Source of the DNA: Methanomassiliicoccaceae archaeon
GTDB taxonomy: Archaea > Thermoplasmatota > Thermoplasmata > Methanomassiliicoccales > Methanomethylophilaceae
Length of the DNA: 59,239 nucleotides
Direction: 5' to 3'
NCBI GenBank assembly: GCA_003557905.1
Contig: PWNH01000089.1
Coordinates: 1 to 59,239 of the forward strand
Under the pieces are notes generated by a model. It did not search any database, was not told where the DNA came from, and saw only the letters and a program-made list of their open reading frames with translations. This document shows, one piece after another, positions 1 to 59,239 of the stretch; positions within the stretch are counted from its first letter, which is position 1, and every line of letters begins with the position of its first letter. The translations under genes and the position numbers were made by a program.

Positions 1-41
1 ATCAAACTTAAATCGTTTAATCCGTTCTCAAACCGATACAA
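1..41 (+). promoter_or_regulatory. probable leaderless promoter of metG
   Basis: A TATA-like CTTAAATCG lies near positions 7-15, about 27-30 bases before the metG ATG at 42, and there is no purine-rich ribosome binding site between them. This is the spacing expected of an archaeal leaderless transcript. The upstream part is cut off by the window edge, so a BRE element cannot be judged well. Confidence 0.4.
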
Positions 42-2243
42 ATGACCAAGGTCTTCATAGGAGTCGCATGGCCCTACGCCAACGGTGTCATTCACCTCGG
101 CCATCTGGCCGGTTCATTGCTGCCGCCCGATATATTCAGACGATACAACCTGCTGAAGGGCAATGAGGTGATGATGGTCTCCGGCTCCGACCAGCACGGT
201 ACTCCCATCACCCTCAGTGCCGAGAAGCAGGGCGTGAGCCCCGAAGAGGTGGCCGAGCGTTTCCACACCATCAACAAGAAGGCCATCGAGGACATGGGCA
301 TAGACTTCTCATTGTTCACGAAGACCCATAACCAGCACCATGTGGAAGTGGTGCATGACATATTCAACGTGCTGAGGTCCAAAGGCCTCCTGTACACCAA
401 ACAGACCATGCAGTACTTCTGCGGTCACTGTGACCGTTTCCTTCCCGACCGTTATGTGGAGGGCAAATGTCCCAAGTGCGGCTGCCCCAACGCCCGCGCC
501 GACCAATGTGATGAATGCGGTACCACGTTCGAGGTCGGGGACCTGGAGGAGGGGGTATGTATCCATTGCCAGGGTTGCCCCGACATCAGGGAGACGGAGC
601 ACTTCTTCCTTAAGCTGAGTGAGTTCCAGGACCGTCTGCTCCGTTATCTGGACCATAAGGATGGTTGGAGGCCGAGCGTCAAGACCTTCACCAAGAACTG
701 GTTGGAAGGCGGATTGCAGGACCGTCCCATCACCCGTGACATGGATTGGGGGATACCCGTTCCAATGCCTGGTTGGGATGGGAAGGTGATATATGTCTGG
801 TTCGAGGCCGTCATAGGTTACCTTGCCGCATCGAAGGAGTATTCCAAGCATATCGGAAGGCCGGATCTGTGGGAGCAGTATTGGAAGGACGACGATTCCC
901 GCCATTATTATTTCCTGGGTAAGGACAACATACCATTCCACTCCATAATCTGGCCCGCCATCCTTATGGGCTATGGCGGCCTGCATCTCCCCGACGAGAT
1001 TCCGGCCAACGAATATCTCACCACAAAGGGCGGCAAACTGTCCAAGAGCAGAGGGACCTCGATAGACCTGCAGTCGGTGCTGCAGGAATACCATCCTGAC
1101 CTGATACGTTACTATCTATCGATAAACATGCCTGACCACCGCGACAGCGAGTTCTCATGGTCGGATTTCATGACCAAGGTCAACAACGAACTGGTCGCTG
1201 AACTTGGCAACTACTACCATCGCGTCCTGAGTTTCACACGTAAGAACTACGGCTCGATACCTCCCGCTTCAGATGAGGTCCTGAAGCCTGTGAGGGAGGA
1301 GATAGCGCGCTTCATCGAAGAGACGGCCTGCCTTTTGGATGAGTGTGATTTCAAGAAGGCTTTGAAGTCAGTCATGGAGTTGGCCCGCTACGGCAACCGT
1401 TATTTCGATTCTGTGAAACCGTGGGCCCTGCTGAAAGAGGACCGTGGAGCTTGCGGAGCCGTACTGCATGCGAACCTGGAGATAGTCAGGGCACTGGCGA
1501 TAATCAGCCACCCCTTCCTTCCCTTCTCCTCACAGACTATATGGGAGGATATGGGATTCGAGGGCAACGTCCTTGATGCTGGATGGGATGGATTCAAGAG
1601 GCCTTTGCCGTCCGGGCAGACACTCAACGATCCCACCCCCGTCTTCCGTAAAGTGGACATCCCCGAGGATGAGAATGCGGATGACGGTTTCTCCGACTTC
1701 AGAAAACTGGAGTTGAAGGTCGGTGAGATCCTCAGTGTCTGTGACCATCCTGATGCTGACAAACTCTACGTGATGACATTGGACACCGGGGAGGAGAGAC
1801 AGGTCGTCGCAGGTCTGAAGTCCCATTACACCCCCCAGCAGCTGCAGGGGAAGAAGGTCGTGGTGGTCTGCAACCTAAAACCCGCCAAGCTTCGCGGCGT
1901 GGAATCCAAGGGAATGGTCCTCGCCGCCGATGACGAGAAGATGGGAGGGGACAACGTCAGGCTGTTGACCCCGTCCGCGGACCTTGCCAACGGCAGTCGG
2001 GTGGATTGCGGGATGGACGTAAACGGTGGCAAGCTGGACTACAAGGAATTCCAGAAGGTGGATATGAAAGTGTTCAACATCACCGAGGGTCAGGAGGAGG
2101 TCGCTGGAGCCAAGCTAGATTGGCAATCAGCAGACGCCTCGGTGGTTATCGTGAGGGACGAACACCGGGCGGCAGTGCTGCGTAGCGGTGATGTGTTCAT
2201 CACGGTGGACGGGGAACTGCGTGATGGAGCCATGGTGCGATGA
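42..2243 (+). CDS. metG: methionyl-tRNA synthetase
   Basis: Class I aminoacyl-tRNA synthetase that charges tRNA-Met with methionine in the cytoplasm. The HIGH motif is HLGH at residues 18-21 and the KMSKS motif is KLSKS at residues 332-336. A zinc-binding insertion with repeated CxxC pairs (for example CGHC, CPKC, CDEC) lies around residues 125-180. Residues about 549-655 form an EMAPII/Arc1p-type tRNA-binding OB domain joined to the synthetase, as in many MetG proteins. The last 70 or so residues begin with a stretch (KLDYKEFQKVDMKV) that resembles the start of another such domain but is not completed convincingly. The 733-residue length fits a MetRS with a C-terminal tRNA-binding domain. 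The stop overlaps the next start by four bases (ATGA), so the two genes are probably cotranscribed. Confidence 0.97.
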   Translation: MTKVFIGVAWPYANGVIHLGHLAGSLLPPDIFRRYNLLKGNEVMMVSGSDQHGTPITLSAEKQGVSPEEVAERFHTINKKAIEDMGIDFSLFTKTHNQHHVEVVHDIFNVLRSKGLLYTKQTMQYFCGHCDRFLPDRYVEGKCPKCGCPNARADQCDECGTTFEVGDLEEGVCIHCQGCPDIRETEHFFLKLSEFQDRLLRYLDHKDGWRPSVKTFTKNWLEGGLQDRPITRDMDWGIPVPMPGWDGKVIYVWFEAVIGYLAASKEYSKHIGRPDLWEQYWKDDDSRHYYFLGKDNIPFHSIIWPAILMGYGGLHLPDEIPANEYLTTKGGKLSKSRGTSIDLQSVLQEYHPDLIRYYLSINMPDHRDSEFSWSDFMTKVNNELVAELGNYYHRVLSFTRKNYGSIPPASDEVLKPVREEIARFIEETACLLDECDFKKALKSVMELARYGNRYFDSVKPWALLKEDRGACGAVLHANLEIVRALAIISHPFLPFSSQTIWEDMGFEGNVLDAGWDGFKRPLPSGQTLNDPTPVFRKVDIPEDENADDGFSDFRKLELKVGEILSVCDHPDADKLYVMTLDTGEERQVVAGLKSHYTPQQLQGKKVVVVCNLKPAKLRGVESKGMVLAADDEKMGGDNVRLLTPSADLANGSRVDCGMDVNGGKLDYKEFQKVDMKVFNITEGQEEVAGAKLDWQSADASVVIVRDEHRAAVLRSGDVFITVDGELRDGAMVR

Positions 2244-2896
2244 AGGCCGATCTCCACGTCCACACCGACCATTCATCGGATGGGGTCTCAAGCGTCTCAG
2301 AGGTGCTGGAGGCGGCACGGTCCCTGGGCATGGGGTGCATAGCCATCACCGACCACAACACCATGGCCGGTTACCATGAGGCCAAACGATACTCAGACGG
2401 TATGATATTGGTTCCAGCGATGGAGGTTTCATCGGCCGATGGTCACATACTTGCTTATGGTTTGACCGAAGAGGTCGCCGCCGGCATGTCCGTCAAGGAG
2501 ACAGTGGCCGCCATCCATGCGGCCGGTGGGATCGCTGTCGCCGCCCACCCATACCGTACATGGTCCGGTCTGGGGGAATCCAACGTCATAGAGGATTTCG
2601 ATGCCATCGAGGTTCTCAACGGACGCTCTGCGGAGAAGGGGAACCGTTCCGCTCTCAACCTGGCAAGGAAGATGGGCAAACCGGTAACGGGCGGAAGCGA
2701 CGCCCACAAGATCGAGCAGATGGGTGACGCCTACAGCATACTTCCATCCGACTGCCAGAATGCGGATGACGTGATCGATGCGATCAAGCAGGGAAAGGTT
2801 TCCGTTGCCGGTGGGTCGCGTACGGCCATGGGAACCTTGAGATACGTCTACAAAGCGGTCAGCGAGTGGATCGGTCGCGGATTCAGACGTATGTGA
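2240..2896 (+). CDS. PHP-domain metal-dependent phosphoesterase
   Basis: A 218-residue stand-alone PHP (polymerase and histidinol phosphatase) domain. The metal ligands are in place: H6, H8, D10 and H11 in the DLHVHTDHS motif, D38-H39, E62, H69, H103 in AHPYR, and D154/H156 in GSDAH. Family members are di- or trinuclear metal phosphoesterases, several of which hydrolyse nucleoside 3',5'-bisphosphates or nucleotides; the substrate here cannot be told. The start codon overlaps the metG stop (ATGA), suggesting translational coupling. The stop codon abuts the stop of the convergent gene at 2897, leaving no intergenic base. Confidence 0.88.
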   Translation: MKADLHVHTDHSSDGVSSVSEVLEAARSLGMGCIAITDHNTMAGYHEAKRYSDGMILVPAMEVSSADGHILAYGLTEEVAAGMSVKETVAAIHAAGGIAVAAHPYRTWSGLGESNVIEDFDAIEVLNGRSAEKGNRSALNLARKMGKPVTGGSDAHKIEQMGDAYSILPSDCQNADDVIDAIKQGKVSVAGGSRTAMGTLRYVYKAVSEWIGRGFRRM

Positions 2897-4816
2897 TCAC
2901 ATCTGGAAGTCATCGTCCCGGAAACTTGTGGCGGGACATGGTCCATCGGTACATTTTTCGCAACCGTCGCATTCACCGGAAAGATAGACCCTGCCTCCAC
3001 GGAGCTCCAGGCTGCCACGGGGACAACGGGCGATGCACAGTGAGCAACCCACGCATTCTTCGGACCGCAGGACCAGTTCCTGCATCCTCTTAGCCTTCTT
3101 TCTTATGGACCCCTCGCTCGGTCCCTTGGAGGTGATGACGCCTTCATCATAGACCGTGACATCATCGACGGTTATCCATCCGTCCTCCTCATTGAATTCC
3201 ACATCACCCATCATGGCGGCCAGGTTGGCCAGCCTGTCGATGTCTATGCTGCGGGAGAAAGCACCCTCTATGCTGAAACCAAGCACACAGGGGCTGACAC
3301 CTTCCTGAAGCCTCATCTCCAAACGCCCCTCGCCCTCCAACGGGACTCCTCTGCGCAATGAACCGAGGTCCTTCCCCGTGAGCGTCTCCAACTCCTCACG
3401 GATGGATTGCGGGACCTTCTTCCAACGCCAGAGCGCATACTCCTCCCATTCCTCAGGAAGACCACGGGAGATCCTGTGCTGCCGGAGACAATCACTCCAC
3501 TGCCCGTAACGCGAACTCTCCCCTTTGACGATCTCCAATTCAGCCATATCGGAAGCGGGGCAGAGGAAACAACCGATACGGTCCAATCCGCGTCGGTACC
3601 AGGGGTTGAAATCCTCCCCTTTTGAGAGTATGTACATCCATACGTGTAAGGCGTTCCATTCCTGTATGGGTGAAGCCCCGATCTGTCCTGGGGTCCAAGG
3701 GTTCCTCCATGTTCGGGACTTGGCGCGGCGGGCCTCGGATTCGTACCGTCTCTGTCCGATGAACGACAGTACACCATCGGGGAAATTGCGCATTATCGCA
3801 CCCACCGTCGGACCCAGCTTGTTGGTCTTGCAACACCAGCGATAATCCTTGGCCGGAGGGCCGAAATGAGGCAGGTTCCCAAAGAACGCATCAACGGGCG
3901 CGGACTCTATGATAAGGTCCAATCCATGTCTTTCCGCGACCTCCTTCACATGTTCCACAGTCTCATCGAACTCCAACCCGGTGTCAACGAATAGTATGGG
4001 AAGCCTCTGCCCTGCATCCATGGTAAGTAGGAGGGTGGCAAGGCTGTCCTTGCCCCCTGAGAAGGATACGATTGCCGGGAGGTCATGGGCCGCCATAGCG
4101 TCCTTTATGAAACCTGTGGCCTCGGCCACCCATCTCCCAAGGACCTCGGCGTTGGCCGTCAACACATCATCCCATGACGGCGTCTGCTTTACAACCGGGA
4201 TCTGGACGTCCTTCGTCCATTTGGTCTTCACGGCCAGCCCCTTGTCGGCGGACACCATCTCATCCGACTCCATGCGCGCTAGACCGGTGGCGATGGCTTC
4301 GCCGTCTGCCACCACTATGACCTCGTCGCCTTTGGCAATGGAGTCAGAAGCACCGATGACGCCGGGAGCCATCAGGTTCTTCCCCTCGCGTATGAATGGT
4401 AGAGCACCCATGTCAGAGATAACCATCCCTCTGGACATCACGGGTGCTATCCTCTTCGCCCCCTGCATCCGGTTGATGAACACATAACCCTTACCAAGGT
4501 CATAGCGCAATGCGCCCAGTACCACTCCGTCCGCTATCACCTCATCCATGCGGTCCAGTGCTGGGACTCTGTTGAGAAGAACGACCCGCCCCTCCGGTAT
4601 CAATGCGAGACCGGTACCCTTTCCGAACTGCCTGTCGACGACCTCTCTGATATGCAGGATGTCCCTCTCAAAGGCGGGGCGCACGTCAGAAGGAGGTGTC
4701 ACCTCCACCTCTCGGGTGTCCATGCCGCAAACTGGGCAGTCCTTTCTCTCCAGCAAGGGCAGGTTGCAATCATCGCACCAACGCAGGTGGTTCTTCCCCA
4801 GTCTGACGGCGGCCAT
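2897..4816 (-). CDS. Zn-ribbon/PUA/PP-ATPase/ferredoxin fusion (PAPS reductase family)
   Basis: A 639-residue multidomain protein. An N-terminal zinc ribbon has CDDC near residues 14-17 and CPVC near 28-31. A PUA-like RNA-binding segment follows at about 140-200. The core is a PP-loop ATPase of the PAPS-reductase family with SGGKDS near residue 252, a WCCKTNK segment and a GCFLCPAS segment. The C-terminus carries two ferredoxin-like Cys clusters (CVGCSLCIARC near 587 and CDGCEKCTDGPC near 615). Proteins of this build occur in methanogens and relatives and are usually annotated only as PAPS reductase family. The PUA domain suggests an RNA substrate, for example sulfur insertion into tRNA, rather than sulfate reduction; this is inference. 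The start ATG lies about 25 bases after a TATA-like CTTAAATAAACG read on the minus strand, consistent with leaderless expression. Confidence 0.85.
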   Translation of the reverse strand: MAAVRLGKNHLRWCDDCNLPLLERKDCPVCGMDTREVEVTPPSDVRPAFERDILHIREVVDRQFGKGTGLALIPEGRVVLLNRVPALDRMDEVIADGVVLGALRYDLGKGYVFINRMQGAKRIAPVMSRGMVISDMGALPFIREGKNLMAPGVIGASDSIAKGDEVIVVADGEAIATGLARMESDEMVSADKGLAVKTKWTKDVQIPVVKQTPSWDDVLTANAEVLGRWVAEATGFIKDAMAAHDLPAIVSFSGGKDSLATLLLTMDAGQRLPILFVDTGLEFDETVEHVKEVAERHGLDLIIESAPVDAFFGNLPHFGPPAKDYRWCCKTNKLGPTVGAIMRNFPDGVLSFIGQRRYESEARRAKSRTWRNPWTPGQIGASPIQEWNALHVWMYILSKGEDFNPWYRRGLDRIGCFLCPASDMAELEIVKGESSRYGQWSDCLRQHRISRGLPEEWEEYALWRWKKVPQSIREELETLTGKDLGSLRRGVPLEGEGRLEMRLQEGVSPCVLGFSIEGAFSRSIDIDRLANLAAMMGDVEFNEEDGWITVDDVTVYDEGVITSKGPSEGSIRKKAKRMQELVLRSEECVGCSLCIARCPRGSLELRGGRVYLSGECDGCEKCTDGPCPATSFRDDDFQM

Positions 4817-5154
4817 TATGCCTTGGACAGTTAACGTTTATTTAAGCTTGGCGTAGATGCCACAATCATATGTTACGGGTTCATTCCTGAGATCCGTTGT
4901 CATCATTTTTGTTCATCTATCTGCGATCAATGGATCTGGAACATCCCAAAGTGATACGGACATAGGCGAACCCGTCATTCCGCAACGATCGAATCAGTCG
5001 TCTTCCAGTATTATTTTTGTATGCTGCCCGGGTCGGTCCATTTGTTCCTTGAAAGTTTCCCAGTAGATAGCTAACATTTTAAGTAATAGCATTGTAATTC
5101 AAAATTATTTGAAATACATTACCCGATCGAAGTATGGAATACTGAGGTGTATGA
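4817..5154. promoter_or_regulatory. 338-base divergent intergenic region
   Basis: No convincing gene is seen. On the minus side, CGTTTATTTAAG at 4834-4845 is the TATA element of the PP-ATPase gene, giving a predicted start at or next to its ATG. On the plus side, AT-rich sequence around 5080-5115 with the inverted repeat described separately is the likely promoter/operator of the arsenite pump, followed by GAGGTG at 5144-5149 as ribosome binding site for the ATG at 5155. The middle (about 4860-5075) holds nothing I recognise; an open frame there has no family resemblance. Confidence 0.5.
5098..5113. promoter_or_regulatory. perfect 6-4-6 inverted repeat, possible operator of acr3
   Basis: TTCAAA-ATTA-TTTGAA is a perfect palindrome with a four-base centre, 40 bases before the acr3 start and inside its AT-rich promoter region. 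Dyads with TTCAAA/TTTGAA-like arms are known for some ArsR/SmtB metalloid sensors, but no arsR gene is adjacent, so the binding protein is unknown. Confidence 0.35.
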
Positions 5155-6219
5155 ATGGCTGATAAGGAATACAATCTGGGGTTGTTCCAGAAGTATCTGA
5201 CTGTATGGGTGCTGCTGGGAATTCTGACGGGTGTGGCGTTGGGAAGACTGATACCCGGGGCCGCTGAGTACCTGTCTTCGATCCAGGTAGCTCAGGTGAA
5301 CCTGCCCATTGCGGTACTGCTGTTCGCAATGATGTACCCCATAATGCTGCAGATAGATTTCAGGGAGGTGAAGAATGCGGTCAAGGCGCCCAAGCCCGTA
5401 CTTCTGACGCTTGTTATCAATTGGGGCATCAAGCCATTCACGATGTTCGCATTCGCCTGGCTTTTCTTCCAGGTCATCTGGGCCCCATATCTCGATCCCG
5501 GTTTGGCGAATGAATACATGGCAGGGATGATATTGTTGGGGATAGCCCCTTGCACCGCCATGGTGCTGGTATTCAGCTACCTTGCCCGTGGCCTCATGGG
5601 TTTGACCCTTGTCCTGGTGGCCATCAACTCCTTGACGATGCTGATACTGTATGCCCCGCTGGGCAACTTCCTGCTCGATGTCGGCGGCATATCGATACCG
5701 TTCGAGACGATTTTCTTCAGTGTCATGCTGTACGTCGGCGTCTCCCTGGTCGCCGGATACATAACCAGGACACAATTGATACGACGCCGTGGTATACAAT
5801 GGTATGAGACCAGTTTCCTGAAGCCGATGGGCACCATTTCAATGGCCGCCCTGATCCTCACCCTGGTCTACATATTCATGCTGCAGGGCGACGTCATAAT
5901 AGAGAACCCCTTGTCGGTGGGGATGGTGGCCTTGCCTTTGACGCTTCAGATAATCCTCATCTTCGCAGTCGGTCTAGGGCTCTCAAAGGTTCTCAAGCTG
6001 ACTTATGAGGAGGCGGCTCCGGTATCGTTGATAGGAACAAGCAATCACTTCGAAGTGGCGATAGCCACTGCGGTGATGGTGTTCGGCATCAGCAGCGGCG
6101 CCGCATTGGCAACCGTCGTCGGTGTCCTCATCGAGGTTCCGATAATGCTTCTGCTGGTGACGATCCTGTTGCGCTATAGGGAAAGATTCCCAAGAATGGT
6201 CGACCACGAGGCGTCGTAG
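5155..6219 (+). CDS. acr3: Acr3-type arsenite efflux permease
   Basis: A 354-residue polytopic membrane protein with about ten hydrophobic segments. It carries the hallmark sequences of the Acr3 branch of the BART superfamily: GIAPCTAMV with the conserved cysteine at residue 133, TSNHFEVAIA near residue 297, and GVLIEVPIMLLLV near the end. Acr3 proteins expel arsenite, and sometimes antimonite, across the cytoplasmic membrane. The start is ATG 5155 with GAGGTG five bases upstream; an ATG at 5151 is out of frame. The gene ends in TAG. No arsR, arsC or arsA sits beside it, so it appears as a lone detoxification gene. It converges with truA with only six bases between. Confidence 0.9.
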   Translation: MADKEYNLGLFQKYLTVWVLLGILTGVALGRLIPGAAEYLSSIQVAQVNLPIAVLLFAMMYPIMLQIDFREVKNAVKAPKPVLLTLVINWGIKPFTMFAFAWLFFQVIWAPYLDPGLANEYMAGMILLGIAPCTAMVLVFSYLARGLMGLTLVLVAINSLTMLILYAPLGNFLLDVGGISIPFETIFFSVMLYVGVSLVAGYITRTQLIRRRGIQWYETSFLKPMGTISMAALILTLVYIFMLQGDVIIENPLSVGMVALPLTLQIILIFAVGLGLSKVLKLTYEEAAPVSLIGTSNHFEVAIATAVMVFGISSGAALATVVGVLIEVPIMLLLVTILLRYRERFPRMVDHEAS

Positions 6220-6225
6220 GCAGAA

Positions 6226-7050
6226 TCAAAGCATGGATCCGTGCAGCAAGAGGTCCACCCTGGCCTGGTGGACCTCATTTTCAATCTTCCTCTGCAACAC
6301 AGGATCATGGAAGGTCTTGAAGTCCAGACCCTTGTACTGAACGTCCATCAGGATGAGGTTTCCAGGGTCCGCCAGACCGAACTGCAGGTCCTCCCCTGCC
6401 AATGCACGTTCCACATCCTCGATCGGCACCTTCCCTCTACCCACGCCCTCTATGGCCGCAACCATCCGTCTTATCATGTTCCATAGGAACCTCTGAGCAT
6501 GGAAATCCAATGACAACACATCACCCTCACGAATCTCGATGGAAAGAAGGTCGATGATGGTGCCGCGACCCTCATCACGGCAGAAACGGCGGAAATCATG
6601 CACACCTTGGAAGAGAGCGGCGACCGCGCGCATCCTCTCCACATCAATGTCATTTTTTGGCAGGATGTACCGGTAGTGTCGACGATCGGCATAACGGATG
6701 TTACGTCCTTGGTCGATTTCCGCCACAGAGAGGAAATGGACACGCTCACAAACCGCGTTAAGGGCTCGAAGGAGGGATGCATCGTCGGAGATGCTGGTGT
6801 TGAAAGCCATCACGTTGCCTAGGGCGCTAACGCCCGCATCAGTCCGACTGGCGGCCTTCAAGCCATGGTCCGATTCGCCGTTTGTGGGGGATATGGTCTC
6901 CAATGCCCTGATGATGTCTCCTTCGACAGTCCTCCTTCCTGGTTGTCTCTGTGACCCATGGAACCCTCCACCGCGGTAGGCGATCTTGACGGCCACCCTT
7001 CTGCACGATGGTGTGTCGGGCCTGCCGATGTTGTGATTATCGAAATCCAC
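6226..7050 (-). CDS. truA: tRNA pseudouridine synthase A
   Basis: Converts uridines 38-40 of the tRNA anticodon arm to pseudouridine. Motifs seen are AYRGGGFHGSQRQPG near the N-terminus and the catalytic aspartate D71 in SRTDAGVSALG, followed by RRHYRYILP and FLWNMIRRM, all typical of TruA. I place the start at GTG 7050 (274 residues) because a TATA-like TTATTTAAAAG on the minus strand, centred near 7077, sits about 27 bases away and there is no ribosome binding site; a TTG at 7065 would lie upstream of the predicted transcript start. The domain itself begins about 18 residues later, so the start choice does not touch the fold. Confidence 0.93.
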   Translation of the reverse strand: MDFDNHNIGRPDTPSCRRVAVKIAYRGGGFHGSQRQPGRRTVEGDIIRALETISPTNGESDHGLKAASRTDAGVSALGNVMAFNTSISDDASLLRALNAVCERVHFLSVAEIDQGRNIRYADRRHYRYILPKNDIDVERMRAVAALFQGVHDFRRFCRDEGRGTIIDLLSIEIREGDVLSLDFHAQRFLWNMIRRMVAAIEGVGRGKVPIEDVERALAGEDLQFGLADPGNLILMDVQYKGLDFKTFHDPVLQRKIENEVHQARVDLLLHGSML

Positions 7051-7065
7051 AATCCTGCAGAACAA

Positions 7066-7110
7066 AGGACTTTTAAATAATGTCCTGAATTATGTAGGCA
7101 TTCTGAAGGA
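7066..7110. promoter_or_regulatory. shared divergent TATA region, truA and aminotransferase
   Basis: The sequence CTTTTAAATAATG around 7070-7082 reads as a TATA box on both strands. It is about 27 bases from the proposed GTG start of truA and 30-40 bases before the aminotransferase starts at 7111 or 7120. A GAAGGA at 7104-7109 is a possible ribosome binding site for the ATG at 7120. Confidence 0.45.
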
Positions 7111-8319
7111 ATGGGTTATATGAAGGCATCCAGGCGCTCAATGAAGATGTATTACGCCATCAGACAGGTGACCATCCCCGCTGACGAGATGGAGAGCAAG
7201 GGTGCAGAGGTCATCAGGATGAACATCGGCGATCCCAACAAATGGGACTTCGAGACGCCTGAGTACTTCAAGGCCGCGTTACGTGAGGCCGTGGACATGG
7301 TCGATAACGGATACGGTGACTCACAGGGAAGTCTGGAGTTGCGTCAGGCCATCGTCGACCGGGAGTTCGAGAAGCACGGTGCCAGGATAAGATCCGAAGA
7401 CGTCATTGTGACCAACGGTGTGAGCGAATCGGTACAGGTCATCCTCGGAGCCATGCTGGAAGCCGGTGACGAGGTGCTCGTCCCCGGTCCAGGATATCCT
7501 TCTTACACACAGTACATCGGATTCTTCGATGGAGTACCTGTCCCCTACGAGCAGGTCGAGGAGAATGATTGGCAGCCGGACATAGACATGATGAGGGCCC
7601 GCATCAATGAGAAGACGAAGGGCATAGTCGTCATCAACCCCAACAATCCCACCGGTGCGGTGTATCCGGAGAAGGCTGTCAAGGAGATAGCCAATCTGGC
7701 CGCCGAGTATGATATACCGATCCTTTCCGATGAGATATACGATAAGATAACCTTCGACACGCCATTCTATTCGTTCTCCCGTACCCCGTCGGACGTCAAG
7801 AAGATAATAATGAACGGGTTCTCAAAGGTAAACCTGATGCCCGGATGGAGGGTGGGTTACAGTTATTTCATGGACGAATCGGGAGAACTCGATGAACTTT
7901 TCGAGGGCGTCATGCGCCAACTCCGGGCCCGTCTATGCCCCAACGTTCCCTGCCAATGGGCGGCCAGGGCGTCTCTGCAAGGGCCGCAGGATTACATCAA
8001 GGAACTGAACGCAAAACTATCCAGCAGGGCGGATTATTCCTATAAGCGACTCAATGAGATCCCCGGGATATCAACGCGCCGGGCCAAGGGGTCAATGTTC
8101 ATGTTCCCCAATGTGGAGGCCGATCTGTGGAAGACCGACATGGACTTCATACTCGATGTCCTTTGGAACACCGGTGTGTTGTTCGTCCCTGGTACCGGGT
8201 TCTGTGAGGAGTTCGGACAGCATCACTTCCGTACGATAATACTGCCGGACATCCCCATCCTGGAGAAGGCCTACGACAAGCTGGAGACCTTCATGGTCGG
8301 TAAGCTGAAGAAGGCGTGA
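7111..8319 (+). CDS. PLP-dependent aminotransferase class I/II
   Basis: A 402-residue fold-type I aminotransferase. The pyridoxal phosphate lysine is K239 in NGFSKVNLMPGWRVGY. Other family signatures are GYGDSQGSLELRQAI, NPNNPTGAVYP and SDEIYDKITFD, with the closing R-rich C-terminal segment. Archaeal relatives are annotated as aspartate or alanine aminotransferase and move amino groups between glutamate and 2-oxo acids; the exact donor-acceptor pair cannot be decided. The start could be ATG 7111 or ATG 7120; a GAAGGA sequence fits the second better. It converges with the riboflavin operon, with 13 bases between the stops. Confidence 0.9.
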   Translation: MGYMKASRRSMKMYYAIRQVTIPADEMESKGAEVIRMNIGDPNKWDFETPEYFKAALREAVDMVDNGYGDSQGSLELRQAIVDREFEKHGARIRSEDVIVTNGVSESVQVILGAMLEAGDEVLVPGPGYPSYTQYIGFFDGVPVPYEQVEENDWQPDIDMMRARINEKTKGIVVINPNNPTGAVYPEKAVKEIANLAAEYDIPILSDEIYDKITFDTPFYSFSRTPSDVKKIIMNGFSKVNLMPGWRVGYSYFMDESGELDELFEGVMRQLRARLCPNVPCQWAARASLQGPQDYIKELNAKLSSRADYSYKRLNEIPGISTRRAKGSMFMFPNVEADLWKTDMDFILDVLWNTGVLFVPGTGFCEEFGQHHFRTIILPDIPILEKAYDKLETFMVGKLKKA

Positions 8320-8332
8320 AAGGGTTTGGTGC

Positions 8333-8743
8333 CTACTCCAGGCGTTTCAGCATCTTGATGGCCGCGTCGACAGCGTCGCGTCCCTTCTCGATGCGCTTCT
8401 CAGCCTGCAGACGGGTCATCCCCGGACCGGTGATGCCCAGTGACACGGGTTTACCGAATTCCAGGGCCAGGTCGGCGATCTTCCTCGATGCGTGACCGGC
8501 AACGATGTCGTCATGCTTGGTCTCACCCTCGATGACCGTACCCAGGGTGACCACGGCATCGATATCATCCATCTGCAGAAGCTTCTTGATAGCCAGGGGC
8601 ATGTCGAAGACGCCCGGGACGTAGATGGTCTTCACTATCTCCGCGTCCAGGAACTCCACCTGTGACTTCGCCCTCTCCATCATCATAGAGGTGATGTCGA
8701 AGTTGAACTCCGCCACCACAAATCCCAATCTGTATCTTTTCAT
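8333..8743 (-). CDS. ribH: 6,7-dimethyl-8-ribityllumazine synthase
   Basis: Condenses 5-amino-6-ribitylaminouracil with 3,4-dihydroxy-2-butanone 4-phosphate to form lumazine, the penultimate riboflavin step. The 136-residue size fits the short archaeal RibH. Recognisable segments are [29 protein letters not shown] and [14 protein letters not shown], the last containing the expected active-site histidine. The start ATG has a strong GAGGAGGAG upstream. It is the last gene of the ribB-ribL-ribC-ribH operon and ends in TAG. Confidence 0.95.
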
Positions 8744-8755
8744 ATCATCTCCTCC

Positions 8756-9650
<895 letters not shown>

Positions 9651-9662
9651 TCACAACCCTCC

Positions 9663-10349
9663 TCAATGTTTGGCCCAGGCTTCGATGACATCCTTGCCTT
9701 CCAAGAACACCAGGCCGTTACGTTCAGCGTAATCGATCGCCTCCTCCTTGGATAAAGCTTCCCCATCGTCGCCCATCATCTCACATATGGTTGCGGACGG
9801 TATGAGGCCGGCCATCATCGTCAGGACGGTGCTCATCTCGGTGTGACCTTTACGTGTGCTAAGGAGTTCCTCACTGGTACGAAGAAGGTGTACGTGGCCG
9901 GGAGCACGGAAATGCTTTCCGAACTCATCCCTCTTACCGGAAGCATCACTGTCAGAACCTGCGATCTTAGCCAATTCCACGATCGTCAACGCCCGGTCGC
10001 GGTCGGTTATGCCGGTGTAGGTGTCACGATGGTTGATCGTGATCGAGAAAGCCGATTTTGTGTCATAGGGTATGTCGAAAGGTGTGAGTCCGGTCATTGA
10101 CGGGTAATCCTTGGATGCAATCGCGAACAGGTCTGCCAGGAATGGAAGTCCAAGCTCTTCGGCCAAAGGTCCATGCAGGGTGGTGCATATCAGACCGCCC
10201 CCATCTTTACGCATGGTCCGTATGTGTAAGTGGTCCACGAACTGTGATCCCACTACCATGTCAGTCTCCCTCTCCCGGTCGTCAAAGTCATAGACCAGGA
10301 CCATCTTCCCATTTTTAAGGTCGTTCAGGGCTTTTTCGATGATGTCCAT
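9663..10349 (-). CDS. ribB: 3,4-dihydroxy-2-butanone 4-phosphate synthase
   Basis: Makes 3,4-dihydroxy-2-butanone 4-phosphate from ribulose 5-phosphate for lumazine synthesis. The acidic DFDDRERETDMV loop near residues 21-32 is the metal/substrate loop of the family. Later come the TGITDRDRALTI segment, the RAPGHVHLL region and HTEMSTVL with catalytic-site residues. The 228-residue length is usual for a stand-alone RibB without a fused GTP cyclohydrolase II. It is the first gene of the riboflavin operon. Upstream, GGTTAAAATATC near 10410-10422 is a likely TATA region on the minus strand, leaving a leader of about 40 bases. Confidence 0.95.
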   Translation of the reverse strand: MDIIEKALNDLKNGKMVLVYDFDDRERETDMVVGSQFVDHLHIRTMRKDGGGLICTTLHGPLAEELGLPFLADLFAIASKDYPSMTGLTPFDIPYDTKSAFSITINHRDTYTGITDRDRALTIVELAKIAGSDSDASGKRDEFGKHFRAPGHVHLLRTSEELLSTRKGHTEMSTVLTMMAGLIPSATICEMMGDDGEALSKEEAIDYAERNGLVFLEGKDVIEAWAKH

Positions 10350-10479
10350 CGTAATCTCCGTCCCATCTGAGTCTTTTTGCTCTGGATGAATGCTAACGAC
10401 ATCGGACCGAGGTTAAAATATCTTTACTCTACTACCAAACTTTAGAACGTTTTCAAACCGATATACTGGCATAATGATT

Positions 10480-10526
10480 TTGATTGGATATAATATTTAT
10501 ATGAATAATACTATCACATAGATATC
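10480..10526 (+). promoter_or_regulatory. promoter of PGI/PMI gene
   Basis: A long TATA-like TATAATATTTATA at about 10489-10501 lies 26-38 bases before the ATG at 10527, with no ribosome binding site between, consistent with a leaderless or near-leaderless transcript. Confidence 0.5.
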
Positions 10527-11573
10527 ATGTCGGCAACCGTCGAACCGACACTGTTTGATTTTGTTAACGGTGGCAGTAGGATAGGTCGCGCCATAAGCGA
10601 GACTCCTGAGCAGCTAGAATATTCTCTTTCACAGGAGGTCGACCTCCATTATGATTTCAATAAGGTATGCGTCTGTGGGATGGGCGCATCGGCGATTGCC
10701 GGTGATATATTCGCTGATTTCGCCAACGAAACCTCATCGATGCCCATCAACGTCGTCCGCGGTGTCATGCTTCCGCGTTGGGTGGACTCCGACACACTTA
10801 CATTGATAACGAGTTACTCCGGTAACACCTGGGAGACATTGGAGCTCTATAAACAGGCCAAGTCCCGAGGATGTCCTGTAGTCTCTGTCACATCCGGCGG
10901 GGAACTGCAGCGACTCGGCCAGCGCGACGGTGTACCGACGTTCACGGTTCCCAAAGGCATACAACCAAGAGCCGCTTTGGGTCATATACTCGGCCTGACC
11001 GCCAACACTCTTGAATCCCTCGGTGTCTGCCCATCTAGAACGGAACTCATGAGGATAATCCCGGAGCTCAAGGAGCTCAGGGATTCCATGATGCCGAATT
11101 CCGGGGACAATGAGGCCATAAACCTCGCCGAGTCCCTTTACGGTACCGTCCCGGTTATCTACGGCCATCCTAACATGGCGGCCTCCGCTCTGAGGTGGAA
11201 GACACAGATTAACGAGAACTCCAAGATGCTGGCCTTCTCCGGCATCATGCCGGAGTTCAATCACAATGAGATAGTTGGGTGGGTGGAAGGCAGTCCCACC
11301 ATGAGATGTTCCCCTGTCGTCCTTTATGACGCCAACGCACCGGAAACCTTGAAGAGCATCATCGATGCGACCGTTGACAGCCTACGCGACTCGGGCGTTG
11401 AGGTGCACGAGGTCCAAGTCGAGGGCGATGGCAGTCTGGAGAAGAACCTAAGGTCGTCCATAATCGGGGACTTCGTCTCCCTATACCTGGCATTCCTACG
11501 TAAGGTCGATCCTGAACCGGTCGCCTCGATAATGTCCTTGAAGGAGCGGCTGGGCCTATCCCTTCGTCAATGA
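10527..11573 (+). CDS. bifunctional phosphoglucose/phosphomannose isomerase
   Basis: Interconverts fructose 6-phosphate with glucose 6-phosphate or mannose 6-phosphate. The 348-residue protein has two SIS (sugar isomerase) domains. The first shows CVCGMGASAIAGD and ITSYSGNTWETLE, and the second carries INENSK and the EFNHNEIVGW segment with the catalytic Glu/His region typical of the archaeal PGI/PMI family. It probably links gluconeogenesis, whose enolase lies at 18423, with sugar nucleotide synthesis. A classical PGI or cupin-type archaeal PGI is excluded by the sequence pattern. Confidence 0.92.
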   Translation: MSATVEPTLFDFVNGGSRIGRAISETPEQLEYSLSQEVDLHYDFNKVCVCGMGASAIAGDIFADFANETSSMPINVVRGVMLPRWVDSDTLTLITSYSGNTWETLELYKQAKSRGCPVVSVTSGGELQRLGQRDGVPTFTVPKGIQPRAALGHILGLTANTLESLGVCPSRTELMRIIPELKELRDSMMPNSGDNEAINLAESLYGTVPVIYGHPNMAASALRWKTQINENSKMLAFSGIMPEFNHNEIVGWVEGSPTMRCSPVVLYDANAPETLKSIIDATVDSLRDSGVEVHEVQVEGDGSLEKNLRSSIIGDFVSLYLAFLRKVDPEPVASIMSLKERLGLSLRQ

Positions 11574-11628
11574 GACTCGCTCAGGGATACATTAATAAAA
11601 GAAAAGCGTATGGCAATTCTGAGCATCC

Positions 11629-12906
11629 ATGATAAACGAGGAAGCGCTTTGGATTCGTGACAAAGTCAAGGCCCATAACAAATGGTTCGAGGAGTGCATC
11701 CCAATGATCGCATCCGAGAATCTCATGAGCCCTCTGGCTAAGGAGATGTTGATTTCTGATTTCGCAGACCGATATGCCGAAGGGCTTCCGGGAAAGAGGT
11801 ATTATCAGGGCAACATATACGTCGACCAGGTGGAGTCCAAGGCCATGGAGATGGCCCGGGAGTTGTTCGAATGCAACTTCGCCGATCTGAGACCCATCTC
11901 AGGGACCGTCGCCAACATGGCGGTCCTCTTTGCTTTCGCTGAGCCTGGGGACGTTATAACAACCTGTGCCCTCGCTCAGGGAGCCCACATATCCACTGCC
12001 AAGTTCGGGGCTTTCGGCCTCAGGGCTGTGGAGTCGGTCAACTATCCGTTCAACGAGAGTGACATGAACTTGGATGTGGACGGGACAATCAAGCTATTGA
12101 ACGAGGTGAAACCAAAGGTTGCCCAGTTCGGTCTCTCGGTGTTCCTGTTCCCTCCGCCGCTCAAGGAATTGCAGGATACATTCCAGGAGATAGGCTGCAC
12201 CGTATGGTATGATGCGGCACATGTCCTAGGTCTGATAGCCGGTGGCCAGTTCCAGGACCCCTTCCGCGAAGGTGTCAACGTGATGTCATCCAGCACGCAC
12301 AAGACATTCCCTGGACCCAACCACGGTATGCTGCTCGGTCACAACCTGGATGAGGAACAGGAGAAGGCCCTGTACCGTGCGGTCTTCCCCGGCGTCACGA
12401 GCAGTCACCATCTGCACGCCATGGCCGCATTGGCCATCACCCTGGCGGAGCAGAAGGTCTTCGCCAAGGAGTACGCCGCTCAGACGGTCAAGAACTCCCG
12501 TGCCCTCGGTGAGGCCCTCTATGAGAGGGGTGTGGACGTCCTCTGTCCCGACCTAGGTTTCACCAGATCCCATGCCATTGCTGTCGATGTCTCCAAGTTC
12601 GGAGGCGGCAAGACCGTGGCCCAGGACCTAGAGGACGCCAACATCATCTGCAACAAGAACATGCTGCCCAGCGACACATCCGCCATCAAGCCCTCGGGCA
12701 TAAGGCTCGGTGTCCAGGAATTGACCAGGGTGGGCATGAAGGAGAGCGAGATGATCCAGGTGGCGGAGCTCGTGGCAAGGGTTTGCAACAAAGAACCCAT
12801 AGCCAAGGTCAAGGAGGATGTGAAGGAGCTGAAACGCAACTTCACCAAGATCCGCTATTGCTTCAACGACGGCGAGGAAGCATATCGTTTCCACGAACTG
12901 GTCTGA
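11629..12906 (+). CDS. glyA: serine hydroxymethyltransferase
   Basis: Interconverts serine and glycine using a tetrahydropterin as one-carbon carrier. The PLP lysine is K225 in SSSTHKTFPGP. MIASENLMSP, DAAHVLGLI and the substrate-binding IKPSGIRLG segment near the C-terminus are all present. The 425-residue size is normal. The sequence is of the archaeal branch, in which several positions around the pterin differ from the bacterial enzyme, so the natural carrier may be a methanopterin-like compound; that is inference. A TATA-like ATTAATAAAAG at 11591-11601 is about 28 bases before the ATG, suggesting a leaderless mRNA. Confidence 0.95.
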   Translation: MINEEALWIRDKVKAHNKWFEECIPMIASENLMSPLAKEMLISDFADRYAEGLPGKRYYQGNIYVDQVESKAMEMARELFECNFADLRPISGTVANMAVLFAFAEPGDVITTCALAQGAHISTAKFGAFGLRAVESVNYPFNESDMNLDVDGTIKLLNEVKPKVAQFGLSVFLFPPPLKELQDTFQEIGCTVWYDAAHVLGLIAGGQFQDPFREGVNVMSSSTHKTFPGPNHGMLLGHNLDEEQEKALYRAVFPGVTSSHHLHAMAALAITLAEQKVFAKEYAAQTVKNSRALGEALYERGVDVLCPDLGFTRSHAIAVDVSKFGGGKTVAQDLEDANIICNKNMLPSDTSAIKPSGIRLGVQELTRVGMKESEMIQVAELVARVCNKEPIAKVKEDVKELKRNFTKIRYCFNDGEEAYRFHELV

Positions 12907-13043
12907 ACATCGGTCGGATCAAACTTCAAAACCCCAACCCTCTTCCATCCCTTTTCTTGATCATCAATGGGTATTCACGGTAGTTGTGAACCACTCCCGT
13001 CAAGGGTTCTTCTGTTCACGTAACGGGATGTCGCAAAATTCCC

Positions 13044-13949
13044 TCAGGGCAGACCTGATAGAAGTTGGCAGGCCTTGCATTTGGCGCCCAGAGTGGGCTC
13101 TCCGCAGGAACACTGCTTAAGGTCCGTCTGGGGGATTTTCTCCCGAAGCATTGGGGCCAGCTGATCGTATGAGGATAGTATGCTGAACTTCGAGCCGGGC
13201 GACCTCTTCTCCAACTCGTCGACTATGGAACGGTATTGGTTGCGTAGCGCCTCATCGGCGTACGGGCATTCGCCATCATGGAATTCCAGTCCGGCGCACA
13301 TTGCATACAGGTAGGATTCCTTCTCCGGGATCACCCTCAGAGGCTGAATCCTCGGAATCAATCCTGGTTGCACCTTCACATGTGGGCCCATCCTCGCCAT
13401 CCTCTCCACGTCGCCGCGGGCGAAATTCATCATCAATGACTGAGCGGTGTCATCCAGATTCAGGCCGGTTGCCAGATGTCCGCACTCCAACTCCCGGGCC
13501 ATGGAGTTCAAGCACTTTCGGCGCAACACCCCGCAATAGGTGCAGGGGCTGCTGGTCCCGCTCAAAGGTGCGATATCATCCATTCCCCTGTCGAATTCCT
13601 TCACGAACGATTTCTCATGATAAGGTATGGAATGCTCCTGACAGTATCGCTGTACGATATCCAGGCTCGGTCTCCGGTAACCTTCTATCCCTTCATCGAT
13701 GGAGATGCAGTGTATCTCGGCATCCCTGCGTTTACCGAACGTCCGGCGGATCAGGTCCAGAGTCACCATGCTGTCCTTGCCGCCCGACACAGCGACGGCT
13801 ATCCGCGAACCGCGGGAGAGGTCCACCTGTTTGCGGAGCTCGCGTTTGACCCTGCGTTCCACATAGGCCATGAAATGTCCGGAGCAGAGATGGCTGCCGT
13901 TGTAGCGGATGAAGGTGACCGCGTCATTCTGGCAATGGTCACACCTCAA
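13044..13949 (-). CDS. ncsA: tRNA 2-thiolation enzyme, NcsA/TtuA/Ctu1 family
   Basis: PP-loop ATPase that activates wobble or T-loop uridine of tRNA for 2-thiolation. An N-terminal zinc finger has C3, C6, C22 and H25. SGGKDS lies at residues 55-60. C136 and C139 in CTYCGVLRRK with the later cysteine in DGECPY are the expected iron-sulfur cluster ligands. The C-terminus ends with a second zinc finger, CSCGEPTLGAKCKAC. The start codon is TTG, with GGAGGG just upstream; no ATG precedes the zinc finger. It lies 21 bases downstream of orc1 on the same strand. Ctu1 proteins modify the wobble uridine while TtuA acts on U54; the sequence alone does not separate them. Confidence 0.9.
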   Translation of the reverse strand: MRCDHCQNDAVTFIRYNGSHLCSGHFMAYVERRVKRELRKQVDLSRGSRIAVAVSGGKDSMVTLDLIRRTFGKRRDAEIHCISIDEGIEGYRRPSLDIVQRYCQEHSIPYHEKSFVKEFDRGMDDIAPLSGTSSPCTYCGVLRRKCLNSMARELECGHLATGLNLDDTAQSLMMNFARGDVERMARMGPHVKVQPGLIPRIQPLRVIPEKESYLYAMCAGLEFHDGECPYADEALRNQYRSIVDELEKRSPGSKFSILSSYDQLAPMLREKIPQTDLKQCSCGEPTLGAKCKACQLLSGLP

Positions 13950-13970
13950 AGACAGCCCTCCGGTGCGGGT

Positions 13971-15131
13971 TCAGCGGTCAAGCATCTCCTCCAGTTTACC
14001 CCTCAGGACCTTGGCAGGAATATCAGGGATGGAGATGTAGGTAGTCCTTCCTCCGTCAGGGTCGCCCTGTACCTTGGTATGCACAAGGCCAAGGTCGTGG
14101 AGGTCGTTGACATAGTTCCAGAACTGGGTGTGTTTACGGGGGTTCTCACCATATTCCTCGGCGACGACATGATAGGTCTTCTCCGCCCTTCCCGTGTTCA
14201 CATACACATCTTCTTTGAGGCAGCGGGTGATGGAGAGTAGGGTCATCATGCGATGTTTGTCAAGCTGCTCCAGCTTCGACTCCGTTATGGTCGAGTACGT
14301 CAGGGCCTTGGCCTCACGGACGTACTCCGCCTTCACCTCGCCGACCCCGTCCTCCTCTGCCAGCATGGCGGATTTCTCCAGCATCTCTATCGCGAACCTG
14401 GCGTCACCCCATTCAGAGGCGATGTCGGATATGAGGTTCATGGAATCGACCTCAATGGAACCAGGGACCAGGGCCATTTCGGCCCTGCTGTTGACAATGT
14501 CGAAAAGCTCATCCCTGCTGTAACGACCGAAACGTACCGTGTTGGCACGTTTGAATGTGGACATGGATGCCTGGTCCAGACGGTCTATGACGTGCTCCTG
14601 TGAGATCATCATCAAGGACAGCGAGGTGGAGAGGTCGCCCCTCTCCTCGTTGAACCTTGAAAGTTGGTATACAAGGTCATCGGCGCCTTTCTTGAGCAGT
14701 ACGTCCACCTCATCCAATACCACCATCAGCCGCAAACGTCGCTTGTCCACATGGCGTTTCAGTGTACGCAGCATCTCAGAGACCGAGAATCCCCGGTCAG
14801 GATATCCGGGGTCGAAATGCCATATCATGGACAATAGGGCGCTGGATTCAGTGTTGCTCTGCCTACAGTTGACCATCACGTAATCCATGGGGATGCCTTT
14901 TTCGGAGGCATGCCTGAGGATGTCCATACAGAACCTTTTCGCCGTGGCGGTCTTACCGGTCCCGACAGGCCCAATCAGGAAGGCGGATTGCGGAACCCCG
15001 CTCTCCACCACAGGGCGGAAAAGCATGCGCAGGGAACGCATCTGCTCCTCTCGGTGCACCAGCGTCGGGGGGACGTAGTCAAAGGTAAGAACCTTCGGGT
15101 CCCGTATGATCGTCGTCCTTGGATCAAACAT
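13971..15131 (-). CDS. orc1: Orc1/Cdc6 replication initiator
   Basis: AAA+ ATPase that binds replication origins and loads the MCM helicase. The Walker A motif is GPVGTGKTA starting at residue 54 and Walker B is VVLDEVDVL. The sensor segment with SLSLMMISQ follows, and a C-terminal winged-helix domain (about residues 290-386) contains HTQFWNYVNDLHDLGLV. The 386-residue length fits archaeal Orc1/Cdc6. It overlaps the upstream NIF3-like gene by eight bases. Origins often lie next to orc1, but I saw no inverted origin-recognition boxes or long AT-rich unwinding region in the flanking 16090-16199 or 12907-13043 gaps. Confidence 0.93.
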   Translation of the reverse strand: MFDPRTTIIRDPKVLTFDYVPPTLVHREEQMRSLRMLFRPVVESGVPQSAFLIGPVGTGKTATAKRFCMDILRHASEKGIPMDYVMVNCRQSNTESSALLSMIWHFDPGYPDRGFSVSEMLRTLKRHVDKRRLRLMVVLDEVDVLLKKGADDLVYQLSRFNEERGDLSTSLSLMMISQEHVIDRLDQASMSTFKRANTVRFGRYSRDELFDIVNSRAEMALVPGSIEVDSMNLISDIASEWGDARFAIEMLEKSAMLAEEDGVGEVKAEYVREAKALTYSTITESKLEQLDKHRMMTLLSITRCLKEDVYVNTGRAEKTYHVVAEEYGENPRKHTQFWNYVNDLHDLGLVHTKVQGDPDGGRTTYISIPDIPAKVLRGKLEEMLDR

Positions 15132-16089
15132 CTTTGTTCCTGCTCACCCTGAGGAATCCTGAGAAAGGTATCACTTCGACCCCTCCCGCCTCGACCATGT
15201 CAGCCGCCAGATTCATCCCGAGTGAGTCAGAGGACATGTGTCCGGCGACAACCACGTTGATATGGTATTTCTTGCATTCATCAATATGCTTATCGGGGAA
15301 ATGCATCCCGACGACGGTACCAACCCCCGCATCGGCGAGCTTCTCGTAAATCTCAACAGGTCCAGAGGTGCCTCCGGTCATCTTGACCGCCACCTTGCCG
15401 ACACTGGCATCCTTCTTTCCATAGACGATATTGGGCGGCGAGTTGCCACTGGCTGCCAACCTGTACTCCGGAATCTCGAACACCGCATCCACCAGATCCT
15501 TTAGTCTACGCGGGGACTTCTCTTCCAGATATATCTCCATGAACTGCTGGGCAAGGTTGTCGGTGGGCGTATGGGCGTTCATCAGCGGGATCTCCAACAG
15601 ACGGCAGGCATCGACGACCTGATTGTAGTTGGACGCCATCACGGCCCGGGTGACCTCATCGATGCGTTTGGACATCATGCCCTCAGCGATGTTGATGGGT
15701 ATGCCCAATTCGTGATACATGCCCTCTTGCATGGACATGACCTCCGGGAATATCGATCTTCCCTTGCCTATCGGATGGTGTCCGATTATGGCATCTATCC
15801 CATGCCCCTTCTGATTCAGCCTGTCTGTGAGAACCACTTCCCCCGTACCAATGTCTATTCCCCAGATGACCTTCTTCAGATCCGTGTCCGGGTCACCGAA
15901 CGAGAGGCGGCTGTCTGCATAGGGGTTCCAAAGCCTTTCCTGGTCGTAGAACTCCTTCTTGTCCTCATCCATCTTATCGAATTCCGATTTCTGTTTCTCA
16001 AGGCCCTCATCAATCTCATCGCGACCGCGAGGGTCGGATTCGATACCCCTTTCAATTATCATCCGATAGACGTCGATGAGTTTCATCAT
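15124..16089 (-). CDS. NIF3-like metal-binding protein (DUF34)
   Basis: A 321-residue protein of the NIF3/DUF34 family. The visible metal-ligand signatures are GHHPIGKG near the middle and AGHMSSDSLGMN near the C-terminus. The N-terminal 60 residues are charged and helical and are an addition seen in archaeal members. The family is ubiquitous and binds two metal ions; proposed roles include metal insertion or chaperoning and a cyclohydrolase-like fold, and no activity can be assigned. The start is one of two adjacent ATG codons (16089 or 16086). It heads an operon with orc1 and ncsA and diverges from rfcS. Confidence 0.8.
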   Translation of the reverse strand: MMKLIDVYRMIIERGIESDPRGRDEIDEGLEKQKSEFDKMDEDKKEFYDQERLWNPYADSRLSFGDPDTDLKKVIWGIDIGTGEVVLTDRLNQKGHGIDAIIGHHPIGKGRSIFPEVMSMQEGMYHELGIPINIAEGMMSKRIDEVTRAVMASNYNQVVDACRLLEIPLMNAHTPTDNLAQQFMEIYLEEKSPRRLKDLVDAVFEIPEYRLAASGNSPPNIVYGKKDASVGKVAVKMTGGTSGPVEIYEKLADAGVGTVVGMHFPDKHIDECKKYHINVVVAGHMSSDSLGMNLAADMVEAGGVEVIPFSGFLRVSRNKDV

Positions 16090-16199
16090 CTTGGTTAGGA
16101 AGGATTAATGTTATCAAGTTTTTCCATGAACGCTCAATTTCAGTCAACTCCGAAGGGAAAGTATTTTTTAACCTTACCCGATAGCGACGATGGTTGGCT

Positions 16200-17159
16200 A
16201 TGAGGGAGATTTGGATAGAGAAATACCGTCCCCGTAAACTGGACGAGGTAGTGGGTCAGAAGCACATAACCGAAAGGCTGAGGTCTTATGTGAAAACCCA
16301 GAACATGCCCCATCTTCTTTTCACTGGTCCGGCAGGTACGGGTAAGACCACCTGCGCCCTTTCATTGGCCAAGGAGATGTTCGGAGAGGACTGGAAAGGA
16401 AACGTCATAGAGCTCAATGCATCCGATGAAAGGGGTATAGATGTTGTCAGAGGGAAGATAAAGGACTTTGCCCGCACATCTCCACTGGGAGGGTCGGATT
16501 TCAAGATAATCTTCCTCGATGAGGCCGATGCCCTCACTCCCGAGGCCCAGGCGGCGCTGCGTCGAACCATGGAGCGTTACTCGGCAATATGCCGTTTCAT
16601 CCTCTCCTGCAATTACTCGTCCAAGATCATAGACCCCATCCAATCGCGCTGTGCGGTGTTCAGGTTCAGCCCTCTGACCGCCGATGACATAAGGGAATAC
16701 GTCACCCACATATCCAAGAAGGAGGAGCTGGTCATCGATGAGGAGTCCATAGAGGCCTTGGTCCATGTGTCCCAAGGGGATATGCGCAAGGCCATCAACT
16801 CGCTCCAGGTGGCGGCCTCATTGGACGTGCCCATCGACATTGATGTGATATATCAAACGACCGGCATGGCCAGACCAGAAGAGGTCAAGGGGATGCTGGA
16901 GACCGCTTTGTCCGGTGATTTCCTCAAGGCGCGCGCCCTGCTTGATGACATCATGATAACCTACGGCCTGTCAGGCCAGGACATAATCAAACAGATACAC
17001 CGTAGCTACTATGAGCTGTCCGTTTCCGATTCCGAGAAGGTCAGGCTGATAGACCGGACGGGAGAGGCCGAGTTCCGTATGGTTGAGGGAAGTAACGAGA
17101 GAATACAGTTGGAAGCACTGCTCGCTTATCTCACAATGATAGGGTCATCTCACCGTTGA
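16200..17159 (+). CDS. rfcS: replication factor C small subunit
   Basis: Clamp-loader ATPase that opens the PCNA ring for DNA polymerases. The protein starts MREIWIEKYRPRKL, the RFC box II typical of the family. Walker A is GPAGTGKT at residues 43-50, Walker B is FLDEADAL, and the arginine-finger SRC motif lies in IQSRCAVFRF. The 319-residue length from ATG 16200 is usual. A TTG at 16194 is in frame but the ATG better fits family length. A TATA-like TATTTTTTAA at about 16162-16171 is placed for a nearly leaderless transcript. Confidence 0.96.
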   Translation: MREIWIEKYRPRKLDEVVGQKHITERLRSYVKTQNMPHLLFTGPAGTGKTTCALSLAKEMFGEDWKGNVIELNASDERGIDVVRGKIKDFARTSPLGGSDFKIIFLDEADALTPEAQAALRRTMERYSAICRFILSCNYSSKIIDPIQSRCAVFRFSPLTADDIREYVTHISKKEELVIDEESIEALVHVSQGDMRKAINSLQVAASLDVPIDIDVIYQTTGMARPEEVKGMLETALSGDFLKARALLDDIMITYGLSGQDIIKQIHRSYYELSVSDSEKVRLIDRTGEAEFRMVEGSNERIQLEALLAYLTMIGSSHR

Positions 17160-17170
17160 CTTTGCCAAGC

Positions 17171-17178
17171 TATAAATA
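17171..17178 (+). promoter_or_regulatory. TATA box of eL40 gene
   Basis: TATAAATA, a consensus archaeal TATA box, 35 bases before the start codon of the ribosomal protein gene at 17213, indicating an own strong promoter despite the nearby rfcS stop. Confidence 0.55.
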
Positions 17179-17212
17179 AGGAATCATTATTCAGAGCACT
17201 GGAGACTAACAC

Positions 17213-17362
17213 ATGGCACGTTTCAAAGAGGCTGATGAGAGGCTTCTCAACAAGACAGTTTGCATGAGTTGCTCAGTGACCAACCCCGCCAAGGCAACCC
17301 GTTGCCGCAAGTGTGGATACAGCAACCTCAGGCCCAAGGCCAAGGAGAGCAGGAAATCGTGA
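17213..17362 (+). CDS. rpl40e: ribosomal protein eL40 (L40e)
   Basis: A 49-residue basic zinc-ribbon protein of the large ribosomal subunit. It starts [14 protein letters not shown] and carries the four zinc cysteines C17, C20, C31 and C34 in the pattern CMSC...CRKCG, with the lysine-rich tail expected for archaeal eL40. The length is exactly that of the family. The gene is too short for many automatic gene callers. Confidence 0.95.
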
Positions 17363-17396
17363 TCCCGACGACCGGCCGTCAAACGTCGGCCGATCT

Positions 17397-17416
17397 CGCA
17401 AATTCTTCAATTTGCG
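17397..17416 (+). terminator. hairpin after eL40
   Basis: A perfect eight-base stem CGCAAATT / AATTTGCG with a CTTC loop, 35 bases after the eL40 stop and before the next promoter region. It could act as a transcript end or stabilising 3' hairpin. No long T-run follows directly, so a termination role is only suggested. Confidence 0.35.
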
Positions 17417-17485
17417 CACCCAGGAGGGCACTATTAAAATACGTGCATCTCCATCAAAAGGCGCACTAATGGAGGCCATTGGATT

Positions 17486-18403
17486 ATGAAGGTCCTCATA
17501 GTCGACGACAACGTCGCAATCCAGGAGATCGTCTCTGAGATATTGACGACCGAAGGTAATGTGGTAGAGGCAGTCGGGAACGGAAAGGACGCTTTCAACA
17601 AAATCCGTCAATTCCGACCCGAACTGGTTCTATTGGACATCAATCTGCCTGATATGGATGGTTGGACCATCCTTCGCAAGATGAAGGAGGACGGCCTCAC
17701 CCAGGGGCTGAAGGTCCTCATGTTCACCGCGGACACGGATATAGGCAGCGAGATATTCGGCCTACAGGATGTCGTCGACGGCTACATACGCAAACCGTTC
17801 AAGGGCAACGAGCTCATCGAGAGGATCAAAAGCATTTCTGCCGACGACCAATCCTCAGACCCCAAGGGTAAGTTCAAATTCAAATCCCTGTTCGGAAAGA
17901 AGGATGAGAAATCGTCCACCCCTGTGTATCGGAAACTCAATCTGAAGTCAGGCAAGGCCTACATTGTGATGGAGAAGAAGCCGCAGAGGGTGTATGAGGG
18001 ATTCGTGGTCGAGGTCAACGAAGGCAAATCCGGTATGGTCGTCACCAGTGATCACCCCAAATCCATCCGTGAGAAGTGGGATCTGGAGAAGACACCAATA
18101 ATATGGTTGACGTCCAGGGCGGGGAAGGCGTACATAGACCCATCCAAGCTGGGGAGCATAACATCCTACATTTCACAGTTCATCGAGAACAGCAAGAACA
18201 GCCTGATCCTGATAGATGGATTGGAGGTTCTGACACTCAACAACGAGTTCAACCAGGTTCTTAAGATGATCAATCAGATAGATGATCTTCTGGTGGAGAA
18301 CAATTCCACACTTCTGATTTCTTTGAACTCCCAGGTCCTGGATCAGAAGGACCTTGCGCTGATGCAGCGCAACAAGGAGATCCTGGATTTCATGTCAGAT
18401 TAG
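17486..18403 (+). CDS. response regulator with DUF835 output domain
   Basis: A 305-residue protein. Residues 1-120 form a CheY-like receiver with the acidic pair D7-D8, phospho-acceptor D51 in LLDINLP and the conserved K103 in IRKPF. After a basic linker (about 125-145) comes a DUF835 domain (about 150-300), a domain of unknown function common in Euryarchaeota and often linked to signalling proteins. There is no DNA-binding domain, so output is likely by protein contact. GGAGG lies ten bases before the ATG. The stop is TAG. Enolase follows 19 bases later and is probably cotranscribed. No kinase is adjacent; a histidine kinase is at 50214-51644. Confidence 0.85.
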   Translation: MKVLIVDDNVAIQEIVSEILTTEGNVVEAVGNGKDAFNKIRQFRPELVLLDINLPDMDGWTILRKMKEDGLTQGLKVLMFTADTDIGSEIFGLQDVVDGYIRKPFKGNELIERIKSISADDQSSDPKGKFKFKSLFGKKDEKSSTPVYRKLNLKSGKAYIVMEKKPQRVYEGFVVEVNEGKSGMVVTSDHPKSIREKWDLEKTPIIWLTSRAGKAYIDPSKLGSITSYISQFIENSKNSLILIDGLEVLTLNNEFNQVLKMINQIDDLLVENNSTLLISLNSQVLDQKDLALMQRNKEILDFMSD

Positions 18404-18422
18404 GCCTAAGGAGCTGCCTTAA

Positions 18423-19688
18423 ATGAAAATCGAGAGGGTTTGGGCAAGGGAGGTTTTGGACTCCCGAGGTAACCCCACCGTCGAGGCTGAAGTCTGGACG
18501 AACGGGGTGTGTGTGACCGCCATTGCTCCATCGGGTGCTTCGACCGGTACTTTCGAGGCCGTCGAGCTGCGCGATGGGGGTGACCGTTACGGAGGCAAAG
18601 GCGTCCTGAATGCGGTGGAGAACGTACGAAGGTACATCGCTCCCGCATTGGTCGGTATGGATTGCAGCGACCAGCGAGCTGTGGATTCCGTACTTGTTGA
18701 AACGGACGGCACCTCTAACAAATCCAAGCTAGGGGGCAACGCCATCACTGCTGTGTCAATGGCAGTGGCGAAGGCGGGCTCGATGGTCTCGGGAAAAGAG
18801 GTCTATGAGCACATCGGTGATGACAATGTCACATTGCCGGTACCCATGTTCAACATAATCAACGGCGGTAAACACGCTGGAGGGGACCTTAGGATACAGG
18901 AGTTCATGGTAATCCCCACTGGGGCGCCTTCGTTCTCAGAGGGTCTGAGGATGGCGGCCGAGATATACGCTTCGCTCAAAACCTTACTTAAGAACCGTTA
19001 CGGGGTGTCCTCAGTCAACATCGGTGACGAAGGGGGTTTCGCACCCGCACTGAACAATTCCTCAGAGGCGCTGTCGACTATTGTGACGGCGATAGAGGAT
19101 GCGGGATACCTCCCTGGAAAGGAGGTGTTCCTGGCATTGGATGCCGCATCCAGTGAATTCCATAAGGCCGGTGTCTACAACATCGACGGTCTGGATCTCA
19201 ACTCCGGCCAGTTGGTCGACCACTATTCTCAGATGGTGGAGGACTTCCCATTGATCAGCATCGAGGATCCCTTCGAGGAGGATGATTTCGATGCTTTGAA
19301 AGAACTCACCAGGAAACTGGGCGATAAGATACAGATTGTCGGCGATGACGTTTTCGTCACCAACACCGAACGCCTGTCCAAAGGTATCGAAATGGGGGCA
19401 GGCAACGCCTTGTTGCTGAAGGTCAATCAGATCGGGACGATATCCGAGGCCGAGGATGCCGCCATCATGAGCTTCAAGAACGGTTACAACGTCGTGGTGT
19501 CCCATCGCTCTGGCGAGTCCGAGGACGTCACCATCGCTGACCTATCCGTCGGTTGGGGTGCGGGACAGATCAAGACCGGAGCCCCCGCCCGTGGTGAGAG
19601 GACTGCTAAGTACAACCGTTTGTTGAGGATCGAGGAGCGCCTCGGGGACAAAGCGGTCTACCCTGGCCTCAAGGCGTTCAAGCATTGA
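18423..19688 (+). CDS. eno: enolase
   Basis: Interconverts 2-phosphoglycerate and phosphoenolpyruvate with magnesium. Family signatures are REVLDSRGNPTVE at the N-terminus, the catalytic loop and metal ligands in FLALDAAS, SIEDPFEEDD and IVGDDVFVTN, the catalytic lysine in LLLKVNQIGT, and VSHRSGESED. The 421-residue length is normal. An AAGGAG precedes the ATG. The neighbouring regulator upstream and nicotinate phosphoribosyltransferase downstream (38 bases) suggest a three-gene transcript. Confidence 0.97.
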   Translation: MKIERVWAREVLDSRGNPTVEAEVWTNGVCVTAIAPSGASTGTFEAVELRDGGDRYGGKGVLNAVENVRRYIAPALVGMDCSDQRAVDSVLVETDGTSNKSKLGGNAITAVSMAVAKAGSMVSGKEVYEHIGDDNVTLPVPMFNIINGGKHAGGDLRIQEFMVIPTGAPSFSEGLRMAAEIYASLKTLLKNRYGVSSVNIGDEGGFAPALNNSSEALSTIVTAIEDAGYLPGKEVFLALDAASSEFHKAGVYNIDGLDLNSGQLVDHYSQMVEDFPLISIEDPFEEDDFDALKELTRKLGDKIQIVGDDVFVTNTERLSKGIEMGAGNALLLKVNQIGTISEAEDAAIMSFKNGYNVVVSHRSGESEDVTIADLSVGWGAGQIKTGAPARGERTAKYNRLLRIEERLGDKAVYPGLKAFKH

Positions 19689-19726
19689 AGCGATGGCCCC
19701 GGCATCGATGATCTGGAAGGGTTAAA

Positions 19727-20932
19727 ATGGAGAGGCTGTTCATTGCCACCGAGGAGGACATACGTCAGGGCAGGACGATGGATGTTTATTTCCAACGCAG
19801 CCTAGGGGTGTTGAAGGCCTTGGATATGGAGGAAACCCGCGTCAAAGCGGAGTTCAGCGCCGGATCCCTCCCTGCGGGTTGGCCATGGGCGATAATATGC
19901 GGCACGGAGGAGGTGCTCCGCCTGATGGAAGGCCTGCCCGTGGATCTCTACGGGATACCTGAGGGCACGCTGTGGCGTCCCAGATCCTCCCGCGGTCCGC
20001 GCATACCCTTCATGAACATCGAAGGCCCATATTGCGGTTTCGGGGAGATGGAAACTTCGATTTTGGGTATGTTATGCCATTCCAGCGGCGTCGCGACCAA
20101 GGCGGCCAGATGCAAGATGGCGGCGGAAATGGGCCATCTGATGGCATTCGGTAACCGTCGCATGCATCCTGCCTTGGCCCCTATGTTGGATAGGTCCGCG
20201 TTCATCGGTGGATGCGACGGAGTGGCATCCCCTCTCGGTGCCGAACTCATAGGCGAGGAGGCTCTGGGAACTGTCCCACACGCATTGATTCTCATGATAG
20301 GCGACGAGGTCAAGGCCTACCAGGCCTTCAATGACCATTCGGACGCAGATGTTCCGAGGATAGTTCTGGTGGACACCTTCTCGGATGAGCGCTTCGGGGC
20401 TCTCGAGGCATGCCGTAGCATACCGGGTTTGGAAGGCATCAGACTCGACACCCCCGGTTCTCGTCGCGGATCGTTCCGCGAACTTGTACAGGAGGTCCGG
20501 TGGGAGATGGACATGGCAGGTCATCACAAAGTGAGGATCATCGCCACCGGCGGTCTTGACGAGGACAGTATCCGTAAGTTGAAAGGATCGGGCGTGGACT
20601 CATTCGGCGTTGGTACGAGTATCAGCAACGCTCCGACCGTGGATTTCTCTATGGACCTGGTGGAGAAGGACGGTGTACCGATATCCAAGAGGGGCAAGTT
20701 CAGCGGACGCAAGTATCCGTTCCGCTGTCCTGCATGTCTGTTGATGGATGTCTCTCTGGACCGGGAAGAAGAGATGCAATGTGAGTGCGGCGCGGTCATG
20801 GAGATGATCGAGGTCAGGATGATGGAGAACGGGCGTCGCACAATTCCCGCGGAATCCGCTAAACATATCCGGAACCGCGTCCTCGAGCAATTGCAGATGA
20901 TTCACGATGTCGACAACAATCGAAAGATATGA
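19727..20932 (+). CDS. pncB: nicotinate phosphoribosyltransferase, archaeal type
   Basis: Joins nicotinate to PRPP to give nicotinate mononucleotide for NAD salvage. The 401-residue sequence contains a type II phosphoribosyltransferase core with NIEGPYCGFGEMETSILG, FGNRRMHPA and the phosphate-binding IATGGLDEDSI/GVGTSISN segments. A C-terminal zinc knuckle with CPAC and CECG near residues 336-358 follows; this layout matches the short archaeal enzyme known from Thermoplasma. It is the last gene of the regulator-eno-pncB cluster. Confidence 0.88.
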   Translation: MERLFIATEEDIRQGRTMDVYFQRSLGVLKALDMEETRVKAEFSAGSLPAGWPWAIICGTEEVLRLMEGLPVDLYGIPEGTLWRPRSSRGPRIPFMNIEGPYCGFGEMETSILGMLCHSSGVATKAARCKMAAEMGHLMAFGNRRMHPALAPMLDRSAFIGGCDGVASPLGAELIGEEALGTVPHALILMIGDEVKAYQAFNDHSDADVPRIVLVDTFSDERFGALEACRSIPGLEGIRLDTPGSRRGSFRELVQEVRWEMDMAGHHKVRIIATGGLDEDSIRKLKGSGVDSFGVGTSISNAPTVDFSMDLVEKDGVPISKRGKFSGRKYPFRCPACLLMDVSLDREEEMQCECGAVMEMIEVRMMENGRRTIPAESAKHIRNRVLEQLQMIHDVDNNRKI

Positions 20933-21117
20933 TTATATAGCCGATTGAGGCGGCCAATCATGAATTCCCCTTTTCGATAGTTGCGAGCCCTTTTTTGATT
21001 GTTTTGTTATATACTCTATGAAACCACCTATCTACCAATTTTTAACATTCGTTTATATGGATGTCAATAGATTTCGGTAGCAAAACGAAAGCATTAAAAG
21101 ACAAGCGTTGTTTTCCA

Positions 21118-21195
21118 ATCATCGTCTTCGGACGATCGCCGCCGTTTGGAGGGACGGAGGCAACTGGCTCCAAGCCAGGTCGACGGGAAGGGCAG
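21118..21195 (+). ncRNA. candidate structured leader RNA or small RNA
   Basis: Three stems follow each other in G+C-rich sequence within an AT-rich gap. Hairpin 1 is ATCGTC-TTCG-GACGAT (21121-21136) with a cUUCGg tetraloop. Hairpin 2 is CCGT-loop-ACGG (21142-21157) with loop TTGGAGGG. Hairpin 3 is CTGGC-TCCAA-GCCAG (21164-21178). The loop TCCAA of hairpin 3 is complementary to TTGGA in the loop of hairpin 2, so a kissing-loop or pseudoknot is possible. It lies 50-120 bases before a metallochaperone-like gene cluster on the same strand. It does not match the tRNA, 5S, SRP or RNase P patterns I know, and I cannot assign it to a riboswitch class. Confidence 0.45.
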
Positions 21196-21228
21196 AGATT
21201 GAATGAATAGTTCAGCTTATGCTCTATA

Positions 21229-21242
21229 CTTGTTCGAACAAG
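21229..21242. repeat. 14-base perfect palindrome at a start codon
   Basis: CTTGTTCGAACAAG is a perfect palindrome ending one base before the ATG at 21244. It may be an operator for a dimeric repressor or an RNA hairpin that occludes the start. If it acts as a hairpin, the working start of the small protein could be a later in-frame ATG (21262, 21277 or 21283). Confidence 0.4.
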
Positions 21243-21243
21243 G

Positions 21244-21480
21244 ATGAGAGGTATTCCAGGGATGATAGGTTCAATTATGGAGATGGGAGGCCATTGCGCC
21301 CCTGATATCGGCAAGGTCTATTGCGAGTGCGGAAGCATTGTAGACCTTGACCGTTCATTCATTAATCTAAAACGTAAATTAGGAAAACCTATCGAATGCC
21401 CCACATGTCGCAACAATAGAATCTCCCACGACATTGATGCCTTGGACCGCCACTTCATCGGTGATGATGAAGAGGAATGA
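21244..21480 (+). CDS. small zinc-ribbon-like protein, unknown function
   Basis: A 78-residue acidic-tailed protein, not recognised as a named family. It shows YCECGSIVDLD (C27, C29) and ECPTC (C52, C55), a pattern suited to one metal ion, and ends in FIGDDEEE. The N-terminal 15 residues are methionine-rich and may not be translated, since several in-frame ATG codons lie there. It precedes the CobW/HypB-like GTPase by 72 bases on the same strand and may share its transcript and the upstream leader RNA. Confidence 0.6.
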   Translation: MRGIPGMIGSIMEMGGHCAPDIGKVYCECGSIVDLDRSFINLKRKLGKPIECPTCRNNRISHDIDALDRHFIGDDEEE

Positions 21481-21552
21481 ATCTCTAAAAATTATTAAGT
21501 TAAAGACCAATCTTTAATAACTCTGATTATCAATCTAACCCAAGGTGAGAAA

Positions 21553-22146
21553 TTGCATTTCGTTCTGGTATCCGGTCTATTAGGGGTGGGTAAGACCACT
21601 GTAATCCTGAACATGATGGATGCTCTCTATGAGAGCAAAGGACATCGTATAATGGTCATCGAGAATGACTTCGGGAACAAAGGCATAGACGGGGAGGTCA
21701 TGCGTAAATACGGCATGGACGTCCAAGAACTCAAGGGAGGGTGTATATGCTGTACCCTGAAGACCGGACTGATTGACACCGTTCGGGTTGTCCAGGCCAA
21801 TATGGATCCCGACATAATAATCGTGGAGCCGACGGGAATAGCCGACCCCGAGATAATCATAAATGCGGTCCAGGACTGCTCCGGGATAGAGATTGACCGG
21901 CTCAGCACTATCATAGTGGTCGATGCAGAACGTTTCGCCAAGACCTGGAAGATGTTCGAGAGGCCTCTGAAAAACCAATTGAAGGTCGCAGATATCGTAT
22001 TGGTGAACAAGATAGACACTGTATCCGACGAAGACCTTGACGGCATCAAGGAACGCATCAAGACGTTCGGTTTCAACGGCCCTGTGGAGGCCGTACAGGC
22101 TGACAAAGGTGTGAACATGGGTAAGTTGTTGGAGTTGTTCGAATGA
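21553..22146 (+). CDS. CobW/HypB/UreG-family GTPase, putative metallochaperone
   Basis: A 197-residue SIMIBI-class GTPase domain with Walker A GLLGVGKTT (residues 9-16), IENDFGNKGID as switch region, the metal-binding GGCICC motif (residues 62-67, the CxCC of COG0523 proteins), EPTGIADPE, and guanine-specificity motif NKID. COG0523 and UreG/HypB proteins deliver zinc, cobalt, nickel or related metals to target enzymes using GTP hydrolysis. This one lacks the C-terminal CobW domain, and the following gene may supply that role. The start is TTG 21553 with AGGTGA upstream; no ATG precedes the P-loop. It overlaps the next gene by four bases. Confidence 0.88.
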   Translation: MHFVLVSGLLGVGKTTVILNMMDALYESKGHRIMVIENDFGNKGIDGEVMRKYGMDVQELKGGCICCTLKTGLIDTVRVVQANMDPDIIIVEPTGIADPEIIINAVQDCSGIEIDRLSTIIVVDAERFAKTWKMFERPLKNQLKVADIVLVNKIDTVSDEDLDGIKERIKTFGFNGPVEAVQADKGVNMGKLLELFE

Positions 22147-22613
22147 CCGAGGACCAAGAGTTCATACCCACTCCGCTCGCCGCGGACCTCAAAGGGGTTT
22201 TCTCACCCCCGATGGAAGGAACGGATGCAGTTCAGAAGTTCTCCGACCTCCTGAAGGCCTTGACGCTCGGGGCGGTGGATGTCGGCGCCTGGTCCATAGG
22301 CCATGTCAAGGCTGTGGTGGAGGCAGGACAGGGATTCATATCAATGAGCAGCACCACTGAGGATGGCAACGTCCGTACCAAGGGCGAGTTGTCATCGGTG
22401 GAAGAATGGACGATGACCGTGAACGTTATTGTTTTCGGGCCGGATGTGGAAGACCTTGAGACTATGCTCTTGGAAAAGGTGGAATCCATAATGCCGGGTA
22501 GCAAGGTCAATGTCTATCACGCTGAAGGATGCGACGACCCCGAATGCTTCGATCCCTTCTGCCGCCGTCCCGAACACGTCCACGAGGACGATTGCGACTG
22601 TGACCGTTGCTAA
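22143..22613 (+). CDS. unknown protein with Cys/His metal-binding tail
   Basis: A 156-residue protein I do not recognise. Residues 25-125 look like a compact alpha/beta domain (FSDLLKALTLGAVDVGAWSI, then WTMTVNVIVFGPDVEDLETM). The last 31 residues are packed with possible metal ligands: H126, C130, C135, C140, H145, H147, C151, C153 and C156, mixed with aspartates. The start overlaps the GTPase stop (ATGA), so the two are translationally coupled and probably work together, the tail perhaps storing or handing over a metal. This is inference from the tail and context; the sequence itself carries no catalytic motif. Confidence 0.7.
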   Translation: MTEDQEFIPTPLAADLKGVFSPPMEGTDAVQKFSDLLKALTLGAVDVGAWSIGHVKAVVEAGQGFISMSSTTEDGNVRTKGELSSVEEWTMTVNVIVFGPDVEDLETMLLEKVESIMPGSKVNVYHAEGCDDPECFDPFCRRPEHVHEDDCDCDRC

Positions 22614-22615
22614 GT

Positions 22616-24922
22616 TCAAACGGTCTTCTTGACCGTCTTTTTCTTCTTAGCGGTGGCGGCCTTGGGTTTTTTGGCCGCCTTCTTCGGTCTGGTCGGGCAT
22701 TCGGGGTTGATGCACTGTTGCCTCTCCCCGAGACCAATGACCGGAGATCCACACTCGCCGCATTGCTCGCTCAAGACGTCGATCTTTCCCCTCAGAGGGA
22801 GGGGATAGGTCTGGTCGCAGTCCGGCCATGACGAACATCCAGCGAACCTTTTACCGGCACGGGAGAACAGCATCCTCACTGTCCCCTCGCCGCATTTGGG
22901 ACATTTCCCAAGGTCGTTCATCTGCTTGTTGGTGATGCAATCCGGATCGACGCATTGCTCCTGAGGGGGCTGACCGCGTCTGATCACACGTAGAACGGGC
23001 ATGCCGCATTCAGCACATCCCTCCTCCGTGGGCTGGATCATTGCCGACCGGGGCATAGGGAACGCCTTGTTGCAGTCAGGGTATGAATCGCAACCTATGA
23101 AGTTACCTTTGCGCGACCTCTTGATGGTGATGTTACCACCGCACTCGGCGCACTTTCCGATATGGGACTGCTCATGCAGAGCCTTGCGTATCTCCTCGCC
23201 TATCTCGTTGCGGTTGGCCTTCATCACATCAACCGCAGCGGAGAGCATCTGCTGGGACTCCTTCACAACGAATTCCAGTGATTTCTCGCCGTCAGCGATC
23301 TCCCCCATGTCCTCCTCCAGCCGTGCGGTCATCTCCACATCCGTGATCTGGCCGCCATACTTCTGCAGCGCCTTCACCAAGGCCATTCCGCTGGGGGTGG
23401 GTATGAGGTTCTTTCCCTGTACGTAGTTACGGGAGTACAGTTTACCGACAATGTCATGCCTGGTGCTCTTGGTCCCTAGATTCAGGTTCTCCATCTCTTG
23501 GATGATGGAGCCCTGGTTGAACCTGTACGGTGGACGCGTCTCGTCCTGTTCCATTGCCAAGTCCTTGACGTCCACCATACTCCCCTCCTCCAAATTCGGG
23601 ATGAGGTTCTCTGTGAATCTATAATGGGGATAATACCTTCTCCAACCCTCGAACAGTAGCTTCTGCCCCTTGGCCTCGAAGGTCTCACCTCCGACATCCA
23701 GTGTGCAGGATTTCTCCTCCACTCTGCCTGAAGGAGCGACGGTGGCGAGGAAACGCCTGACAACCAGCTCGTAGATCTTCCACTTGTCGCCTTTGATCTT
23801 CTTGGAAGATGCAACCCCTGTAGGGTATATCGGAGGGTGGTCCGTGGTCATCCGCTTACCCCTCGAAGGTCTTATGGTCTCCTGGTCGAGGATCTCGGCG
23901 ACCTCCTTGGAGAATTCGGAATCCGCAAGACGGTTCAGAACACCTTTGAGGCTGAGGCTCTTAGGGTAAACCGTATTGTCCGTCCTCGGGTATGATATGA
24001 AACCACTGGTGTAAAGGTCCTCGGCCAATTTCATCGCCAAACCCGGAGGTATGCCGATTCGGTTGGCCTCAGTGAGCAATATTGTGGTACTGAAGGGTGA
24101 TGGCGGGAAATCATCCCTCTCCTCGACGCTGAACGAGAGCACCTTGGCCTTATCAACGCCACCACAGCCGACCATCCTCTTCTCCGCCTCGGCCTTATTC
24201 CAGAACGGATTTTCGGAATGTTCTCCCTGGAATCCTTCTTCGGCAAAACTGCCTTTGATCAGCCAGAACGGTTCGGGAACGAAATCCTCTATCTCCTGGT
24301 GACGGTCTATCAGCAGTCTGAGGGTGGGACTTTGGACCCTGCCAACGGAAAGGAAGTTCCTGCCCAGTTGTCCGGAGTATATCGATATCATCCGGGTGAG
24401 CACCGCTCCCCAGGTCAGATCTATTATCTGTCTTGCCTCAGCGGCGTCTGCCAGTTTGGCGTCCGGTATCGTAAGATTCTCAAAGGCGTTCTCAACCTCT
24501 CCCTTGGTCAAAGCGCTGAAGCGCGCACGGCGGACAGTCTCCATATTGACGGCCGCCAGACGAACGGTCTCGAGACCAATCAACTCTCCCTCCCTGTCGT
24601 AGTCAGTGGCGATGATTATCTGATCCGCCTCGGCCGAAAGGGTACGTATGGCGCTGAGGATGTTCTTGGCTTTGACCAGCTTCTCCTGTGGAGCGTTGAT
24701 CAATTCCTCCGGAGGGACGCTGGACCAATTGTTGTAATGCTCCGGATAATCAAGTTCTATGATATGTCCTCTGAGCCCGATGACGGAGAATTCATCCCCT
24801 CCGCGGGTGAAGGTGATGACAGTGGCCCCATCCACCTTGGTGGTCTCCTGTTTCTCGTCTGATAGTATGGTGGAGATCCTGCGGGCGGCGTTGGCCTTCT
24901 CCGTTATCACTAGCCGCTTCAT
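22616..24922 (-). CDS. topA: DNA topoisomerase I, type IA
   Basis: Relaxes negative supercoils through a transient 5'-phosphotyrosine. The Toprim domain contains VITEKANAARRI and ATDYDREGELIG; the active tyrosine lies in FISYPRTDNT. After the core, the C-terminus has four zinc ribbons (CAECGGNI...CDSYPDC, CAECGMPV...CVDPDC, CPKCGEGT...CSSWPDC, CGECGSPV...CINPEC) and a lysine-rich tail. I choose ATG 24922 (768 residues) over a TTG at 24943, because a TTTATATCC box on the minus strand centred near 24949 predicts a transcript start at that ATG. It converges with the 22143-22613 gene, with two bases between stops. Confidence 0.95.
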   Translation of the reverse strand: MKRLVITEKANAARRISTILSDEKQETTKVDGATVITFTRGGDEFSVIGLRGHIIELDYPEHYNNWSSVPPEELINAPQEKLVKAKNILSAIRTLSAEADQIIIATDYDREGELIGLETVRLAAVNMETVRRARFSALTKGEVENAFENLTIPDAKLADAAEARQIIDLTWGAVLTRMISIYSGQLGRNFLSVGRVQSPTLRLLIDRHQEIEDFVPEPFWLIKGSFAEEGFQGEHSENPFWNKAEAEKRMVGCGGVDKAKVLSFSVEERDDFPPSPFSTTILLTEANRIGIPPGLAMKLAEDLYTSGFISYPRTDNTVYPKSLSLKGVLNRLADSEFSKEVAEILDQETIRPSRGKRMTTDHPPIYPTGVASSKKIKGDKWKIYELVVRRFLATVAPSGRVEEKSCTLDVGGETFEAKGQKLLFEGWRRYYPHYRFTENLIPNLEEGSMVDVKDLAMEQDETRPPYRFNQGSIIQEMENLNLGTKSTRHDIVGKLYSRNYVQGKNLIPTPSGMALVKALQKYGGQITDVEMTARLEEDMGEIADGEKSLEFVVKESQQMLSAAVDVMKANRNEIGEEIRKALHEQSHIGKCAECGGNITIKRSRKGNFIGCDSYPDCNKAFPMPRSAMIQPTEEGCAECGMPVLRVIRRGQPPQEQCVDPDCITNKQMNDLGKCPKCGEGTVRMLFSRAGKRFAGCSSWPDCDQTYPLPLRGKIDVLSEQCGECGSPVIGLGERQQCINPECPTRPKKAAKKPKAATAKKKKTVKKTV

Positions 24923-24973
24923 CGACCTCGACCAATAATTCAAGGATATAAAAACTGTGGCTCGAATGTCAGC

Positions 24974-25420
24974 TCACTTGTAATGACGGGGGCCTATATG
25001 ATGCATATGTGTGCTGGATGGTGACGCCATGGTCAATTTAGACCTCAAAACACCCTTTATGCTCATCAACTCGTTGGAGAAGTCCTGCAGCTCTTTCAAT
25101 GTGCCACTCACCAATAGGATCTCCATACAACGGTCATGATCCAGATGTATGTGTATGGTGGTGCTTACATGGTCATGTTTCTCATGCTGGATCGAGGTCA
25201 GCTTTTCTTTGACGCTACCGGTCTCATGGTCGTAAATCAGAGTGATGGTCCCTACCATGAATTGTTCCGGGTTCTTCCACTCCTCCTCCGCCAAAGCATC
25301 GCGGATAAGGTCTCTGATCCCCTCGGACCTGCTACCGTAGCCCTTCTTCTCCAAGGACCTGTCGAATCTCTCCAGCAGGTCGGGCTCCAGTGATACTCCT
25401 ATACGCGTTACGTTGTCCAT
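24974..25420 (-). CDS. nikR: nickel-responsive regulator NikR
   Basis: Ribbon-helix-helix repressor with a C-terminal ACT-like nickel sensor. Residues 1-45 (TRIGVSLEPDLLERFD, then YGSRSEGIRDLIRDAL) form the DNA-binding part. The nickel site is the H-rich stretch HDHVSTTIHIHLDHDRC with the expected histidines and final cysteine. The 148-residue length from ATG 25420 fits; a GTG at 25429 is less likely. The histidine-rich C-terminus (HMHHIGPRHYK) is an extra potential metal binder. NikR represses nickel uptake or uses nickel status to tune hydrogenase and related genes; hypA and hypD lie 2.8 kb away. I found no clear GTATGA-type dyad in its upstream region. Confidence 0.9.
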   Translation of the reverse strand: MDNVTRIGVSLEPDLLERFDRSLEKKGYGSRSEGIRDLIRDALAEEEWKNPEQFMVGTITLIYDHETGSVKEKLTSIQHEKHDHVSTTIHIHLDHDRCMEILLVSGTLKELQDFSNELMSIKGVLRSKLTMASPSSTHMHHIGPRHYK

Positions 25421-25545
25421 ACAATCCACGTATCCCGATAGATGTTAAAATGGTTTTACATGGTTGAGGATGCTACAGGAATGAGAGAACAATTATCGAA
25501 CAGGTTATTATAGTCGAAATCATAGCTTCGCATGGAGATGGATCA

Positions 25546-26325
25546 TTGAAAGATGCTCAGATTCTGGTCGATGCATTCCGTGCAGCGACAGCGGCAACTA
25601 TAGATGAGCAGGAAGTCGGCGTACTTTTCTCTGGAGGTCTCGACAGTACGATCATAGCAATATTGGCATCCGAGATTTCCGAAGTCACCCTTTATTCCGT
25701 GGGTGTGGAGGGTTCACACGATCTCGAGGCAGGGAGGAGTGCCGCTGACGAGCTGGGATTGAGATGGGAGCCGATAATCATCAACGAGGACCAGGTAGTT
25801 CAAGCAGTAAGTGAGATGGTGAAGCTCACTGGCAGCCGCAACCCGGTTAGCCTGTCCTTTCAGATTCCCATGTATTTCGTTTCCCGTCATGCCAAGGAAC
25901 ACCTTCTCGTCAGCGGACAAGGGGCGGACGAGCTCTTCGCCGGTTATGCCCGCTACTCGGTGATGAGTGTGGAGGAGAAGGGAAGGCAGATGGAGACCGA
26001 TATGGCGAAACTCATGGAGGACACCCTGCATCAGGAGCAGAAGGTGGCGTCCTCCGGAGGCAAGGACCTTCGTTACCCATTTCTCCATATGTCTTCGGTG
26101 GAGGCGGTAAACGGCATTCCATTGGAAAGAAGGGTAGGCTTCGAGACGTCGAAGGAGCTTTTGCGTGAAGTGGGCAGGATGCTAGGCGCTGGTTTCCTGG
26201 CGGAGAGGAAGAAGAAAGCCGCTCAGTACGGTAGCGGAGCCATGCGCTCATTGAAGGCCAATGCCCGTAGGCAAGGCCTAACTGTACGAGCCCTCATAGC
26301 AGGTATGAACGAGGAAGTACCATGA
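25546..26325 (+). CDS. asparagine-synthase-like PP-loop ATPase without glutaminase domain
   Basis: A 259-residue protein containing only the synthetase half of asparagine synthase. The pyrophosphate loop is SGGLDST (residues 29-35) and SGQGADELFAGY is the second AsnB signature, followed by the RYPFLHMSSVEAV segment. The N-terminal glutamine amidotransferase domain of AsnB is absent, so ammonia or another amine would have to come from elsewhere. The true substrate is unknown. The start is TTG 25546 with GGAGATGG just upstream; the ATG at 25532 is out of frame. The stop overlaps the folC start (ATGA), which hints at a shared cofactor-related role. Confidence 0.82.
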   Translation: MKDAQILVDAFRAATAATIDEQEVGVLFSGGLDSTIIAILASEISEVTLYSVGVEGSHDLEAGRSAADELGLRWEPIIINEDQVVQAVSEMVKLTGSRNPVSLSFQIPMYFVSRHAKEHLLVSGQGADELFAGYARYSVMSVEEKGRQMETDMAKLMEDTLHQEQKVASSGGKDLRYPFLHMSSVEAVNGIPLERRVGFETSKELLREVGRMLGAGFLAERKKKAAQYGSGAMRSLKANARRQGLTVRALIAGMNEEVP

Positions 26326-27593
26326 ATCATCTCCAACAGAGTCTGGCATGGCTGTTCTCACTTAACGCCAGGGGTATGAAACTGGGTTTGGACAACACCC
26401 GTGAACTACTGAGGAGGCTCGGTGATCCACAGAATGATTTCAAATCGATACACGTCGCAGGCTCCAACGGAAAAGGATCGGTCTGCGCCCTCATCCACTC
26501 CATTATGTCACAGGCCGGTATACGGGCGGGCCTTTACACGTCACCCCATCTGCTAAGGTTCAACGAGAGGATGAGGATAGGTGATGAACAGATCGATGAT
26601 TATGAATTATCCGAATTGATTGACAGATGCCGTCCAATCGCTGAAGCGATGGCCGCCGAAGGGATGGAGTTGACCTTCTTCGAGATAACCACCGCAATGG
26701 CCTTCCTCCATTTCTCCGAGAAGCAGGTTGAGTACGTCGTCGTCGAGACGGGAATGGGCGGACGTCTAGATTCCACTAATGTCGTGAATCCGGCTCTGAG
26801 TGTGATCACTCCGATAAGCATTGAACACAGCGAGTATCTGGGACGTACCCTGCGAGAGATAGCATCTGAGAAAGCAGGGATAATCAAGCCCGATACTCCC
26901 GTGGTGGCCAATTCCGGCGATGAGGTCAGGGAAGTCGTTTCGGCCCGCGCTGCCGACCTAGGTTCGATGGTCCATTATCTTGAGGATGACGTATATTCCC
27001 TGGTCTCCATGGGTCGGGAAGGGATTGTCCTCAATTATGCCGGTAAGGAATATGAGGTAGGTATAAGTGGCTCCATCCAGGCCGGTAACGCTGCCACGGC
27101 AATATTGGCCATGGAGGTACTGGGCGATGATAGGATCGGAGAAAAGGATATCCGGAAAGGGTTGGCTGATTGCAATTGGCCCTGTCGGATGCAGTTGGTT
27201 GGGAACGACCCCCCGACCGTGGTGGATGTAACACACACCACAATGGGGGCGAAGTCATTGGCCAAGGATTTCCCCTCCGTATACGGTCCGGGCAACATAC
27301 TGGTTATAGGGGTTCTGTTGGACAAGGATGTCAACGGACTAGCCTCAGCCTTAGGTCCGGTGTTCCGAAAGATTGTGGCAACAGAACCGGACAGCGACAG
27401 AGGGATGGCCGCCGATGCCGTGGGTCGCGCTTTCATGCACCACTGTGAGGATGTGACGGTGGAGGAGAAGGTGGGGGACGCCATACGGTTAGCGTATGAT
27501 AATCTTGAGATGGGAGAGACGGTTCTTGTGACGGGATCCCTCTACACCGCAGGGGATGCACTCAGATGGTTGGCGAAAAGGACCCCGTCCTGA
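26322..27593 (+). CDS. folC: folylpolyglutamate/dihydrofolate synthase family (FolC)
   Basis: Mur-ligase-like enzyme that adds glutamate to a pterin cofactor or forms dihydrofolate from dihydropteroate. The ATP-binding loop is HVAGSNGKGSVCALIHS; other signatures are GLYTSPHLLRFNERMRI, VVETGMGGRLDSTNV, SIEHSEYLGRTLREIASEKAGIIK (cut here by eye into two motifs) and ILVIGVLLDKD. The 423-residue length is that of FolC. In archaea using methanopterin-like carriers such proteins may act on those instead; the substrate is inferred. It begins on the stop of the previous gene and its 3' end overlaps nth by 28 bases. Confidence 0.9.
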   Translation: MNHLQQSLAWLFSLNARGMKLGLDNTRELLRRLGDPQNDFKSIHVAGSNGKGSVCALIHSIMSQAGIRAGLYTSPHLLRFNERMRIGDEQIDDYELSELIDRCRPIAEAMAAEGMELTFFEITTAMAFLHFSEKQVEYVVVETGMGGRLDSTNVVNPALSVITPISIEHSEYLGRTLREIASEKAGIIKPDTPVVANSGDEVREVVSARAADLGSMVHYLEDDVYSLVSMGREGIVLNYAGKEYEVGISGSIQAGNAATAILAMEVLGDDRIGEKDIRKGLADCNWPCRMQLVGNDPPTVVDVTHTTMGAKSLAKDFPSVYGPGNILVIGVLLDKDVNGLASALGPVFRKIVATEPDSDRGMAADAVGRAFMHHCEDVTVEEKVGDAIRLAYDNLEMGETVLVTGSLYTAGDALRWLAKRTPS

Positions 27594-28231
27594 TACTCGA
27601 CCGTCTGCGGCCTCTCTACGGGGAGGGTGTTTACCCCGGAAGGTCCGACAAAAGATCCAGACCGGATTGGATGGACATCCCCTTCAATGTGCTGATAGCC
27701 ACTGTACTCTCACAACGCACCCGTGATGAGAACACCAGGGAGGCATCAGACAACCTGTTCAAGGCTCTACCGACGATCGAGGCCATTGCGGGGGCGGATA
27801 CAGAAACGATCGAGCTTCTGATAAGGAAAGCCGGTTTCCCGGTGCAGAAGGCCAAGGCCATCAAGAGTATAGCGAGGATCGTTCTTGAGGATCACGGAGG
27901 CATTCTTCCTACAGACATGGACGCCCTCCTCAGCATGCCCATGGTGGGCCGGAAGACCGCCAACTGCGTTTTGGCCTATGCCTTCGGTGTGCCGGCCATA
28001 TGCGTCGACACCCACGTGCACCGGATATCCAACCTCATTGGCATGGTCAGTTCCAGGAATCCGGATGAGACCGAGATCCAACTAAGGGAGACCGTTCCTG
28101 AAAACCTTTGGAGGGACATAAACGCCTTGATGGTCAGGCACGGCCAGGTCACCTGTCTGCCCCGGAGGCCGAAGTGCCAGGAATGTCCTGTCATAGGTTG
28201 TTGTGACCACGGTTCCTCAGCAGACAGATAA
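27566..28231 (+). CDS. nth: endonuclease III, DNA glycosylase/AP lyase
   Basis: Removes oxidised pyrimidines and cuts at the abasic site. The helix-hairpin-helix contains the catalytic lysine K130 in MPMVGRKTANCVL, and the catalytic aspartate D148 is in CVDTHVHRI. The [4Fe-4S] cluster cysteines C197, C204, C207 and C213 show the C-x6-C-x2-C-x5-C spacing. The 221-residue length is usual. The start overlaps folC by 28 bases in another frame, so it is the third gene of the PP-ATPase-folC-nth operon. Confidence 0.95.
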   Translation: MVGEKDPVLILDRLRPLYGEGVYPGRSDKRSRPDWMDIPFNVLIATVLSQRTRDENTREASDNLFKALPTIEAIAGADTETIELLIRKAGFPVQKAKAIKSIARIVLEDHGGILPTDMDALLSMPMVGRKTANCVLAYAFGVPAICVDTHVHRISNLIGMVSSRNPDETEIQLRETVPENLWRDINALMVRHGQVTCLPRRPKCQECPVIGCCDHGSSADR

Positions 28232-28260
28232 TAAATACTCTTTTCGTGTTTTGAGCCAGG
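28229..28260 (+). promoter_or_regulatory. promoter of hypA-hypD
   Basis: TAATAAATACTC at about 28229-28240 is a TATA-like element 25-30 bases before the hypA ATG at 28261, predicting a leaderless transcript. The TATA starts inside the nth stop region. Confidence 0.45.
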
Positions 28261-28632
28261 ATGCATGAGGTCTCAGTCATGGCGAGCATCGTCGAATCGG
28301 TGTTAAGGGAACTTGAGAAGCACCAGGTGAGCAAGGTAGAGGAGGTCGAGCTAATTCTGGGTGAACTCACCCGCCTCGGCAGGGAACAGATGGAGTTCGC
28401 TTTCGAAATTGTCTCCAAAGGCACTATTCTGGAAGGGTCCAGCCTGAGCATAATCGAGGAACCGATCGAGATAAGATGCCCGAATTGTTCCTTCGAAGGT
28501 CCTGCTGGACGTTTGGAGGATGACGGTTTCAGCCATAACATACCGGTGCTGAGCTGTCCGGATTGTTCAAAGCCCGTCGAAGTCATCAAGGGCAAGTCAT
28601 GCATGGTAAAATCGTTGAAGGTGTTGGAATGA
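28261..28632 (+). CDS. hypA: hydrogenase nickel incorporation protein HypA
   Basis: Nickel chaperone for [NiFe]-hydrogenase maturation. The nickel site is formed by the N-terminal M1-H2-E3. The zinc site is C73/C76 in CPNC and C99/C102 in CPDC. The 123-residue length is standard. Archaea with HypA normally carry a nickel enzyme such as a [NiFe] hydrogenase. The hypD start overlaps its stop (ATGA). hypB, hypC, hypE and hypF are not in the window. Confidence 0.95.
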   Translation: MHEVSVMASIVESVLRELEKHQVSKVEEVELILGELTRLGREQMEFAFEIVSKGTILEGSSLSIIEEPIEIRCPNCSFEGPAGRLEDDGFSHNIPVLSCPDCSKPVEVIKGKSCMVKSLKVLE

Positions 28633-29714
28633 GTGTTTTCAAACTCAGGGACGGTGGGACGGCCAAGGAGATCCTCGATTCGATATCAAAGTATGAAGTG
28701 GATTACAAATTCATGCACGTCTGCGGCACACATCAGGACACCATGGTGCATTTCGGGCTTGAGGAGTTGCTGCAGGATGTGGGCATTGAGATAAGACAGG
28801 GACCTGGTTGTCCGGTCTGTGTCACCACCGGTACCGAGATCGGCGCCGGCATAGCATTGGCTGAAGCCGGTATCGCCGTCTGTGTGTTCGGCGATATGTT
28901 GAACGTCCCCACTCCCATGGGGTCCTTGGCGGACGCCCGTTCCCGCGGGGCCGACGTGCGCATCGTCTATTCGATAACCGATGCGGTGGAGATGGCAAAA
29001 AAAGAGGAGAAGGAGTTCGTTTTCATGGCCGTGGGCTTCGAGACGACAGCCCCCACAACCGCCGTGCCGCTGATACGCGGAGTGCCTGAGAACTTCAGCG
29101 TCTACAGCTGTCACAGGATAGTCCCTCCCGCCCTGGAGGCGATATTCCAGATGGGTGAGGTCAGTGTCGATGGCTTCATACAGCCGGGACATGTGAGCGC
29201 CATAACCGGTACCGAGATGTACGAACCCTTCTCTCAGAAGTACAACATGCCTCAGGTGGTTGCCGGATTCGAGCCTCTGGACATTCTTATGGCATGCCAC
29301 ATGCTGGTACGGCAATTGGCCGATGGCAGGGCAGAAGTGGAGAACGAGTATCGCCGCCTGGTCCGGAAAGAGGGCAATCCCAAGGCACGGGCTATGATGG
29401 CCCAGGTGTTCAAAGAGGAGGACCGGGCCTGGAGAGGGTTCCCCGTAATACCGTTGAGCGCCCTCGGCCTCAGGGAGGAATATTCAGCCCACGATGCCAA
29501 ATTGGTGCATGAGGGGATTCTGAAAGACCTCCCGGCCATGGATGAGGAGCCCAAGGGATGCCGCTGTGGCGAGGTCCTGCGAGGGATAATCCGCTCTGAG
29601 GAATGTCCTATGTTCGGCAGGGCATGCGATCCCAACAGCCCCAAGGGCCCATGTATGGTTTCCCGCGAGGGTAGCTGCAACATCGCCTTCCGTTACAGCA
29701 GTCTGCAACGTTGA
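28629..29714 (+). CDS. hypD: hydrogenase maturation protein HypD
   Basis: Iron-sulfur protein that with HypC assembles the Fe(CN)2CO group of [NiFe]-hydrogenases. The family signatures are FMHVCGTHQDT (C32), GPGCPVCVT (C61, C64), AVGFETTAPT, CHRIVPPALE and the C-terminal cluster cysteines in CRCGEVLRG, CPMFGRAC and GPCMVSREGSC. I start it at ATG 28629, which overlaps the hypA stop as ATGA, giving 361 residues; an upstream in-frame TTG at 28563 would place 22 meaningless residues in front. Confidence 0.96.
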   Translation: MSVFKLRDGGTAKEILDSISKYEVDYKFMHVCGTHQDTMVHFGLEELLQDVGIEIRQGPGCPVCVTTGTEIGAGIALAEAGIAVCVFGDMLNVPTPMGSLADARSRGADVRIVYSITDAVEMAKKEEKEFVFMAVGFETTAPTTAVPLIRGVPENFSVYSCHRIVPPALEAIFQMGEVSVDGFIQPGHVSAITGTEMYEPFSQKYNMPQVVAGFEPLDILMACHMLVRQLADGRAEVENEYRRLVRKEGNPKARAMMAQVFKEEDRAWRGFPVIPLSALGLREEYSAHDAKLVHEGILKDLPAMDEEPKGCRCGEVLRGIIRSEECPMFGRACDPNSPKGPCMVSREGSCNIAFRYSSLQR

Positions 29715-29750
29715 AAAAATAGAGTTAGGTAAAAGGTTTCGGAAGCCTTC

Positions 29751-30260
29751 TTACGCAGTCCGCAGCTCGGATATCTTCATCAATGACATAAGGACACTGA
29801 CGAAGAACACCACTGCAAGCGATATGACGAACAGCACAAATATGAACATCAATTCGTGGCTGGTCATTGCCTGATTTATCGGCCAGAAGTTATTGTTAAC
29901 CCAACTGAAATATGTGGTGGCTATCACAATCAGGAAATATCCCACTATCGACAGTATTGTTGCGATGGTCAATTTCCCATTCAGCGATTCGAAGTAGCCA
30001 GCATCCTTCAGAATAGACATCAGACCATCACTGCTAGCTATGACCAGTATCATGTAGGAAATAACCATGGTCACCAATAAGAATACCAGGACGAATTCGA
30101 AATTGGCCATCATGGCATTGTAGTTGCCGTATCTATTCGGGGTGATGTACCAAAGAACCAGAGCGATCACAGCAGCAGCTATCAGGTGCTGAAGGTATTT
30201 CTCTTTGATCTCCCCCACAATGGGGTCGATCTTTGTTTTATCAATGTTAAGTTCTACCAT
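29751..30260 (-). CDS. four-helix membrane protein, unknown function
   Basis: A 169-residue protein of no family I recognise. After a short charged N-terminus (about 20 residues) come four hydrophobic segments at roughly 23-42, 53-76, 96-118 and 135-160, with polar stretches between. No signal cleavage site, cysteine pairs or catalytic motifs are seen. It converges with hypD over a 36-base gap and diverges from the gene at 30369. Confidence 0.6.
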   Translation of the reverse strand: MVELNIDKTKIDPIVGEIKEKYLQHLIAAAVIALVLWYITPNRYGNYNAMMANFEFVLVFLLVTMVISYMILVIASSDGLMSILKDAGYFESLNGKLTIATILSIVGYFLIVIATTYFSWVNNNFWPINQAMTSHELMFIFVLFVISLAVVFFVSVLMSLMKISELRTA

Positions 30261-30368
30261 GCATATACCTTGTTAGGTATTGCCGGCAAGGATATTTAGC
30301 CTGTTTGGTAAAATTAATTACTGGTGTGGGTGGGAAAGCAAATAATCGTTACGGCATATCGTTGCTCG

Positions 30369-31034
30369 ATGAGGGTATACTGTGTAAGCAATGATTCCGA
30401 GATGTTCATATTTCACGATGTGAGGAACGAACGGGGTCTGAGGCCCCAAGACCACGCTGCTTATGTCGATGCCCTAACGAAAATCGGATATGATGTACCT
30501 GATTGCAACACCCCTGAAATCATGGACCCGTCCCTTGAGCATTATAAGATGGCGTTAGGGGAGGCGTTAGGCGGACGTTTTACTGAGGTCAGACGCTTCC
30601 ATAAATCGATTGAAGGGTCTGGACTGGGAATAATCTCCAGTAGGCATGGTTTGATGGATTCAGAAAAAGAAGTCCTTCCCTATCAATGCGCGGCGGAAGG
30701 GAGGAGGGACGTTGTCCGTCTTGACGACCGAACATCATTCACAGGTTCATTGATGGAGATTCACAGAAGTTATGACATCATCCTGTTATTCCTGCCCAGA
30801 GCATATACGGAATTGATATTGGAAAGGTGGGAGGGGAGTATGACAGGGATGATATTCGTCACCTCAGAATCTTTGTTCAAGACTCTGGAGAAAAGAGGTG
30901 CTTTGGCTTTGCCGCGTAGAGGGGCAAGGATAGGTAAACACAATCTGCAGCCAATTTTGGAAGAGTTGAGGAGAAATGGATGGTGCGGACGCCGGGATTT
31001 GAACCCGAGTTCTAAGCTTGGCAAGCTCAAGTGA
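30369..31034 (+). CDS. DUF6884-like protein, 3' end antisense to tRNA-Gly
   Basis: A 221-residue protein starting MRVYCVSNDSEM. The GIISSRHGLMDSEKEVLPYQ segment followed by a YDIILLFLPRAYTELI stretch resembles the YaaA/DUF6884 group, which often reads ISARYGLLDP and may be nucleic-acid related; the match is weak and I cannot name a function. A GTG at 30324 would add 15 residues with no resemblance. The last 18 codons (from 30981) run antisense through the 3' two thirds of tRNA-Gly, and the TGA stop lies inside the tRNA, so the C-terminal WCGRRDLNPSSKLGKLK is a by-product of tRNA sequence. Confidence 0.6.
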   Translation: MRVYCVSNDSEMFIFHDVRNERGLRPQDHAAYVDALTKIGYDVPDCNTPEIMDPSLEHYKMALGEALGGRFTEVRRFHKSIEGSGLGIISSRHGLMDSEKEVLPYQCAAEGRRDVVRLDDRTSFTGSLMEIHRSYDIILLFLPRAYTELILERWEGSMTGMIFVTSESLFKTLEKRGALALPRRGARIGKHNLQPILEELRRNGWCGRRDLNPSSKLGKLK

Positions 31035-31056
31035 TAACCAGCTACACTACGTCCGC
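30981..31056 (-). tRNA. tRNA-Gly (anticodon GCC)
   Basis: Read on the minus strand, the acceptor stem is GCGGACG/CGTCCGC, the D arm starts GTGTAGCTGGTT, the anticodon stem is TGAGC/GCTTA (with one G-T pair) around loop TTGCCAA with anticodon GCC, and the T arm is TCGGG/CCCGG around TTCAAAT. The discriminator A and CCA are encoded (30981-30984). No intron is needed. A TATA-like AAAGTTTATATGG on the minus strand (31082-31094) lies about 25-30 bases before the 5' end at 31056, as expected for a tRNA promoter. Confidence 0.95.
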
Positions 31057-31065
31057 TTCAATCCA

Positions 31066-31095
31066 GGGGAACAATTTTCCCCATATAAACTTTAT
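31066..31095 (-). promoter_or_regulatory. tRNA-Gly promoter with hairpin
   Basis: CCATATAAACTTT at 31081-31093 (read on the minus strand AAAGTTTATATGG) is the TATA box. Next to it GGGGAA-CAATT-TTCCCC at 31067-31083 can form a six-base stem lying between the TATA box and the transcript start. Confidence 0.45.
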
Positions 31096-31136
31096 CGTCT
31101 CCCAGCTTGAATCACGATGGAATATGGCTCAAGGCA

Positions 31137-31159
31137 GCTGTTTTTTATCAAAAAACGGC
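31137..31159. terminator. T-rich/A-rich hairpin, role unclear
   Basis: GCTGTTTTTT-ATC-AAAAAACGGC forms a ten-base stem with one G-T pair and a three-base loop. It stands between the tRNA promoter and the DEAD-box helicase gene. It may end a transcript on either strand or regulate the helicase message; neither can be decided from the sequence. Confidence 0.35.
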
Positions 31160-31244
31160 ATGTTCCAAAAGGCTTAGCATGGGTAGGTAATAAATCATAG
31201 GAGGGAATAGGGTTTTCTATATTCGTTACGAATCAGTGATTACA

Positions 31245-32651
31245 ATGGATTCAGAATTCAAACCATTAGGCATCGGGAATGAAGTTGAGAAGGCGATCGA
31301 GGAAATGGGCTGGAAGAGCCCGACCCCGATCCAGGTCGAATCAATACCGTATGGTCTGGAAGGCAGAGATGTCCTTGCCCAGGCTCAGACCGGTACGGGT
31401 AAGACCGGTGCCTTCGGCGGTATTATACTCGAGAAAATCAAGCCACGCATGAAAATACCCTCCGCCCTGATATTGGCGCCTACACGCGAACTCGCCATAC
31501 AGGTTTCGGAGGAACTTGAGAAACTATCCAAGTATTCAGGCCATGTCTGTCTGCCAGTTTATGGCGGTACCGACATCGAACGTCAGTTCAGGGCCCTGAA
31601 GAAGGGTGTTGACATAATCATCGGGACCCCCGGGAGGGTTAAGGACCACATCAATCGCGGCACGTTGAACCTGAGCAAGGTCCAGATTGCCGTCCTAGAT
31701 GAGGCGGACCGTATGCTTGACATGGGTTTCATAGAGGATATCGAGGATATCCTCCGTAGAACCCCCAAAGCCCGTCAGACCCTTCTCTATTCCGCCACTT
31801 TGCCGGAAGGGGTCAGGAAACTGGCTTATGAATACATGAATGACCCCAAGGAGATAACCGTCTCCAAGGACGAGATGGTCCTGGACCTCACCAAGCAGTT
31901 CTACATACAGGTCGGCCGCCGCAACAAACTGTGGGCCTTGTGCCGTGTCCTGGATGCGGAGAGGCCCAAAGCCATAATATTCTGTCACACGAAGCGCATG
32001 GTCGACATGTTGGTCGAGAAGCTCCAAGGTCTGGATTACAAGGCCGAGGCCATACATGGCGATATGACCCAATCGAAGAGGGAGAAGGTCATAAAGCAGT
32101 TCAAGAGCGACAAGATAGACCTCATGGTGGCCACAGACGTTGCCGCCCGCGGCCTGGACATCGACGATGTCAACTATGTCATCAACTACGACATACCTGA
32201 ACACCCGGATGTCTACGTCCACCGCATAGGAAGGACGGGACGTGCCGGCAAGGCTGGTGTGGCCATCAGTTTCGTCACCAAGGACGAGAAATACTATCTT
32301 CGCAGCATAACCGCCTACACCGGCATGGAGATAATGGAGATGGTCCCCCCCGAGACGGAGGGAAGGGACACGGTCCGCGAGGTCATGGATTATGACCAGC
32401 TTTCAGACATCTTCGGCATGGTGGTGTTCAGGATCAACCTCGGGGACAACGACGGTGTCAAGAAGAATGAGATCGTCGAGACCCTGATACGTGAGTTGCG
32501 CATCAAGGACCATTCGATCGGCAAGGTCAAAATAGGCGAATCCACCAGCACCGTGGAGGTGCACAAGGAATTCGCCCAGCGGATGGCCAAAGAGATGCCG
32601 AAGATGAAATACAATGGAAAGAGTTTGAAGGTAGAGACCGTACCTCGCTGA
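31245..32651 (+). CDS. DEAD-box RNA helicase with DbpA-type RNA-binding domain
   Basis: ATP-dependent RNA helicase. The motifs run in order: AQTGTGKT, PTRELA, GTPGR, DEAD, SAT, then in the second RecA lobe IIFCHTKRM, ATDVAARGLD and HRIGRTGRAG. The C-terminal 75 residues (RINLGDNDGVKKNEIVETL onward) resemble the DbpA/CsdA RNA-binding domain that in bacteria targets structured rRNA. I start at ATG 31245 (468 residues); a GTG at 31236 is in frame but less likely. Bacterial relatives work in ribosome assembly and cold adaptation. The gene converges directly with valS, whose stop begins at the next base. Confidence 0.93.
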   Translation: MDSEFKPLGIGNEVEKAIEEMGWKSPTPIQVESIPYGLEGRDVLAQAQTGTGKTGAFGGIILEKIKPRMKIPSALILAPTRELAIQVSEELEKLSKYSGHVCLPVYGGTDIERQFRALKKGVDIIIGTPGRVKDHINRGTLNLSKVQIAVLDEADRMLDMGFIEDIEDILRRTPKARQTLLYSATLPEGVRKLAYEYMNDPKEITVSKDEMVLDLTKQFYIQVGRRNKLWALCRVLDAERPKAIIFCHTKRMVDMLVEKLQGLDYKAEAIHGDMTQSKREKVIKQFKSDKIDLMVATDVAARGLDIDDVNYVINYDIPEHPDVYVHRIGRTGRAGKAGVAISFVTKDEKYYLRSITAYTGMEIMEMVPPETEGRDTVREVMDYDQLSDIFGMVVFRINLGDNDGVKKNEIVETLIRELRIKDHSIGKVKIGESTSTVEVHKEFAQRMAKEMPKMKYNGKSLKVETVPR

Positions 32652-35249
32652 TCAGAGCTCTATAGCCACCAAAACATCTCCTACCTGCACGGTCTCGACC
32701 TCGCGGCCGTGCAGCATGAGACTCTTCTCGAGCTCGACGTGCTCTGGACCTATCTCCAGGCCGTCGATGCTCACCTTTCCCTTTGAAAGGGATTCGGCCA
32801 GTGTCTGGGGGTCCATACTCTTGATGGCCTCGACGACCTTCTTCGCGTCCGCCTTGAACTCCGGGCCGATTCGGGAATGTACCGGTTTTGCGGCCACGAC
32901 CCTCTCCTCCAGCTCAGCGGCGGTTACGACACGCAGATCCTTGGCCTTCAGTGTACCCATGACATCAGCCTCATGTCCTATGAGCACGGAAGCCTTCTCA
33001 CCGATGAGTTCCAAAGACGCTATCTCCTGGTTGAGCGGCATCTTGTTGTTGGCCTTCCAGCTGCGGACAGACGAGATGATGTCCCTCATCATCTCACCGA
33101 TCTCCACCGCCTCAGGGTCGAGGGGGTAGGTCTCCGGCCAGGGGCTGATATGGATGCTGCGGTGTCCCTCATGGACCTGGAAATGGGTCTGGAAGGCCTC
33201 CTCGGTCACATGGGGCATGAACGGCGCCAATATCTTGATCAATCCCAGATAGGCGGTGTAGAGGGTGTACCGTACCGCATCGTCATCCCGGTGCTTGACC
33301 ATCTCTATGTAATGGTCCGCGAATTCGTGCCAAGCGAAGTTCTCGATCTCACGCATGGCCTTGTCGAACTGATATGATGCGAACATGCGGTCGACGTTAT
33401 CCGCAGTCTCGCTGAAACGACTCAGGATCCAACGGTCGGCAGCTGGCAGCTCTGCGGGGCGTTGCGGTCTGCTATCTATCTTACGGGCCACAAAATTACC
33501 CATGTTGAATATCTTGTTGATGAGCCTCTTTCCGCGTTTGACATCCTTCTCGCGGAAGGCATGGTCCACCCCCAGGGAGCAGGTGCAGGCGTAATAACGC
33601 ATGGCATCGGCACCGTACTCCTCCAATATCGGCATGGGGTCGATGACGTTGCCCAGCGAGGAGTGCATGGGTGTTCCGTCGGGGGACATGATGAAACCAT
33701 GGACCATTATGTCCTTCCAGGGTATGCTGTCTGTGAGCTGATGCGAACGCAGAAGGGTGTAGAAGGCCCATGTCCGTATGATGTCATGGGACTGCGGACG
33801 CATGGACATCGGGTACAGTTTCTTGAAGAGCTCCTCGTCCCTCTCCCAGAAACAGTTGTACATGGCCGATCCGGAGGAATCCATCCAGGTGTCGAAGACA
33901 TCCTCGCATCCCACCAGCTCCCCGCCGCAATCAGGGCATGAGCTCTGGGGCGGTTCATCCACGGTCGGGTCAACGTAGCACTGGTCCTCCTCAGCCGCGA
34001 CAACATGGCCGCAACCCACGCACTCCCATATGGGGATGGGGGTGGCGAATATGCGCTGTCGCGATATGACCCAATCCCATTCCAGTGAGTCCACCCAGTC
34101 CTTCAGTCTGATCTTCATGAACTCCGGGAACCAATCGACATCATCAGCACGTTTGAGGACCTCCTCCTTGAACTCCAGGGTCTTCAGGAACCATTGGGGC
34201 ACCTGTAGGTACTCGATGGTCTCATGACAACGCCAGCATACGGAGAGGTTCTGGTCCTGTGCTTCCTGGGAATCGAGTTTCCCGTCCGCTCCCAAGTCGG
34301 TGATGACAGCCGAACGGGCCTCTTTCACGGTCATGCCGCTGTAAGGTCCAGCGATATCGGTCATACGCCCTCCCTCGTCGATACCCTTCTCCAATGGGAG
34401 GTTGTACTTCATCACCCATTCCAGGTCCACCTTGTCGCCGATGGTGCATATCATGACCGTCCCGGTTCCGTATTCAGGGTCGACCTTCTCGTCGGCGATG
34501 ACCTTGACCTTCTTACCGTACAGAGGTGTGACCAGCTCCTTGCCCACCAGGTCGGCCTTGGATGCATCCTTGGGATGAACGGCGACGGCCTGACAGGTGC
34601 ATATCAGTTCCGGTCTCGTTGTGGCTATCATCACATGGCGGTCCTCGCCGTCCACGCCGAAGCGTATGTAGTTCAGCTTGGTGACGTTGTCGCGGTACTC
34701 GACCTCAGCGTCGGCAAGAGCGGTCATGCAACGGGGGCACCAATTGACCGGATAGTCCCCTTTGTAGGCCAATCCCATCTTGAGCAGCCTGAGGAATGAT
34801 ATCTGGGTTATCCTGCGGTAATAGGGGGCGTCAGTCTGATAGTAGATGCTAGGGTCCATACTCTGACCCAATATCTCGAAATGGTGCGTCATCTCCTCAA
34901 TGAAGCCGTTGGCGTATTCCGAGCATAAGCGGCGGTACTCGCCCCGGGGGAGGTCGAGTTTGGTGATCCCGTGCTTCTTCTCAACCTTTACCTCCGTGGG
35001 TGTACCGTTGACATCGAAGCAAAGGGGGTAGAAGACGTTGTAACCCTTCATCCGGTGATAGCGGGCGGCGAAATCGATCAGTGAGTAACCGGTCGCATGG
35101 CCGAGATGCAATGAGCCGGAGGTGTAACGGGGAGGATTGTCTATACTGTAAATAGGGCGGTCGGAGTCCTGGTCGAAATGGTGTATCTCCCATTCCTTCC
35201 ATTTCCCCTGCCAATTCCTCTCGGTGGATAGGGAATCATATTGCGACAT
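32652..35249 (-). CDS. valS: valyl-tRNA synthetase with degenerate KMSKS
   Basis: Class I synthetase that charges tRNA-Val. The HIGH motif is HLGH at residues 48-51. An editing domain with CP1-type segments (MIATTRPELICTC), two zinc-like CxxC pairs (CVGCG, CPDCGG) and an anticodon-binding domain with WILSRFSETADNVDRMF follow. I start at ATG 35249 (865 residues); the upstream in-frame extension (49 residues) is meaningless. At the KMSKS position the sequence is TPMHSSLGNVIDP, with M528-H529-S530-S531, so the lysine normally important for transition-state stabilisation is missing. The remainder of the motif context (GNVIDPMPILEEYGADAMRYY) is intact, so the enzyme is probably functional, but see the findings. 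Confidence 0.93.
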   Translation of the reverse strand: MSQYDSLSTERNWQGKWKEWEIHHFDQDSDRPIYSIDNPPRYTSGSLHLGHATGYSLIDFAARYHRMKGYNVFYPLCFDVNGTPTEVKVEKKHGITKLDLPRGEYRRLCSEYANGFIEEMTHHFEILGQSMDPSIYYQTDAPYYRRITQISFLRLLKMGLAYKGDYPVNWCPRCMTALADAEVEYRDNVTKLNYIRFGVDGEDRHVMIATTRPELICTCQAVAVHPKDASKADLVGKELVTPLYGKKVKVIADEKVDPEYGTGTVMICTIGDKVDLEWVMKYNLPLEKGIDEGGRMTDIAGPYSGMTVKEARSAVITDLGADGKLDSQEAQDQNLSVCWRCHETIEYLQVPQWFLKTLEFKEEVLKRADDVDWFPEFMKIRLKDWVDSLEWDWVISRQRIFATPIPIWECVGCGHVVAAEEDQCYVDPTVDEPPQSSCPDCGGELVGCEDVFDTWMDSSGSAMYNCFWERDEELFKKLYPMSMRPQSHDIIRTWAFYTLLRSHQLTDSIPWKDIMVHGFIMSPDGTPMHSSLGNVIDPMPILEEYGADAMRYYACTCSLGVDHAFREKDVKRGKRLINKIFNMGNFVARKIDSRPQRPAELPAADRWILSRFSETADNVDRMFASYQFDKAMREIENFAWHEFADHYIEMVKHRDDDAVRYTLYTAYLGLIKILAPFMPHVTEEAFQTHFQVHEGHRSIHISPWPETYPLDPEAVEIGEMMRDIISSVRSWKANNKMPLNQEIASLELIGEKASVLIGHEADVMGTLKAKDLRVVTAAELEERVVAAKPVHSRIGPEFKADAKKVVEAIKSMDPQTLAESLSKGKVSIDGLEIGPEHVELEKSLMLHGREVETVQVGDVLVAIEL

Positions 35250-35293
35250 GACATCGTGGAGAATATAAAAAAGATTAAAAAAGGTTGTGAGGG

Positions 35294-36475
35294 TCAGCGT
35301 GTCCGCTTGCGGTGGTCTATCCGCTGTTCCTTGGTGTCGTTCACCATGCCCATGAGCTTCTTCATCAGCTCCTCGGTGGTGCGGACCAGGTCCCAATCGA
35401 CAGCCTTGGCGCTGAACAGCTTACCCCCGGCGGTGAGACGGCCCGCGAGGCTGTACTTTGCCGATGAACCCTCGGAGTTGTACTTCGAAACATGCATGAC
35501 GAAGGTCTGGGGCTGGTAGATCCTGGCAATCTTCGCCAGCTCGTTCCCTATCTCCTTGTCCAGGGCGGGCATGAAGTAACGGTCCTCGTCCTCCAGGCCA
35601 GTTATCTGCACGAAGACGACATCCCTCTCACGGCAGGCGGCCATCAGCTCGATTATGTCGTAGCGGGTGATGATGCCCACGAGCCTACCTTCCTCCACGA
35701 CCGGCAATGTAGATATGTCGTTATCGGCCATCAGGGTGGCGGCCTTCCCGAGGTCGTCCTCCCATCCTATCGTCATGGGGTTCTCAACACACAGGGACTC
35801 CACCTTTAGTTCGACAGGCGTCTTGATGCCTGTCAACTCACCGACCGTCTGGCGGTTCTTCTCGCGGTAGTTGTAGTCGATGACCTCCCTCATGCCGATA
35901 ATGCCGAAGACCCCATCGTTCTCGTCGAGAACAGGGATGGTCCTGATGTCAAGACGCCTCATGATGTCCATGGCGTCCTCCAGCTTGTCACCGGGATATA
36001 CAGCGTCAACGACGTTGCTCATTATCTCCCAGACCTTGATCTCCTTGAGCTGGCGAATCGTCGCCACCCACTTGACCAGATCAGCCCGGGAAATGATGCC
36101 GATGACGCGGTTGCCCTTGACGACCGGAAGTTGCCGGGCGTTGCTGGACATCATGTGCTCCGCAACCTCCGTCAGCGGTGTGCTGAGTTCAATGGTCGGG
36201 ACGCTTGTCATCAACGTCTTGGCCTTGGTCTCCAATGAGAGGCTCTTCCTCTTCATCACATTCCCGTAGGAGACCATCCCCAGGAACTTCCCCCCGTCAA
36301 TCACGGGTATCTCGTGGAGCTTCGAAGCGCGCATGATCGACAGGATGTCGACCAATTCATCTTCGGGCTTAACCGCCTCGAAGTTCCCATCCATGTTCTC
36401 TTCAACCGTCTTGGAGTCGATCTGCGAGCGCAGAATCGACAGTTGCTTAAGGTCCTCTAGATCCATGGCTCCCAT
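35294..36475 (-). CDS. four-CBS protein with HPF/RaiA-like C-terminal domain
   Basis: A 393-residue protein. Four CBS repeats lie at roughly 26-80, 86-140, 148-205 and 228-285; they usually bind adenine nucleotides or S-adenosylmethionine in pairs. The last 100 residues (from about 290) include YSLAGRLTAGGKLFSAKAVDWDLVRTTEELM, cut here to its key part AVDWDLVRTTEELM, which recalls the two-helix end of the ribosome hibernation factor HPF/RaiA. The resemblance is by eye only. The ATG 36475 has AGGTG eight bases upstream. The gene lies 45 bases upstream of valS start on the same strand, so a translation-linked role is plausible. Confidence 0.75.
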   Translation of the reverse strand: MGAMDLEDLKQLSILRSQIDSKTVEENMDGNFEAVKPEDELVDILSIMRASKLHEIPVIDGGKFLGMVSYGNVMKRKSLSLETKAKTLMTSVPTIELSTPLTEVAEHMMSSNARQLPVVKGNRVIGIISRADLVKWVATIRQLKEIKVWEIMSNVVDAVYPGDKLEDAMDIMRRLDIRTIPVLDENDGVFGIIGMREVIDYNYREKNRQTVGELTGIKTPVELKVESLCVENPMTIGWEDDLGKAATLMADNDISTLPVVEEGRLVGIITRYDIIELMAACRERDVVFVQITGLEDEDRYFMPALDKEIGNELAKIARIYQPQTFVMHVSKYNSEGSSAKYSLAGRLTAGGKLFSAKAVDWDLVRTTEELMKKLMGMVNDTKEQRIDHRKRTR

Positions 36476-36686
36476 CTGATAACACCTTTCTAATTACTAT
36501 TCATCGTACAGGTTCTTAACGGTAATGGGTGAAACGGGCCGATGAGCCGTAACACATGACCGCCATAGGACAATCTTATGAAACGACTGTTTTTCCAGCC
36601 GTTCCTCGAACAGTCCTACGAAGGGTTTATGTACCTTATCGAATGAGCGATTCAATAAATAAATCATGATATTCGTATTGAAACGG

Positions 36687-38384
36687 TCAAAGAGATGCGA
36701 AATCCACACCTTTGATGAGTTTTTGCACAACATCGATGATATCGTCTATCGGAATCCTCCGTTGTTCGGAACTGTCGCGGTCACGGATGGTGACCGTGTC
36801 CTTCAAACCCCTGTCGTCCTCTAAGGTCTCATAATCAACCGTGACACACCAGGGGGTGCCGACCTCGTCCATGCGTGCATACCGTTTACCGATCGAACCC
36901 GAGTCATCGTAGTAGGCGTCGATGCCGGCATCGTTCAGCGTACGGAATAACTCCCGCGCCTTAGTGTCCAGTCCGTCACGTGTCATCAATGGGAAGACGC
37001 CCACCTTGATCGGGGCGACCTCCGGCCTCAATGACAGCACTGTGTATTCATCGTCACGTCTGTACGCATGCTCCAATATGGTGTAGAATATCCGGTCAAG
37101 CCCATGGGATGGTTCGATGACATGAGGAACGACCTTCTCACCCGAGACCTTCTCGTTGATCGTCACAGCCTCGAAGAGGTTGTCCGTGATATCGAGTGTG
37201 CGACCATTGAAATCCACCTTGAGCACGCTGTTCTCGATATCCGCGGGAGTCCGTTCCTCTATAAGGCGGGCTATCTCCTTGGCATCGCCTTTGAACAGGG
37301 GTCCGAGTTCACGGTACTTGGCCTTGATGGCCTCCCGCTCGACCTCCTTGGGCTCATCGAAACGCTTGAAATGACTCATCTCCTGCTTAGACCATTTGGC
37401 ATGCTGGGTTAGGTCCCAGCATCCCCGGTCCGCAATACCGACTATCTCCGTCCAACCATATGACAGGAGGACCTCTGCGTCCCAACAGTCCATGGCATAA
37501 TGGGCCATCTCGTCACGGAGGTGCTGCCGGAACCGCAGTCTTTCGCCATCCACTCCCAGTCTCGTCAACAGGTCCTTGGTGAACCAGATGAAATAGGCCA
37601 GGACCTCGTTGGCTATTATACCTCCGGAAACCGCCTCATCCACAGTGATGGAACGTTCCCGCCCGTCCTCAGGCACCAAGCGCAACATCTCATCCCTGAT
37701 GGCAGGATAACGGACCCATCCCTTGTCCTCGGGATCAACGAACAGTTCAACCTCCATCATGTTGAACTCCCTGAGTCTGATTATCCCCTGTCGCGGGGAT
37801 ATCTCATTGCGGTATCCGCGTCCGTGCTGGATCACTCCCAAGGGGAGCTTCTCGCGGTTGTAGCGGTAAAGATGGGGGAAGTTGACGAATATCCCTTGCG
37901 CCGTCTCGGGACGAAGATAGCCGACCCGTGATGACCCCGGACCGATGGTGGTCTTGAACATCAGATTGAACTCCTCGACCTCGCCGAGTTCACCATCGCA
38001 GTCCGGACACAGTACGCCGTTCTCCACGAACAGTGATTTCAAACCTTCAGCGTCAAGCGTGTCAGGGTTGGGATGGAGGTCACCGACCAGATGGTCAGCG
38101 CGGAATGGTTCCTTGCAACCTTGGCAGTAGACGACGAAGTCCGAGAACTCGTCGATGTGCCCGGATGCTTTGAAGACCGGCTCAGGGTTCACCGTTTCGG
38201 AGTCTATCTCCACGAAGCCCTCGCCTCTCTTGTAGGCGTCGCGCCACATCGAGATGATGTTGTCCTTGAGCACGGTGCCCAATGGGCCGTAGTCGTACAT
38301 ACCGGCCACTCCGCCGTAGATCTCGAAGGAGGGCCAGATGAAGCCACGTCTCTTACACAGTGAAAGGAGTTCACCTGCATTCAT
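36687..38384 (-). CDS. glyS: glycyl-tRNA synthetase
   Basis: Class II synthetase of the homodimer type found in archaea and eukaryotes, charging tRNA-Gly. Motif 1 region FIWPSFEIYGGVAGMYDYGPLG, cut to its core EIYGGVAGMYDYGPLG, is at the N-terminus; motif 2 is QHGRGYRNEISPRQG and RLREFNMMEVELF follows. Motif 3 is in PSHGLDRIFYTILEHAYRR. A zinc knuckle with CQGC and CPDC lies between. The length (565 residues) is usual. I choose ATG 38384; a TTG at 38402 overlaps the stop of the upstream CBS gene and is also possible. Upstream genes on the same strand are the CBS protein, uspA and an amidohydrolase. Confidence 0.95.
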   Translation of the reverse strand: MNAGELLSLCKRRGFIWPSFEIYGGVAGMYDYGPLGTVLKDNIISMWRDAYKRGEGFVEIDSETVNPEPVFKASGHIDEFSDFVVYCQGCKEPFRADHLVGDLHPNPDTLDAEGLKSLFVENGVLCPDCDGELGEVEEFNLMFKTTIGPGSSRVGYLRPETAQGIFVNFPHLYRYNREKLPLGVIQHGRGYRNEISPRQGIIRLREFNMMEVELFVDPEDKGWVRYPAIRDEMLRLVPEDGRERSITVDEAVSGGIIANEVLAYFIWFTKDLLTRLGVDGERLRFRQHLRDEMAHYAMDCWDAEVLLSYGWTEIVGIADRGCWDLTQHAKWSKQEMSHFKRFDEPKEVEREAIKAKYRELGPLFKGDAKEIARLIEERTPADIENSVLKVDFNGRTLDITDNLFEAVTINEKVSGEKVVPHVIEPSHGLDRIFYTILEHAYRRDDEYTVLSLRPEVAPIKVGVFPLMTRDGLDTKARELFRTLNDAGIDAYYDDSGSIGKRYARMDEVGTPWCVTVDYETLEDDRGLKDTVTIRDRDSSEQRRIPIDDIIDVVQKLIKGVDFASL

Positions 38385-38398
38385 CTGTAAGGCCCCGT

Positions 38399-39247
38399 TC
38401 AATCCATCAGAAGGGCGTTTATGACATCAAGGTCATAGATCATGCCCAGTAACCGGTCCTTGTTGTCGCGGATGGGGAGCTGACCGAAGTCGTTCCTCTT
38501 CATTATGCCCGCAGCTTCCGAGACCGAACTCTTCTTGAACAACGTCGACGGATCCTTGACCATAAGGTCGCGGACGAACGCATCCGGCAGGTCCACCTTG
38601 GAGACCTCGTAGAAGAGGGGCATGACGTTCCTCAGGCCCTCCCACGACCATTCGTCCTCGTCAGGCCCTATGCCCAGTTCGGATTTTGCGACCTTGTCCT
38701 TTATCAGAGCCTTGTTGAAAAGATCCCTGTCGGTGATGAGGCCTACGATGTCCCCGTTGGAGTTCAAGACCGGTAAAGCATTCATATTGGTGAGGCGGAA
38801 GACCGTCTGAACGTATTTCAGGGGGTCCCCCTCCCAAAGTGGCACACAGGTCTTTCTTATGAGATTCTCCACCGGAATCTGCAGATTCCTTTTTTTGACC
38901 TCTTTGAGAAGGTCGGTGGGTGTGACTATGCCAACCAACATACCGTCGTCAACCACCGGCAGACGGTGGATGTTGTTATCCACCAGGATGCGGGCGGCCT
39001 CCTCGATTTCGGCATCGGGTCCGATGACCAGGACGTCCTTCTTCATCAGAAGGGACAATTGGTCCTCTTCGGGGTTATTGTAGATGTCCTTACGGGATAT
39101 TATCCCTGCCAGGCGCCCATCGCTAGCCCTGACCACTGGCATTCCGGTTAGGTTGTGCTTGACCATCATGGTCAAGACCTCGCTTCGGCTGCCTGGTACG
39201 ATGGCGACAATTGGGTTACTGACCATCACATCAGAGACTTTTGTCAT
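38399..39247 (-). CDS. four-CBS domain protein
   Basis: A 282-residue protein built almost only of CBS repeats, near residues 5-55, 67-118, 128-180 and 222-280. CBS tandem pairs sense adenine nucleotides or SAM and usually regulate a partner protein; no partner domain is fused here. It begins one base before the uspA stop (TAATG), so it is translationally coupled to uspA, and it ends 15 bases before the glyS ATG. Confidence 0.85.
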   Translation of the reverse strand: MTKVSDVMVSNPIVAIVPGSRSEVLTMMVKHNLTGMPVVRASDGRLAGIISRKDIYNNPEEDQLSLLMKKDVLVIGPDAEIEEAARILVDNNIHRLPVVDDGMLVGIVTPTDLLKEVKKRNLQIPVENLIRKTCVPLWEGDPLKYVQTVFRLTNMNALPVLNSNGDIVGLITDRDLFNKALIKDKVAKSELGIGPDEDEWSWEGLRNVMPLFYEVSKVDLPDAFVRDLMVKDPSTLFKKSSVSEAAGIMKRNDFGQLPIRDNKDRLLGMIYDLDVINALLMD

Positions 39248-39696
39248 TAAGCCGCATCCTCCTTGGCTCTGACCACCATAACTGGACAGGATGCGTGGCG
39301 GACAACCTTCTCCGCCACACTGCCCATCATAAGCTTGGAGAGGCCCCCTCTTCCCAGGGTCCCCATCACTATGAGGTCGAAGTCCTTGGATGCATCGATG
39401 ATCTTCTTGACCGGGGATCCCTCATCGATTTTCATTTCGACTTCGACCCCCATCTCTTCTCCCATTCTCTTGACGTAGTCCACAGCTTCCTTGCCCTCGT
39501 CCTCTAGCAGAGAGTATATGCTCAAGGTGGTGGCGTCCATAGGCACGTTTACGAACGCGGTCTGATCTAGGATGTAGTAAGCGCTGACCTTGGCGTCCAG
39601 GGCCTTGGCCAGCATCAGACCCTTCTTGACGGCCTGTTTGGTGTATTCGCTACCGTCGGTGGGTATCATAATTTTCTTGAATGCCATTTTGCCCAT
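39247..39696 (-). CDS. universal stress protein, UspA family
   Basis: A 149-residue alpha/beta protein of the UspA family. N-terminal KKIMIPTDGSEYTKQA is typical, and the ATP-binding loop is GTLGRGGLSKLMMGSVAEKVVRHASCPVMVV (core GTLGRGGLSKLMMGSVAEK). Family members bind ATP or dimerise around nucleotide and are induced by stress. It follows the amidohydrolase by seven bases, and a GAGGAGGAG stretch overlaps the region just before the ATG. A second ATG at 39687 with the same motif at better distance is an alternative start. Confidence 0.92.
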   Translation of the reverse strand: MGKMAFKKIMIPTDGSEYTKQAVKKGLMLAKALDAKVSAYYILDQTAFVNVPMDATTLSIYSLLEDEGKEAVDYVKRMGEEMGVEVEMKIDEGSPVKKIIDASKDFDLIVMGTLGRGGLSKLMMGSVAEKVVRHASCPVMVVRAKEDAA

Positions 39697-39703
39697 CTCC
39701 TCC

Positions 39704-40747
39704 TCATCTTATGCAGACCATGCCCATACCGTTGCCAGAACGGAACAGCAGATCGCATGCCGGTTCGGTTCCCCGGCCCTTATAGACCACCAAGTTGGCG
39801 GCCCTTCCTTCAGTGAACGGTAACTCCGCATCAAGATTTAATAGCTTTCTCGATGAAATGAATGCGGCATCAATCGCCAGACGAGCATCGGAACCTTGGG
39901 ACCTCAGCAGTCTGGCCATCATCTCCATTTCTGCCCTCATGTCCCCATCGGCGTTCATGAAGTTATCGGTCCCGATGCACAGCTCCATACCCGCTTCGAT
40001 CATCCGGGACAACGGAGGGGTCTTGCCCATGAACAGGTTGCTCCGGGGACAGATCACGGTTGGAACCCCCTCTTCACCGACACGGCGCATGTCCACATCC
40101 GTGGCCTCGCACATGTGGACGATGAAAGAGGGCTCCAAGGATAGTATCCTATCTATGTCCTCCCTCCTTCCCTCCGATGCATGCATGGCGAAGGGCACCT
40201 TCTCGCGATGGAGGTGGTCAGCCAACGCATCCAGTTCGGACCTCTCCCAGTCTGAAATGGATGAAATGCCGATTCCATGGGCGATATCGATTATCGAGGA
40301 GACCTCCTCCTCATCGTAGCGGAGGTCCGAAGGCCTCCCCATGATCGTGGCGTGGGGCGGTGGCGACAATCCCGCCAATGCCTCCGTACCCATGATACCG
40401 CCCTCGCGGAAATCTATGAAATGTGAGGTACCGGTGTCCAGCATCATACCTGTCGCGCTAAGGATTGACGATCTCAGCATGTCGCCAGACATCGCGGCGA
40501 GCGCCCGGTGCTTCAAACCATCCGGTGGTGCCACCAGTTCCTCGAGGCTGAGACCGAGGTCCAATGAGACGGCGGCATCACCGACATGAGTGTGACAATT
40601 GACGTAAGAGGGTACAACAATACCCTCAATCGCCGGACGTTCGGGAGATCTGCCGGATCCGGTCTCCACTATGATGCCCCTATCGATGCCCAGGTACCCC
40701 TCTTCGAACGTGGAACCTCTGAGAATCTGACCGGCGATGTATATCAC
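39704..40747 (-). CDS. amidohydrolase, adenosine/cytosine deaminase-like
   Basis: A 347-residue metal-dependent hydrolase of the amidohydrolase superfamily. The visible ligands are HTH in VNCHTHVGD, HASE, a histidine in VHMCEATD, and GTDN. This pattern is seen in the SAH/MTA deaminase and chlorohydrolase-like branch, for which nucleoside or base deamination is common, but the substrate is not decided. I choose GTG 40747; a TATA-like ATATATATAATCG read on the minus strand near 40770-40779 is about 25 bases upstream, and a GTG at 40762 would lie inside the promoter. The gene heads the amidohydrolase-uspA-CBS-glyS row. Confidence 0.85.
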   Translation of the reverse strand: MIYIAGQILRGSTFEEGYLGIDRGIIVETGSGRSPERPAIEGIVVPSYVNCHTHVGDAAVSLDLGLSLEELVAPPDGLKHRALAAMSGDMLRSSILSATGMMLDTGTSHFIDFREGGIMGTEALAGLSPPPHATIMGRPSDLRYDEEEVSSIIDIAHGIGISSISDWERSELDALADHLHREKVPFAMHASEGRREDIDRILSLEPSFIVHMCEATDVDMRRVGEEGVPTVICPRSNLFMGKTPPLSRMIEAGMELCIGTDNFMNADGDMRAEMEMMARLLRSQGSDARLAIDAAFISSRKLLNLDAELPFTEGRAANLVVYKGRGTEPACDLLFRSGNGMGMVCIR

Positions 40748-40838
40748 ATAAAAACATATCACTTACGATTATATATATGGTACCAGTCACTAAAAACCAA
40801 GGAAAAGGTTTATGTCCCCCGTTCCAAATATTCGCAAC
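40748..40838. promoter_or_regulatory. divergent promoter region
   Basis: TTATATATATGG at 40769-40780 serves the amidohydrolase on the minus strand. On the plus strand GGTTTATGTCC near 40807-40817 is a TATA-like element about 27 bases before the ATG at 40839, so that gene may be leaderless. Confidence 0.4.
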
Positions 40839-41120
40839 ATGGAACGGGATGAGAGGCTATACCAGTTGGCCATCAAACGTGTGGAGGAGAAGAGGAGCTT
40901 CTTCATACATCTTGCAGCATACATTCTTGTCAATGGACTGTTCTGGACTGTCTATTTCTGGAACGGCGGCGGTGGATTCCCCTGGCCCGCATTCATATCC
41001 TTCTTTTGGGGAATAGGTTTGGCAGCCCACTTCATCGAGGCGTTCTTCGCCGTCGATGAGTACGACAAGTCCGTAGACAAGGAATACAAAAGGATGCTGG
41101 ATAGGAAGAACGGTCGCTGA
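40839..41120 (+). CDS. small 2TM-domain membrane protein
   Basis: A 93-residue protein with an amphipathic charged N-terminus (MERDERLYQLAIKRVEEKRS), two hydrophobic segments (about 22-40 and 48-65) with a glycine-rich loop carrying FPWPAF, and a charged tail with KEYKRMLDRK. This fits the 2TM domain family found in bacteria and archaea, in which it often precedes histidine kinases. No function is known. A downstream ferredoxin gene follows after 47 bases. Confidence 0.8.
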   Translation: MERDERLYQLAIKRVEEKRSFFIHLAAYILVNGLFWTVYFWNGGGGFPWPAFISFFWGIGLAAHFIEAFFAVDEYDKSVDKEYKRMLDRKNGR

Positions 41121-41167
41121 GAAAACGTTAAAATATCATTACTAGGTTTAACCGCTGAGGTTTCAAA

Positions 41168-41335
41168 ATGGTAGTTAAGATAATAGAGGAAGAGTGCGTC
41201 GCCTGCGGCGCCTGCGCCGATGTCTGCCCAGAGGACGCCATAACCGTTGATGATGTCGCTGTTGTCGATGCTGACAAATGCATCGACTGCCTAGCCTGCA
41301 TCGACGAGTGCCCCTCTGACGCTATCACCGAGTGA
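41168..41335 (+). CDS. 2[4Fe-4S] ferredoxin
   Basis: A 55-residue clostridial-type ferredoxin. The two cluster motifs are CVACGACADVCP (C10, C13, C16, C20) and CIDCLACIDECP (C38, C41, C44, C48), each with CxxCxxCxxxCP spacing. It transfers electrons at low potential between oxidoreductases in the cytoplasm. A TTAAAATATC sequence near 41127-41136 is a TATA-like promoter. The flavoprotein encoded convergently at 41410-42345 belongs to a family that reduces ferredoxin, so the two may form a pair. Confidence 0.95.
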   Translation: MVVKIIEEECVACGACADVCPEDAITVDDVAVVDADKCIDCLACIDECPSDAITE

Positions 41336-41409
41336 TCACGTCGCAGAAAACCACTTAAAAACCCCTCTTTTCACAATTTTTCAAAACATTGCGATCAAGG
41401 GTCGCAGAT

Positions 41410-42345
41410 TCATGCCCAATAGGGCTTCTTGACGAACTTGTAGGCGCTGTTGGCAGCCGTGGCCGCCTCGCCACAGGCGGTTACGATCTGACGGTACTTG
41501 CCGGGATATATCACGACATCACCGCAGCCGAAAACACCGGGACGTGATGTTCTCATGTCGCTGTCAACAATGAGAAGCCCATCGGGATCCAGTTCCAATC
41601 CCCATTCCTTGAGGTCCTCGAGGTCAGGCGTGGTGCCTATGTTGATTATCACGAAGTCGGCAGGCAGGTCAACGAGTTCCCCTCCGCAGTCCACGGTAAC
41701 TGATTCAACCGCGTTCTCGCCATTGATGGAAACAGTGTTGGTCTCCAGAAACCGTCTGACGCCACTCCTGTCCAAAGCCTCCACGACGCTCTCATCAGCA
41801 CGGAAACAGTCACGGCGATGTACCAGGGTGGTATCGGCCACACTATCTGCGATTATGGCCATCTCCAATGCGCTGTTGCCACCTCCGATCATGACCACGT
41901 GCTTATCCACCAGACTGTCCTTCTCAGGGAGGACGTAATCCACGCCCCTTCCGTGGAGACGTTCCTCGCCCGGTACTTCGAGTTTACGTGGTTTGAACAG
42001 CCCCATACCTATGGCGACGATGACTGAACGGGATCGGAACTCCTCCTTTTCCCCTCTGACTATGAAACACCCATCACCTTGCTCTATACGCATGGCACGG
42101 AATGACTCCCGTATCTCACAACCCATTGATTCAGCGTGAGCCATGAGTCTCTCGGAGAGTTTCTTGGCCTGTATCTCCGCGAACCCGGGGTAGTTGTGTA
42201 TCCCTTTGTCAGGGTATAGTGATATCAATTGCCCGCCAGCGGATACAGCATCGAGAATAAGGGTACTCATCTTCCTCGACCTGGTGTAGATCCCCGCGGT
42301 CAGTCCCGCGGGGCCAGCGCCGATTATGATGATGTCCCTAATCAT
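41410..42345 (-). CDS. ferredoxin-NADP reductase-like flavoprotein (thioredoxin reductase fold)
   Basis: A 311-residue FAD and NAD(P)-binding protein. The FAD loop is GAGPAG (residues 9-14), the NAD(P) loop is GGGNSALE, and the late FAD motif is GVFGCGDVV. There is no CxxC in the NADPH domain as in thioredoxin reductase. Near the N-terminus, GGQLISLYPDKGIHNYPGF is typical of YumC-type ferredoxin-NADP reductases. The divergent gene pair with ferritin (42489) and the nearby ferredoxin fit an iron/redox role, but the cysteine-free member could also serve another acceptor. The name is tentative. Confidence 0.8.
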   Translation of the reverse strand: MIRDIIIIGAGPAGLTAGIYTRSRKMSTLILDAVSAGGQLISLYPDKGIHNYPGFAEIQAKKLSERLMAHAESMGCEIRESFRAMRIEQGDGCFIVRGEKEEFRSRSVIVAIGMGLFKPRKLEVPGEERLHGRGVDYVLPEKDSLVDKHVVMIGGGNSALEMAIIADSVADTTLVHRRDCFRADESVVEALDRSGVRRFLETNTVSINGENAVESVTVDCGGELVDLPADFVIINIGTTPDLEDLKEWGLELDPDGLLIVDSDMRTSRPGVFGCGDVVIYPGKYRQIVTACGEAATAANSAYKFVKKPYWA

Positions 42346-42488
42346 TGTTCGTCCAACCGATACAACATATAATAATTTTATCCGGTTGGCACAAGCAACC
42401 TTTCAGCTCCCGATCATTAATGGTTCGGATCCCGTAGTCAGGAAAAGATTAAATCGCCAGCCCCCAATCGAATCCCCGAGGATTGAAA

Positions 42489-43004
42489 ATGTTGTCAACC
42501 AAAATGGAGAAAGGCCTCAACGATCAGATGGTGGCGGAGACCTACTCTGCTTATCTTTATTGGTCGATGGCCGCCTATCTGCACGATCAGGACTATCCGG
42601 GTATGGGTCATTGGATGGAGTGTCAGGCCAAAGAGGAGCTCTCACACGCCGCCAAGATATTCGCCTACATCATGGAAAGGGGCTCCAAGGCCTCCATGGG
42701 CGCCATAGAGGCCCCGCCGTCGGAATGGGATTCCCCACTGCATCTGATGGACAGCGTCCTGGATCATGAGAGGAAGGTCACCGGCATGATTAACGACCTG
42801 GTCGACATAGCCATTGATGAGAAGGACCATGCCACCCATCAGTTCCTCGCCTGGTTCGTAACCGAGCAGGTGGAGGAGGAGAGCACCGTCTCCTCGATAT
42901 TGTCGCGCATGAAGAAGATGGGCGACTACGTGCAGGGTCTGATAATGCTCGACAACGAGCTCGGAACCCGTGTCCCGTTGTACGATATCATACCAAAAAA
43001 GTAA
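42489..43004 (+). CDS. ferritin
   Basis: A 171-residue four-helix iron storage protein that oxidises Fe(II) in a diiron centre and stores it as mineral in a 24-mer. Residues E17, E50 and H53 fit the ferroxidase site of ferritins exactly; further acidic residues follow in the TEQVEEE segment of the fourth helix. The start ATG 42489 is preferred over an in-frame TTG at 42483. A TTTTATCC/AAAGATTAAA region upstream gives a possible promoter. It stands alone, between the flavoprotein and nfeD. Confidence 0.95.
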   Translation: MLSTKMEKGLNDQMVAETYSAYLYWSMAAYLHDQDYPGMGHWMECQAKEELSHAAKIFAYIMERGSKASMGAIEAPPSEWDSPLHLMDSVLDHERKVTGMINDLVDIAIDEKDHATHQFLAWFVTEQVEEESTVSSILSRMKKMGDYVQGLIMLDNELGTRVPLYDIIPKK

Positions 43005-43095
43005 GATATTCTTTATAAACATCTTTCTCAATTTTTACCTAGGAAAAAACCGTGTTTTCACAACCATGATATACTAAAGAACAGATAGTATAAAC

Positions 43096-43560
43096 ATGTC
43101 AGACCTGGCAACCAGCCTTGCCTTGGCTTTTGTGATCATTGGCATACTGCTTCTAATAACCGAAGCGGTCAGTCCCGGGACCTTTTTGGTCGTTCCAGGG
43201 ACCGTGCTTCTGATCCTTGGAGCCATAGGACTAGTCTTCCCCGAGATACTTTTGAGCTGGTGGTCCCCATTGATAGCCGGGTTAGTGATGATACCCACAA
43301 CCATTCTCACGATCAAATTCTATCAGAAACTGGGAACTCCGATTCCTCCTACCACGACCGTTTCAACATCCTTAATCGGACGAACTGGCACGGTCACGGT
43401 AAAGGTCATACCTGGTAATTTGAGAGGGAAGGTGAGGGTGGGTAGCGATACCTGGAGCGCCACATCCCAGAGCGAGATCGAGGTAGGAACCAAAGTCAAA
43501 ATCTTTGGCAGTGAAGGCGTCCACATCAAGGTGGAACCGCTGATAGAGGAGGATAATTGA
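43096..43560 (+). CDS. NfeD-family membrane protein
   Basis: A 154-residue protein with hydrophobic segments at about 8-25, 30-46 and 55-72, and a C-terminal OB-fold domain (about 90-150; GRTGTVTVKVIPGNLRGKVRVG and EVGTKVKIFG, core GTVTVKVIPGNLRGKVRVG). NfeD proteins partner with stomatin-type SPFH proteins in membranes. The gene stop is one base before the next gene, which encodes such a partner, so the pair is the standard NfeD-stomatin unit. Confidence 0.92.
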   Translation: MSDLATSLALAFVIIGILLLITEAVSPGTFLVVPGTVLLILGAIGLVFPEILLSWWSPLIAGLVMIPTTILTIKFYQKLGTPIPPTTTVSTSLIGRTGTVTVKVIPGNLRGKVRVGSDTWSATSQSEIEVGTKVKIFGSEGVHIKVEPLIEEDN

Positions 43561-43561
43561 A

Positions 43562-44659
43562 ATGGCAGCAGCAATAATAGGCCTGGTCATTTTCATAATA
43601 CTGGCCGTTCTGATCATACTGATAAGCGGTGTGAAGATCGTGCAGCCTTATGAACAGGCCATATATATGAGGTTAGGAAAATACATAAAGACCTTGGACC
43701 AGGGTTTCAACGTCGTTACACCGTTGATAAACGAGGTCGTCAAGCTCGACCTCAGGACCCAGGTCCTGGACGTTCCCCGGCAGGAAGTCATAACCAAGGA
43801 CAACTCGCCAGTCTTCGTGGACGCTATCATCTACATCAAGGTGATCGACCCCGTAAAGTCGTTCTTCGAGGTCACGAACTACCGTACTGCAACACTGTAC
43901 CTCGCCCAGACGACCCTGAGGTCCGTCATCGGCGAGATGGAGCTGGATCAGATATTCTCCAGCAGGGAGAGCATCAACCTCCAGCTCCGTGACACACTTG
44001 ACGAAAGCACTGATAAGTGGGGCGTCAAGGTGGAGGCCGTGGAGATCCGTGAGGTCGACCCCGCCGCTCGTGTCAAGGAGTCCATGGAGGAGCAGACCTC
44101 GGCAGAGAGGAAGAGGCGCGCCGCCATCCTGGAGGCCGACGGTAAGAAGAGGGCCGCCATCCTCGAGGCCGAGGGTAAGAAGAGGGCCCGCATCCTGGAG
44201 GCCGAGGGGCTGCGTCAATCGCAGATACTCGAGGCTGAGGGAGAGAGGACGGCCATCATCCTGCAGTCGCAGGGAGAGGCCCAGAAGTTGCGTATACTGT
44301 CCCTGGGAGCATCCACTTTGGATTCCAAGGCCATAACCGTGCTCTCACTCGACACGCTGCGTGAGCTCGGACAGGGAGAGGCGACCAAGTTCTTCTTCCC
44401 CATGGAGCTGACACGTCTAGCCCAGGGAATGTCCGAGTACATGGGTACCGGCACCTCCGTTCCTGAGAGGCAGGTTTCCAACCTCAAGGACCTGATCGAT
44501 GCCTTGGGACTCCCCGAGGACATGCTGGGTCCAGTGCCCAAGGTCGAGGAGCTACGCACCGAGATGGAGAATCTCAGTGAGAGCTTGGAGGAGGAGATGA
44601 AGGAATCGACTCAGATAGCCATGGCCGCCTCCCGTAAGCTAGAGGAGGAAGCTCAGTAA
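43562..44659 (+). CDS. stomatin/SPFH-family membrane protein
   Basis: A 365-residue protein with one N-terminal membrane helix (about residues 5-25), the SPFH/PHB domain (GVKIVQPYEQAIYMRLGKY to about 190), and a long coiled coil. The coiled coil contains five consecutive 11-residue repeats (see repeat entry), followed by a hydrophobic stretch and a second helical tail ending in KLEEEAQ. SPFH proteins form large oligomeric membrane scaffolds; bacterial and archaeal relatives work with NfeD. It is coupled to nfeD by a one-base gap. Confidence 0.95.
   Translation: MAAAIIGLVIFIILAVLIILISGVKIVQPYEQAIYMRLGKYIKTLDQGFNVVTPLINEVVKLDLRTQVLDVPRQEVITKDNSPVFVDAIIYIKVIDPVKSFFEVTNYRTATLYLAQTTLRSVIGEMELDQIFSSRESINLQLRDTLDESTDKWGVKVEAVEIREVDPAARVKESMEEQTSAERKRRAAILEADGKKRAAILEAEGKKRARILEAEGLRQSQILEAEGERTAIILQSQGEAQKLRILSLGASTLDSKAITVLSLDTLRELGQGEATKFFFPMELTRLAQGMSEYMGTGTSVPERQVSNLKDLIDALGLPEDMLGPVPKVEELRTEMENLSESLEEEMKESTQIAMAASRKLEEEAQ
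44111..44275 (+). repeat. five tandem 33-base repeats in the stomatin gene
   Basis: Five in-frame units of 33 bases encode KRRAAILEADG, KKRAAILEAEG, KKRARILEAEG, LRQSQILEAEG and ERTAIILQSQG. The first three are nearly the same at DNA level. This 11-residue period is a coiled-coil hendecad, and the number of units can vary between strains by slippage. Confidence 0.85.
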
Positions 44660-44723
44660 AACCCCTCCCAAACCACTTATCAACCCTTTACCCCATTTTT
44701 CCATTTGATTCAGAGGGCTAGAC

Positions 44724-45356
44724 ATGAGAGATGCCTATATGGACGGTGATGACGACCATTCGAATTTGACAGATGGTTTGGGAGGCAAAGGTCTCAAACC
44801 CTGGTCATTCCATGGCAGGCCCGCACTCTTGGTGATGGATATGCAGTCCTTCTTCACTGATGACTGCTCACCGGCATTCCTGCCTTCAGCACCCACAATC
44901 GTGACAAGGTTACGCAGACTCATCGACGGTTTCCGGTCCGCCGGTCTTCCTGTGATATTCACTGTGCATAAGGACGGGGGAGGTCCGATGGAAAGATGGT
45001 GGGGAAGAGGGATGAACGATGAATGGACCCAGGAATTGGCGCTTCAGCCCCTGGATTCCGAGAGCATTTTGATGAAGGATGTCTACGATGCCTTCCACAA
45101 TGGATCCTTGGGGAGACTGCTGAAAGATATGAAGGTCGAGAGCATCGTCATCGGCGGGGTATGCACACATCTCTGTGTGGAATCGACCGTCCGTTCAGCC
45201 TTCTGCCATGGTTTCCAGGTGATAGTCCCATCAGACGGTACGGCCTGTCATGACCGCGAACACCACCGGGCTTCCCTACTCAACATGTCCCATGGTTTCG
45301 CTCATATCGATTCCAGCGACAACATATTGACCAAGTTGGAGACCATCCATGATTGA
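44724..45356 (+). CDS. isochorismatase-family hydrolase
   Basis: A 210-residue cysteine hydrolase of the isochorismatase-like superfamily. The catalytic triad looks complete: D39 in LLVMDMQSFF, a lysine in LMKDVYDAF, and the nucleophile cysteine in GGVCTHLCVEST. Members hydrolyse nicotinamide, N-carbamoyl compounds, isochorismate and ureidoacrylate. The substrate here is unknown. The first 30 residues (MRDAYMDGDDDHS onward) are an extension of unknown use. The gene overlaps the next by eight bases and begins an overlapping four-gene operon. Confidence 0.85.
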   Translation: MRDAYMDGDDDHSNLTDGLGGKGLKPWSFHGRPALLVMDMQSFFTDDCSPAFLPSAPTIVTRLRRLIDGFRSAGLPVIFTVHKDGGGPMERWWGRGMNDEWTQELALQPLDSESILMKDVYDAFHNGSLGRLLKDMKVESIVIGGVCTHLCVESTVRSAFCHGFQVIVPSDGTACHDREHHRASLLNMSHGFAHIDSSDNILTKLETIHD

Positions 45357-46212
45357 AATGGCCGTGGTCGGTGCTGGACCCGCGGGTATGGCTGCCGCAG
45401 TCCAATGCCGCCGGGCGGGCATAGGGGCGGTGCTATTCGAGAAGGACCGTCTCGGCGGCCTGCTAAGGGAGGCGAATCTGGTCGAGAACTATCTTGGTTT
45501 CCCGGGAGGTATTCCCGGTGATGATTTATGCAACATCTTCCAGGAACATGTGATTGTACAGGGTGTCGAGGTCCGTAGGGAAGAGGTCATGCTGATAGAG
45601 CATGATGGAGAGTCATTCATCCTCGTCACTCCCTTGGGTCAATACCGCTCCAGGATGTTGACGATAGCCACTGGCACACTTCCTGCTGCAGCCAGACTCG
45701 GACTTGGCGCGGATAATCGCAGGGTGTTCGATTCCATAAATCATCTAGCAGGGGTAGAAGGACTCTCGGTGGCGGTGATAGGCGGCGGTGATGCGGCCTA
45801 TGACTACTCATTGCGACTTGCAGAGAAAAACAGTGTGACCATCATAAGCCGTGGGCCGCCAAGATGTCTTCCACTTCTGCAGCAGAGGGCGTTAGACAAT
45901 CCTTCAATCGGTTTCCTGGAAGGCCGGACGGTTTTACGGAGCATAAAAGCCGAGGGTTCTGTTACGTTGGTCATGTCACACAATGGCGAAGAGGAGTCTC
46001 TGGAATTCGATGCTTTGCTGCTTGCAATAGGCAGGGTCCCGAACCTATTGATGATCGGGGACTCATTAACGGGGTCATTAGAATCACTTATGAATAATGG
46101 ATTATTGTATATGGCGGGAGACGTGGTGAACGGGGACCGCAGGCAGGCAGCGATAGCGGCCGCCGATGGGATACGTGCCGCCATGTCGGCTCGGGAGGCG
46201 AAGGAAAGATGA
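45349..46212 (+). CDS. NAD(P)/FAD-dependent oxidoreductase, thioredoxin reductase-like without CxxC
   Basis: A 287-residue flavoprotein of the thioredoxin reductase fold. The FAD loop is VGAGPAGMA near the N-terminus, the NAD(P) loop is IGGGDAAYD, and the final FAD motif is MAGDVVNGDRRQAA. The CxxC redox motif of true thioredoxin reductases is absent, and the YumC signature is also not clear. It might reduce a flavodoxin, a ferredoxin or a dedicated partner in this operon. The start overlaps the isochorismatase stop and the stop overlaps the next start. Confidence 0.82.
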   Translation: MIEMAVVGAGPAGMAAAVQCRRAGIGAVLFEKDRLGGLLREANLVENYLGFPGGIPGDDLCNIFQEHVIVQGVEVRREEVMLIEHDGESFILVTPLGQYRSRMLTIATGTLPAAARLGLGADNRRVFDSINHLAGVEGLSVAVIGGGDAAYDYSLRLAEKNSVTIISRGPPRCLPLLQQRALDNPSIGFLEGRTVLRSIKAEGSVTLVMSHNGEEESLEFDALLLAIGRVPNLLMIGDSLTGSLESLMNNGLLYMAGDVVNGDRRQAAIAAADGIRAAMSAREAKER

Positions 46213-47132
46213 TCAGGCTGCTGGCTTCAACGGGCAGAGAGGACATCGCCAAGGTTTATGTGGCCGAGGGCACCGATGGCAATCGATTGGAATTCGTGGA
46301 ATCGATCCAACCGCCGCTGTCAAGGGATGAGAAATGGGTGTTGATAATATCCACCCTTTACGGGTGTCCGGTCGGTTGCCGTTTCTGCGATGCCGGCGGA
46401 TCATATTCCGGTAAGGTCTCCCGTGAGGACCTTTTGGGACAGTTGGACCACATGGTGCTGTCCCGCTATCCCGATGGCAGGGTCCCATCGAAAAAGTTCA
46501 AGATACAGTTCGCCAGGATGGGGGAGCCGGCCTATAACGACGCCGTGCTTGACGTCATGGAGGAACTCCCATCAAGATATGATTCCGATGGACTGCTGCT
46601 GTCCTTGTCAACAATCGCTCCCAGCGGCCGGGAAAAATTCTTCGACAGACTCCTCGACATCAAACGTGACCGTTACCAAGGTCGTTTCCAATTCCAGTTC
46701 TCGCTCCACACCACCGATGAGGAGAAGAGGAGGTGGCTGATACCCTCGCGTACATGGGGCATGGAGGAGATGGCCGCCTACGGAACGGAAATGCGTCGGG
46801 GGGATGAACGCAAGGTCGTATTGAATTTCGCCATCGGAGATGATATGCCCCTCGATCCCGATGTGCTGCTCCATCATTTCGATCCTCATGATTTCATAAT
46901 CAAATTAACGCCGGTGAATCCCACCTTCCAAGCGATGTCCAACAACATATCATCAAAACTCGACGACAAATCGGTGGCATCCAACCTTGAGCAGGCTGGA
47001 TTCGAGGTCATCGTCAGCATCGGAGAGGAGGAGGAGAACCTCATCGGCAGCAACTGCGGCCAATATCTGAAGGCCTATGAGCAGGGAACGCCTCTGCCCG
47101 GCGGTTACACCTATCCGTTGCAGGACATATGA
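46209..47132 (+). CDS. RlmN/Cfr-like radical SAM enzyme lacking the N-terminal domain
   Basis: A 307-residue radical SAM protein. The [4Fe-4S] cluster motif is GCPVGCRFC with C53, C57 and C60, the CxxxCxxC form. Later signatures resemble RlmN: FARMGEPAYNDAVLDVM, FSLHTTDEEKRRWLIPSR, VNPTF, and a C-terminal NCGQYLK that matches the conserved second methyl-transfer cysteine. Bacterial RlmN has an extra N-terminal accessory domain and is longer. RlmN methylates A2503 of 23S rRNA and A37 of tRNAs; this relative could methylate RNA, but the acceptor is unknown. Confidence 0.8.
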   Translation: MIRLLASTGREDIAKVYVAEGTDGNRLEFVESIQPPLSRDEKWVLIISTLYGCPVGCRFCDAGGSYSGKVSREDLLGQLDHMVLSRYPDGRVPSKKFKIQFARMGEPAYNDAVLDVMEELPSRYDSDGLLLSLSTIAPSGREKFFDRLLDIKRDRYQGRFQFQFSLHTTDEEKRRWLIPSRTWGMEEMAAYGTEMRRGDERKVVLNFAIGDDMPLDPDVLLHHFDPHDFIIKLTPVNPTFQAMSNNISSKLDDKSVASNLEQAGFEVIVSIGEEEENLIGSNCGQYLKAYEQGTPLPGGYTYPLQDI

Positions 47133-47503
47133 AAGAAAACAAGGTACTCTTGGCTCTATATGGGACGCTCCGTAGTGGCGGGAGCCTCCATGAATCATAC
47201 CTTGTCCATCGTTCTCAATGCATCGGCAAAGGTAAGGTGGATGGTTATGCGATGATGGTGTGTCTTGATGAATGGTTCCCAAGAGCATTCCACGATGCCG
47301 ATGAATCCGTCGTTGTTGAGGTATTCAGCATGGATCCTGAGACTGCCAAAAGGATATCCGTAATGGAATTGAGCGCAGGTTACAGGATCGAGGAATGTTC
47401 CGTTTCATTGGATGATGGCGAAAAGGTCAAAGCGATGATCTTCGTCTGCGAAGGCGCCAGGAAAGGTTGCAGGAAAGTCCCAAGTGGAGATTGGATGCCC
47501 TGA
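47129..47503 (+). CDS. gamma-glutamylcyclotransferase-like (GGCT/AIG2) protein
   Basis: A 124-residue BtrG/AIG2-type fold protein. It starts VLLALYGTLRSGGSLH, where the YGTLR motif is the family signature, and has the catalytic glutamate in VMELSAGYRIEE. Members release 5-oxoproline from gamma-glutamyl amines or peptides. The natural substrate here is unknown. It overlaps the radical SAM gene by four bases (ATGA) and is the last gene of the operon. Confidence 0.8.
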   Translation: MKENKVLLALYGTLRSGGSLHESYLVHRSQCIGKGKVDGYAMMVCLDEWFPRAFHDADESVVVEVFSMDPETAKRISVMELSAGYRIEECSVSLDDGEKVKAMIFVCEGARKGCRKVPSGDWMP

Positions 47504-47510
47504 CCGGTCT

Positions 47511-48599
47511 TCAATCCAGTTTACTGAATATCTTGACGATGTCGTTAACCAGGTCATTCTGGAAATAATTATAGTAGATGTAGATGTAAATCAGGGCTAT
47601 GCAGACCGCCACCAGCAGATAGAAGATGTACATCGCGGCAATCTCCCCGAGCGATCTCATCTGCACTGTCAGAAGGAAAAGAAGAATGAGGGTGCTCCAT
47701 CCCAACAGTCCCATCACGGTTCTTCTGAACCCCATCCCGAGTTCGAAATCCCTACCCTGATTGACTGCACGGGCCTTTGAATCGATGACACTGGAGAATG
47801 GGAATATGGCCACCGGTATGAACAAGGAGGTCCCTATGGCAAGAGAAACAAGGTCGACCGTTCCTGACTGTTGCAGGAAAAGAGGATTGAGCAGGATATA
47901 CGAAGGGATGAGTACCGCGAAATACATTATCAAAAGGAAATTGCGTTTAAGGTTATCATATGGAAAGGTCTGGCTAGCGGGTACTGGACCGATATCGACC
48001 CTCTTGATGTCGATGATGGTCGGGATGGAGAACGCCGTTATGACAATGCGGTTCCTCAGTGATTTCACCGTTACATCCATATGACCGATGAAGGCGAGAA
48101 GCCGAGGTATGTCCCTTCTCAAAAAGGCGCATGTGACTGCAATTACTCCGAAGCAAACGAGATAAGCCCATAGAAGGTTAGCACTTATCGTCAGAAAGAC
48201 GCTCCATATATTGAATAAGGCAGCACCATCGCCCATGGTGGGCTGGAATATGAATCGTACTCCATAGCCATAACGATCCAACTCCACCAGGACTGCCGCC
48301 AGTAAAATACACAACAATGCCGCTCCAGCCGCGGTGCTCAGACTTCTGAAGTAACCGCGACTGAATCTCATTATGTAGGCGATTATGCCGATGAGGAAGA
48401 ACATAGCCATGAGTATCTGAACGAGTATGAAGAGGAAGTATGCCAAACTCGGACTGTCGCCATAGAACAGCAACTGTATGGTTGAGATTATCACCGATAT
48501 TGATAGAAGGACATAGAAGATCTTGATGAGCAGACGGTCCTGTCTGAAACGTAGGCGCAGATGTTGATCGGCATCACGGCAAATCCGTTTCTGAACCAT
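47511..48599 (-). CDS. polytopic membrane protein, unknown function
   Basis: A 362-residue protein with about nine hydrophobic segments spread over the whole length, and a short basic N-terminal cytosolic part (MVQKRICRDADQHLRLRFRQ). No family motif, cysteine pairs or transport signature is visible. It is convergent with the radical SAM operon with seven bases between the stops. A separate small membrane gene follows upstream on the same strand. Confidence 0.65.
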   Translation of the reverse strand: MVQKRICRDADQHLRLRFRQDRLLIKIFYVLLSISVIISTIQLLFYGDSPSLAYFLFILVQILMAMFFLIGIIAYIMRFSRGYFRSLSTAAGAALLCILLAAVLVELDRYGYGVRFIFQPTMGDGAALFNIWSVFLTISANLLWAYLVCFGVIAVTCAFLRRDIPRLLAFIGHMDVTVKSLRNRIVITAFSIPTIIDIKRVDIGPVPASQTFPYDNLKRNFLLIMYFAVLIPSYILLNPLFLQQSGTVDLVSLAIGTSLFIPVAIFPFSSVIDSKARAVNQGRDFELGMGFRRTVMGLLGWSTLILLFLLTVQMRSLGEIAAMYIFYLLVAVCIALIYIYIYYNYFQNDLVNDIVKIFSKLD

Positions 48600-48636
48600 A
48601 TAACTGAAAGGTAATTTTCCTATTTAGTCCGACCGT

Positions 48637-48915
48637 TCACTGATCGTCCTCATCCTCCCATGCCCTCTGGAATCTTAGGCGATGAAGGTAAAACTGAGCC
48701 ATGAACAGACCGATCCCCACAAAAGCCATTCCGCCGAAGGCGAAACCCACGAGTATGAACATGTTCTGTCCGAGAACACTTATGTCCCCATATGCGATAT
48801 GCAATGCCAGGCCGACGATCATTAGGATAATCGCACCGATGAAACCGACTACCATGAGGAAGAAGCCTACCATGGCGAAGAAAGTATCCAAACCCTCAGC
48901 CTCACTCGGGGACAT
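48637..48915 (-). CDS. small membrane protein, unknown function
   Basis: A 92-residue protein with two long hydrophobic regions (about 12-42 and 50-72), each rich in glycine and isoleucine, and a charged C-terminus (AWEDEDDQ). I do not recognise the family. It lies 37 bases upstream of the larger membrane gene on the same strand and may be cotranscribed. Confidence 0.6.
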   Translation of the reverse strand: MSPSEAEGLDTFFAMVGFFLMVVGFIGAIILMIVGLALHIAYGDISVLGQNMFILVGFAFGGMAFVGIGLFMAQFYLHRLRFQRAWEDEDDQ

Positions 48916-49043
48916 GTTTCAGTCAATCCATTTCATTATTATTTATATCTAAGGTCAGCGGTCATGGAATATTCGTTGCTTCCTGGTATTATCAGAATAG
49001 CATTAAATACTCCTCTTCCAAATCTAATCAACGAGGAAGGGAG

Positions 49044-49406
49044 ATGAAGAAGGAAAGGTTGTCTGACTATTGCGAGGTCCTTCTTAACATCATCATGGAT
49101 GTGGTGCAAGACATCATAATAATCCATGATTCAGAGCACACAGTTGTATGGATGAATCAGGCTGGATTAAAGGCCTGTGACAAGCAGATCGATGACGTTC
49201 TGGGTAAGAGATGCTATGCCTTGATGGGTCGCGGGTCTCCCTGTGAGGATTGTGGGACGCCGGCAGTGAATAAGTTGAACAACGTAAACAAGTTCAATAA
49301 GTTCATTCCGAAGACAGGCAAGTACTATGAATGCACAAGCACTCCGATCGAGGATGAGGAGGGCAAGGTCACCATGGTGGTACAGCATCTAAGACTCATC
49401 GAATGA
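49044..49406 (+). CDS. stand-alone PAS-domain protein
   Basis: A 120-residue single PAS domain beginning IIMDVVQDIIIIHDSEHTVVWMNQAGLKA (core DIIIIHDSEHTVVWMNQAG) and ending in the beta sheet with GKYYECTSTPIEDEEGK. It contains GKRCYALMGRGSPCEDCGT, a cysteine pattern common in archaeal PAS sensors that may bind metal or an iron-sulfur cluster. There is no kinase domain, so it could be a soluble sensor partner of another protein. GAGGAAGGGAG lies before the ATG. Confidence 0.8.
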   Translation: MKKERLSDYCEVLLNIIMDVVQDIIIIHDSEHTVVWMNQAGLKACDKQIDDVLGKRCYALMGRGSPCEDCGTPAVNKLNNVNKFNKFIPKTGKYYECTSTPIEDEEGKVTMVVQHLRLIE

Positions 49407-49463
49407 CCATTTTCGTCATGAATAAATATAATCTTGACCTTTAGCTGCTCAGAGGACATTCAG

Positions 49464-49553
49464 ATGAAGCTGGAACTAATTGATTTGCTACCTTTGTTGT
49501 TGGCTGCCTCGGCAACGATAATAGGCATATTCCTATTGAACCGCAAGCGCTGA
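49464..49553 (+). CDS. tiny one-helix membrane peptide
   Basis: A 29-residue open frame (MKLELIDLLPLLLAASATII then GIFLLNRKR) with one hydrophobic helix and a positively charged end, fitting a short membrane peptide. CAGAGGA lies about ten bases before the ATG, and a TATA-like TAAATATAATC lies near 49421-49431. The family is unknown and such short frames can occur by chance. Confidence 0.45.
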   Translation: MKLELIDLLPLLLAASATIIGIFLLNRKR

Positions 49554-49608
49554 GCAACGGAAACAATCACTTAAAATAACTACGGTCGGCCTTCGTTCTG
49601 GCCAAGGT

Positions 49609-49659
49609 TGACATAAAAACCACTGTTCCCATTTTGTTCGTTTCTTAGTTTTTATGTCA
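49609..49659. repeat. 12-base perfect inverted repeat with 27-base loop
   Basis: TGACATAAAAAC at 49609-49620 is repeated in inverted form as GTTTTTATGTCA at 49648-49659. All 12 positions pair. The loop of 27 bases carries no gene. It lies in a 236-base noncoding region (49554-49789) before the FMN-binding protein gene. It could be a terminator of the upstream transcript, a regulatory site or the ends of a small element. Confidence 0.6.
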
Positions 49660-49718
49660 GAACTTGAAAACTAAATGTTATGCATGCCAATGCCAGATTT
49701 ATCCGTTTTGTGATACTG

Positions 49719-49757
49719 TAATATATTAATATATATTAATATAATAAAATATTAAAT
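49719..49757. promoter_or_regulatory. AT-only tract before the FMN-binding protein gene
   Basis: TAATATATTAATATATATTAATATAATAAAATATTA, about 37 bases with no G or C, is an overlapping set of TATA-like motifs. Its end is 33 bases before the start codon at 49790 and it would give a strong promoter. The same motif, TAATATATTAATAAT, occurs in the divergent promoter near 57400. Confidence 0.5.
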
Positions 49758-49789
49758 ATCCTCGACCATCCTATGACTAATGTGGTAAA

Positions 49790-50188
49790 ATGACAGTCAT
49801 ACCAGAGAACGTAAGAGCATTGTTGAACGACCCCGCCGCCACAAAGGTATTGGCAAGTGTGTCTGCTGAGGGAATGCCCCATGCCATCGTTGTAGGTAGT
49901 TGCATGTCACCCTCCCCTGATCTCATAGTTGCAGGAGAGGTGTTGATGAAAACTACCAGTGCCAACTTCAAGGCCACCGGAAAGGCAGCGATTACTGTTG
50001 TCAAAGGAACGGAGGCTTATCTCGTGACGGCTGAGGATCCCGGGCTCATAACCGATGGCCCGATGGTGGACAAGATGAACGAGCAGTTGGCAAAGCACGG
50101 CCTCACCGCCCGCGGAGTCTGGACATTCACACCCACCGGTGTTTGGAATGAGAGCGCCAGTCCGGAGGCGGGGACCAAACTGGCCTAG
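49790..50188 (+). CDS. pyridoxamine 5'-phosphate oxidase-like FMN-binding protein
   Basis: A 132-residue split beta-barrel protein. The N-terminal VRALLNDPAATKVLASVSAEG segment (core AATKVLASVSAEG) and VAGEVLMKTTSANFKATGKAAITVV are typical of the archaeal and bacterial small PNPOx-like family, which binds FMN. Functions range from oxidoreductase to flavin or haem binding. The chemistry here is unknown. TAG is the stop. Confidence 0.75.
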   Translation: MTVIPENVRALLNDPAATKVLASVSAEGMPHAIVVGSCMSPSPDLIVAGEVLMKTTSANFKATGKAAITVVKGTEAYLVTAEDPGLITDGPMVDKMNEQLAKHGLTARGVWTFTPTGVWNESASPEAGTKLA

Positions 50189-50213
50189 GCTTAAACATCT
50201 TCAATCATTATTT

Positions 50214-51644
50214 TTACTTCAAATGGCGTATGTTGGCCAGAGGTATCGAGATCTCAAAGCGCGCTCCTTTCCCTTCGACACCCACTTCCTTGATCTTCAT
50301 ATTCGTCAGTTCCAATATCTCCTTGCTGACGAACAGACCGTAACCGGTGCCCTTTCCATATCCGCGCTCGAATATCTTCTCCTTCATTGAATCAGGTATG
50401 CCGGTTCCGTTATCCTGATAGGCGATTACCGCCTCTTTCTGTCCGTGGCCGTAGCTGATGTCAACCTTCTTCACTTGGCCGCCGTGTTTGATACTGTTCT
50501 CGAACAGGTTGTAGAAGACGTTCATGAACAGAGGGTCGCCAAGGACCTCTATTGGACAATCCACAGTGACCTCCAATTCCTGGAATTCAGGCCTAACGGC
50601 CATCTTCTTGACCTTCTCCGGGATGTTGTGCCACTCCGGGGCCTTGGCACCGATATCCTGGTACTGCCTGGTGAATTCCATCTGTCTCAGAATGTTCTCA
50701 ATCGAATCATTGACCCTTTTGAGATAATCATACGATTTGGTATCAGGAAGGATGTAACCGTCTAGGTCAATCAGTCCCAGGTATCCCTGTACGGCCGTAA
50801 TCTCATTCTGGATATCATGGCGGGTTATACTGGACAGGATGTTAAGTTTCTCATTGGCGGATACAACGGCCATCTGCTGGACTATGCTGGATGTGATGTC
50901 CTCCAATATACCGACTATCTTCGATACCTGGCCGTCCTTGGAGTGCTTAACGTTCAAGAAAATCCTCGCCCACATCTCCTCTCCGTTCTTACGGTAGAGT
51001 TTGAGCTCCATCTTGCTGTTGTCCAGACCGCCTTTCGTTAAAAGGGCCTCGGTTTCCTGGTATTTCTGCAGGAATTCAGGATGTATATGGGTCTGGAACA
51101 TGTCGCGGGGCAGGTCGTCCTTCGGACTGTATCCCATAAGGGCCCTCCATCTCGCGTCACCACTTTCTTGACCCTCCAGAAGATCCTTTTCCCAGACCCC
51201 CAACCCCGCTCCCCATAGGGCGGTACCCAATAACTCCTTGCTATCCTGGAGGTCCTTTGTCATATCCTCCAGCTCGGAGCGGTTCTGTTCAGTCTTGATG
51301 ACCAGGAATGATATCAGCCATCCGATTATGACGAAGAAAATTAGCCAAAGCAACAAAGATATGGCGTAGTCGACGCCTGGTATGAAGGCGATATAAGCAA
51401 CCATGAAAGGTACAGACCCGATCAACAAAGCCTGGAACGGTCCGTATTTAGGGTAATAATAGGAAACGAGTATCATGGGGAGGTAATACAGGCTCAGGTA
51501 GACCTGCATGTAATCCTCCAAACCATCTCTTGAAAACCAGATCTGGAAAACAACTGCGAAAAAAAGAGCAAATGCCGGGACGGATAGCTTAAGGATCTCT
51601 TTACGGTTTTCGTCAATCAGTTTATCCAGCATACAGGCCCTCAT
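50214..51644 (-). CDS. membrane-bound PAS histidine kinase
   Basis: A 476-residue sensor kinase. Four hydrophobic segments fill residues 20-115 (about 20-37, 48-64, 70-90, 95-116), followed by a short coiled coil, a PAS domain (about 135-250) and a histidine kinase core. The phospho-accepting histidine is H276 in SITRHDIQNEITA, of the RHDIQN type seen in methanogens and their relatives. The ATP-binding domain shows NLFENSIKHG, DNGTGIP and GYGKGTGYGLFVSKEI. No response regulator is adjacent; the nearest is the DUF835 regulator at 17486. A downstream in-frame ATG at 51632 is an alternative start. Confidence 0.9.
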   Translation of the reverse strand: MRACMLDKLIDENRKEILKLSVPAFALFFAVVFQIWFSRDGLEDYMQVYLSLYYLPMILVSYYYPKYGPFQALLIGSVPFMVAYIAFIPGVDYAISLLLWLIFFVIIGWLISFLVIKTEQNRSELEDMTKDLQDSKELLGTALWGAGLGVWEKDLLEGQESGDARWRALMGYSPKDDLPRDMFQTHIHPEFLQKYQETEALLTKGGLDNSKMELKLYRKNGEEMWARIFLNVKHSKDGQVSKIVGILEDITSSIVQQMAVVSANEKLNILSSITRHDIQNEITAVQGYLGLIDLDGYILPDTKSYDYLKRVNDSIENILRQMEFTRQYQDIGAKAPEWHNIPEKVKKMAVRPEFQELEVTVDCPIEVLGDPLFMNVFYNLFENSIKHGGQVKKVDISYGHGQKEAVIAYQDNGTGIPDSMKEKIFERGYGKGTGYGLFVSKEILELTNMKIKEVGVEGKGARFEISIPLANIRHLK

Positions 51645-51717
51645 TAGGGATAGGTGTATGGGTGATTATAATATCTTCTGCATAAATGGGAAAACGATTA
51701 GATATTCCAGTCATATT

Positions 51718-51933
51718 ATGGTACGGATGAAACTTAATGCTCCGACATTGAGAAAAATTGCCGTTACGGGGTTTGCATTGTCTGTAATAGGCGGTTGGAT
51801 GATGTTATCAGATGTATCATTAATACTCGGGGCAGTGTCATTTATGGTCGGTGCGTTCCTTTTCCTTTTTGGCGGTAAGGGACATGTTCTTCTGCTGGAG
51901 AAAGACATCAAATCAATGAGCAACGATGAATGA
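51718..51933 (+). CDS. small two-helix membrane protein
   Basis: A 71-residue protein with hydrophobic segments near residues 12-30 and 34-52 and a charged tail. I do not recognise the family. A TATA-like ATTATAATATC at 51663-51673 lies about 50 bases before this ATG. The in-frame ATG at 51658 would be before the transcript start, so 51718 is preferred, with 51727 as another option. It diverges from the histidine kinase. Confidence 0.5.
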   Translation: MVRMKLNAPTLRKIAVTGFALSVIGGWMMLSDVSLILGAVSFMVGAFLFLFGGKGHVLLLEKDIKSMSNDE

Positions 51934-52085
51934 TTGTCTGTTCCACGATTTTGTTCATGACAGTCCACATAAAAAACCAATCATTTTGTTGATACATCCC
52001 ATTTGATCGGGTATGTCCTTCAACCTCTCGGTTGACAACCATTTTTATAAACAATCAAGATAGGCGAAACAGAGGTGTATTAAAA

Positions 52086-53021
52086 ATGGGCGATCCCATA
52101 GTATTGGAGGGTCTGACCAAGGCGTACGGCGATTTCGTCGCCGTTGACTCCGTGGACATGAAGGTGAAGAAGAACAGCTTCACCGGTTTCCTCGGACCGA
52201 ACGGTGCCGGCAAGAGCACCACCTTGAAGATCCTCACGAATCTGACCAAAGCGACCTCCGGGTCCGCATATCTGAACGGGATAGACGTGACAAAAGACTT
52301 CAAAGGCGCATTGGCCAACGTGGGTGTGGTCGTGGAGACCCCTGAGTTCTATCCCTATCTGACTCCACATGAGACCTTTAACTACATAGGCGAGCTGAAT
52401 GGGATGTCCAAGGAGAGCATCACTGCCCGTGGTGACGAGATACTCGAGTTCCTGAAGATGACCGAGAACGCTGACAAACGCATCGGTGAGTTCTCCAAGG
52501 GCATGAAGCAGAGGGTCGCCCTCGGCCAAGCCCTCCTGGTGGATCCGGAGATCATCATTCTTGATGAGCCGACGTCCGGTCTCGACCCCCGAGGCATGGT
52601 GGAGATGCGTGAGATACTCAAGGGCCTCAGCACCAGCGGACTCACGATCTTCATGTCCTCCCACATAATGCAGGAGGTCTCCTACCTCTGCGACCATGTG
52701 GCCATCATCGAGCGCGGAAAGATCATCGCCGATGGAGATGTCAAGGATCTGTTGGCAACGAACGGCATGAGGCACATCGAGGTGACCACCTTGAAGGACA
52801 TAACCGATGCTCATCTTGATACGATATCGTCATGGTCCGAAGTGGACAGCATCACCCGGCTGACGAACCATCAGATGCAGATCAAGCTCAACGGCGGCGA
52901 CAGCGAGCAGGCTGCCCTTATGAGCAAGATGCATGCCATGGACCTAGGGGTCTACAACGTCAGCAGCCAAGGCGCAGACCTGGAGAAGCTCTACATGGAG
53001 CTCGTCAAGGAGACGAGGTGA
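52086..53021 (+). CDS. ABC transporter ATP-binding protein
   Basis: A 311-residue exporter-type ABC ATPase. Walker A is GPNGAGKST (residues 37-45), the Q-loop is in VVVETPEF, the signature is FSKGMKQRVALGQA, and Walker B is IIILDEPTSGLDPRG with the SSHIM switch histidine. A C-terminal extension of about 80 residues follows. It forms a pair with the permease gene that starts six bases later. I start at ATG 52086; the upstream extension in the same frame is spurious. A TTTTTATAAAC box at about 52042-52052 is the likely promoter. Confidence 0.95.
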   Translation: MGDPIVLEGLTKAYGDFVAVDSVDMKVKKNSFTGFLGPNGAGKSTTLKILTNLTKATSGSAYLNGIDVTKDFKGALANVGVVVETPEFYPYLTPHETFNYIGELNGMSKESITARGDEILEFLKMTENADKRIGEFSKGMKQRVALGQALLVDPEIIILDEPTSGLDPRGMVEMREILKGLSTSGLTIFMSSHIMQEVSYLCDHVAIIERGKIIADGDVKDLLATNGMRHIEVTTLKDITDAHLDTISSWSEVDSITRLTNHQMQIKLNGGDSEQAALMSKMHAMDLGVYNVSSQGADLEKLYMELVKETR

Positions 53022-53026
53022 TCCCG

Positions 53027-53821
53027 ATGACAACAACACTACCTAGCGATCTCAACCAGGCCATGACCGTGGTGAAGTATGAGATACTGAAGTATCTGCG
53101 TGGCAAGAAGCTCCTGGTGTTCCTAGGCCTGATCACACTGATTATGGTTCTTTTCACCGCAATGCCCTACCTTCTGGGTGAAAGAGCAGGATTGCCTACG
53201 GATGCCGGTGAACTGATGATCTGGTACATGGCCTTCATCATGATCTTGATAATCCTTGCTGTGACACTGTTCGCAGCCGACTCGTTGGCGTCAGAGTTCG
53301 AGCACCGCACAGGTCTCCTTCTTTTGCCCCGCCCGATCAAAAGGGAGGTTATGTTCGCAGGCAAATTCATCGCCAGCTATCTCGTATCCGCGATAATGAT
53401 ACTGATATTCTATGTGTCTGTGTTCGTTATATCGTTCGCAGTCACCGGTGAAGTCACGTCTAAAGGGTACACGTCTCTGGGAATGGCGATGCTGTACATA
53501 CTAGCTGCAACAGGGCTAGGTTTCCTCTTCAGCGCATTCATGGCCCGTGGGAACACCGCCGCCATACTGCTTTTCGCCTGCTTGTTGATGATCTTCCCGA
53601 TCATCGATGTCGTGTTCATGTTCGCTGACATCGAGCCAGTTTTCAGCCTGACGTACAATGGCGATTCAGTGTACTATGCGCTTACCGATGCGGAGACCAA
53701 TAGCGATTTCGGATTCACCACCTATGTTCCGAAACTGAGCTCGGCCGCACCGGTTCTTGCTGGATGGGCGATCTTGACGACGGCTATTGCTGCCTTCAAA
53801 TTCAAGAGGCGTGAGTTCTGA
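53027..53821 (+). CDS. ABC-2 type transporter permease
   Basis: A 264-residue membrane protein with about six hydrophobic segments. It begins with a short cytosolic helix and the KYEILKYLRGKKLLVF segment typical of ABC-2 permeases, then a large external or cytosolic loop with SEFEHRTGLLLLPRPIKR. It likely exports a small molecule or lipid with the upstream ATPase. GAGGTGAT lies just before ATG 53027. The substrate is unknown. It converges with the MFS gene over a 29-base gap. Confidence 0.9.
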   Translation: MTTTLPSDLNQAMTVVKYEILKYLRGKKLLVFLGLITLIMVLFTAMPYLLGERAGLPTDAGELMIWYMAFIMILIILAVTLFAADSLASEFEHRTGLLLLPRPIKREVMFAGKFIASYLVSAIMILIFYVSVFVISFAVTGEVTSKGYTSLGMAMLYILAATGLGFLFSAFMARGNTAAILLFACLLMIFPIIDVVFMFADIEPVFSLTYNGDSVYYALTDAETNSDFGFTTYVPKLSSAAPVLAGWAILTTAIAAFKFKRREF

Positions 53822-53850
53822 AACCCCTACGTAAACCATTTAACCGTTTT

Positions 53851-55230
53851 TCATCCACGGCAAACATTCCTCATTGAAATGCTTAAAATCATAGCTAGAA
53901 GAGCGAATATCAGACCCAGGCCGAAACCCCATTCGAAACCAGTCTGCATCATCGATAACGACGGTTCGGTCCCAGCGAACATCTGATAAACCGCCGGCAT
54001 CGTGGCTGCCCCAACCAGGTTCCCGATCTGGCGTATCATCTGATGCATGCCTGAGGCGGTTCCGATATGCGGCATCGGGACATTGCAGAAGACCCTGCGG
54101 TTGTTAGGGGCATTGAACAGTCCATGACTGACACCCATCAGTATCAATCCTATGGATGTGAATATTATCCAATCCAACCTGCCCATTGCAACGAACACCA
54201 ACATAGCAACGACCATAACCGCGGTCGCCACCAGGGTTATCGAGTAGGATCCGCGCCGGTCCGCGAACCCGCCCGATATGGGTCCGAGGACGATGACGAA
54301 AAATGCGGGGAGCAAGAACAACATGCCGGTGGCCGCTGGGCTTAGGCCCTTGGTGTATTCCAGGTAGAAAGGAAGCAGCACCATGGATCCAGAGTAGCAC
54401 ATGTAGATCAATGACATGCAGAACAAAGGAAGCATGATGTCCCTTCTCTTGATTATAGCCCGTTCCATCAAAGGGTTCTCCGCCTTTGATTGACGTCTGT
54501 ATGCGAGGAATGCGGCTGTCAACGCTATGATGGCGGAAATGACGACCACATCGCTCATCCCCTCGACCAGATAGCGGTTGAGAGCGAGTATTCCGAACAG
54601 CAGAAGAAGGAACATCGCTATGGTCTGCTGCATGTCAGCCGGCTTCCCCATCCCCCCGCTCTCAGGGATAAATGCCACCGACATCACCAGTCCGACAATA
54701 CCGATGCTGCCGCTGAGGTAGAAGATCCAATTCCATTGGAGTGCATCGATCAATAATCCCGAGGACAGGGGTCCGAGCATGAATCCCAATGCCCCGAATA
54801 TCGAGAAGTAACCCAACCCCCTCCCCCTGACATCCTCCGGGAGGTTCAATGACACTATGGCAAAGTTCACGGACACCATCATTGCCGCGCCGGTCGCCGA
54901 GATCCCACGCAACACCACGAGTGCCAGAAAATCGTTGAGATGGTAACTGAATCCAGAAGAGAAATTCCCCACTGAGAAAATGCCCATTCCGAGGATGTAA
55001 AGCCTGCGATGCCCTATCACGTCCCCCGCCTTTCCGAAAGGAAGCAGAAGCCCGCACAGTACGACCCCGAACAATATCACCAACCATGCGGACGTGGCGA
55101 CATCGAGATTGAAATGAGCGGTTATGGTCGGAAGGGCGATGTTGACCATGTTTATGTCGAAGGAAATGAGGAAAAGGCTCATCGCCGCTGAACTGACGAT
55201 AAGCATCTGCCTTCGACCGTCATCAACCAT
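53851..55230 (-). CDS. MFS exporter, DHA2-like, copy 1
   Basis: A 459-residue protein with about 13-14 hydrophobic segments, fitting the DHA2 (EmrB/QacA) branch of the major facilitator superfamily. Motif A is GKAGDVIGHRRLYILG, and LVVLRGISATGAAMM and a FNAPNNRRVFC segment follow. The start is ATG 55230; the in-frame 24 residues upstream are unlikely. Family members export drugs and toxic compounds by proton antiport. It is 40 bases downstream of a paralogue on the same strand, which indicates tandem duplication. Confidence 0.9.
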   Translation of the reverse strand: MVDDGRRQMLIVSSAAMSLFLISFDINMVNIALPTITAHFNLDVATSAWLVILFGVVLCGLLLPFGKAGDVIGHRRLYILGMGIFSVGNFSSGFSYHLNDFLALVVLRGISATGAAMMVSVNFAIVSLNLPEDVRGRGLGYFSIFGALGFMLGPLSSGLLIDALQWNWIFYLSGSIGIVGLVMSVAFIPESGGMGKPADMQQTIAMFLLLLFGILALNRYLVEGMSDVVVISAIIALTAAFLAYRRQSKAENPLMERAIIKRRDIMLPLFCMSLIYMCYSGSMVLLPFYLEYTKGLSPAATGMLFLLPAFFVIVLGPISGGFADRRGSYSITLVATAVMVVAMLVFVAMGRLDWIIFTSIGLILMGVSHGLFNAPNNRRVFCNVPMPHIGTASGMHQMIRQIGNLVGAATMPAVYQMFAGTEPSLSMMQTGFEWGFGLGLIFALLAMILSISMRNVCRG

Positions 55231-55270
55231 GCTGCCCTGAATACAGTCAAGACCTAAAAATTGCGGTCCT

Positions 55271-56653
55271 TCAAATCCTGCATTCCTTCCGTATCGAAGC
55301 ACTTACGATCAAGGCCATCAGAGCGAATCCCAGGCCGATGATGAAACTCGCCTGGAAACCATCCACCATCATTCCCATGTCAGGGGATGGTCCGGCCACG
55401 ACATGGTATACTGCCGGCATTGTCGCGGCCCCCAGGACGTTGCCGATATGGCGCATGGTCTGATGCATCCCTGATGCCGCCCCCATCCTGTCCACACTGA
55501 CAGAGCAGAATACCCTGCGGTTGTTAGGGGCATTGAAACCCCCGTAGCTGACCCCCATCAAAACAAGACCGACCAGGGCAATGGCCGTCAGGTCGAAGCG
55601 TTTTATACTGAGGAAGAACAACATGGATACGACCATCACGCCTGCGGCAATCAGTGTCAGTTTGTACGACCCATGTAGATCGGAGGCCCTCCCCGATGCA
55701 GGCCCCAGGAATGTTATGATGATCGCGGGGATGATGAACAACATGCCTATCGCCGCCGTCTCCAGCCCCCTGACGTATTCCAGATAGAACGGTAGCAGCA
55801 CCATTGTCCCTGAGAAGCACATGAAGAGAAGCGACATGGATATCAGAGGCAGCATCACCCGTGGTTCGAAGACCAACTTCGGATCCAACAATGGGTTGCT
55901 GGACGCCTTCTCCCTCCAAACAACGACAATCGCTGCCGATACCGCGATGATGGCTGAGAGACTCACCAACGTGGAAGGGCCATCGATCAGGTACCGGTTG
56001 ATGGTCAAAACCAGGAACAGAACCGTGAGGAAGAATGCAATGGTCTGGATGATATCGGCCGGAATCCCCTCCCCGCCACTCTCCGGTATCACCTTCAATC
56101 CCAACAGAAGTCCTATGGATGCTATGGCTGCCAGAAGGATGAACAACGAATTCCATTGGAAGAAGGTGAGCAAAAGGCCGGATACAATCGGTCCGGTCAT
56201 GAATCCCAAGGAGCCGAAGACAGCGGAATAGCCCAGCCCCCTTCCTCTCAGCCCCATCGGCAGGTTCGTGGTTATTATGGCGAAGTTCACCGATAGCATC
56301 ATCGCTGCCCCGATGGCAGAGAATGAACGCAGTACCACCAAGATGATGAAGTCTTGGAAGATGATGCTTATGCCCGCGGCAAGGTTTGCCAATCCGAAGA
56401 TGGATATGCCGACAATGAACAGGCGTCTATGCCCGATCACATCCCCCGCTCTCCCGAAGGGAAGGAGCAGGCTGCAAAGAATGATACCATGCACAATAAC
56501 CAACCATGTCGATGTGGCGATGTCAAGCCCGAATTCCGAGGTGATGGTAGGGAGTGCGATGTTGAGCATGTTCACATCGAAGGCGATTAGGAAGTTGCCT
56601 AAGGCGGCGGCGCCGATCAGAAGCGCCATATCCCTCCCCCTCTCTGAGACCAT
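55271..56653 (-). CDS. MFS exporter, DHA2-like, copy 2
   Basis: A 460-residue paralogue of the neighbouring transporter. It shares SFDVNMLNIALPTIT-type N-terminal sequence (here AFDVNMLNIALPTIT), GRAGDVIGHRRLFIVG, VVLRSFSAIGAAMM and FNAPNNRRVFC, with small differences through the whole length. I estimate roughly half of the residues are identical, by eye. ATG 56653 is the likely start. The upstream gene on the same strand is a methyltransferase, starting 48 bases before it. Confidence 0.9.
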   Translation of the reverse strand: MVSERGRDMALLIGAAALGNFLIAFDVNMLNIALPTITSEFGLDIATSTWLVIVHGIILCSLLLPFGRAGDVIGHRRLFIVGISIFGLANLAAGISIIFQDFIILVVLRSFSAIGAAMMLSVNFAIITTNLPMGLRGRGLGYSAVFGSLGFMTGPIVSGLLLTFFQWNSLFILLAAIASIGLLLGLKVIPESGGEGIPADIIQTIAFFLTVLFLVLTINRYLIDGPSTLVSLSAIIAVSAAIVVVWREKASSNPLLDPKLVFEPRVMLPLISMSLLFMCFSGTMVLLPFYLEYVRGLETAAIGMLFIIPAIIITFLGPASGRASDLHGSYKLTLIAAGVMVVSMLFFLSIKRFDLTAIALVGLVLMGVSYGGFNAPNNRRVFCSVSVDRMGAASGMHQTMRHIGNVLGAATMPAVYHVVAGPSPDMGMMVDGFQASFIIGLGFALMALIVSASIRKECRI

Positions 56654-56700
56654 GCTTTGGTATTGTAGTGTATCGGTAAAAACTGTTCTTTTATCCCCGG

Positions 56701-57396
56701 TCACAATTTTCTGAGAATGACCGTCATCCAATTACGTTCCTCAATCAGATATGTTCGGGGGATGGACCCATGTGGGGCCATCGCGATCAAATCCTCCGGG
56801 CTATGGAGCGTGAATCCATGAAGACGGGCGTTCTCCTCGTTGCGTTCCTTGAAATCCGGATGCGGATAGGCCTCTGAACAGATCAAAACAGACCCCCCCT
56901 GTCGGGTCACCCTTGCCATCTCCCCTATACCTGACCCGATATCATCCCAGAAGAAGAAACTCTCGAAACTCATGACAAGGTCGAAAGACATATCGTCGAA
57001 TGGTAGGTCCGTTGCCGATCCCTCTACAAGTTCCAAGCCTTTTTCGACAAGGTCCTTATGCTCACGTCTGCAGAAAGCCAATGCGTCCTGGGAAATGTCC
57101 AGTCCGGTCAAGGAGGCTCCGGGCCAGAGTTGATGGGCGACCCTGAGTCCGCCACCCCCTCCACAGCCCACATCAAGGATGCTCAAAGGCAGTTCATCGC
57201 ACAATTTGGAGAGGCCCCACTCCGTCAGGTCTCTATGATGTTCGTTCATCGACCTCATCACATTGTCCCCGTCCTCCCCGACGGGCCTTGAGTACTGTGA
57301 CCTCTGCTCGTTCATATATACGCAATGGAGGCGGGATACGATATCTCTATCGGAGAAACCAATTGTGTCAAACTGATAGGAACGATATCGGTTCAT
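56701..57396 (-). CDS. SAM-dependent methyltransferase, class I
   Basis: A 231-residue protein with the Rossmann-like methyltransferase motif I, ILDVGCGGGGGLRVA, then GLDISQDALAF, GSATDLPFDDMSFDLVMSFES and VTRQGGSVLICSE. The acceptor is unknown. The start is uncertain: ATG 57396 could be leaderless from the TATA-like TTATAATTTTTAT near 57414-57427, while ATG codons at 57315 and 57249 are alternatives within the sequence. It lies upstream of the two MFS genes on the same strand and may modify an exported compound; that is inference. Confidence 0.82.
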   Translation of the reverse strand: MNRYRSYQFDTIGFSDRDIVSRLHCVYMNEQRSQYSRPVGEDGDNVMRSMNEHHRDLTEWGLSKLCDELPLSILDVGCGGGGGLRVAHQLWPGASLTGLDISQDALAFCRREHKDLVEKGLELVEGSATDLPFDDMSFDLVMSFESFFFWDDIGSGIGEMARVTRQGGSVLICSEAYPHPDFKERNEENARLHGFTLHSPEDLIAMAPHGSIPRTYLIEERNWMTVILRKL

Positions 57397-57428
57397 ACTA
57401 ATATATTAATAATAATAAAAATTATAAC
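57397..57428. promoter_or_regulatory. divergent promoter, methyltransferase and Lrp-like regulator
   Basis: A 32-base gap made of TAATATATTAATAATAATAAAAATTATAAC serves both genes. On the plus strand TAATATATTAAT is about 25 bases before the ATG at 57429, giving a leaderless transcript for the regulator. The regulator may bind here and control the methyltransferase and the MFS genes, which is inference. Confidence 0.5.
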
Positions 57429-58355
57429 ATGCGGATGGACGACATAGACATGAGATTGGCCATAGAGTTGACGATGGACCCTAGGGCCACGTTCAGAGAC
57501 CTTGCCAAGAAACTAGGCCTCTCGGTCAACGCCGTCCATAAGCGTTTCAGGTCCCTTCAGGACCAAGGAATAATAAACCGTCTCACTGTGCATCCTTCAC
57601 CGGCGGCGATGGGCTCATCGATATGCATGCTCTTGGCAAGGTTCGACCCTCTAGACGAGGAATGCGTTTATGAGCGCCTGACATCGGACGAGAGGGTACT
57701 GACCATCTACGCCAGTTCGGGGGATTATCTTTTTGTGATGATGATCCCCCTGCCTGGAGAGGATTTCGAGGATGTCGTGGAGAGCATACAGGATGACTGC
57801 AGATTGTACGACGTGTTCTTCGATGAAATCAAACTCCCCGCCCCCGAGGAACCATTGGATGAGAAGGACCACTGCATCATAACCGCCTTACAGGGAGACT
57901 CAAGACGCCCTCTTCAAGAGGTCTCCGACATCACCGGAATAAGTCTCAAGACCGTGAAGAAGCGTGTCAGGAGGATGATGGATGAGAGCCTCATATGGAT
58001 GAGGCTGATATGGTCTCCGTTGATGACCGGGGATTTCTTCTGCGTTGTGACCGCGAATCTTAAGGAACTGGACAACGCTACTGAGACCCTTCACCGTGTG
58101 CATAAGGATTTCATGCCCTCGGTGATCGGTATCGGTTCCTTCTCCAAGCGGCCGGAATTCGTTTTTATAAACATCTGGGCCAAGAACATGGTCGAGATCC
58201 ATGACATTCGACGGCGCCTTCAGTCCACAGGTCATTTCGTGGAAATGCGATATCAGATTCTCACCGACATGAGGGAGTGCGACTGCTGGCTTGACAAGGT
58301 CTCCCGTGAGAAGTGTTCCCGTTCATCCTATGATGCTCTGGATGGCACGGAGTAG
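57429..58355 (+). CDS. Lrp/AsnC-like regulator with two helix-turn-helix segments
   Basis: A 308-residue protein. Residues about 5-50 form a winged helix with FRDLAKKLGLSVNAVHKRFRSL, followed by an RAM-like sensor region. A second helix-turn-helix (PLQEVSDITGISLKTVKKRVRRM, core DITGISLKTVKKRVRRM) lies at about 160-182, followed by a second sensor-like part. Ordinary Lrp proteins are about 150 residues with one such unit, so this one is a fused tandem. The C-terminus (CDCWLDKVSREKC) has cysteines that might bind metal. TAG is the stop. It diverges from the methyltransferase. Confidence 0.82.
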   Translation: MRMDDIDMRLAIELTMDPRATFRDLAKKLGLSVNAVHKRFRSLQDQGIINRLTVHPSPAAMGSSICMLLARFDPLDEECVYERLTSDERVLTIYASSGDYLFVMMIPLPGEDFEDVVESIQDDCRLYDVFFDEIKLPAPEEPLDEKDHCIITALQGDSRRPLQEVSDITGISLKTVKKRVRRMMDESLIWMRLIWSPLMTGDFFCVVTANLKELDNATETLHRVHKDFMPSVIGIGSFSKRPEFVFINIWAKNMVEIHDIRRRLQSTGHFVEMRYQILTDMRECDCWLDKVSREKCSRSSYDALDGTE

Positions 58356-58823
58356 TTCATCGCCCCTGTCCGTTCCCAACAATATCTCGTTACCGTAGAT
58401 GGTCTTCAACATGACACCCTGATGGCCGCTCATGGTGTATGCCTTGTTACGATAGGACAGCAGACGGAACCGGATCCCCCAGCCACCGTATTCCGCCAGA
58501 CCACGGTAATCAACCATGTCCGCAGATGTTATCTCACCTGCGAATATCCTCCTTTTGATGAAAGGTCTGTAGTCAACCTCCACGCCAAAGTCATAGACCG
58601 TCAGGGTCATCCTGCTGTAAAGCAGCAGGGCGGGAACACCTAGGCCGATGAAAGCCGACATCAACAGCATCCCCCAGTCGGGGAGAGGATTGTTGCTCAC
58701 CGGGATGCCGAACCCCATTTCGATGATAGGGACCGACACCGCAAACAGAACCAGTACCGCGCAAACAAGATAGATGAACCGAGGTTTGTCATTCTGGATC
58801 TCGTGGTAGATGACCTTGCTCAT
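58323..58823 (-). CDS. membrane protein with PH-like domain
   Basis: A 166-residue protein with two hydrophobic segments (about 16-36 and 50-68) and a soluble C-terminal half (about 70-160; MTLTVYDFGVEVDYRPFIKRRIF and the ILLGTDRGDELLRAI segment) that resembles the bacterial PH-type domain often fused to membrane helices. I cannot name a function. The 3' end overlaps the regulator gene at 58323-58355, tail to tail, by 33 bases. Confidence 0.65.
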   Translation of the reverse strand: MSKVIYHEIQNDKPRFIYLVCAVLVLFAVSVPIIEMGFGIPVSNNPLPDWGMLLMSAFIGLGVPALLLYSRMTLTVYDFGVEVDYRPFIKRRIFAGEITSADMVDYRGLAEYGGWGIRFRLLSYRNKAYTMSGHQGVMLKTIYGNEILLGTDRGDELLRAIQSIIG

Positions 58824-58982
58824 AGACCCGTTTCGTCAAGCACATATTAAACCCCCTGTCCCCGCGGTGTGGTAAAATCTGGAACCGGTTCAAGAATAGG
58901 CTTCACAATGGAAACAAGGCATTGAAAAATTCAGATAGATAAAGCGTTGAAGTGGTTTGGTCACTGCGGAAGCAGTACAGTC

Positions 58983-59144
58983 CTAGAACCTGTCACGTCG
59001 CGGGGGTGCGTGCTTTCTGAAGCAGTCCCTGCAATAGACGGGTTTTCCCTGGGTGGGCTTGAAAGGCACTTCGCACTCCTGTTTGCAGTCGCTGCAAGTG
59101 GCCTTGTGGAACTCCCTAGGGGGTCTATCCCTGTCAAAAGACAT
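58983..59144 (-). CDS. CxxC-x17-CxxC zinc-ribbon protein
   Basis: A 53-residue basic protein with C17/C20 (CSDC) and C38/C41 (CRDC) separated by 17 residues, plus a further C24, the pattern of the CxxC-x17-CxxC small zinc-finger family found in archaea. It ends APPRRDRF. A GGAGATGAG lies just before the ATG at 59144 and a TTATAAG box near 59163-59169 is a possible promoter. TAG is the stop. The function of the family is unknown. Confidence 0.75.
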   Translation of the reverse strand: MSFDRDRPPREFHKATCSDCKQECEVPFKPTQGKPVYCRDCFRKHAPPRRDRF

Positions 59145-59239
59145 CTTTTCTCATCTCCTTTTCTTATAAGATCGATTTCCGTATTCTACGCCCAACTTAA
59201 CTACTGTCTTGTTCTTAGGGATATGACCAGGCTATAGTC

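Follow-up and report, generated by a model that had tools for sequence, protein, structure and literature searches.

Three short genes lying head to tail on one strand of a methanogen genome, the middle one encoding a predicted metal-handling GTPase, raise the question of whether they act together and, if so, in what capacity. They lie in a 59,239-nucleotide stretch of DNA (hereafter the window; contig PWNH01000089.1) from a Methanomassiliicoccaceae archaeon, whose genome comprises 1.56 Mb on 139 contigs. A preliminary description had read the genes, here called S, G and T, as a three-member metallochaperone cassette. An ORF check of the window bore out all three frames on the same strand with their coordinates (Table 1).

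Table 1. Features of the S-G-T locus (window coordinates)
Feature	Position	Strand	Basis or remark
Structured RNA and promoter-like AACGAAAGCATTAAAAG	21084..21228 (RNA about 21116-21228; AACGAAAGCATTAAAAG 21084-21100)	+	upstream of S
S, small zinc-ribbon-like protein	21244..21480, probable start 21262	+	syntenic neighbour
G, putative COG0523/G3E GTPase, 197 aa	21553..22146	+	PF02492, invariant motifs, YjiA structure match
G motifs: P-loop, CxCC, ExxG, NKxD	P-loop about 21574-21597; CxCC 21742-21753	+	intact
T, predicted detached C-terminal GTPase domain, 156 aa	22143..22613	+	linkage, fusions, profile match, AF2 model
GHVK, GHxK signature of the T domain	22299..22310	+	invariance in alignments
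Cys/His tail of T with CxDPxCxDPxC	22518..22610	+	22-orthologue alignment, enrichment, model

G resembles the GTPases of the COG0523/G3E group

The assignment of G to the CobW/HypB-family GTPases with a GGCICC motif is confirmed. The motif is present, and G matches PF02492 with an E-value of 1.5e-39 (135.9 bits against a curated Pfam cut-off of 20.7). In an alignment of 15 relatives the G-motifs and the CxCC site are invariant, with GCxCC, the P-loop and NKxD invariant or nearly so. The nearest solved structure is YjiA (1nij, 8.4e-17). Judged by these features, G belongs to the COG0523/G3E GTPases. Its TTG start codon is supported because relatives carry ATG at the same aligned position. The closest named relatives, with 91% and 77% identity in G, come from two Methanomassiliicoccaceae metagenome bins (L134 and L135).

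Within NCBIfam, G falls far under the equivalog cut-offs. The best match is the CobW-related selenoprotein NF041053, with 103.9 bits against a cut-off of 180. That family, like G, is a standalone GTPase (195 positions), but G encodes cysteines and no selenocysteine. Against the HypB model TIGR00073, G scores 33.1 bits where 121.2 are required.

T corresponds to the C-terminal domain of single-chain GTPases

The preliminary description had also noted that G is devoid of a CobW C-terminal domain. A Pfam scan indeed gives zero CobW_C matches, yet in evolutionary terms a C-terminal domain is encoded nearby, as the third gene. The frames of G and T overlap in the sequence ATGA, as expected from the translational coupling proposed earlier. 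T matches nothing in Pfam, NCBIfam or PHROGs, in agreement with its having been called a member of no recognised family.

We searched with a profile built from standalone T proteins only, and it found the C-terminus of single-chain GTPases. The matches include fused proteins of Nitrososphaeria (L142, 7e-22), Methanomethylicota (L205, 3e-20), Methanolobus (L144, 5e-11) and Methanosarcina (1e-9 to 1e-7, including L150 with 8e-10 and L177 with 2e-8). Weaker matches (3.6e-5 to 3e-4) were obtained for three fused proteins of the same order, one of them encoded in the window's own genome. A profile-profile comparison of standalone T with the fused C-termini yielded an hhalign value of 99.4% (E 4.6e-21). 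Residues G53, H54 and K56 are invariant in 67 standalone T domains, and the same G, H and K are invariant in 17 fused C-termini. Because the fused C-termini match the standalone-T profile and share the invariant GHxK, T is, on profile evidence, a detached C-terminal domain of a COG0523 GTPase. The T-domain family is widespread, though it has no entry in Pfam or NCBIfam.

The AF2 model of T, calculated from the 67-sequence alignment, reaches a pLDDT of 89.2; its strands and helices follow one another as in a ferredoxin-like fold, and the tail is modelled at low confidence. A Foldseek search with this model placed YjiA fourth (E 5.9e-3) among other ferredoxin-like folds. VIA-align returned only common ferredoxin-like matches for T, with Z up to 8.7 and designed proteins first, and we therefore drew no functional inference from it. 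For a model of a fused two-domain protein, YjiA was the best Foldseek match over its full length (354 columns, E 2e-14); the superposition on YjiA has an rmsd of 20 Å, which is too high to fix the domain arrangement. The VIA-align matches of the fused model mostly span the GTPase part only, and YjiA is absent among the 50 best for either model.

T does not classify as CobW_C by sequence. PF07683 (CobW_C) had zero matches in T or in the fused proteins, whereas ordinary COG0523 control proteins in the same scan do match it. An hhalign comparison of T with COG0523 proteins that carry PF07683 gave a weak profile match of 33%, and a PDB sequence search with the T profile returned no match. Membership of T in PF07683 by sequence was dropped in view of the missing Pfam match and the weak profile match. 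The models suggest that T follows the architecture of COG0523 proteins and probably shares their fold class.

The tail of T is enriched in Cys and His and varies between lineages

The last 31 residues of T contain nine Cys/His, as had been counted before, against one in the other 125 (hypergeometric P 1.5e-6), and this enrichment is not due to chance. In an alignment of 22 T orthologues, C130, C135 and C140 of CxDPxCxDPxC are invariant. The type of tail follows lineage: the window's family has a Cys/Asp-rich tail with CxDPxCxDPxC, several others have one that is HxH-rich, and some have none. Orthologues at three loci (L109, L111 and L132) have short tails without Cys/His clusters. The existence of such orthologues means that the family can do without the tail. 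His-rich regions, commonly near the C-terminus, occur in about 40% of COG0523 proteins (PMC2770081). The tails of T resemble these regions; they are rich in Cys in the window's T, and rich in His both in other families and in the fused forms.

Two T paralogues carry very long His/Cys-rich tails (L074, 5443-6237; L124, 3951-5006). One of the two lies near methanol methyltransferase genes, and the tail of L074 repeats a CDDPxC unit.

Such extreme tails look like metal storage, and together with the low-confidence modelling of the tail they would fit a T that is an accessory adaptor or a metallothionein-like metal buffer rather than the missing C-terminal domain of G. We consider this unlikely: T domains are fused to the GTPase in several phyla, and the shared GHxK, together with tail-less members, suggests that the domain is integral and its tail optional.

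G and T form a conserved pair

T was matched in 28 of 102 genomes of the family and in 76 of 147 genomes of the order (E up to 0.01). When all loci are pooled, 103 of the 106 standalone T ORFs directly follow a G on the same strand. Of the three exceptions, two are located at the ends of contigs; in L147, the third, a distance of about 260 bases separates T from G. The search for conserved linkage in other genomes, which had been proposed as a check, is thus strongly positive for the G-T pair. G-T pairs are found at the topA locus, next to mtaB/mtaC and RamA-like genes, next to URO-D and hydantoinase-like genes, and next to mtrA/mtrH. As these are several unrelated chromosomal places, the linkage is more than common gene order. 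One G of the same clade (L140) stands ahead of topA without T.

Distances among G and among T proteins correlate across 88 pairs (Mantel r 0.88; the highest value among permutations was 0.08), which shows co-inheritance rather than contact, with shared descent contributing. Taken together, G and T form a robust two-gene module.

S, the upstream elements and the nickel genes belong to the neighbourhood

The small upstream protein S has no Pfam, NCBIfam or PHROG family. The motifs CEC (C27, C29) and CPTC (C52, C55) named in the preliminary description are present, along with a fifth cysteine at position 18. Alignments with orthologues from within the genus begin only at about residue 5-7, and the conserved ATGATAGG suggests that S starts at 21262 rather than 21244.

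S is found in 90 of 102 family genomes, against 28 of 102 for T. In genera devoid of G-T, it still lies between the NaPRTase/enolase end and topA-nikR. A three-protein unit that includes S, as first proposed, would be in keeping with the gene order at the topA locus, where S precedes G-T in most of the order's families read. We regard it as quite unlikely, since S persists between the same flanks where G-T has been lost, and paralogous G-T pairs elsewhere in genomes occur without S. Thus the pair at the heart of the proposed unit stands, while S falls outside it and was set aside as an obligate member.

The block of enolase, NaPRTase, S, G, T, topA and nikR is found across the order's families, and G-T is therefore ancestral at the topA locus, with probable losses in several genera. 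The window's pair has topA, NaPRTase and enolase as neighbours, with no metal-enzyme gene adjoining it. Elsewhere in the window (15124-16089, minus strand), a diverged DUF34/NIF3-like protein scores 22.2 bits, just under the Pfam cut-off of 23.4. A role as metal chaperone has been put forward for the DUF34/NIF3 family (PMC8469502).

Pfam and NCBIfam annotation confirms that nikR, hypA and hypD lie within 8 kb of G-T. Given this proximity, and because HypB is likewise a G3E GTPase, the pair could deliver nickel to hydrogenase or methyl-CoM reductase as a HypB-like system under NikR. HypB and UreG resemble G in being standalone G3E GTPases that work with separate partner proteins, but G scores below the HypB cut-off and a canonical HypB is encoded elsewhere in the same genome (TIGR00073, 230.9 bits). 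Moreover, the block with nikR and hypA is retained with or without G-T. Because the syntenic block persists without the pair, S, nikR and hypA say nothing about a nickel role, and the hint drawn from them does not hold. The nickel/HypB reading, set aside on account of this synteny and the separate HypB, is very unlikely.

The 14-base palindrome pointed out earlier at 21229-21242 is real but ordinary, as the window holds seven such palindromes, and it is broken already in the closest relatives. An operator at this site was rejected on both grounds, and the missing conservation also argues against a HypB-like system under NikR.

The structured RNA reported upstream of the genes is upheld in part. 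It folds moderately better than shuffled sequences (z about -2.1), and three to four hairpins of modest stability are common to four of six congeners. The promoter-like AACGAAAGCATTAAAAG is invariant save for one base in one relative. The element is recognisable in the genus only, among the loci compared, and precedes S rather than G-T. Rfam searches at gathering and permissive thresholds gave no match for it, returning only a tRNA elsewhere and a chance match. The RNA is a small RNA that lacks annotation or, alternatively, the 5' leader of S.

The window's pair belongs to a clade apart from methyltransferase-linked relatives

Haas et al. (2009) link the archaeal COG0523 subfamily 13 to corrinoid methyltransferase genes (PMC2770081). 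In the openly accessible literature, the COG0523-corrinoid methyltransferase link was found only in that work and in reviews. The same GTPase relatives occur in subfamily 13, and the GHxK C-terminal domain recurs in the fused proteins of Methanosarcinales. Differences are that the Methanosarcinales proteins are single chains adjoining corrinoid methyltransferases, which the window's clade does not adjoin. The identification with subfamily 13 is here inferred from lineage and neighbourhood, not from the alignment of Haas et al.

By analogy, the pair could serve corrinoid (cobalt) or zinc methyltransferases. Such a client would refine the two-subunit explanation given below by naming what is served, and is not an alternative to it. 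Related G-T pairs adjoin MtaB/MtaC, RamA-like, URO-D methyltransferase, MtrA/MtrH and CbiA-like genes. A gene of this set is present at 31 of the 54 named loci that have a T domain and at 4 of the 26 that lack one, counted over genomes that are not independent.

In a tree of 149 GTPase-domain sequences, whose bootstrap is not fully settled and whose root is a midpoint only, the topA-locus G sequences and a few same-order duplicates form one branch with support of 100/99. The Mta-linked, URO-D-linked, fused methanosarcinal and CobW_C-type sequences all fall outside this branch. No corrinoid methyltransferase neighbours were found at the topA locus, and the loci of the window's clade are free of methyltransferase neighbours except for a few duplicates near a RACo-type gene. 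Paralogous G-T pairs in the same genome do have corrinoid methyltransferase neighbours. As the topA-locus clade is separate, the published link holds for the paralogues but, as far as the present evidence goes, does not extend to the window's pair, for which a methyltransferase client is possible but doubtful.

The window's genome encodes several related genes on other contigs. At L066 (607-3365, contig C75), a G-T pair is followed by MtrA-like and MtrH-like genes, which suggests a corrinoid methyltransferase client for that paralogue. L067 (5733-6434, contig C51) is a degenerate COG0523-like GTPase with the P-loop APLGVDRTG and CVSC in place of CxCC; it adjoins carbon monoxide dehydrogenase-like and CooC-like genes, and within the clade of the topA-locus family it forms a long branch. 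At L069 (2893-3704, contig C117), the GTPase is split over two frames, by a frameshift or an assembly error, T is intact, and a URO-D methyltransferase and a hydantoinase-like gene lie alongside.

Discussion

We propose that a single COG0523 enzyme is here divided between G and T, making it a two-subunit metal-insertion GTPase, and we hold this to be likely. The proposal builds on the observed motifs, near-obligate linkage, fusions, fold class, tail conservation and ancestry in the order, from which we infer a heterodimer, metal binding and its specificity, a GTP cycle and a client. In the COG0523 GTPases that have been studied, GTP orders the CxCC site, metal is bound, and hydrolysis releases the metal to a client. 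In the two-subunit enzyme, G would contribute nucleotide binding and the CxCC metal site, and T the ferredoxin-like C-terminal domain that bears the invariant GHxK. The flexible Cys/Asp/His tail of T probably collects metal. Made from overlapping frames, G and T most likely form a heterodimer that would load a transition metal in the GTP state, most likely Zn(II) or Co(II), and GTP hydrolysis would then release it to a client metalloprotein. The preference for zinc or cobalt over nickel is held with low confidence, and is based on the tail chemistry and the neighbourhoods of paralogues. What remains of the role first suggested, metal delivery or storage, is a GTPase that handles metal and is coupled to a partner with a Cys/His tail, without the nickel hint.

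Comparing the pair with characterised COG0523/G3E proteins such as YjiA, CobW and ZigA reveals the same P-loop, CxCC, ExxG and NKxD in G. Also shared is the order of domains, a GTPase and then a ferredoxin-like domain, as are Cys/His-rich stretches that commonly lie near the C-terminus. However, the second domain is here a separate gene, carries GHxK and lacks a detectable PF07683. We found no description of a split COG0523 GTPase in the openly accessible literature.

More tentatively, the GHxK domain may be a modular metal-donor subunit, so far undescribed, in a large COG0523 branch of archaea and clostridia, detached so that the tail chemistry (His-rich, Cys/Asp-rich or none) could evolve separately and set the choice of metal. 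The window's order-wide clade might then serve a not-yet-known client in methyl-reducing methanogens.

COG0523 GTPases rank among the foremost candidates for zinc and cobalt delivery to enzymes, and the role of their variable C-terminal domain is poorly understood. The natural split, together with differing tail chemistry in related species, makes the roles of domain and tail testable by mixing parts. Furthermore, it assigns a family to proteins without family annotation in many methanogens, including those encoded at methanol- and methyl-transfer loci.

Follow-up and report, generated by a model that had tools for sequence, protein, structure and literature searches.

Genes and features of the locus

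The window (i.e., the whole stretch of DNA analysed, 59,239 nucleotides) carries on its minus strand an open reading frame for a protein of 393 amino acids (35294..36475, (-)), which runs from ATG to TGA without internal stops. The gene was named hibA, for a HibA-family ribosome hibernation factor, based on the reading frame, a profile match to chain H of PDB entry 9SR9, and an AlphaFold2 model. Pfam detected four stretches of CBS in the protein (E-value 3.9e-43), and these, together with a profile restricted to the CBS part, delimit a module of four CBS repeats at residues 22–282 (35630..36412, (-)). The remaining residues 283–393 (35297..35629, (-)) form a C-terminal domain with a predicted HPF/RaiA fold, which was delimited by Foldseek, profile searches, and matches to PF02482 in relatives. 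The AlphaFold2 model of the full protein reached a pLDDT of 86 and a pTM of 0.84. In searches of the full protein against Pfam and NCBIfam, only CBS or CBS-containing models were matched, and none reached an NCBIfam cut-off.

Orthologues of full length were found throughout the Methanomassiliicoccales (39–96% identity), and hibA is therefore no chance reading frame. The closest named orthologue (96% identical) lies in the MAG CSBr16_211, labelled Candidatus Methanomethylophilaceae. Across a phylum-wide sample, 94 of 196 genomes had a match at E ≤ 1e-30, and a scan of viral contigs returned no relatives of the protein.

Downstream of hibA, valS (valine--tRNA ligase; 32652..35249, (-); NCBIfam NF009687, 920.8 bits) starts at 35249, 44 bases beyond the hibA stop. 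A preliminary description of this DNA had given the hibA coordinates correctly and the gap to valS as 45 bases, one too many. Upstream of hibA lies glyS (glycine--tRNA ligase; 36687..38402, (-); TIGR00389, 676.5 bits), followed by a gene for a stand-alone four-CBS protein related to HhpR of the CM-3 family (38399..39247, (-)). The latter matched the HhpR model NF053603 over its full length with 158.4 bits, which is below the curated cut-off of 520, and matched PDB 2yzq (PH1780) with an E-value of 9.4e-38. The next gene (39247..39696, (-)) encodes a UspA-like universal stress protein; it was named from reading the sequence, had no NCBIfam match at E ≤ 1e-20, and is a neighbour of conserved position.

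Over 80 named loci, the usual gene order was amidohydrolase, uspA, CM-3/HhpR-like gene, glyS, hibA, and, less regularly, valS, often with a DEAD helicase gene beyond. In 75 of the 76 loci that could be tested, glyS directly preceded hibA; the CM-3/HhpR-like gene, two genes away in the window, was located upstream of hibA in 61 of 62. A valS start within 400 bases of hibA was found in 38 of 62 testable loci, and valS is thus the less meaningful neighbour. The preliminary description had taken the proximity of valS as fitting a role in translation; this adjacency is a weak argument given these counts, and it was rejected as incidental.

Between glyS and hibA lie 211 bases (36476..36686, (-)) that contain three blocks conserved in an alignment of six relatives, ACATAAACCCTTCG, CCCATTAccGTTAAGAAC, and GGTGTTATcAGATGGGA, which are candidate promoter elements and a candidate ribosome binding site; the region of ACATAAACCCTTCG and CCCATTAccGTTAAGAAC perhaps holds one or two hibA promoters. 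An inverted repeat around GGACTGTT...AACAGTC is also present at 36476-36686 of the window and is not conserved in the relatives. Searching the region upstream of hibA against Rfam yielded no RNA element, the only match being a tRNA farther off.

Fold of the C-terminal domain

Among the matches listed for the whole model, Foldseek returned CBS modules alone, and the C-terminal domain was therefore searched separately. Modelled by itself, the domain had a pLDDT of 88. In the full-protein model it consists of a strand (288–292), a helix (296–316), three strands (322–332, 340–349, and 352–360), and a final helix (363–392), a predicted order that is the HPF/RaiA topology. The best 27 Foldseek matches of the domain in the PDB were all HPF, RaiA, protein Y, MPY/RafH, or chloroplast PSRP1, with a best E-value of 6.6e-7 and query-normalised TM-scores of 0.48–0.70. 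The preliminary description had suggested an HPF/RaiA-like tail behind four CBS repeats, to be examined by structure prediction of the C-terminus. That prediction was run, an unrelated fold was not found, and the proposed architecture is borne out by the Pfam assignments, the profile of the family, and the modelled structure. The fold search covered a PDB copy ending on 2026-04-08, and HibA entries were absent among the matches listed; HibA was reached by sequence.

At the sequence level, a profile of the C-terminal domain had as its top match among PDB sequences the Psychrobacter RaiA 8rd8_D (E-value 0.0014). Pfam found no PF02482 (Ribosomal_S30AE) in the window protein, and at a loose cut-off this model matched the C-terminal domains of 7 of 16 family members (best E-value 5.3e-5). 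Two relatives surpassed its gathering score. Taken together, family profile and predicted structure clearly identify the domain as HPF/RaiA. The C-terminus of Pyrococcus abyssi HibA was not recovered with the C-terminal profile at thresholds up to an E-value of 10, so that orthology of this domain rests on fold and collinearity; when aligned with P. abyssi HibA, the domain agrees in length and has gaps of one residue at most. No lHPF-type dimerisation domain was matched by Pfam after the HPF domain, and in the model the protein finishes on the HPF/RaiA helix.

Matches to PF02482 across the whole genomes of 61 relatives were confined to hibA loci, and thus no separate HPF gene was seen in them. 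In the genome of the window, of which the assembly is about 86% complete, hibA is apparently the only gene of the HPF/RaiA type.

Orthology to HibA

HibA is an archaeal hibernation factor with four CBS repeats and an HPF/RaiA domain (Madru et al., Nat Commun, April 2026, PMC13324472), reported from 47% of archaeal genomes (PMC13324472). The P. abyssi protein is Q9UYR4, with PDB entries 9SR9, 9SRA-9SRF, and 9T7H, of which 9SR9 is HibA-ATP according to the paper's data statement (PMC13324472). The Methanomassiliicoccales are not named in the main text of that paper (PMC13324472).

A profile of the order was built from an alignment (A1) of 29 full-length orthologues and searched against PDB sequences. 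The best of all chains was 9SR9 chain H, i.e., P. abyssi HibA (154.9 bits, E-value 2.5e-44), with residues 22–389 of the window protein aligned to residues 4–379. After removal of the C-terminal domain, the CBS-only profile again placed HibA first among PDB chains (135.5 bits), in register from 2–254 to 5–261, ahead of MJ1225 (118.3), the CBS ribosome factors of Methanosarcina acetivorans (≤ 112.5), and Dri (89.6). Judged by these profile scores, that of HibA comes closest to the CBS module among the ribosome-binding CBS modules compared. The PDB sequence file lists 9SR9 chain H as 'Dehydrogenase', which could mislead annotation.

A comparison of 106 sequences of the order, orthologues together with paralogues, showed T270 and D273 of CBS4 to be conserved in 103 and 106, respectively; the two make up the T-x-x-D motif that is expected at a nucleotide site. 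Conservation in the C-terminal domain was similarly high at R284 (105), Q290 (106), G293 (106), K340 (103), and K382 (100 of 106). The segment between CBS3 and CBS4 (residues 203–221, YREKNRQTVGELTGIKTPV; 35813..35869, (-)) corresponds in the alignment to the PTC loop of the P. abyssi protein (GELTGIKTPVELKV in the window protein and GELAGEKIPPFSMKL in HibA). It is weakly modelled (pLDDT 53–70), and its length varies in the order, being shorter in many relatives.

The window protein thus has the architecture and fold of HibA and is its orthologue. As family, architecture, and mechanism have already been published, it is an ordinary member of the known HibA family, and the best explanation as a whole, which we hold with high confidence, is that of a Methanomethylophilaceae HibA acting as a ribosome-plugging hibernation factor.

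Proposed mode of action

In the published structures, the C-terminal domain of HibA is located in the mRNA/tRNA channel of the 30S subunit, and the CBS module takes three positions on the 50S subunit, i.e., the PTC, uL5, and the L1 stalk (PMC13324472). HibA of P. abyssi associates with 70S ribosomes, and HibA inhibits in vitro translation; in Thermococcus barophilus, deletion of hibA lowered stationary-phase 70S ribosomes by about 60% and prolonged the lag (PMC13324472). For HibA of these two species it is thus established that the factor binds ribosomes, inhibits translation, and preserves 70S particles (PMC13324472), and by homology the window protein would share all three activities. The ribosome binding anticipated in the preliminary description accordingly holds for the P. 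abyssi orthologue (PMC13324472).

Being an orthologue, the window protein most probably acts like the published HibA. Its HPF/RaiA domain would, by homology, plug the 30S mRNA/tRNA channel, while the tethered four-CBS module would fill vacant tRNA sites of the 50S subunit, either in the A/P region near uL5 or at the E site and L1 stalk. The idle 70S ribosome would be kept as an inactive, degradation-resistant particle until mRNA and tRNA finally compete HibA off.

Some members of the Methanomassiliicoccales are mesophilic and cultured. The range of HibA extends to the gut and sediment methanogens of this order, as confirmed here from sequence alone, and the cultured mesophilic members could permit testing of HibA outside the hyperthermophilic Thermococcales.

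Nucleotide binding and alternative explanations

The preliminary description had also envisaged a protein that senses AMP and ATP and links energy state to translation. Nucleotide binding as such holds for the orthologue, as the CBS module of P. abyssi HibA binds AMP (Kd 12 µM) more tightly than ADP (65 µM) and ATP (113 µM), while a switching of ribosome binding by nucleotide state is not supported (PMC13324472). In the window protein, AMP would probably bind at the CBS3/CBS4 interface, judging from the orthologue and the conserved CBS4 T-x-x-D motif.

It is possible, if somewhat doubtful, that the CBS module is a structural plug only, derived from an older family of ribosome-binding CBS proteins, with vestigial nucleotide binding. 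Dri and the stand-alone CBS proteins SriA-SriD, which are seen on archaeal ribosomes, are in line with this, as is the HibA paper, which finds conservation chiefly in the CBS core and favours occupation of sites over specific contacts (PMC13324472). However, few positions are as strongly conserved as the nucleotide-type motif of CBS4, and AMP binding by the orthologue is specific (PMC13324472).

The same motif and the AMP affinity of the orthologue (Kd 12 µM) would suit an energy-to-translation switch, in which a HibA-type protein is off or sequestered at low AMP and released to bind ribosomes at high AMP; nucleotide-controlled sequestration is considered possible by the HibA authors (PMC13324472). 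Against such gating, AMP or ATP at 5 mM caused no clear change in ribosome binding of the orthologue, its conformational distribution stayed the same with either nucleotide, save for a minor additional state in the presence of ATP, and native HibA-ribosome complexes are described as nucleotide-free (PMC13324472). Even for the orthologue, control of ribosome binding by AMP/ATP is at most a hypothesis, and we consider it rather unlikely.

That the protein is an enzyme or transcription regulator with CBS domains, unrelated to ribosomes and resembling HPF in its C-terminus by chance, would fit the C-terminal domain left unnamed by Pfam and the neighbouring four-CBS protein related to the transcription regulator HhpR, but is highly improbable given the concurrence of fold search, profile search, PF02482 matches in relatives, and collinearity with HibA.

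Linked CBS gene and tandem copies

According to the HibA paper, HhpR belongs to CM-3, a family probably not involved in hibernation (PMC13324472); for this reason, the CM-3-like neighbour would more probably be a regulator than another plug.

Two tandem hibA genes were found in 9 of 80 loci, mostly those labelled Methanomassiliicoccus or close to it; the genome of the window has a single copy. Inside a locus the tandem copies share about 50% identity, but identity to the corresponding copy of another genome reaches 97%, which indicates that the duplication is old and maintained. Loci of the Methanomassiliicoccus group recorded with a tandem pair are L042, L043, L046, L049, L101, L114-L116, L118, L120-L122, and L127. 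An additional diverged tandem HibA-like pair (L041:6924-9416) lies outside the glyS-valS locus of a Methanomassiliicoccaceae genome (G025), which carries a normal hibA as well.

The HibA of Methanomassiliicoccales might belong to a conserved local set in which the HhpR-like four-CBS protein, as a second adenylate sensor, controls hibA expression or ribosome loading of HibA, so that energy state gates hibernation, with the two long-separated Methanomassiliicoccus paralogues dividing the task; we regard this as speculative and quite improbable. The conserved linkage of hibA to the HhpR-like CBS gene and to glyS, and the tandem pair of Methanomassiliicoccus, are small leads on the regulation of hibernation.

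Comparison with known systems

Compared to P. abyssi HibA, the window protein has about 20 extra N-terminal residues, which form a helix in the model, and its sequence has diverged, most in the C-terminal domain. HibA is characterised by a long CBS3-CBS4 loop (the PTC loop), which is variable in the Methanomassiliicoccales, and by two insertions specific to archaea in its HPF/RaiA domain. Bacterial HPF/RaiA (protein Y, PF02482) has its fold in common with the C-terminal domain of the window protein; it lacks a CBS module, and its sequence similarity to the family is marginal (the E-value of 0.0014 to 8rd8_D).

HhpR of P. yayanosii and PH1780 (PDB 2YZQ), both of CM-3, also have four CBS repeats, and the gene adjoining glyS is of this type; they form a transcription-regulator family without an HPF/RaiA domain and are distinct from the protein encoded by hibA in the window. 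SriA-SriD of M. acetivorans (PDB 9ZNF, 9ZNG, 9ZNI), for which no paper was found, are likewise CBS-domain proteins on the archaeal 70S ribosome; their chains of 270–339 amino acids match the profile over the CBS part only and have no HPF/RaiA match. Dri of Pyrobaculum calidifontis (PDB 9E6Q/9E7F) likewise uses CBS modules for binding to the archaeal ribosome, but consists of two fused CBS modules without HPF/RaiA, whereas the window protein combines one CBS module with an HPF/RaiA domain.
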